From a virus, in IMG/VR virus record IMGVR_UViG_3300045119_000529, positions 1 through 22,953 of that record: a stretch of DNA of 22,953 bases; one strand, written 5' to 3'. Numbering within the stretch: position 1 is the stretch's first letter; every line of letters starts with the position of its first letter. The position numbers and the translations under genes are program-made. This document shows, piece by piece, positions 1 to 22,953 of this stretch. Under the pieces are notes generated by a model. It worked only from the letters and a program-made list of their open reading frames with translations. It did no database searches and was not told where the DNA came from.

Positions 1-785
1 CCCTCGACGAGCACGCGCTTCCGGAGCTGCGTCGCGTCCTGCGTCAGGCGGAATGTCTTGAGCGTCTCGAGCGCATTGGTGAGCGGCTGCGGGTTCGTCT
101 GGTCCGGTTCCGTGAGCCCGCCCGCCCAGGCGTGCACGTCGCGGCCGTCGAGGTAAAACGCGCCGCCGACCGCGGCCAAGAGCTTCCGCATCACAGTGAG
201 CGGCCGCTCATTGATGACGTCGACGGCCGGCAGGTTGGGCATGTTCGGCTGCACGTAGCTCGTCGTGAAATCGACCGGACTCGGCGCCGCCGGATCGTTA
301 CAGAACCAGGCCACGAGGAACTGGATGGACGCCGTCACCGACTGCGCCGGGAAGCGATACGTCACGATCCGTGCGTCGAACCGCCACATGGAATCCTGGC
401 ACTGCACCGAGATCCAGGGCGACTCGTTTTTCGGGCGCCGGTCGAATTGGAGCACGAGCGCGTACCCGTGGAAGAGCGGATCGCTGCCCGGCGTCCAGGC
501 GACGACGATCTCCTGGCCGACCTTCGGTACGGCGCTCGGCGGCGCGGTCGGCACGATCTGAAAACTGCAGGTATCGGGTTCGTCATTCAGCGCCTGGCTG
601 ATCTGCAGCGAGTCTTGGCGGATGTACATCGTCAGATCGGTACGCGAGACGATCTGGCCGGCTCCGTCCCGCACGATGAGATCGACCGACGTCCAGGGGA
701 GCACGTAATTCGCCCGCGTCGCGCCAGACCGCGCCAGGCCCGACCGCGCGAACGTGTACGCCTTGTCCGTCCCGGTGATCGCCAT
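1..785 (-). CDS. Tail hub / baseplate-type protein, N-terminal part (runs off left edge)
   Basis: This frame is open from an ATG at 785 to the window edge, giving about 261 residues of the N-terminus. It follows the tape measure gene with a TGATG stop/start overlap, the usual place for distal-tail and hub proteins. It reads as a beta-rich structural protein: an N-terminal segment with 'VDLIVRDG', a barrel-like stretch with 'VGQEIVVAWTPG' and 'HGYALVLQFD', then 'VINERPLTVMRKLL' and 'GGAFYLDGRDVHAW'. This order resembles phage hub proteins that dock at the tail tip. The family assignment comes from general resemblance and position, not from a search. The gene at the right edge (22096-22953) looks like the missing C-terminal half. 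I am fairly sure it is a tail-tip structural protein and less sure of the exact family. Confidence 0.75.
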   Translation of the reverse strand, partial: MAITGTDKAYTFARSGLARSGATRANYVLPWTSVDLIVRDGAGQIVSRTDLTMYIRQDSLQISQALNDEPDTCSFQIVPTAPPSAVPKVGQEIVVAWTPGSDPLFHGYALVLQFDRRPKNESPWISVQCQDSMWRFDARIVTYRFPAQSVTASIQFLVAWFCNDPAAPSPVDFTTSYVQPNMPNLPAVDVINERPLTVMRKLLAAVGGAFYLDGRDVHAWAGGLTEPDQTNPQPLTNALETLKTFRLTQDATQLRKRVLVE

Positions 786-3604
786 CAGCCCGCCCGCATC
801 GTGTTCTGCATCCCAAACTTCGCCGTCAAGGCGTCATTCACGCGATCCGCCAGGCGCTGCAGGTCGCCGGGCGTATCGAAGAAGGCGCCCTGGGCGTTGA
901 TGACAATCGACGGGGCGAGGGCCGCGGCCGTCGTCGAGGCGACCGGGGCGCTCACCGTCGCGAAGGCGCCCGAGGAATCGCTGCGCGGGACGACCGCTTC
1001 CCAGCCGTGCAGCATGACCGGCGTGCCGGTGCCGAAGTTCCGGAAGCCGTCGGTGCCCTCGGCATACTCCGGGAGCGTCTTCGGCGCCCGGTAGTTGTAT
1101 GCCGGGGGCGTCGTAACGGGCACCTCGATCGGCGGAATGTTCGTGATCGCGGTCCCGAGCGAGCGCGTGATGGCGTCCGTCAGTTTCCCGACTTGCTCGA
1201 TGAGCGCCTTGAAGCCGTCCGACATCGACAGCGAGAAGGAGATCCCCGCGTCCTCGAGGTCCGTGATTGCGTTCCCGTTCTCGTCGAGGAGCGTGCCCGA
1301 TTTCACCATCGCCTCGAGCATCGGCCGCATCGCCTCGGGCACCTCGGTGCCCATCTTCATCGCGTGCTGGACGTACTCGCTGACCGAGGTCGACATGCGT
1401 TCCGTGATCGCGACCGTGTCGATCCCGGCGCTGTTGAGCACTTCCCAGTCCTTGAAGAGCTGCTGCGCCTGCTTGTCGAGCTCCTGGCGCGCCATCGCCG
1501 GCCCGAGCTCCTCGACCGTGAAGCCGTACCGCTGGGCCGCCTCGAGCGCGGCGTCGTACGCCGTCTTCTGGAAGTCGAGGGCGGCCTGGATCTCGGTGAT
1601 CGCGGCCTTCACCTGGTCGGTGTTGCGCGCTTTCGTCAGGTTGTCGAGCGAGAGGCCGGCGGCGGTCGCCGCCTCGATGAGGGGCGCCATGCCGCCGGCC
1701 GCTGCGACAAACGAGTCGCGCAGCTTGTTGTATTCCTTCTGCCCGAAGAGGCCCGCGATCTTGCCGCCGAGCCAACTGATCGCCGGCCCGATGAGCGAGC
1801 CGACGACCGGGATCGCGCCGCTGATCGCGCTCCCCAGGACGCCCGGTAGTTTCGACACGTTCGTCTCGATCGCCTTGCCGATGCCGCTCTGCTTGGGATC
1901 GAGCAGGAAGTTCCCGACCGTCGATCCGGCCGCCTGGAAGAGGTTCCCGCCGCCTTCGATCGCCTTCAGGATCGAGGAACTCAGCGCGCTCGTCAGGCCC
2001 TTCGCCATGTCGTCGAACCGGCCTGGCGCCGGGGTCAACTTGAATCCTTTGAGATCGAGGTTGCCGAGTTTCTTCGTGAACGTGTCCGCGAAGTGGCTCA
2101 CGTCCTCTTCATACTGCGCCGTGGCCTCGTCGGCCTTCAGCGTCGCCGCCCAGATGTCGTACATCGCCTGAGGCGCGTCGGTGCCGGCCGCATCGTACGT
2201 CCCGATCGCGTCTTTCATGACCTTGTTGATCGCGTCCTGCTCGGCGCGCGTCATTTGCTGGACGGGGATCGACGCCTTGAGCGCCTCGAGGTAGAGGTTC
2301 GCCTTGACGACCAGGTCGTTGCCAGCGAAGGCGTCGACCAGATCATCGACCGCCTTCTTATGGTCGGCGAGCGACTTGTTGTACGCGTCCTGCTTCTTCT
2401 TCAGTTCCGCCTGCGCGGCCGCGCGGGCGTCCTGCGCCGCCTTCAGGGCTTCTTCTTTCTTCTTGTTGTCCGCGAGCACCTGGGCGGTCGTCTTCAGGCC
2501 GCTCTCGAGGTGCTGCCCAGCGACGGCGTACGTCTCGGTCGTCGTCACCACGCCCTTCAGCGTCTTGTCTTGATCCCTTAGCTTTTTGTCGAGGTCTTCG
2601 ACCGCGCCCGCGCCGCCGCCGGCCGCGGCGCTCACGTACAGGAAGAAGGTCGTCCACGAGCGCGTCGCCCGCTCGTGCATCGACATGGTGGCCGCCAGGT
2701 ACTCGCCGCTATAGATGACGAGGTTGTTGTAGAACTTGGCCCACTCGTTATTCGCCGCGGCGAGCCGTTTGATCGTCTCGTCGGTCATGAACTTCTGGGC
2801 GTCGGCGGCTTCAAACATCCCATCGCGGTATGCGCCGATGAGCTTCTTGGCGGCCGGCCCGAGCAGGCCCTGGGCGATGTCGAGCTGCAGCGTCTCGTCT
2901 TTCACGTCGGTGATCGCCTTCGCGACTTCCTTGTAGGCGTCCTCGATCTTCATGCCCTTGAGCTTCTCCGCCGAGAGCCCGACATTCGCGAGCAGCGCCT
3001 GATAGTCCTCCGTGTTCGCGCTCAGGTTCTCAGTGAAGAACTGGATCGATTTGCCCAGCGTCTCCGTCTCGACACCGCTCGCGGCGGCCGCGGCCGACCA
3101 CTGTTGCACCGCCTTGGTCGAGATGCCCCACTGGAGCGAGAGGTTGTTGACCGCGTCTGCCGCCGCGAAGACGCCGCCGATGAAATCCTTGATGGCGCCG
3201 AGCGAAAACGCGACGCCCATCGCGGCCGCGACCTTCGTGATCGAGCCCATCCAGTCGGTCGTCTTGTTGTTCGCGTCCTTGGTCGCGTCGGCGATCGCTT
3301 GCAGGTTCTTCGGCACGTCCATGCCGAGCTTCTGCATTTTCGCGACGGCCTCATTCGCCGTGGAGCCGAGCCGCGCCAGTTCTTTGTCGGTGAGCGCCGA
3401 GACGCCGCCGATGTCCTCGACGGCCTTCGCCATGAGCGTGGCTTGCTGGATGATCTGCCGGCCGGAGAATTGATTGCCGAGCGTGGCCAGGCGGCCGCCG
3501 ACCTTGTCGGCGCCATCGCCGAAGTCCTTCAGCTTCGCGTCGGCCTTGTCGACCGCGTCGTAGAAGCTGGAGAAGTTCGCGGTGAAGGTCGCGGAGAGGG
3601 CCAT
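785..3604 (-). CDS. Tail tape measure protein
   Basis: This 939-residue protein is the longest in the window. It sets tail length and is threaded inside the tail tube, ejecting with the DNA. The identification rests on size, its place directly after the frameshifted chaperone pair, and composition: Ala/Lys-rich helical sequence throughout, a clear coiled-coil stretch at about residues 378-425 (many KKK/EEA/KAA heptads), Ala/Gly/Leu-rich hydrophobic segments around residues 120-150 and 540-630 ('IPVVGSLIGPAISWLGGKI'), and a C-terminal 'EGTDGFRNFGTGTPVMLHG' type motif common at the ends of tape measure proteins. The ATG lies one base after the stop of the frameshifted chaperone. The stop overlaps the next ATG by 1 nt. 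No peptidase or transglycosylase domain is evident by eye, so the absence of a lytic activity in it is provisional. Confidence 0.93.
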   Translation of the reverse strand: MALSATFTANFSSFYDAVDKADAKLKDFGDGADKVGGRLATLGNQFSGRQIIQQATLMAKAVEDIGGVSALTDKELARLGSTANEAVAKMQKLGMDVPKNLQAIADATKDANNKTTDWMGSITKVAAAMGVAFSLGAIKDFIGGVFAAADAVNNLSLQWGISTKAVQQWSAAAAASGVETETLGKSIQFFTENLSANTEDYQALLANVGLSAEKLKGMKIEDAYKEVAKAITDVKDETLQLDIAQGLLGPAAKKLIGAYRDGMFEAADAQKFMTDETIKRLAAANNEWAKFYNNLVIYSGEYLAATMSMHERATRSWTTFFLYVSAAAGGGAGAVEDLDKKLRDQDKTLKGVVTTTETYAVAGQHLESGLKTTAQVLADNKKKEEALKAAQDARAAAQAELKKKQDAYNKSLADHKKAVDDLVDAFAGNDLVVKANLYLEALKASIPVQQMTRAEQDAINKVMKDAIGTYDAAGTDAPQAMYDIWAATLKADEATAQYEEDVSHFADTFTKKLGNLDLKGFKLTPAPGRFDDMAKGLTSALSSSILKAIEGGGNLFQAAGSTVGNFLLDPKQSGIGKAIETNVSKLPGVLGSAISGAIPVVGSLIGPAISWLGGKIAGLFGQKEYNKLRDSFVAAAGGMAPLIEAATAAGLSLDNLTKARNTDQVKAAITEIQAALDFQKTAYDAALEAAQRYGFTVEELGPAMARQELDKQAQQLFKDWEVLNSAGIDTVAITERMSTSVSEYVQHAMKMGTEVPEAMRPMLEAMVKSGTLLDENGNAITDLEDAGISFSLSMSDGFKALIEQVGKLTDAITRSLGTAITNIPPIEVPVTTPPAYNYRAPKTLPEYAEGTDGFRNFGTGTPVMLHGWEAVVPRSDSSGAFATVSAPVASTTAAALAPSIVINAQGAFFDTPGDLQRLADRVNDALTAKFGMQNTMRAG

Positions 3605-3605
3605 A

Positions 3606-4129
3606 TTACTTTCGGCTGCGCGCGGCTTCTTCGTTCAAGGCGTCGACGAGCACGCTGTAGACGTCGACGGGCAAGTCGAGCACGTCGTCATACGTCCAGC
3701 CCATCACGCGGCAGATGTGGAGATCGGAGAGGGTCCGCTCGTGCCAGCCGGGAGTTTTTTTTGGTGCTCCCGCTCGGCGGTCATCGCGCCATCGTGCGCC
3801 TGGATCGCCTCGAGGATCTCGCGCAGGCTCTCGGGCGTCTGGTTCCGCAGGGCCGCGGCGACGAACGCGTACGGCTGATCGCGAATCCGGATCGGCTTGT
3901 CGTCGGCATCAGTGATCGACCAGTCGATCAGGTAGCTGACGGCCTGGGCGATGCCGAGCTGCTCGAGGTCGAGCTCGGGCTTCTCGCCCTGGCGGAACGA
4001 GCCCGCCTTGATGACGCGCGCGTGCGCCTCGCGCTCCTCGCCGGCGGTCAAGTGCTTGCGCACGAGCAGCCAGTCGCCCTCGGAAATGTCGAGCCGCATC
4101 TCTTCTTGCCGGCGATAGCGCGATCCCAT
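3606..4129 (-). CDS. Tail assembly chaperone, long form made by -1 ribosomal frameshift (GT-like)
   Basis: Reading from ATG 4129 to the A8 run and then slipping back one base gives 125 + 49 = 174 residues, ending at TAA 3608-3606, one base before the tape measure ATG. The extension after the slip is clean coding sequence ('TPGWHERTLSDLHICRVMGW', then an acidic/aliphatic helix ending 'EEAARSRK'). It explains the otherwise empty stretch between the short form and the tape measure gene. Such G/GT pairs bind the tape measure protein and help polymerise the tail tube. The slippery heptamer A AAA AAA (3761-3755) is in the correct zero-frame phase (CAA AAA AAA CTC). The frameshift is inferred from sequence; the efficiency is unknown. 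Confidence 0.85.
3704..4129 (-). CDS. Tail assembly chaperone, short form (G-like)
   Basis: This is the zero-frame product, 141 residues, starting 'MGSRYRRQEE' and ending in a low-complexity tail ('GTSGPSPISTSAA'), as expected where ribosomes fail to slip. The body is mostly helical with 'EEREAHARVIKAG', 'QAVSYLIDWS' and 'QPYAFVAAALRNQ'. It is similar in layout to tail chaperones placed between the major tail protein and the tape measure gene. The start is supported by GGGAG about 8 bases upstream. A second out-of-frame ATG overlaps four bases further upstream and gives a shadow frame. The gene follows the small ORF 4130-4330 with no gap. Confidence 0.85.
   Translation of the reverse strand: MGSRYRRQEEMRLDISEGDWLLVRKHLTAGEEREAHARVIKAGSFRQGEKPELDLEQLGIAQAVSYLIDWSITDADDKPIRIRDQPYAFVAAALRNQTPESLREILEAIQAHDGAMTAEREHQKKLPAGTSGPSPISTSAA
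3755..3761 (-). promoter_or_regulatory. Programmed -1 frameshift site (A AAA AAA)
   Basis: On the minus strand an unbroken run of eight A (3762-3755) sits in CAC CAA AAA AAA CTC, so tRNAs on AAA AAA can re-pair fully one base back. The zero frame stops at 3704; the -1 frame stays open to 3606, right at the tape measure start. A GC-rich stretch follows the run, but I did not establish a specific stimulatory stem-loop or pseudoknot. Confidence 0.85.
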
Positions 4130-4330
4130 TCATTTACTCCCTACGGAATCTGACGTCTCAACTTCAGGCGTTGTCCCATTGTCCGCGCGACGCGACAGCC
4201 ACAACCAGATCGCGCACCCGTCGCCAGGGCAGATATGCGGAAACTCGTACACCCGCGCCCCGATCCGATGCCCGCGGACGAATCGCGGCCGACCTATGAA
4301 TCGCTCGGTTGTCGTGTGTGTCGATCCCAC
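4130..4330 (-). CDS. Small hypothetical protein between tail genes
   Basis: A 66-residue ORF with a GTG start at 4330. Its TGA abuts the chaperone ATG and its start lies about 10 bases after the preceding gene, so it fills the operon neatly. The sequence has a single 'CPGDGC' pair flanked by 'ARVYEFPHI' and 'IWLWLSRRAD', possibly a small metal-binding loop, but no full zinc-ribbon set of four ligands. I do not recognise a family. A GAGG-like site lies upstream of the GTG. Tight packing argues for a real gene, while the weak start and short length argue for caution. It could alternatively be leader sequence for the chaperone. Confidence 0.5.
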   Translation of the reverse strand: MGSTHTTTERFIGRPRFVRGHRIGARVYEFPHICPGDGCAIWLWLSRRADNGTTPEVETSDSVGSK

Positions 4331-4339
4331 GTCTCGACC

Positions 4340-4621
4340 TCAACAGTCCTGACGTTTGGGGAGCAGCCGCGCGGACAGCTGCCCCTGGTACACGGTGACG
4401 TCGCCGAGCGGGCGCCGGGTCGGAATGCCGTCGGCATTGGCGATCTCGAGCGTCAGCGGCCCCTGGGTGATGCGGAAGCCGTCGACGCTCTGCACCGCGG
4501 CGATGAACCGGTCGCCGTCGACCTTCCAGGCCCCGAGCGTGGCGGCCGGCTGGTACCCCAGCCGGACCACGGCCGCCACGCCCTCAATCACAATCCGATG
4601 CCCGCTGCCGACGACCGCCAC
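4340..4621 (-). CDS. Hypothetical tail-region protein
   Basis: A 93-residue ORF starting with GTG at 4621, a few bases after the major tail protein stop. The sequence alternates small and aliphatic residues in short strands ('HRIVIEGVAAVVRLGYQP', 'FRITQGPLTLEIANADG', 'GDVTVYQGQLSARLL'), suggesting a small beta-sandwich or barrel. Position between the major tail protein and the chaperones fits a tail accessory or tail-terminator-like role, but I cannot assign one. There is no signal peptide or membrane segment. Codon use and packing match the neighbouring structural genes. Confidence 0.65.
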   Translation of the reverse strand: MAVVGSGHRIVIEGVAAVVRLGYQPAATLGAWKVDGDRFIAAVQSVDGFRITQGPLTLEIANADGIPTRRPLGDVTVYQGQLSARLLPKRQDC

Positions 4622-4627
4622 GGCCGG

Positions 4628-5251
4628 TTACGCGACGCCGGCGACCCAGGTCGTCCCGTTCCAGTGCGCCGACGAGCCGTCGCCCAGCCGCACGTACGAG
4701 CCCGCGGGCCAGGCCGTGACCGGATTGGCGGTGATGCCGGTCATGCCGGCCAGGTTCGGCGGGGCCATCGCGCCCGCCGGCGTGAACGATCCCGGCGAAC
4801 TGACGCCGTTCGCGCCCGTGGCCGCGACCATCGACGTGCGGGTCCAGGCGCCGTTGGCGACAAAGGTCGCGTCAATCGTGACCGCGGCCGTGACGCCGCC
4901 CTTGATGTTCGCATCCAGATGCGCCGGGCCTTCCCAGGCCTGCGAGGACGTGGCGCTCGGATAGATCGCCAGGAAGCAGCCGGTGTCGACGTCGGCCGCG
5001 TCGAAGATCACATCGGTGAGCCGGTCCCAGAACGCGGTGAACGAGCCCGAGAGATCCTTCAGGCCCATGACGTACCGCTTGTTGGCGTCGCCGAGGGACG
5101 TGACCTCGACCTTGTCCTTCGCCATGTTCAACGTCCAATCGGAGATGTTGCCGATTGCGACGTAGGCATCGCCCGCGTTCATCTTGAGCGCGACGATCCC
5201 CTCTTTGCCGTGGGTGCCGGGATTGTTGACGGGTGCAGCGGGTGCGGCCAT
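4628..5251 (-). CDS. Major tail (tube) protein
   Basis: A 207-residue protein starting 'MAAPAAPVNNPG', with GGAGA 7 bases before the ATG. It is built as a tube monomer: 'GDAYVAIGNISDWTLNMAKD', 'VEVTSLGDANKRYVMGLKDL' and 'GSFTAFWDRLTD' are typical of siphovirus tail tube proteins ('vTslgd...' and 'l.G.f.g..d' patterns). Residues after about 165 ('AGSYVRLGDGSSAHWNGTTW') look like a small extra surface domain after a Gly/Pro-rich linker, as decoration domains often are. It follows the gp10-like completion protein and precedes the chaperones, the canonical order. Many copies stack to form the DNA conduit of the tail. Confidence 0.88.
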   Translation of the reverse strand: MAAPAAPVNNPGTHGKEGIVALKMNAGDAYVAIGNISDWTLNMAKDKVEVTSLGDANKRYVMGLKDLSGSFTAFWDRLTDVIFDAADVDTGCFLAIYPSATSSQAWEGPAHLDANIKGGVTAAVTIDATFVANGAWTRTSMVAATGANGVSSPGSFTPAGAMAPPNLAGMTGITANPVTAWPAGSYVRLGDGSSAHWNGTTWVAGVA

Positions 5252-5272
5252 GTGCGTGTCTCCTTCAGTCAG

Positions 5273-5695
5273 TTATGCGGTGCCCGTCACGGTGAGGCCG
5301 GCCCGCGCGATCAGATCAACCAGGGCCGCGGTCATGATCCGCCGCCGCGCGATGGCGATCGGGATGAACACGTTCCCGGCGGGCATCCTGCCCGTGGATT
5401 TCCCGTTGGCCCACGCCCGTGAGCCCGTGCCTTTCTCGAAGAGATAGGCGTGCCGCGCCGTGCTCTTCACCCGCGCCGTCGCACTCACGCGATCGCCGCC
5501 GACGTCGACCCCGACATGGCCCGCCAGGTTGCCCGTGCGCGTGTGCGACGCGTACGCCGCCGTGATTTGCCGCGCGGCTTCCTCGGCCTGCGCATGGACG
5601 ATCGCGCCGGCCTCGGCGACCAGGTCCGGCGGGAGCTTTAGGAGCGCCTGCCGCAGCTCGGTGAGCCCGCTAATACGCAGCTGGTTCTCGGCCAC
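5273..5695 (-). CDS. HK97 gp10-like tail completion / head-tail protein
   Basis: A 140-residue protein with GTG start at 5695. The family pattern is clear: an N-terminal helix 'GLTELRQALLKLP', the central 'ASHTRTGNLAGHVGVD', and the strand 'RHAYLFEKGTGSR' followed by 'STGRMPAGNVFIPIA'. These match the HK97-gp10/putative minor tail component family that joins the finished head to the tail. Its start overlaps the end of the head closure gene by 26 bases, and it ends just before the major tail protein's ribosome site. Translational coupling to the upstream gene is likely. Confidence 0.88.
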   Translation of the reverse strand: MAENQLRISGLTELRQALLKLPPDLVAEAGAIVHAQAEEAARQITAAYASHTRTGNLAGHVGVDVGGDRVSATARVKSTARHAYLFEKGTGSRAWANGKSTGRMPAGNVFIPIAIARRRIMTAALVDLIARAGLTVTGTA

Positions 5696-5963
5696 GGGCC
5701 ACGACCTCCACGCACATCAGCATCAGATCGACATGGCGCTCGTCGACGTCGGTGATGCTCTGCACTTGCAATTTGCGCCCCTCGAAGATCACGCGCGTCT
5801 CGAGCGTGATCCCCGGGTGATACCGGCCGCGCACGAAATAGGCCGCCTGGCCGTCGATGACCTGGCCGGCCGTCGACTGAATCGCGCAGTACCAGTCGGG
5901 CGGCTCGAGCGCGACCGCCGGATGCTCGAGCGTCACATGATGCCGATACGCCCCGATCCCCAT
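5670..5963 (-). CDS. Head closure / head-tail adaptor protein
   Basis: A 97-residue protein with the hallmarks of the phage head-tail joining family (SPP1 gp16 / HK97 gp7-like stopper): a short N-terminal 'YRHHVTLEHP', a mid-protein 'YFVRGRYHPGITLETRVIFE', and 'KLQVQSITDVDERHVDLML', which reads as the conserved 'R.l.I.sv.d...r...l.l' strand pair. It starts with an ATG whose A is the last base of the connector gene's TGA (TGATG). It acts after DNA packaging to plug the portal-connector channel and provide the tail docking surface. Confidence 0.87.
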   Translation of the reverse strand: MGIGAYRHHVTLEHPAVALEPPDWYCAIQSTAGQVIDGQAAYFVRGRYHPGITLETRVIFEGRKLQVQSITDVDERHVDLMLMCVEVVARGREPAAY

Positions 5964-6310
5964 CAGGCCATCCCCGGATCGCGATACTGCGCGAGCAGGT
6001 TCCGGAGCTCCTTCCAGATGATCGCCTCGTCGCTCCGCGCGTTCGCGCCCAGATCGTCGCCGCGGTGCTCGTAGTAATGGACCGTCACGAGCAGGATCGC
6101 GTGCTTGACGGCCATCGGCGCGGTCGACGGCGTCCAGGTCGCATCGGCCGCCGGCCCCAAGTACGCGAGCACGGCCTCCTGGGCGGTCGCGAGCTTCTCC
6201 TCGACGTCTGTATCGTGCGCCGCGTCGGTGATGCGCAGTTGGATCGCCTTGACCTCCGCGGTCGTCCAGAGCGGCCCCTCGAGCGCGACGCGCGAATAGT
6301 CCAGCGTCAT
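5963..6310 (-). CDS. Head-tail connector protein (HK97 gp6-like)
   Basis: A 115-residue protein. I place the start at the ATG at 6310 because it makes an ATGA overlap with the portal stop and gives 'MTLDYSRVALEG'. The same frame stays open much further upstream, but only as a shadow of the portal gene. The C-terminal two thirds are helical, with 'AEVKAIQLRITDAAHD', 'AVKHAILLVTVHYYEHRGD' and 'RNLLAQYRDPGMA', the pattern of gp6/gp15-type connectors ('ai..l..h.Ye.R'). Twelve or so copies extend the portal and receive the head closure protein. The gene is coupled to both neighbours by overlaps. Confidence 0.88.
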   Translation of the reverse strand: MTLDYSRVALEGPLWTTAEVKAIQLRITDAAHDTDVEEKLATAQEAVLAYLGPAADATWTPSTAPMAVKHAILLVTVHYYEHRGDDLGANARSDEAIIWKELRNLLAQYRDPGMA

Positions 6311-7644
6311 GCGGGCGTCTCGACTCCCGTCGCCGTCACGTCGACCGGAGCCGCCGGCGCCGCGGCCGGGGGGGCCGCCGCGGGCGCCGGCGCCGCCAGG
6401 TCGCGCATGGCGAGCGCTTCGAGCGAGTAGTACTGCTGCTGCAAGAACGGCGAATCGCCGCCCGGGACCGGGCCGAGCCCGAAGTACTTCAGGCGCGCTT
6501 CGTTCGGCGACAGCGCGCCGGCGCTGATCGCATCGTGGGCGGCCTTGGTCTTGGTCGCGGTGTCCATCCAGATCAGGTCGTCCAGGTCGAACTCCGTGCC
6601 ATAGGGCGCCGGCAGCTCGAGGCCGGCATCGAGCGCCGCCTCGATGTGCGTCAGGTGCGTCTGCAGGCATTGCGAGTGGTACTGCAAGGTCGACGCTTCG
6701 TTGTTCGCGTACGGCGGCTGCTGGCTGGAGTCGACCATCGAGATCGGCACGCCGAAGCAGCCGGCGATGAGCTTCGCGGAGAGGCCCATCTGCTCGATGA
6801 GCTGCGAGTCGGCGGCCGACGCCCCGACGGGCTCGTACTTCATGAAATCGCCGAGAAACGCCGTGCTGCCGGCGCCCATCTTGTTCCAGGTGTCTTTCAG
6901 CCGCTCGAGCGTCTTCTGGTCGAGCGACTGCGGCCGGCTCTCGGGCGGCATCAGGATCCCGCTGGGCCGGCCGCCCCCGGAAAAGAACTGCGTCGAGGCG
7001 GCCTGCATCTCGAGGCCCTGGCGCGCCGCGCCGCCGCAGGCGTAGAGCGGCGACAGACCGACGAGCGGGTGATAGGCGCAGTTCCACCGGTCGTGAATGA
7101 TCTCTTTCGCCGGGACGACGACCGGCCCGCCACTGACCGGGATCCCGGCCAGGTCGCTCGTCTGGAGCTCGTAGTAGACGCTGCCATCGGGCGCGACCAG
7201 CGGCTTCACGCGGCACGGGTCGAGGACGTAGAGCGACGTCACGACGCCGCGGGCGTCCCGATCCTTCAGGACGTACGTGTTGCCCCACAGGAGCTTCGAG
7301 AACATCCAGACTTCGAAGAACTGGGCCGGCGTCTGGTACCGGTTCGGCACGCGCAGGACGGGCGAAAACGCTGGGCTCGTCGTCTCGTGCCAGATCCCGT
7401 TGGCATCGACGGCGACGAGCCGCAGCGGCAGCTTCCCGATATCGGAAGCGATGAGCGAGACGCAGCGAAAGACGACCGGATTGGCGAGGACCGTGTCGAG
7501 CCGGAGCTCGTCGTTGTTCTGCCAGGCGCCGGGGTACGGTTCGCGGACGATCGGCATCCACGCGCCGGTCCCGCCGGCGGGCGACGAGGCGCCCGGGGCG
7601 AAGACCGCGCGCAGCGACGAGCGGATCGACGCGATCACGCCCAC
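6307..7644 (-). CDS. Portal protein (HK97 family)
   Basis: A 445-residue protein, normal length for HK97-type portals, starting with GTG at 7644 just after the capsid gene's TAA. Recognisable stretches are 'NPVVFRCVSLIASDIGKLPL', 'RYQTPAQFFEVWMFSKLLWG' with 'NTYVLKDRD', 'IHDRWNCAYHPLVGLSPLYA', 'LERLKDTWNKMG', and 'GCFGVPISMVDSSQ', all characteristic of the phage_portal family. The C-terminus ends in an Ala/Pro-rich tail of about 35 residues that is likely disordered. The dodecamer sits at one capsid vertex, where TerL docks for packaging and the connector attaches. Gene order here (TerL, protease-capsid, portal) has the portal after the capsid, the reverse of the common HK97 order. Confidence 0.96.
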   Translation of the reverse strand: MGVIASIRSSLRAVFAPGASSPAGGTGAWMPIVREPYPGAWQNNDELRLDTVLANPVVFRCVSLIASDIGKLPLRLVAVDANGIWHETTSPAFSPVLRVPNRYQTPAQFFEVWMFSKLLWGNTYVLKDRDARGVVTSLYVLDPCRVKPLVAPDGSVYYELQTSDLAGIPVSGGPVVVPAKEIIHDRWNCAYHPLVGLSPLYACGGAARQGLEMQAASTQFFSGGGRPSGILMPPESRPQSLDQKTLERLKDTWNKMGAGSTAFLGDFMKYEPVGASAADSQLIEQMGLSAKLIAGCFGVPISMVDSSQQPPYANNEASTLQYHSQCLQTHLTHIEAALDAGLELPAPYGTEFDLDDLIWMDTATKTKAAHDAISAGALSPNEARLKYFGLGPVPGGDSPFLQQQYYSLEALAMRDLAAPAPAAAPPAAAPAAPVDVTATGVETPA

Positions 7645-7649
7645 GGGGC

Positions 7650-9494
7650 TTAGCCCTTGCTACGGCCGGCCGGCGCCTCGGCGCTCGTCGGCGCCGGCCA
7701 GGCGACGCCGGTCAGGTACTTGACCGCGTTCGGGTTGGCCTTCGCCCAGTTGATGAACCGCTCGGCGCGGAGCCCGACGCAGTTGTTCTGCCAGAGCGAG
7801 ACGAGCACCGTGGTCGCATCGGCCGGCGACATCGGCGCGCTGTCCATCTGGAGCGAGGCCTGCTCGGAGGCGTCGATCGTCACGCCGCCATCGTCGGCGT
7901 ACAGCACGAGCGACGGCTGCAGCGCGATCACGTTGCCGCCCGCGGCCTGACTCGTGATGAACGTCAGCCCCTTGTACGTGCCGCCGGCGACCGTGATCCC
8001 CGGGAACTCGGGCGAGCCGTCCAGGTTCGTCCGGAACGTCAACGCGAGCGCGTTGGCCGCCGACATGATGAACGTGACGCCGCCCACCGCGATGTTGTTG
8101 GTCGCGAAATGACTGATCAGGCTGATGATGTCGGCGAGTGGATTGACGGTCGCCGCGGCCGTCGGCGCGCCGTTGGTGATCGACGCCGGATTGACGCCCG
8201 CGACCGCGGCGACGGCCGGGTCGATGAACTGCTGATCGAGGAACTGCGCAATGCCGGCGATCATGTCGGCGCGGACGAGCGCCTCGGCGCTCGGGTTGCT
8301 CAGCATGACCAGTTCCTTCGTCAGGACGATGATCCCGGCGGCCTTCGAGACGCCGAGCGACGTCGACGAGAACGCGAGCTTCGAGACGGGCTTCGGCTTG
8401 GCTTCCCCCACCCAGCCATACGTGCCGCCGGCGGTCTGGGTCGGGACCTTCGTGTTGAAGGGCACCTGGCGCAGGCCGGGGATCTTGCCGAGGATGGTCG
8501 CCGGCCGCAGGAGCTCGATGAACTCATTCGAGACGTTCTGGTTGACGAGCGGCGACGCCCAGGTCGCGTCGGTCGTCGTCCCAGGCGCGACCGCGGCCTT
8601 CAGATAGAGCGCGACCTCGGGCGTCGAATCCTTCCAGCGCTCCGCATACTCGATGGCGTCGCGGACGTTGCCCTTGCAGACCAGCTGCGCGCAGGCGGCA
8701 CGAACGAACGCCGTGCCGAGCGGGACGTTGGCCTTGACCGAGATCGAGGGGTATATCGCGCGCGGGGCCGGCGGGGCTGGAACCGGCACGGCGGCCTTGA
8801 TTTGCAGTTCCTCGAGGTTTTGCCAGCGGGCCCGATCGGCGTCAATACTCTTCCGCTGGAGCGCCAGGCCGTCATACTCCGCGGCCAGGTCGGGCTGCGT
8901 CGTCAGGCCGTCGGCGGCGGTGGTTTCCATGATCTCTTCCATCCGCCTCGTCACCGCCGCGCCCTTGTTTTCCAGGTTCTGAATGTGCTCAGAGATCGTC
9001 GGCTTCATCGGGTTCTCCATGCGGCGCGGGGCCGCCAATGACTTCACAAGGCGGATCGTGGCGCTCGCATTCGCGGGAATCGTCACGAGAGAGAGCTCAC
9101 AGATTTCCGTTTTCACGAGCTTGCGCGCGCCGTTCTTGAGGTACTCCACGCCGCCATCGAGGACGCGAAAGCCGATCGAGGCGCCGGAGATCACGCCGGC
9201 CTTGAGACACTGCCAGGCGTCATCGATCCGCGCCTTGAGCGGGCCGGGCTCGTCGATCTGCGGGAAGGTCGCCTCGAACGTAATGCCCGCGGGCGTGGCC
9301 GTCAGGTACGCCGTGCCGATCGGCGCCGCCGTGTCGTGATGCAGCAGGAGCGGGAGGGGATTGCGGAACGTGGCGCCCGCCGGGTCGAGGATATCCCCCT
9401 GGCGATCGAGCTCGGGCGTCGACGCAATGCCGGTAATTATCCGGCGGGACGGCTCAACCGCTTTGACCTCGAGCAGGGCGTAGGCACGTTCCAC
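7650..9494 (-). CDS. Prohead protease-major capsid protein fusion (HK97 fold)
   Basis: One 614-residue ORF holds two proteins usually encoded separately. Residues 1-155 are an HK97/S78-type prohead protease: 'RIITGIASTPELDRQGDILD', 'LPLLLHHD' (likely catalytic His 52 or 53), 'LKAGVISGASIGF' (likely Ser 106) and 'KTEICELSLVTIPAN' (likely acidic residue Glu 133). Residues 163-614 are an HK97-fold capsid protein: a helical delta-like scaffold segment (165-240), then the shell domain with 'VNQNVSNEFIELLRPATIL', 'GGTYGWVGEAKPKPVSKLAF', 'KAAGIIVLTKELV', 'DQQFIDPAVAA' and 'FINWAKANPNAVKYLTG'. The GTG start at 9494 lacks an obvious ribosome site. An internal ATG at 9008 has a good one, so free capsid protein may be made as well. 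The capsid subunit would also be freed by cleavage after the delta domain. Confidence 0.93.
   Translation of the reverse strand: MERAYALLEVKAVEPSRRIITGIASTPELDRQGDILDPAGATFRNPLPLLLHHDTAAPIGTAYLTATPAGITFEATFPQIDEPGPLKARIDDAWQCLKAGVISGASIGFRVLDGGVEYLKNGARKLVKTEICELSLVTIPANASATIRLVKSLAAPRRMENPMKPTISEHIQNLENKGAAVTRRMEEIMETTAADGLTTQPDLAAEYDGLALQRKSIDADRARWQNLEELQIKAAVPVPAPPAPRAIYPSISVKANVPLGTAFVRAACAQLVCKGNVRDAIEYAERWKDSTPEVALYLKAAVAPGTTTDATWASPLVNQNVSNEFIELLRPATILGKIPGLRQVPFNTKVPTQTAGGTYGWVGEAKPKPVSKLAFSSTSLGVSKAAGIIVLTKELVMLSNPSAEALVRADMIAGIAQFLDQQFIDPAVAAVAGVNPASITNGAPTAAATVNPLADIISLISHFATNNIAVGGVTFIMSAANALALTFRTNLDGSPEFPGITVAGGTYKGLTFITSQAAGGNVIALQPSLVLYADDGGVTIDASEQASLQMDSAPMSPADATTVLVSLWQNNCVGLRAERFINWAKANPNAVKYLTGVAWPAPTSAEAPAGRSKG
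9006..9018 (-). promoter_or_regulatory. Candidate internal ribosome site and start for free capsid protein
   Basis: On the minus strand GGAG (9018-9015) is followed by a 6-base spacer and ATG (9008-9006, codon 163 of the fusion), giving 'MKPTISEHIQ', a typical capsid delta-domain beginning. The ATG four codons earlier lacks such a site. Initiation here would give a 452-residue capsid protein without the protease. Confidence 0.5.
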
Positions 9495-9515
9495 GGTTCA
9501 CGAGTGGAACACCGC

Positions 9516-9537
9516 CGCGCCGGGCGCGCTATTTTTT
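9516..9537 (+). terminator. Possible rho-independent terminator facing right (antisense to the operon)
   Basis: On the plus strand a short perfect stem CGCGC / GCGCG with loop CGG (9516-9528) is followed by TA and then six T (9532-9537). It overlaps the stop of the ribbon-helix-helix gene on the other strand. The stem is only 5 bp. No plus-strand gene ends here, so it could only stop antisense transcripts, or it may be chance. Confidence 0.25.
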
Positions 9538-9699
9538 AGTTGTTTTTGTGCTGAGCGCGAGCCGAATCATGGCCGGGATCGAGACGTCCAGCCGGCGCGC
9601 CGCCGCGCAGAACTGATCGTATTGCTTGCGCGGGAGCGTGATCGTCACCAGCTGCGAGCCGTCATCCTCGTCGACGCGCGGCCGGCCGCGGCGCTTCAC
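9529..9699 (-). CDS. Small ribbon-helix-helix-like DNA-binding protein
   Basis: A 56-residue protein whose GTG start overlaps the TerL stop (GTGA). A basic, Arg/Gly-rich N-terminus ('RRGRPRVDEDD') leads into 'QLVTITLPRKQYDQFCAAAR' and 'DVSIPAMIRLAL', a strand followed by two helices in the register of Arc/CopG/MetJ-type ribbon-helix-helix proteins. These bind DNA as dimers and often repress promoters. The frame extends upstream only as a shadow of TerL. Placed between the terminase and capsid genes, it could modulate late expression or packaging; neither is shown. Confidence 0.75.
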   Translation of the reverse strand: MKRRGRPRVDEDDGSQLVTITLPRKQYDQFCAAARRLDVSIPAMIRLALSTKTTKK

Positions 9700-11309
9700 C
9701 CGACCACCACCATCTCGTAGCTCGGCGCCGACGCCGGCGCGAGGCGGTTCATGAGGTCGACGGCCATGATGAGCGCCACGACGCCGTCGATCTTCTCGGT
9801 CGAGCGGTCTTTGTTCGGCCGGAGATTGCCGGCCGCATCGGTCTCGACGGCGACGTTGCTGACATTCCAGCGCAGGACCGGGTGCCCGTCGTGACGCAGC
9901 CGGCGGCCGAGGATCGCCTGCTCGAGCGACTTGGTCGGCGCCGAGAGCGACGCGAAGCCCTGGCGCATTGACACGCACGGGAAGCCGTCCTGCTGCTGCA
10001 GGCGCGAGACCAGGTCAGTGGCGTTCCACGGATCGAAGGCGATCATCTGGAGCGAGAACTCGGCGGCCCATTGTCGCAGGGTTTGCCGGAGCGCATCGTA
10101 GTCGACGACCGCGCCCGGCGTCGAGGTCAGGACGCCCTGGCGCGCCCATTCGTCGTACGGGACGTGATCGCGGCGGGACCGTTCCCGGATGCGTTCTTCA
10201 GGCACAAAGAACTGGGCCAGGACGTCGAACCCGAGCTCGTCGGGAAAGACCGCCACGAGGGCCGTCAGGTCGGTCGTCGTGCTCAGGTCCATCCCGACGT
10301 AGCAGCGGCGCTTGGCGAGGGCCTGGCGGGCCACGGGCTGCAGGCAGGCATCCCAGGCCGGCATCTGGATCCACCGGGCGACCTGCTCGGTCCACTGGTT
10401 CAGGTACAGCCGGCGGAACGTGTTCTCCTGCGCGGGGATCGCCTGCGCCCGGGCCGCCAGAATCTGCATGTCCTCGAGCGAGCGGAAATCGCCGAGCGCG
10501 GGGTTGGCCTTCCGCCATACCCGGCGCTTCGTCCAGTCGGCGTCTTCAGGCGCCTCATAGAGAATCGGGAGAAACGTCGGATCCAGCGCCGGCCGCTCCT
10601 GCACCTTCTTCGCGTGCGCGTACAGCTCCCAGAGGATCGAATGGCGATCGTACCCCGCGGTCGAGATCACGAGCAGCAGCGGCTGCTCCCGGCCTCCCAT
10701 CGACGTCGAGAGCACGTCATACAGCCGGCGATCGGGCGCCGCATGGAGTTCGTCGTAGATGACCATCGATGCATTGAAGCCGTGCTTGCTGTGCGCCTCG
10801 GCCGCGATGGCCCGGCAGACACTGCCGGTCGATGGATGGACGATCCGTTTCTGGGACTCGATGATGTAACACGCCTCATCGAGCGCCGGGTCGTTCCGGA
10901 CCATTTGCGCGGCGACGCCAAAGACCAGACCGGCCTGATCGCGATCGGCGGCCGCCGAGTACACCTCGGCGCCCGCCTCGCCATCCGCCACGAGCCCATA
11001 GAGCGCAATCGCCGCCGCGAGCTCCGTTTTCCCGTTCTTGCGCGGCAGCATGAGCAGGCACGTCCGGTACTGGCGGCGCCCATCGGGCCGCTTCTTAAAG
11101 AGCTGCTTGAGGATGCGGACCTGCCAGGGGCGCAGGTGGAAGGGCTGCCCGGCGAACTTGCCCTTGGTGTGGGTCAGGCGGTTGATGAACGCGATCGGGT
11201 CTTGCGCCGGCTCCGGGGGACCCAAGGGCCCCTCGTGACGGGTGGGTGCGTTCCGGTTCCATCCGCCTCGCCGGCTGGGTTTCGCCGGAAAGACGATGGG
11301 ATCAGCCAT
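9696..11309 (-). CDS. terL: Terminase large subunit (HK97/Terminase_1 type)
   Basis: A 537-residue motor-nuclease that packages DNA into proheads. The ATPase half has an adenine-binding-like 'HLRPWQVRILKQLF' (58-71), Walker A 'LPRKNGKT' (88-95), Walker B 'MVIYDELH' (182-189, D186/E187) and a coupling motif 'LLLVISTAG' (210-218). The nuclease half has 'VGMDLSTTTDLTAL' (acidic D340 and D346), 'MIAFDPWNATDLV' and, near the C-terminus, 'KIDGVVALIMAVD', giving the RNase H-like acidic cluster. All expected catalytic residues seem present. The ATG at 11309 has only a poor ribosome site, and the preceding 128 bases are unusually AT-rich, so the gene may have its own transcription signal. It is followed directly by the overlapping small DNA-binding protein. 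Confidence 0.97.
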   Translation of the reverse strand: MADPIVFPAKPSRRGGWNRNAPTRHEGPLGPPEPAQDPIAFINRLTHTKGKFAGQPFHLRPWQVRILKQLFKKRPDGRRQYRTCLLMLPRKNGKTELAAAIALYGLVADGEAGAEVYSAAADRDQAGLVFGVAAQMVRNDPALDEACYIIESQKRIVHPSTGSVCRAIAAEAHSKHGFNASMVIYDELHAAPDRRLYDVLSTSMGGREQPLLLVISTAGYDRHSILWELYAHAKKVQERPALDPTFLPILYEAPEDADWTKRRVWRKANPALGDFRSLEDMQILAARAQAIPAQENTFRRLYLNQWTEQVARWIQMPAWDACLQPVARQALAKRRCYVGMDLSTTTDLTALVAVFPDELGFDVLAQFFVPEERIRERSRRDHVPYDEWARQGVLTSTPGAVVDYDALRQTLRQWAAEFSLQMIAFDPWNATDLVSRLQQQDGFPCVSMRQGFASLSAPTKSLEQAILGRRLRHDGHPVLRWNVSNVAVETDAAGNLRPNKDRSTEKIDGVVALIMAVDLMNRLAPASAPSYEMVVVG

Positions 11310-11437
11310 AGGTCACATAGGCAAAGGTTGCACGAGACGCTGGGATGGTTTCCTGGAGTGTCCAGTTCCAACACCGGAATGCCCCCCACTGTAACTATAT
11401 ATATCCAAAGAACTTACCGTTGTTTCTACCTATCCTT
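11310..11437. other. AT-rich intergenic stretch before terL
   Basis: These 128 bases are one of the few real gaps in the minus-strand operon and contain AT-rich sequence (TATATAT around 11396-11403, T-rich runs at 11415-11440), unlike the GC-rich surroundings. A -10-like TATATA is present reading leftwards, but no convincing -35 at 16-18 bases. A short out-of-frame ORF enters terL from here and looks like chance. Confidence 0.4.
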
Positions 11438-12220
11438 TTACCCATGCTTGTATAGCCGTCGGTTCGCCGCTCGAGTCAGCGCGATCAACTCCGCCAACTT
11501 GTTACGTTCATCCACTGGAACATGCTGGATCGATGGATACCGGCGCCCTTTCTTCCACTTACTGATCTGCCTGTCACACCTGCGCGAACAGCAGACAGCA
11601 CGAGGATAGCCACGAAACGATCGGCCGCAATTTGGGCAGATATGTGCCACGCCTAACAGACGCGCCACCGAATGACCCGCACGAACCCGCGCCGCCATGA
11701 TTTCCGCGATACACGGCGCACAAAAGCCCGTCGCGAATTGTGTAATCGCCGCGCCACAGCGACAGAATCGGCCCATTACCGAGTGATCCGCCGGCAAGCG
11801 CTTACGCAGCTCGAGCGCAAAGCTCCGCGCAAACGCCCGTTCCGCCCGCCGCGCCTCGAGCGCCTCCGCCTCCGCACTTGCCGCCACTTCCGCGCGCGCG
11901 TGCTTCGCCCTGAAGTAACACGCCCGCGAGCAGTACTTGTTGTTTTGACAGCGAGCCGTGCAGACACTCCGCTTCGGTCGGAACGATTGGCCGCAGTGTT
12001 GACAAATATGAATCTGTCGCCGACGCTCTGCCCAGTAGCACGTTAAACACTTGGCTGCTGTATTGGCGCGCGGACGTCCACAGGCACACACGTAGTAATG
12101 CCCAGGTTGCCGTGAGGGGTACGTCTTGGCGTACTCACGTCGACAGGCATCACATCGGCGGCGTGGTGATCCCCGTCTTGGACGAGGGACCGCCACGCCG
12201 CAATCCGCACACACCGTCAC
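11438..12220 (-). CDS. Multi-zinc-knuckle protein of unknown function
   Basis: A 260-residue basic protein with at least five pairs of Cys knuckles: 'CADCG' (4-8), 'RRCDACRREY', 'CACGRP' paired with 'KCLTCYWAERR', 'ICQHCGQSFRPKRSVCTARC' with 'YCSRACYFRAKHAR', 'FCRCGAA' with 'GFCAPCIAEI', and 'ICPNCGRSFRG' with 'CCSRRCDRQISKWKKGRRYP'. The knuckle style resembles zinc ribbons attached to phage HNH nucleases, yet no HNH or other catalytic motif is visible. A helical Ala/Glu/Arg-rich region lies between the fourth and fifth units. It starts with GTG overlapping the upstream gene (GTGA) and is followed by an AT-rich gap before terL. It may bind DNA or RNA; a degenerate mobile endonuclease is the main alternative. 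Confidence 0.8.
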   Translation of the reverse strand: MTVCADCGVAVPRPRRGSPRRRCDACRREYAKTYPSRQPGHYYVCACGRPRANTAAKCLTCYWAERRRQIHICQHCGQSFRPKRSVCTARCQNNKYCSRACYFRAKHARAEVAASAEAEALEARRAERAFARSFALELRKRLPADHSVMGRFCRCGAAITQFATGFCAPCIAEIMAARVRAGHSVARLLGVAHICPNCGRSFRGYPRAVCCSRRCDRQISKWKKGRRYPSIQHVPVDERNKLAELIALTRAANRRLYKHG

Positions 12221-12537
12221 TTCGCTGCCTTGAGCGCCACGACTTCACCAGGGACGATCGTCTCGGGAAGCAGACCGGCAGACTTTGCGATCTCGAGCGT
12301 CGCTTCTGGCCCGATACCGGTTTGCCGTGCCGCAATCATCATCATGCCGATCATGTTGTTGTGACTTGCACGCCAGCGGGTATAGCCGCCAACTGCGGCA
12401 ATCGCGATCTGCACGCGACGTAGACGCTCTGGATCTTTCCCGCGATAGGTTCCAAGAAACTCTTTAATTTCCTTTGCGCCAACTAAGGCCGCTTCTTCGA
12501 GGGCTTCGTGCAGTGCTTCAGTGACTCGTCTCGGCAT
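12217..12537 (-). CDS. Hypothetical protein, small-terminase candidate by position
   Basis: A 106-residue protein with a strong ribosome site (GAGGAGG, 4 bases before ATG 12537). It is mostly helical: 'EALHEALEEAALVGAKEIKE', 'KDPERLRRVQIAIAAVGGYT', 'NNMIGMMMIAARQTG', then a Pro-containing tail 'GLLPETIVPGEVVAL'. It lies between an HNH gene and (after the zinc-knuckle gene) terL, exactly where TerS sits in HK97-like phages. The short length and absence of a clear N-terminal HTH make this tentative. No other TerS candidate is visible nearby. The last codons overlap the next gene's GTG. Confidence 0.45.
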   Translation of the reverse strand: MPRRVTEALHEALEEAALVGAKEIKEFLGTYRGKDPERLRRVQIAIAAVGGYTRWRASHNNMIGMMMIAARQTGIGPEATLEIAKSAGLLPETIVPGEVVALKAAK

Positions 12538-12555
12538 GTGTCCTCCTCGGTTGTG

Positions 12556-12888
12556 TTACTCCCCACGTTGCGTCTTCTGCGCATGGCAGCGACGACAGAG
12601 CGCTTGCAAGTTCGCGCGGTTCCAGAAGAGGGCCAGGATCCCGCCATGTCGGCGGATGTGGTCGACCTCGAGATGGAGCGCGACCTTGTGACAGAGGGCG
12701 CAGGTGTACGCCGCGTCGCGCAGGATCTCGGCCCGGAGCGCCTTCCACTGCGGCGTGCGGTACCAGCGCCGGAGCGCGTAGTTCGGGCGTGCGTGCTCGA
12801 GGTCGACGGCATGGGCGAGACAGCGGCGGCGCAGGGTCAGGGCCGAGCAGCCGGGCACGACGCAGAAGTGCGGCGCTTGCGCGGGCAT
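12556..12888 (-). CDS. HNH endonuclease (packaging-associated type)
   Basis: A 110-residue protein, start ATG 12888 chosen because it forms a TGATG overlap with the upstream gene; longer in-frame starts are shadows. It carries 'PHFCVVPGC', a zinc pair 'YTCALCHK', the HNH core 'LHLEVDHIRRHGG' with 'FWNRANLQALCRRCHAQKTQ', thus His in DHI, Asn in NRANL and His in CRRCH. Small HNH proteins of this kind beside terminase genes (for example HK97 gp74) assist TerL in genome cutting and head morphogenesis. That role is inferred here from position. It ends 19 bases before the next start. Confidence 0.9.
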   Translation of the reverse strand: MPAQAPHFCVVPGCSALTLRRRCLAHAVDLEHARPNYALRRWYRTPQWKALRAEILRDAAYTCALCHKVALHLEVDHIRRHGGILALFWNRANLQALCRRCHAQKTQRGE

Positions 12889-13049
12889 CACGTATGCCGC
12901 GCCCATTCCTGCGGGGTATAGCCGCGGTCTTTGTAGCCCTGCAACAGCAGGGCGCGCTCGAACTCGGCCTGTAAGCGGGCCGCGATGCGCTCGCACTGTC
13001 GGCAGCGCCGATGCCAGCCATGCAGACAGGGCAAGCGGATCGCCGTCAT
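12888..13049 (-). CDS. Small Cys/His-containing protein
   Basis: A 53-residue basic protein with ATG at 13049 (ATGA overlap with the upstream gene) and TGATG overlap into the HNH gene. It has 'LPCLHGWHRRCRQCERIAAR', a compact C-H-H-C-C set that could bind one metal, followed by a helix 'LQAEFERALLLQGYKDRGY' and 'TPQEWARHT'. No family is recognised. The frame continues upstream as a shadow, so the short start is chosen on the overlap. The two-sided stop/start overlap supports a genuine gene. Confidence 0.65.
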   Translation of the reverse strand: MTAIRLPCLHGWHRRCRQCERIAARLQAEFERALLLQGYKDRGYTPQEWARHT

Positions 13050-13237
13050 GGTGGCCCCTTGCGCGCCGCCAGGGCGGGCAGCTCGGGAAAGCGGGCGCGC
13101 ATCGTCGCCTGCTCCTGCTCGGTCCGGGTGATCAAGGGCGCGCGCCGACCGCAGGTGTGACAGACCAGGACCACCCGACCATCGGGCAGCCGCTCGCGCC
13201 ACGTATGCGGGTGATCGCACCAGAAGGCCCAGCGCAT
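13046..13237 (-). CDS. Small zinc-finger-like protein
   Basis: A 63-residue protein beginning 'MRWAFWCDHPHTWRERLPDG' and continuing 'VVLVCHTCGRRAPL', giving C-x2-H near the N-terminus and C-x2-C about 16 residues later, a plausible one-zinc ribbon. The C-terminal half is a charged helix ('TRTEQEQATMRARFPEL'). It starts 4 bases after the PEP-CTERM gene's stop and overlaps the next gene by ATGA. Function unknown; small ribbons like this in phage early regions may bind host proteins or nucleic acid. Confidence 0.65.
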   Translation of the reverse strand: MRWAFWCDHPHTWRERLPDGRVVLVCHTCGRRAPLITRTEQEQATMRARFPELPALAARKGPP

Positions 13238-13241
13238 CGCA

Positions 13242-13919
13242 TCACCGGCGACGCCGCCCCATCCGACGACGGCCCAGCGCGACCAGCCCGACCAGGCCCG
13301 TGCCGAACAGCAGCACCGTCGCGGGCTCGGGCACCGGCGCCGCCGTCGCGTTGAACGTGCCCGTCGCGTCGGCCGTCCCGCTGCGGATCGACGTGCCGGT
13401 GACGCCGAGCCCGCCCTGGTTCAGGTTGCTGAAGCTGAACGCCATGCCGCGGGGCAGGCCGAGCAGGGTCGGGTCGAGCACCGTCGAGCTGCCCGAGAAG
13501 GTGTTCGGCGGCTGACTGGCCTGGAGCGTCGGATTCGTGCCGCCCAGGCTGCCCTGGATCAAGTCGGTGAACGTCACGGTCAGCAAGTTCACCGGTCCCT
13601 GGGTGATCGACAGGCTGCCGCCGAACGCCTCGGTCAGCGCCTGGCCGTTGACGGTCGCCGGGCCGAGACTCGCCGCCGAGAGGTTCAGCGTGAAGACGCC
13701 GGGCGTGACGCCGCCGCAGCCCGCCACGAGACAGAAGGCGGGATCGAAGACCACGACGATCGGCACGTTGGTCGCCGTGAGCGTGGTCGTGGTCCCGTTG
13801 CCGCTGAAGATGAACGGCGTCGTAAACCCGACCTCGGTGAACTGCAAGATCGTACTGGCCGAGGCCGTCGACACGAAGCCCACGCAGCACAACCACCCCA
13901 ACAACACGGCTTTTTTCAT
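13242..13919 (-). CDS. Secreted PEP-CTERM surface protein encoded by the phage
   Basis: A 225-residue protein with AGGAGA before ATG 13919. Residues 1-21 are a signal peptide ('MKKAVLLGWLCCVGFVSTAS', cleavage likely after A21). The body is Thr/Ser/Gly-rich and beta-like ('LQFTEVGFTTPFIFSGNG', 'FTLNLSAASLGPATV') with one Cys pair. Residues 196-225 form a full PEP-CTERM sorting signal: V-P-E-P at 196-199, a hydrophobic helix 'ATVLLFGTGLVGLVALG' and an Arg-rich end (RRRMGRRRR). Such tails are recognised by exosortase in the host inner membrane and lead proteins to the cell surface or exopolysaccharide. The gene overlaps the upstream phage gene by ATGA, so it is part of the operon rather than a separate moron unit. 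A role such as changing the host surface or excluding other phages is inference. The same frame extends upstream as a shadow. Confidence 0.9.
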   Translation of the reverse strand: MKKAVLLGWLCCVGFVSTASASTILQFTEVGFTTPFIFSGNGTTTTLTATNVPIVVVFDPAFCLVAGCGGVTPGVFTLNLSAASLGPATVNGQALTEAFGGSLSITQGPVNLLTVTFTDLIQGSLGGTNPTLQASQPPNTFSGSSTVLDPTLLGLPRGMAFSFSNLNQGGLGVTGTSIRSGTADATGTFNATAAPVPEPATVLLFGTGLVGLVALGRRRMGRRRR

Positions 13920-14245
13920 CTGACTTCTCCTGTGACATCTTGCGTCGCCTTGACGCGCGCGATCGCGTCCGTGTGTCCGATGAGCGCGTCCGCACGCGAC
14001 GGATACCGCTGCTGGTACCCGTCGTCGACCCCGCCGAAAATCATCGTTTCCCACAGCAGCGGCCGACCGCCGCCGAACGCATGATCGAGCGCGAGAAACA
14101 CCGTCGAGACCCGCACCTCGCCGACCTGATCGACTCGGACCACGCGATCGGCCGTCTCGAACCAGTCGGCCCACATCCGCGGATCGTCAATCGCGAGCGG
14201 TTCCCCGTCGACGCCGAGTACGTATAAATGCGATCGGTGCTTCAT
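13916..14245 (-). CDS. Conserved phage hypothetical protein
   Basis: A 109-residue protein; ATG 14245 chosen for the ATGA overlap with the upstream stop. The sequence 'YVLGVDGEPLAIDDPRMWAD' leads to 'VRVSTVFLALDHAFGGGRPL', 'LWETMIFGG' and 'YQQRYPSRADALIGHTDAIA'. The pattern 'vsTvFLgLdh.fg...pllfEtMvfgg...g...ry.t..eA..gH' is one I have seen in many phage and prophage hypothetical proteins, but I know of no established function. It is soluble, with no signal peptide. It precedes and overlaps the PEP-CTERM gene. Confidence 0.8.
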   Translation of the reverse strand: MKHRSHLYVLGVDGEPLAIDDPRMWADWFETADRVVRVDQVGEVRVSTVFLALDHAFGGGRPLLWETMIFGGVDDGYQQRYPSRADALIGHTDAIARVKATQDVTGEVR

Positions 14246-14511
14246 GTACCCTCCGGTAGGATCCAGACGTCGCCGGGTTCGACGCGCGGGCCGCCACACC
14301 CGGCACATAACACGATGCCCGGGCGCACGGCGGCCCGGAATCCCGGAATCGGACGGTAGCGGACGAGCCCCGCGCAGGCGGTGCACGCCCCGAGCTCGTC
14401 GCCGGCGAACGACCAGGGCAGCTCGAGGCGCCGACCGATCACGAGGATCACACTCTGACCAGACCGGTCACACCCCATGCCAGGATCCCCCAGGAACGTA
14501 TGCAAGCTCAC
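14242..14511 (-). CDS. Small zinc-ribbon protein
   Basis: An 89-residue protein with GTG at 14511 overlapping the upstream stop (GTGA). A first half with strands 'SGQSVILVIGRRLELPWSF' is followed by 'GACTACAGLVRY' and 'GIVLCAGCGGPRVEPGDVWI': two C-x2-C knuckles about 27 residues apart, a standard four-Cys zinc ribbon. Function unknown. An in-frame ATG twelve codons in is an alternative start but would lose the overlap. It belongs to the run of small Cys-rich proteins in the early region. Confidence 0.75.
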   Translation of the reverse strand: MSLHTFLGDPGMGCDRSGQSVILVIGRRLELPWSFAGDELGACTACAGLVRYRPIPGFRAAVRPGIVLCAGCGGPRVEPGDVWILPEGT

Positions 14512-14771
14512 CGCCGGGCGACACTCAACGGCGATCGCTGCTCAAGTCGAGCCGTCGCGTCTTCGTCGTCATCCTGGATAAAGCCGGTGCTATTCACCTG
14601 GCCGCGCACCTTCAGAAAATCCACTTCCACCTTTGCGGACTCGACGATCACCTTCGCGACCTCGGCGACCGCGCGCGCGCGATCGATCTCCATCGGCTTC
14701 CCGGTATCGCGGAGAGACGCGAGCGTCTCGAACAAGTGCTTACGCAGATCGTTGATGTTGTTCTTCGGCAT
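14508..14771 (-). CDS. Conserved phage early protein of unknown function
   Basis: An 87-residue helical protein. I take ATG 14771 ('MPKNNINDLRKHLFETLASL') rather than a TTG further upstream, because related phage proteins begin near 'INDLRdhLF.tl..L'. The middle 'MEIDRARAVAEVAKVIVESA' and 'KVEVDFLKVRGQ' continue that pattern, known from many temperate phage replication regions as a hypothetical protein; I know of no proven role. The start lies inside the end of the HNH gene (32-base overlap). The C-terminus is acidic, then basic. Confidence 0.8.
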   Translation of the reverse strand: MPKNNINDLRKHLFETLASLRDTGKPMEIDRARAVAEVAKVIVESAKVEVDFLKVRGQVNSTGFIQDDDEDATARLEQRSPLSVARR

Positions 14772-15480
14772 GACGGTCTCGTTTTCGAATTTGGCGGTTG
14801 AGTGCGCCAAGCAGTTGAATCGCCTTCATGAGCGGCGCCGGCAAGTTGTGTATCGAGTTCCGCCGCATCAATTCGCGGCGAGTGATCAATTCGAGATTGG
14901 TCGGCCGACAGTCGTGCTTGTCCTTGTTCTTGAACACAACCGTGTGACCGGGCGGGACGGGTCCGTGGACGTATTCCCACACTAGTACGTGCAGGAATTG
15001 CCAGTTGAAGCGCGACGGGATGGCGCGGTCATCGTTGATCTTCCACTTCACATAGCCGTCCGGGTCGACAACCTCCGTCCCGATGGGGACCCAGGTGTGC
15101 GGCCGGCCGCCCTTTTTGAACTGCGTATCCCTCATGCGGCCGGAATGCCAGCCTGGCCGACGCAGGCCCTTGTTCCACGTGTCGTGTCCCTTTGGAAACC
15201 AGCATGTGCGCCCGCGATGGTCCCCGCGCCGTATCCGTGCGGAGGCTTCGCTGGCACGAAAGGCGACGGACTTTTTGATGCCAAGGAGCCGCGCTCGAGC
15301 GAAGATCGCAGGCACCGTACGGCGTAGTCGTCGGACAAGCGTTTGCGTCGACGTGTCGGGATACAGGCGACGGACTCGAGCATCGTCAGCCTTACTCCAG
15401 AGTCGCTTGCCCGCGCGAAAGCGATCAGCCATGTTGTTCAGCTGCTCGCGACGAGCGCGCCGCTCGTCGCAGAACTTCAC
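14740..15480 (-). CDS. HNH endonuclease, HNH_3 type with N-terminal DNA-binding region
   Basis: A 246-residue protein with GTG at 15480 (GTGA overlap). The N-terminal part 'RLWSKADDARVRRLYPDTST' with 'TVPAIFARARLLGI' resembles a SANT/HTH-like DNA-recognition module. A basic middle 'WFPKGHDTWNKGLRRPGWHS' leads to the nuclease core 'FLHVLVWEYVHGPVPPGHTV' with 'VFKNKDKHDCRPTNLELITR', that is, the H...N...N/H pattern of HNH_3 enzymes. It is likely a free-standing homing-type nuclease or a phage nicking enzyme. It overlaps the downstream gene by 32 bases, which suggests an inserted gene that has intruded on its neighbour. An internal ATG (15432, 'MADRFRAGKR') is another possible start. Confidence 0.88.
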   Translation of the reverse strand: MKFCDERRARREQLNNMADRFRAGKRLWSKADDARVRRLYPDTSTQTLVRRLRRTVPAIFARARLLGIKKSVAFRASEASARIRRGDHRGRTCWFPKGHDTWNKGLRRPGWHSGRMRDTQFKKGGRPHTWVPIGTEVVDPDGYVKWKINDDRAIPSRFNWQFLHVLVWEYVHGPVPPGHTVVFKNKDKHDCRPTNLELITRRELMRRNSIHNLPAPLMKAIQLLGALNRQIRKRDRHAEEQHQRSA

Positions 15481-15752
15481 GCGTCCTTCGGATCCGGCGC
15501 CGACCGACCGATCAAGCCCAGGATCACATTCGCGATCGCGTTCGTCTCCGCCGTGGCGACGACGCCCAGGCGGAGCTCGAGATCGGGACGGTGCGCGGAC
15601 GTGAGCCGGTTCATATGGGTGACGTCGGGCGGGATCTCCGCGCCGTCGGGCACGTAGTAGATCTTCCGGACGTACTTCTGGGCTTCGGGGTTGCCCTCGA
15701 GCCAGGTGTCGAGCGTGCCTTGTACGTCGATCTCGTGCGTCAGTCGGTCCAT
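15477..15752 (-). CDS. Hypothetical protein
   Basis: A 91-residue protein with a clear ribosome site (GGAGAG, 7 bases before ATG 15752). It starts 'MDRLTHEIDVQGTLDTWLEG' and continues 'AQKYVRKIYYVPDGAEIPPD', then 'LELRLGVVATAETNAIANVI' and 'LGLIGRSAPDPKDA'. It seems to be a small mixed alpha/beta protein; no family recognised. There is no Cys cluster or signal peptide. It is followed with GTGA overlap by the HNH gene. Confidence 0.7.
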   Translation of the reverse strand: MDRLTHEIDVQGTLDTWLEGNPEAQKYVRKIYYVPDGAEIPPDVTHMNRLTSAHRPDLELRLGVVATAETNAIANVILGLIGRSAPDPKDA

Positions 15753-15771
15753 ATGACTACTCTCCTGTGTC

Positions 15772-16008
15772 TCATCCCAAAAACCCCTCGTGCTCTTCCC
15801 ACTCGCACGAATCCTCGTCGTCGGCCTGGGGCCGCTCGCGGCAGTGCCGATGCTTCTCCACCACGGCCCGCAGGTGCGCGACGAACGCGCGCAGTTGGAT
15901 CACCTCCTCGGCCGGGTTCGGCTCGTGGGCGCCGCACCGATGGCACGTCGCCAGGTAGGGAAACGGCCCGAGCCGGACCCAGTCGATCGCGTGCTCGTCA
16001 TTCGCCAT
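15772..16008 (-). CDS. Small phage zinc-ribbon-like protein
   Basis: A 78-residue protein with GGAG 7 bases before ATG 16008. 'IDWVRLGPFPYLATCHRCGA' carries one C-x2-C knuckle; a helix 'AEEVIQLRAFVAHLRAVVEK' follows, then 'HRHCRERPQADDEDSCEWEE', where H/H/C could finish the metal site. This layout (short strand, CHRCGA, helix, HRHC) matches a kind of small phage protein I have seen in GC-rich genomes without known function. It lies 3 bases after the membrane peptide gene. Confidence 0.75.
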   Translation of the reverse strand: MANDEHAIDWVRLGPFPYLATCHRCGAHEPNPAEEVIQLRAFVAHLRAVVEKHRHCRERPQADDEDSCEWEEHEGFLG

Positions 16009-16011
16009 GGC

Positions 16012-16125
16012 TCATCTCCACATCACGAGCGCCCAGATGACGAGCAGCACGAAGGCGACGACCGCCAGGATGCCCGCGGCGACGAGCTGCCCCTCGGACA
16101 AGCGGCGCGGCCCGCGATCGCGCAT
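16012..16125 (-). CDS. Single-pass membrane peptide
   Basis: A 37-residue ORF; ATG 16125 forms a TGATG overlap with the upstream gene. After a basic start ('MRDRGPRRLSEGQ') residues 14-35 form one hydrophobic helix ('LVAAGILAVVAFVLLVIWAL') ending MWR. The positive N-terminus predicts an N-in orientation. Too small to assign; small phage membrane peptides may be holin-like, antiholin or inhibitors of host membrane proteins. The frame continues upstream as a shadow. Confidence 0.6.
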   Translation of the reverse strand: MRDRGPRRLSEGQLVAAGILAVVAFVLLVIWALVMWR

Positions 16126-16328
16126 CAGGCGCCCTGCTTCCGCTGCCACGTCTCGACCTCCGGCCGATTGCTGAGCCGATCGGTGAACGACGCGCACGAC
16201 TCCTCCGCGCCCGTCAGGACCGCGGGGATCATCTCGAAACACGTCCCAATCCCCTCGCCGTCCTCGTCGGTCCCGCGCCGCTTCCAGCGCATACAGGACC
16301 CGCAGCGGGGCGTGCCTACTGGCGCCAT
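16125..16328 (-). CDS. Small Cys-rich protein, paralogue of the plus-strand gene at 20568
   Basis: A 67-residue protein with ATG 16328. 'RCGSCMRWKRRG' is followed by 'GIGTCFEM' and 'ESCASFTDRLSN', giving a C-x2-C plus two further Cys that could bind one zinc. The protein at 20568-20765 on the other strand has the same skeleton (CSACLSWKRR, RGSCWHEA, HACDHFADRL), so they are likely paralogues. Function unknown; similar Cys-rich proteins are common in phage early regions. It overlaps the end of the lipoprotein gene by 13 bases and the membrane peptide by TGATG. Confidence 0.75.
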   Translation of the reverse strand: MAPVGTPRCGSCMRWKRRGTDEDGEGIGTCFEMIPAVLTGAEESCASFTDRLSNRPEVETWQRKQGA

Positions 16329-16723
16329 TGCCCGCTCACCGAGAGCGGCGAGAGCAGAAAGTCCTGCGACGTCGCCTCGCGAAAGACCGTGTTGTCGACG
16401 ACGATCTGCACCGACAGAAACGGATAGACCACGGCGAAGCCGTAACTGACGGGCGTCCCCTCGAGCGACAGAAAGAGCGAGTCGCCCGTGATCGTGAGCG
16501 TGTTGAAGTACGGGAGCGACGTCACGACCTGGCCGAGCCCGTCGACGGGCTCGGAATAGCGCACGCGCACGCTGGCCGCATTGCCGAGCACGCGGAACTG
16601 GATCGTATGTTTCACGACGGCCGGCGTCGTCGCGACCGGCGTCGGCGACGTGACCGTGACATACGTCCGCTGCCGACACGCGATGAGCGAGAGCGCGAGG
16701 ACGACGACGAGACAGACTTTCAT
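16316..16723 (-). CDS. Predicted phage lipoprotein
   Basis: A 135-residue protein with AAGGGG upstream of ATG 16723. It starts 'MKVCLVVVLALSLIAC', an n-region with one Lys, a hydrophobic core and a lipobox L-I-A-C with the lipid-bearing Cys at 16. The mature part is beta-rich with Thr/Pro in the first stretch ('VTVTSPTPVATTPAVV') then 'HTIQFRVLGNAASVRVRYSE' and 'PVSYGFAVVYPFLSVQIVVD'. It would sit on the periplasmic face of the inner or outer membrane. Phage lipoproteins often block superinfection, but that role is not shown here. It is not Rz1-like: too long and not proline-dominated. Confidence 0.8.
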   Translation of the reverse strand: MKVCLVVVLALSLIACRQRTYVTVTSPTPVATTPAVVKHTIQFRVLGNAASVRVRYSEPVDGLGQVVTSLPYFNTLTITGDSLFLSLEGTPVSYGFAVVYPFLSVQIVVDNTVFREATSQDFLLSPLSVSGQWRQ

Positions 16724-16736
16724 CACGGTTCCCCTT

Positions 16737-17579
16737 CTAGAGCGGTGGCTCCGGGCGCGGGTCGTCGCGCTCGCGCAAGTGCTGGATCATCCGGCCGTAC
16801 TTCGTGTCGGTGTAGCTGATCAGGACTGGCAGGCCGGCCGTCTGCGCGTCTTTCGCCGCCGTCGCGAGCGTGAGCGAGAACGTCTGATACGTCTGCTGGT
16901 TGTCGGCCGTGATGACGAACTTCTGGGCGCCGTTCTTGACCTGGCGCTTGACAATGCCGACGACCTTGACCTCGATCGTCTCCGGCCGCGCGACCGCCGG
17001 CGTCGTGTCGGCCACGATCTCGCCGGTCTCGGTGTCGACGGCCTGGGCCATCTCGTCGCCGGTGTAGACGCCGGAGAGCTCCTGCGGGAACGCCTTGCGG
17101 AAGGCGAGCGCTTCGGCACACTTCGCGATCATCGTGTCGGCCATCGTGCGCCAGAGGCCGGCCAGCTGCCCGCGGTCGCCGCGCGCGGCGTACGCCTCGG
17201 TGCGGGCCACGCCCCAGACCGGTTCGGCGAAGTCTTTCCGCCACACGCCGATCTTGGCCGCGACCGGCGGATCTTTCGAGAGCCAGACGTCCATCCAGGC
17301 GCCCGACTCGCCGCACCAGAACGGGCCCACCTGGCCGCGGTACTCACCCGTGCGCTGCGCGATGAGTCGGAAGCCATCGATCGCGGTCTGGATGCTGAGC
17401 TTGCTGCCGCGCTTGATGGCGTAGATCTGGCGCGTAAGCGCGTCCAGGCCCGTGCGTTGGCACTGGTAGAGAAAGAGCTTCAGCTCGTCGTCGGTGACGC
17501 CGACGGCGACCTGGCGCTTGATGAGATCGATCTGGTCGCGCGTGTACGGCACGGGCATCGTTGCAAGACCGGTCGTCAT
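16737..17579 (-). CDS. bet: Single-strand annealing recombinase (Bet/RecT family)
   Basis: A 280-residue protein with ATG 17579 (ATGA overlap). The Red-beta-like core is plain: '[20 protein letters not shown]', '[20 protein letters not shown]', '[16 protein letters not shown]', '[20 protein letters not shown]', and '[20 protein letters not shown]' with '[12 protein letters not shown]'. It anneals complementary single strands in phage recombination and probably concatemer formation. The C-terminal part after about residue 200 ('[20 protein letters not shown]') looks like an added OB-like segment that is not part of the core. No 5'-3' exonuclease partner is recognisable beside it. The next in-frame ATG, seven codons in, is an alternative start. 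Confidence 0.95.
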
Positions 17580-17932
17580 GCGTCCTCCTGGTCTCCCGCC
17601 GCGGCTTTCGCGTAATCGAAGAGGCCCGTCGTGGATTCGGCGAGCGAGGCCCACGACTGCGGCTTGCGAACCAGGCGCACGCGTCGCACCGGCCCCGGCG
17701 CGGCCGCCGCGGGCATTTCGACCGGCGGCGCCGAGAGCTGCTGCAGGTCCGCATCGGTGAACGGCCGGTAGCGTTCGCCGCACGCCTGGCAGCGATACAG
17801 CGGCCGCGAGACGCCCGGCAGGCGCAGCTCGAGCACGAGCGCGCCGGCGGGAATCTGGGTGGGGCCGTGCACATCGTCCCCGCACCCGCCGCAGAGCGTC
17901 TCGACGACGGCGAGCGTCCAGGTGGCCGCCAT
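17576..17932 (-). CDS. Zinc-ribbon protein next to bet
   Basis: A 118-residue protein starting at ATG 17932 (TGATG overlap with the replication gene; a GTG lies one codon earlier). It carries '[13 protein letters not shown]' and '[13 protein letters not shown]', a four-Cys zinc ribbon with knuckles about 33 residues apart separated by strands ('[12 protein letters not shown]'). The C-terminal half is Ala/Pro-rich then '[20 protein letters not shown]'. It could assist recombination or replication on the grounds of position. No exonuclease motif is visible. It overlaps bet by ATGA, so the two are likely made together. Confidence 0.75.
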
Positions 17933-18609
17933 CACGAGGCCCGCCCGGGCCGTTGGAAGACCGCCGCGTCCATCGCTTTCGTAACGTCGCGGCCCGTGGC
18001 GAACCGAATCTTGTGGACGCCCGCCAGGTCTTTCAACTGCTCGCAGAGCTCGCTCATGGGCGGGAGGTCTGCGTCCGGGCTGAGCCGGTCGAGCACCACG
18101 TGCGCGAGTCTGACGAGCACCTTGGCGTGCGCGGGGCGCGCGTCAGCGCGCTGCTCTTTCTTTCTTGATCTTGATCTTGGGATCGGATTCGGATTCGGAT
18201 TCGGAACCCGCAGAATCTTTTCGGACTCCGCGGCGATTCTTTTCGGATTCCGAACGGAATTTTTCTGGAATTCCCGCTTGCGGGCCACATCGATCCGCCG
18301 CTTTTCCAAGACGGCCGCGGCGCTCGGGTTGTAGTCGTTGAAGTCGTGGAGCCGGTAGCCGTTGCCCTCGGCGTGGAGGAGCCCCGCGGCCACCATCGCG
18401 TCAATGATTTCCCCCGGCTTTTTGTCGTAGCGGGTGTCCTCGAGGATGATGCCCGGCACCAGGCCGTCGGTCAGATGTGCCACCGCATAGCAGGCGCCGA
18501 TCGTCCAGATGCCGATCACGCGCGCCACCGCGCCTTTGCCGAGCTGCTGGCCGGCGGCGAGGACTTTCCGGTGACTCGCGAAGTTGCTTTCAATGCGAAG
18601 CCAGGCCAT
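17932..18609 (-). CDS. Replication initiator / primosome-like protein
   Basis: A 225-residue protein; ATG 18609 is chosen for its strong AAGGAGG site 7 bases upstream. Residues 1-110 look like a winged-helix domain of phage replisome organisers: '[20 protein letters not shown]', '[20 protein letters not shown]', '[20 protein letters not shown]' and '[20 protein letters not shown]'. A low-complexity linker '[16 protein letters not shown]' follows, then a helical C-terminal domain ('[16 protein letters not shown]'). This two-domain layout recalls lambda O and DnaT-like loaders, with origin DNA binding in the N-half and helicase or host-protein contact in the C-half; the exact family is not certain. 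The linker is encoded by iterated repeats that may be the origin. Confidence 0.75.
18162..18274 (-). repeat. Iterated repeats within the replication gene (candidate origin)
   Basis: On the plus strand TTGATC occurs twice in tandem (about 18165-18176), GGATTC three times in tandem (18185-18202), and two copies of a TCTTTTCGGA-NTCCG element lie near 18216 and 18237. Next come the inverted repeat ATTCCG-AA-CGGAAT (about 18247-18260) and GGAATTCC near 18267. The stretch is less GC-rich than its surroundings. Iterons inside an initiator gene are the layout of lambdoid origins; the link is inferred. Confidence 0.5.
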
Positions 18610-18622
18610 TCCCGGCCCTCCT

Positions 18623-18835
18623 TCACGCGCGGCGCCGCGCGCGATGGAACTCAATCTCATTGTTGAAGCCGTGCAGCCAGACGTCGATCTCGCGTTGATC
18701 GAAGAGGTACAGGCGGCCGCGGCGGCAGAACGGCAGCTGGTGTTGCTTCACGAGGCGGTACAGCATGTTCAGCGAGCCGAGCCGGAGGTACGCCATGGCT
18801 TCGTTGGCGGTGAGATAGGGACTCGGCGACATCAT
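18623..18835 (-). CDS. Excisionase/AlpA-like helix-turn-helix protein
   Basis: A 70-residue protein with start MM at 18835 (18832 possible), GAGG a few bases upstream. 'YLTANEAMAYLRLGSLNMLY' is followed by 'RLVKQHQLPFCRRGRLYLFD' and 'QREIDVWLHG', the HTH_17/MerR-like 'l.t..eaA..L.v....vy.lv....lp..r.g....f...eid.Wl' pattern of excisionase-family proteins. These bind DNA as directionality factors or regulators. No integrase is present in the window, so a regulatory role in the early operon is at least as likely as excision. It overlaps the XRE gene's stop. Confidence 0.87.
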   Translation of the reverse strand: MMSPSPYLTANEAMAYLRLGSLNMLYRLVKQHQLPFCRRGRLYLFDQREIDVWLHGFNNEIEFHRARRRA

Positions 18836-19059
18836 GCCGGCCTCTTCGTGCGATGGGATTTCCGGACGTCCAGAGGGAACAACTCCTGCGGGCTCACGCC
18901 GAGCGCGTCGGCAATCCGCGCGACCGTTTCATAGCCCACGGACCGGATGTCGCGCTGGCCGCTCTCGAGCAGCGAAATATACGACTTGGTGACGCCCGCC
19001 TGTTTGGCGAGCTCGGCCTGCGTGAGCCCCGCGACTTTGCGCGCCAATTTGAGGAGCAT
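18832..19059 (-). CDS. XRE-family transcriptional regulator (early operon leader)
   Basis: A 75-residue protein consisting of one HTH_3 domain: 'MLLKLARKVAGLTQAELAKQ' then 'AGVTKSYISLLESGQRDIRS' and 'YETVARIADALGVSPQELF', with the recognition helix around residues 23-33. I use ATG 19059; the frame's extension to 19104 is the promoter itself. It is the first gene of the leftward operon, and palindromes overlap its promoter, so it probably regulates its own expression as a Cro- or CI-like switch protein. It lacks a peptidase domain, so any induction would not use RecA-style self-cleavage. Confidence 0.9.
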   Translation of the reverse strand: MLLKLARKVAGLTQAELAKQAGVTKSYISLLESGQRDIRSVGYETVARIADALGVSPQELFPLDVRKSHRTKRPA

Positions 19060-19076
19060 AGTTAACTTTTCGACAC

Positions 19077-19104
19077 AATATACAACTAAGTTGACTTGTG
19101 TCAA
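19077..19104 (-). promoter_or_regulatory. Sigma-70 type promoter for the leftward operon
   Basis: On the minus strand TTGACA (19104-19099, perfect -35), 16-base spacer, TATATT (19082-19077, 5 of 6 to consensus). The XRE ATG is only 17 bases past the -10, so the transcript leader would be about 10 bases, with no good ribosome site: a nearly leaderless message. This is the clearest promoter in the window. Confidence 0.75.
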
Positions 19105-19105
19105 C
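19083..19105. promoter_or_regulatory. Overlapping palindromic operators
   Basis: Two palindromes overlap the leftward promoter: GTTGAC-TTGT-GTCAAC (19090-19105, covering the -35) and CAACT-A-AGTTG (19083-19093, in the spacer). An additional AGTTAACT palindrome lies close to the start codon. They are natural sites for a dimeric HTH repressor; which of the two flanking XRE proteins binds is unknown. Confidence 0.55.
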
Positions 19106-19127
19106 CAGTTAATTTACGCTCTCTGGT

Positions 19128-19376
19128 GTGCCCGTGACCGACCCGCTTCGAATCGTTGACCGTTTCGTGCACGACACCGACAATGAGGCGATGTATCGGT
19201 ATCGCCAGGCGGCCGCAAGGGTGATCAAGTGGCGCCAGGAGCACGGTGCTATGAGTCAAGTCCAATTCGCGGCCGCCGCCGGGATTTCGGTGGGCTGTCT
19301 CCAAAGTTTCGAGACGGGGACGCGCGCCACGCGAAAGAAGCAGATGGAACGGATCGCCCTGGCGTGTGTTGGGTGA
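19128..19376 (+). CDS. Second XRE-like HTH ORF, probably C-terminally truncated
   Basis: This plus-strand ORF of up to 82 residues (GTG 19128; ATG 19191 is a good alternative, and ATG 19251 has the best ribosome site but would cut the domain) diverges from the other XRE gene. 'QAAARVIKWRQEHGAMSQVQ' and 'FAAAAGISVGCLQSFETGTR' followed by 'KQMERIALACVG' fit an HTH_3 domain, with helix 2-turn-helix 3 around 'VQFAAAAGISVGCLQSFE'. It ends abruptly after 'LAC', where related proteins usually go on. Methyltransferase-like sequence begins in another frame at that very point, so the 3' end was probably lost in a recombination event. It may still fold as a Cro-like regulator. Confidence 0.65.
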   Translation: MPVTDPLRIVDRFVHDTDNEAMYRYRQAAARVIKWRQEHGAMSQVQFAAAAGISVGCLQSFETGTRATRKKQMERIALACVG

Positions 19377-20192
19377 ATCTGGGGGACTCCTACAACAACG
19401 CGAATAAGTGGGGCGGCGGTGGCGTCAACACGGGCAAACACACAAAAGTCCGTTGATGGCGAGGTTCCGTCATGGTCAGGCGTCCGCCGGAGGTGGAGCG
19501 GCTTGGAAGGCACAAAGCCGAAAGACCTGCTCATGATCCCAGCTCGTGTCGCGCTCGCGCTCCAGGCGGATGGCTGGTATCTCAGGGCGGATGTGATTTG
19601 GAGCAAACCCAACCCGATGCCCGAGTCAGTGACCGACCGGCCCACGAAGTCACACGAACACCTGTTCCTGCTGGCCAAGGCCGAGCGCTACTTCTACGAC
19701 GCGAAGGCCATCGCCGAACCAGCGAGCGAGTCGATGCTTACACAGGTCGATCAGGTCTACAACTCGCTCGGCCTGAAGGACTACGAAGCGGCCGGTGTGC
19801 AGAACCCGTCCAGCGTCAAGGCGCGGATCATCGCGAACGCGCGCACCAAACAGGCCGGCCATGGACGTCGCTACGACGGTTTCAATGAGCGCTATTTTGG
19901 TGATTCCGAACCACAACTGACCCGCAACAAGCGCGACGTCTGGACGATCCCGACGCGCCCGTATCTTGGCGCCCATTTCGCGACGATGCCGGAAGACCTC
20001 GTTGAACCGCGCATCTTGGCCGGCTGCCCGATCGGCGGCCTCGTGCTGGATCCGTTCATCGGCTCTGGCACCGTTGGAGCCGTCGCCTCACGACTCGGCC
20101 GGCGATGGGTCGGCACGGACCTGAACTATCAGCACCTGGCCGCTGAGCGCACCTCACAACGCGGGCTGATGTTCGCGGAGGCCACCTCGTGA
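19367..20192 (+). pseudogene. DNA methyltransferase remnant: N-terminus missing and 1-nt frameshift
   Basis: Methyltransferase similarity begins at 'CWVNLGDSYNNANKW' (19367, one frame) and continues, after a shift at an A4 run (19444-19447), in the next frame to TGA 20190-20192. Landmarks are 'GTKPKDLLMIPARVALALQA', 'DGWYLRADVIWSKPNPMPES', 'VTDRPTKSHEHLFLLAKAER' and, near the C-terminus, motif I 'DPFIGSGT' (20049-20072) with 'RRWVGTDLNYQHLAAER'. This motif order (catalytic motif first, SAM-binding motif I last) is that of beta-class amino-methyltransferases. The segment that should hold the catalytic (T/D/S)PPY motif, roughly 80 residues, is absent. Removing one A restores 'GKHTKSVDG', so a single-base insertion explains the shift. 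Without the catalytic motif it should not methylate DNA. The frame-B part alone (from 19419) is open but begins inside the domain. Confidence 0.8.
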
Positions 20193-20341
20193 GGCGCTGT
20201 CTCGACTGTCCCGCCCGTCTCGGGATGCGCCGGTCCCCGCGCTGTCGGATCTGCGCCCGCGTGTATCGGACGGCGCAGCGTCGATTGTCCGTCCGTGTAC
20301 GTCGGCAGGAAGTGAACGCGATGAATCGGTGGGCCGCATGA
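20189..20341 (+). CDS. Small zinc-knuckle protein
   Basis: A 50-residue, very basic protein with GTG start overlapping the methyltransferase stop (GTGA). 'RRCLDCPARLGMRRSPRCRI' and 'CARVYRTAQRRLS' give two C-x2-C knuckles 12 residues apart, a tight zinc ribbon. Its stop overlaps the next ATG (ATGA). Too short to assign; strongly basic, so binding to nucleic acid is plausible. Two-sided overlaps make it credible although it is short. Confidence 0.65.
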   Translation: MRRCLDCPARLGMRRSPRCRICARVYRTAQRRLSVRVRRQEVNAMNRWAA

Positions 20342-20571
20342 GTTGGGCGGTAGAAGTCCGGAGTGATGGTGACGTAGTCGTCACGATTGAGGATCGGTGT
20401 CTTTCGGGTCGCGACATCTCCGAGGCAGACGCGGATCTGATTCGAGAATGCGCCGCGCACCTCCTCGCGTTCGTCGGTGTCAAACGTCCGGTCGGCTGTC
20501 CCTATCATCCCGAAGGATACGGCGGGTGCGTGGATTGCTGCGATATTCGAGCGGGGTCGGAGTTGTGGTGA
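20338..20571 (+). CDS. Small protein with Cys-rich C-terminus
   Basis: A 77-residue protein beginning 'MSWAVEVRSDGDVVVTIEDR' and 'CLSGRDISEADADLIRECAA' (a strand pair and helix), then 'HLLAFVGVKRPVGCPYHPEG' and 'YGGCVDCCDIRAG', where Cys/His/Cys/Cys could bind a metal. Start ATG 20338 makes the ATGA overlap with the upstream gene; a GTG nine bases earlier is less likely. Family not recognised. It overlaps the next gene by GTGA. Confidence 0.7.
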   Translation: MSWAVEVRSDGDVVVTIEDRCLSGRDISEADADLIRECAAHLLAFVGVKRPVGCPYHPEGYGGCVDCCDIRAGSELW

Positions 20572-20765
20572 AGCCCTTCCCCCGCTGCTCAGCCTGCCTG
20601 AGTTGGAAACGTCGCGACAGCGTGCGCGGGAGTTGCTGGCACGAGGCGAACCGGAAACCAGGCGAACTGACCGAGGTGCGCGAGGATCACGCGTGTGATC
20701 ACTTTGCGGACCGGTTGACCCCTGAGAGCCGCGCCCTCTTGACCCAGGAAGGACCGAACCGATGA
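20568..20765 (+). CDS. Small Cys-rich protein, paralogue of 16125-16328
   Basis: A 65-residue protein with GTG 20568. 'RCSACLSWKRRDSVRGSC' is followed by 'EDHACDHFADRLTPES', the same skeleton as the minus-strand protein at 16125-16328 (CGSCMRWKRR, GTCF, ESCASFTDRL). Four or five Cys plus His residues suggest a single zinc site. Function unknown. It overlaps both neighbours (GTGA upstream, ATGA downstream). Confidence 0.72.
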   Translation: MKPFPRCSACLSWKRRDSVRGSCWHEANRKPGELTEVREDHACDHFADRLTPESRALLTQEGPNR

Positions 20766-20932
20766 GCTGTTGTCTCAGCGACTGCGGCCGAGGGAATGAA
20801 TCTGCGGGCCAGGCCGGCATGGTGCTGATGGCAGGCCAATGGCGGTGTTCGGTCTGCTGGTGGGGACAACCCGAGCGGCAGCCGGTCGTGCGGGGCGAGA
20901 TGACGCAAAGGAAGAAAGGCCGGGCCGCGTGA
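20762..20932 (+). CDS. Small Cys-rich protein
   Basis: A 56-residue protein starting at ATG 20762 (ATGA overlap). It opens 'MSCCLSDCGRGNESAGQAGM' and continues 'QWRCSVCWWGQPERQP', i.e. CC-x3-C and C-x2-C sets about 21 residues apart, likely one zinc site, then a basic tail 'TQRKKGRAA'. No family known. Its stop overlaps the nuclease-like gene's GTG. Found in the same coupled string as three other small Cys-containing proteins. Confidence 0.62.
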   Translation: MSCCLSDCGRGNESAGQAGMVLMAGQWRCSVCWWGQPERQPVVRGEMTQRKKGRAA

Positions 20933-21282
20933 AGAAGTCGTCAGTCACCGAGCAACTCGTGTTTCAGTGCCGGATCGCTCAGTTGCCGGCGCCCGTGCTT
21001 GAACACAGGTTCCACCAGACGCGGAAGTGGCGGTTTGACGTGGCGTTCCTCGCGGCCAAGGTCGCGCTCGAGATCAACGGCGGGGCCTTCATCCCAGGCG
21101 GTGGCCGTCACACGCGCGGGGCCGGGTTCCGCGCGGACTGCGATGATTTCTACCGCCGCGGCAGCACGTTCGGCAGCAGCACGAAGTGCGACAGCAGCCA
21201 GAGCACGAGCACGACGAGCGCGAGCACCTGGAGCGTCGTCGCCCAGCCGCTCGGCATGGGGATCTTGGTCGTGATGATGTAA
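20929..21282 (+). CDS. Vsr/DUF559-like endonuclease, C-terminally truncated
   Basis: The 117-residue ORF starts GTG 20929. Residues 1-75 resemble small phage nucleases of the very-short-patch/DUF559 type: 'EHRFHQTRKWRFDVAFLAAK' (acidic D37), 'VALEINGGAFIPGGGRHTRG' (acidic E48) and 'AGFRADCDDFY'. Intact members continue with a helix and 'GW.VLR.t' strands. Here the sequence turns at residue 75 into Ser/Thr-rich nonsense ('STFGSSTKCDSSQSTSTTSA') that is merely the antisense of the convergent membrane-protein gene (stop at 21150). So about the last third of the fold is missing and activity is doubtful. It is the last gene of the plus-strand operon. Confidence 0.65.
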   Translation: MKKSSVTEQLVFQCRIAQLPAPVLEHRFHQTRKWRFDVAFLAAKVALEINGGAFIPGGGRHTRGAGFRADCDDFYRRGSTFGSSTKCDSSQSTSTTSASTWSVVAQPLGMGILVVMM

Positions 21283-21332
21283 ATCAGAAATCCGATCAGC
21301 GCGACGACGAGCACGAGGATCAGGAGATCCAT
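21150..21332 (-). CDS. Small two-helix membrane protein (Thivi_2564-like; holin candidate)
   Basis: A 60-residue protein with ATG 21332 (TGATG overlap). Two hydrophobic helices, residues 2-22 ('DLLILVLVVALIGFLIYIIT') and 32-53 ('TTLQVLALVVLVLWLLSHFV'), are joined by 'TKIPMPSGWA'. The pattern helix-'IPM'-helix-'LWLLS' matches what I know as the Thivi_2564 family of small membrane proteins, found in phages and bacteria, function unknown. In a phage with no recognised holin it is a candidate, but that is inference from size and topology. Its 3' end meets the truncated nuclease gene head-on. Confidence 0.8.
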   Translation of the reverse strand: MDLLILVLVVALIGFLIYIITTKIPMPSGWATTLQVLALVVLVLWLLSHFVLLPNVLPRR

Positions 21333-21634
21333 CACACCCCTCCTTCTGCCAGGTTCGACGGCCCGAAGCGCTCGGCAAACTCCTCGGCCGAGATCACCTC
21401 GATCGGCTTCCCAGTGTAGCGGCTGGAGATGACCCAGTCGGTCAGCTCCACGACGACCCAGCCCGTCTCGAGCGCGACGCGCGGAAGCCCGTCGACGAAC
21501 ATCGGCGGATCGCCAAAGTCCGTGGTCGCGCCGATCGGGAGCGGTTGGCCGATGACGTACTGCTCGGCGTACACCTTGAGCGGCTTTTCGTTCTGCTGCT
21601 TCTGATTGCCTTGGGGCGGGAAGGGGGCAGCCAT
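21332..21634 (-). CDS. Hypothetical protein after the tail fibre-like gene
   Basis: A 100-residue protein with ATG 21634 in a TAATG overlap with the preceding stop. It begins with a Gln/Asn-rich stretch ('PPQGNQKQQNEKPLKVYAEQ') then 'YVIGQPLPIGATTDFGDPPM', 'PRVALETGWVVVELTDWVIS' and 'ISAEEFAERFGPSNLAEG'. It is soluble with mixed strands; phages often carry a small protein like this beside tail fibre genes ('vk..q.y..G.plP.ga'), with no known function. It is coupled to the membrane-protein gene. Confidence 0.72.
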   Translation of the reverse strand: MAAPFPPQGNQKQQNEKPLKVYAEQYVIGQPLPIGATTDFGDPPMFVDGLPRVALETGWVVVELTDWVISSRYTGKPIEVISAEEFAERFGPSNLAEGGV

Positions 21635-22083
21635 TATTTGAGGTACATCCCATGGACGATGACCAGCTGCCCGCTCAGTTCCTGATTGGTCCGGTTCGCG
21701 CCGGTGACGGCGTTCAGGAGCTGGCAGGTGCCGGTGGCGGAATCTGGCATCCAGAACCGATGCTGCATCGAGCCGTAACTTTGCACGAGACCGCCATCGA
21801 TCCCATTCGCTTGCGGAATCGGCAGCGTGAAGATCGCCCCCGTGGCATCAGCGGTGGCCGGCCAGCTGAGGCGGATGCTGAGAAAGACGAGTCTCCCGCT
21901 GACGATATAAAAGCCTGTGCCGAGCGTGCCCACGGCCGGCCCGGTCGCCGTCCAGTTGAGCAGGGGCCCTTGGACGATGGCGTCGATCTGGTTGTAGAGC
22001 TCCTGCTTCCAGGCGTTGTTGAAGATCGTCCCGGTCGTGCCGGAGCCGTCATCGTCGATCATCGGCGTGCGAGTAATCGCCAT
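21634..22083 (-). CDS. Short tail fibre / tail tip-like protein
   Basis: A 149-residue protein with AAGGA 9 bases before ATG 22083. 'MIDDDGSGTTGTIFNNAWKQ' and 'ELYNQIDAIVQGPLLNW' are the typical opening of small phage tail fibre-like proteins ('DDgsg.tGT..n.a....l...ID'); the rest is beta-rich with aromatic residues ('GFYIVSGRLVFLSIRLSW', 'MQHRFWMPDSATGTCQLL'). Probably a trimeric, surface-exposed tip or receptor-binding component. Family given from pattern only. It follows the hub-like gene and lies before the accessory and membrane proteins. Confidence 0.75.
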   Translation of the reverse strand: MAITRTPMIDDDGSGTTGTIFNNAWKQELYNQIDAIVQGPLLNWTATGPAVGTLGTGFYIVSGRLVFLSIRLSWPATADATGAIFTLPIPQANGIDGGLVQSYGSMQHRFWMPDSATGTCQLLNAVTGANRTNQELSGQLVIVHGMYLK

Positions 22084-22095
22084 CGGTGCATCCTT

Positions 22096-22953
22096 CTACG
22101 ATTGGTCGGTCAGCACGAGATCGAGAAACGTCGTCGGTTTCACGTCGCCGGCGACACAGCGGCGCCGGGGCGGCTGCGTGCGCAGCGGGAAGGACAGATC
22201 GACGCGCGTGATCGTGAGCGTCATCGTCACGGGATCGATCACCGAGGTCCCGGTGAGCGCGATCACCTGGTGGCGGCCGGGCTGTGCGTTGAGATCGTCG
22301 GTCTCCCATTCGGCGGTCACGAGCGGCTCGCTGAAGGCGTCGAGATCGGCGTTCGCGCGGGCGATGGCGCCGCCGTAGCTGTAGCGGCCATCCTGGACGA
22401 AGCCCTCGATCGGCGGCCAGCCGTCGAGCGGCCGAGCAGCTTTCTGGAGCGTGACGACCGGCGTATCGGTCGGCTGCGCGCGGACCGCGGGATCTCCGGG
22501 CGTGACCAGCCCATCGTTCTGGTTCCAGCTGAATCCAGCCGGCTCGAAGGCCATCACGCCATCGAGAAATTCGACGGCCTCATCCACCGGGATCTCGGCG
22601 GTGAACACGCCATACGGCGCGCTCGACGCGGGCAGGTACAAGATCCAGACGCCACTCGTAATGGGGTGGGCTTCAATCCGGTCGTAGCGGGACACCTGCC
22701 CCGCCACACGAATCCAGCCCTCCGAGGGCAGATTGACGGCCGTCACATAGAGCACGCCGTTGCCCGGGGAATACGACGACCAGGTACGCCCTTGCGTCGG
22801 ATTCGCGGCGCTCGGCGAGGCCACGATCGCATTGTTGACGAACATCCATTGACTGCCGATCCGCGCCGGAAAGCGGCCCGGCAGCCCGGCGACCGGGAAG
22901 ATCGTCGCGTCGTTCACCGGCACGCCGAGCGCGCGGCTCTGCGTCGCATCGGG
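22096..22953 (-). CDS. Tail hub protein, C-terminal part (start beyond right edge)
   Basis: The frame is open to the right edge, giving 285 residues ending TAG at 22098-22096. A GTG at 22923 could be used, but the frame upstream of it also reads as protein ('PDATQSRALG'), so the true start is probably outside the window. 'VPVNDATIFPVAGLPGRFPA' and 'RIGSQWMFVNNAI' look like the mid-protein part of hub proteins; the C-terminal 'GRYSYGGAIARANADLDAFS', 'EPLVTAEWETDDLNAQPGRH' and 'TLTITRVDLSFPLRTQPPRR' fit their ending ('A..ra.aeL..f..pi.t.....D....pG....v'). It is likely the second half of the gene cut at 1-785. Structural role at the tail tip. Confidence 0.75.
   Translation of the reverse strand, partial: PDATQSRALGVPVNDATIFPVAGLPGRFPARIGSQWMFVNNAIVASPSAANPTQGRTWSSYSPGNGVLYVTAVNLPSEGWIRVAGQVSRYDRIEAHPITSGVWILYLPASSAPYGVFTAEIPVDEAVEFLDGVMAFEPAGFSWNQNDGLVTPGDPAVRAQPTDTPVVTLQKAARPLDGWPPIEGFVQDGRYSYGGAIARANADLDAFSEPLVTAEWETDDLNAQPGRHQVIALTGTSVIDPVTMTLTITRVDLSFPLRTQPPRRRCVAGDVKPTTFLDLVLTDQS

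Follow-up and report, generated by a model that had tools for sequence, protein, structure and literature searches.

The locus examined here raises the question of what a gene for a PEP-CTERM protein does in a phage. PEP-CTERM is a C-terminal tag with which bacteria direct proteins to their sticky outer coat. Proteins of this kind are typically chromosomal (PMC1569441), and their chromosomal genes mostly form single-gene operons behind large intergenic regions (Haft 2006, PMC1569441). The window, i.e., the whole stretch of DNA that was analysed, comprises the 22,953 bases of an IMG/VR virus record; the virus, which infects a soil bacterium, has a PEP-CTERM protein gene inside its own operon. 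The gene, P0001, is a 225-aa ORF with an ATG start, identified by PF07589 and TIGR02595 matches, and runs on the minus strand from 13919 to 13242, stop codon included. The order on this strand begins with an HTH regulator, a replication initiation protein, RecT, a putative lipoprotein, small genes, and an HNH endonuclease; from P0001 on, it continues with a second HNH gene, the terminase large subunit (TerL), a protease-capsid fusion, the portal, connectors, the major tail protein, and the tape measure.

The signal peptide, the beta-like body, and the V-P-E-P with its helix and Arg tail, which the initial annotation had read from the letters, were confirmed by profiles, by-eye reading, and an AlphaFold2 model. 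The predicted Sec signal peptide (residues 1–21; 13857–13919, minus strand), with the N-terminal sequence MKKAVLLGWLCCVGFVSTASAS, was read by eye, possesses a putative cleavage site near ASA-S, includes a helix at residues 3–13 in the model, and evolves fast. Neither by eye nor in the model does a transmembrane segment lie between the signal peptide and the PEP-CTERM domain. The Thr/Ser/Gly-rich body (residues 22–195; 13335–13856, minus strand) is a predicted beta barrel, conserved across the phage family according to alignment, model, and dN/dS. The PEP-CTERM domain (residues 195–218; 13266–13337, minus strand) consists of VPEP, a hydrophobic helix, and an Arg cluster, and the C-terminal end of the protein is APVPEPATVLLFGTGLVGLVALGRRRMGRRRR. 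P0001 exceeds the cut-offs of both profiles, with 27.1 bits over residues 195–218 for PF07589 (hmmscan; curated cut-off 20.7) and 23.0 bits for TIGR02595 (cut-off 16), which places it among the PEP-CTERM sorted proteins by its C-terminal domain; in a six-frame profile search of the window, PF07589 reached 31.2 bits (E 8.5e-9), also above the curated cut-off. The model, calculated from the family alignment with a mean pLDDT of 81 and approximately 90 in most of the body, comprises the N-terminal helix, a beta-barrel-like body, and a C-terminal helix at residues 201–223. Its structural neighbours are small barrels, some of them AOC (allene-oxide-cyclase)- or dirigent-like, at Z values of approximately 10 (VIA Z 10.3 for 2q03 and 9.7 for PloI4); these values hardly exceed the usual background, and no function can be derived from the fold. 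Foldseek gave no match to the model at E ≤ 0.001.

The gene is tightly packed between its neighbours. Upstream, a coupled gene of 109 aa (13916–14245, minus strand) overlaps P0001 by the ATGA that the initial annotation had noticed and that is visible in the sequence; homologues of this upstream gene are present in two PEP-CTERM-bearing viral contigs, L058 (55%) and L287 (47%). Downstream, a gene of 63 aa (13046–13237, minus strand), found by comparison to be conserved in phage relatives, starts 4 nt past the PEP-CTERM stop. Profile matches on the minus strand identify the RecT-like annealing protein and the replication initiation protein (16737–18660), whose operon P0001 shares, as well as TerL (9696–11309), downstream of P0001 in the same direction, and the portal and protease-capsid genes (6307–9494). 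The putative lipoprotein gene (16316–16726, minus strand), with the lipobox LIAC read by eye, is conserved in most group members and in nearly all of the relatives whose contigs include this region, and its product is a possible envelope or exclusion protein.

In sigma-70 and terminator consensus scans, blind to some types of promoter, neither a promoter-like nor a minus-strand terminator-like site adjoins the PEP-CTERM gene. The best promoter-like site for the leftward operon within 11.2–19.5 kb, at 19104 (19077–19104, minus strand; 11/12), is located at the head of the operon. An inverted repeat, GTTGACTTGTGTCAAC (19090–19105), overlaps this site between two divergent HTH genes and is likely an operator; beyond the divergent HTH gene lies an N4/N6 DNA methylase gene (19419–20192, plus strand). 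In a pattern scan, the sigma-54 site characteristic of PEP-CTERM genes in chromosomes was matched in the window no better than by chance. No tyrosine integrase was detected in the window at E ≤ 0.01.

Two further viral contigs carry P0001 orthologues, L002 (80% over residues 1–216) and L003 (82% over residues 1–174); the latter contig ends at orthologue residue 174, before the tail. Both orthologues have homologues of further window genes as neighbours, although their own place in the module is shifted, and L002 additionally carries an integrase, the terminase small subunit, and the beginning of TerL. Near the L002 integrase, a tRNA-Arg(CCU)-like 3′ fragment was seen by eye (365–409), with a 91% match in L129 (59–103); this fragment is likely the attachment site. 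Between the window and L002, dN/dS is 0.29 for the body, 0.18 for the PEP-CTERM domain, and approximately 1.2 for the signal peptide, and between L002 and L003 it is 0.07 for the body; over the orthologues, the body ranges from 0.07 to 0.30 and the signal peptide from 0.7 to 1.2. By these ratios, purifying selection acts on the P0001 orthologues. Their occurrence in two independent contigs, together with the low ratios of the body, shows that the gene did not arise as a chance ORF or through chimeric assembly. A chance ORF is ruled out by the profile scores and the conservation as well as by dN/dS. In 235 shuffles of the upstream stretches of the L028 group, the PEP-CTERM detector gave 0 matches.

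Compared with relatives that lack the P0001 gene, DNA homology restarts at 13237–13246, the exact gene end, and upstream at approximately 15487, which makes the PEP-CTERM gene part of a variable cassette (13247–15486, minus strand) containing an HNH2 gene, small genes, and the PEP-CTERM gene; relatives with approximately 74–86% identical flanks lack this cassette or have other DNA in its place. The objection that the contig might join host and phage DNA at this gene is contradicted by the L002 and L003 orthologues and by the homology resuming at the gene end, and a chimera or host-flank artefact is ruled out on the same grounds. Phage genes surround the gene in more than one independent contig, and the ATGA couples it to its neighbour; the gene belongs to the phage rather than to host contamination, so the initial proposal of a PEP-CTERM protein built into a true phage operon is borne out.

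By TerL, the window belongs to a group of uncultivated phages whose contigs measure 22.9–25.7 kb, and a tyrosine integrase is present in all eight near-complete relatives searched. In the case of G006 (22,996 bp; TerL 84% identical), the corresponding variable region encodes a different PEP-CTERM protein of 255 aa (27.5 bits), for whose body no relative was found among the pattern-sampled matches listed and the TerL group; other group members have different small genes in this region. In a search of 50 records (TerL-related records plus L002 and L003), PF07589 matched only in G006 and L002. Window positions 13905–13936 and G006 positions 19515–19547 are 88% identical over 33 nt spanning the start codons, the PEP-CTERM genes being otherwise unrelated, and it is possible from this alignment that bodies have been swapped behind a common start codon. 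Many related contigs (L124, L125, L126, L130, L131, L136, L139, L142–L144, L147, L149, L152, and L176) share a start point exactly 30 nt ahead of TerL, suggestive of a cos-like physical genome end at this place.

Beyond this group, the initial annotation had proposed a search of viral databases for PEP-CTERM tails near phage genes, and such relatives do adjoin TerL, portal, scaffold, or capsid genes. The IMG/VR contigs are uncultivated and were used without annotation, with genes outside the window called by a simple script. A DNA pattern for PEP-CTERM matched at least 120 IMG/VR stretches, and true-looking C-terminal tails were present in 115 of 126 among the pattern matches listed. With the tail removed, the P0001 body defines a family of at least 30 by BLASTP among the IMG/VR matches listed, in whose alignment of sampled members VPEP is kept intact; the L028 branch of this family counts 46 loci. 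The PEP-CTERM gene precedes an HNH gene and TerL in L115, lies between TerL and portal in L030, abuts TerL in L025, and in L067 and L283 occurs as two tandem genes followed by TerL; in L283 (4140–5492), the tandem consists of two different PEP-CTERM genes approximately 1.2 kb before TerL. In L099 and L292, the gene follows and adjoins the major capsid gene, in L027 it separates the scaffold gene from the capsid gene and is encoded on the opposite strand, and in the L028 group it is upstream of the capsid gene at 9 of the 24 loci having 6 kb of upstream sequence. It is near a weak TerL match and a RusA gene in L052 and L289, and approximately 5–6 kb before a weak TerL match in the large phages L029 and L059, whose records contain DNA ligase and UvsX, respectively, and no tyrosine integrase. 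A second body family is represented by L058, in which a 4-nt overlap ties the gene to the portal stop, with connector-like genes coming next. These neighbourhoods were picked out for inspection and show recurrence, not an unbiased rate.

The carrier phages include 23-kb temperate siphophages, a group of approximately 42 kb, and a phage of approximately 120 kb; one record with a relative of P0001, 119.7 kb in length, has no tyrosine integrase. Their TerL and capsid families differ; hence, the gene has either moved between unrelated phages or been acquired repeatedly. Its accessory distribution (G006 and L002 only, and the 9 of 24 L028-group loci) indicates that it is not essential. No phage-type RNA polymerase was found in the carriers, and the control genomes were equally without a match. 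The recurrence of related tagged proteins near head and DNA-packaging genes suggests that phages borrow the host exosortase.

Of 49 viral records with a PEP-CTERM gene, a set separate from the window, 48 gave no match to an exosortase (PF09721), and there is none among the annotated genes of the window. The sole match, at 54485–54931 of G114 (the record of L110), may be phage-borne or belong to host flank; with 1 of 49 records, an exosortase of the phages' own was rejected. With 48 records devoid of the enzyme, a host exosortase would be needed, and the use of the host enzyme, as originally proposed, is the natural reading. With regard to the host itself, a search of GTDB contigs (A1) gave no relative, and for TerL these contigs offer relatives of no more than 53% identity, mostly from Firmicutes, which gives no information on the host.

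The best explanation, tentative and with a little less than an even chance, is that P0001 is a phage-encoded surface or matrix protein, sorted by the host exosortase and made in lytic growth, that alters the cell surface or the EPS. Following the known pathway, Sec would export the protein, the C-terminal helix would keep it anchored in the inner membrane, its PEP would be recognised by the host exosortase, and the beta-barrel body would be delivered to the outer surface or the EPS. Synthesis during lytic growth is suggested by the position of the gene and by the role of host PEP-CTERM proteins. In Aquincola, overexpression of pepA, encoding the PEP-CTERM protein PepA, raises bound EPS and lowers soluble EPS, PepA holding EPS on the cells (PMC9850573). 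P0001 may thus act by receptor masking or by competition with host PepA-like EPS-holding proteins, and the outcome could be that sister phages do not superinfect, that progeny do not re-adsorb, or that progeny are freed from the EPS. A gene inside a phage operon with no visible promoter, unlike the chromosomal genes, makes lytic expression likelier than lysogenic conversion; similarly, the difference between single-gene chromosomal operons and a phage operon without a sigma-54 site favours lytic expression with an effect on surface or EPS.

The main rival is a lysogenic-conversion gene (moron) that is expressed from the prophage, changes the surface or EPS of the lysogen, and excludes other phages. 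This reading is unlikely, yet it draws on the integrases of all eight near-complete relatives searched and of L002 and L003, the divergent HTH regulators of the window, and the accessory distribution within a variable cassette. Against it stand the translational coupling in the leftward operon with no own promoter or terminator seen within the reach of the consensus scans, the window without a tyrosine integrase, and the relatives inside head and packaging modules, including the 119.7-kb integrase-less record; for the same reasons, the action during lysogeny that had been proposed at the outset is not specifically supported. Less probable still, the tail could be a C-terminal membrane anchor only, with the barrel acting in the periplasm, e.g., as an entry-exclusion factor at the inner membrane, and with no more than incidental processing by exosortase. 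A signal peptide and a C-terminal helix are enough for anchoring, the carrier phages encode no exosortase in 48 of 49 records, and other phage exclusion proteins are known to act in the envelope; however, VPEP itself, not any hydrophobic tail, is kept intact in the family alignment, G006 joins a different body to an equal kind of tail, and the dN/dS of the PEP-CTERM domain is 0.18. A recently captured host gene or contig artefact with no phage role, conceivable because PEP-CTERM proteins are typically chromosomal and IMG/VR contigs can include host DNA, is highly improbable and already contradicted by the two independent orthologues, the coupling to the upstream gene, the homology restarting at the gene end, purifying selection, and the recurrent location in head operons.

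Sorting by the host exosortase in lytic growth may also be extended, more speculatively, to a whole class of phage proteins that is widespread and was acquired repeatedly: phages of several unrelated lineages with EPS-forming diderm hosts would hijack the host exosortase through a PEP-CTERM gene in the packaging/head operon and rewire the EPS matrix by PepA mimicry against superinfection, re-adsorption, or progeny trapping. If true, this would mean that phages make use of the exosortase/PEP-CTERM pathway, about whose function little is known, and that a recurrent class of their genes targets the surface coat of EPS-forming bacteria. The PEP-CTERM gene would become a host-range predictor for many uncultivated phages, as the host must have an exosortase, and the proteins would offer small natural substrates for the purpose of PEP-CTERM sorting, with one body on diverged tails or different bodies on one kind of tail. 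Searches of 50,697 GenBank phages with P0001 and four further PEP-CTERM proteins from viruses gave no relative, a search of plasmids with one of these proteins gave none either, and PHROGs has no family for P0001, the L002 orthologue, or the G006 protein. In the open-access literature, as far as the search listings show, no paper on phage PEP-CTERM proteins was found, the top match concerning host genes, in agreement with the earlier remark, which knew of no such described system in phages. One viral protein, encoded at L281 2427–3128, is a member of NF033947 (cistern family PEP-CTERM protein; 111 bits against a cut-off of 60), so part of the phenomenon may already stand in annotation resources; its gene directly follows a family-1 gene in a large-phage-like contig.

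Compared with known systems, P0001 resembles the substrates of the PEP-CTERM/exosortase (EpsH) system of Gram-negative bacteria in its signal peptide, its body free of transmembrane segments, and its PEP, helix, and basic tail. In contrast to chromosomal PEP-CTERM genes, its gene is phage-borne, stands in an operon with overlapping neighbours, and has no sigma-54 site above chance in its window, and unlike PEP-CTERM/exosortase bacteria, the carrying viral records are almost without exosortase. With the flocculation-associated PepA (NF033554), it shares the PEP-CTERM and, in several family-1 members, a weak profile similarity reaching into the body; however, P0001 is phage-borne, and every score is under the equivalog cut-off of 80 bits (30.2 for P0001 and at most 48.9 for the relatives scanned). 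The family-1 proteins scanned are likewise far under the 60-bit cut-off of the cistern family, P0001 scoring 19.7. Lom and Bor of lambda, Llp of T5, and Cor of N15 are outer-membrane proteins or lipoproteins and not exosortase substrates. P0001 is similar to these surface-exclusion proteins as an accessory phage gene for a predicted exported envelope protein, but differs from them in bearing the tail of an exosortase substrate.
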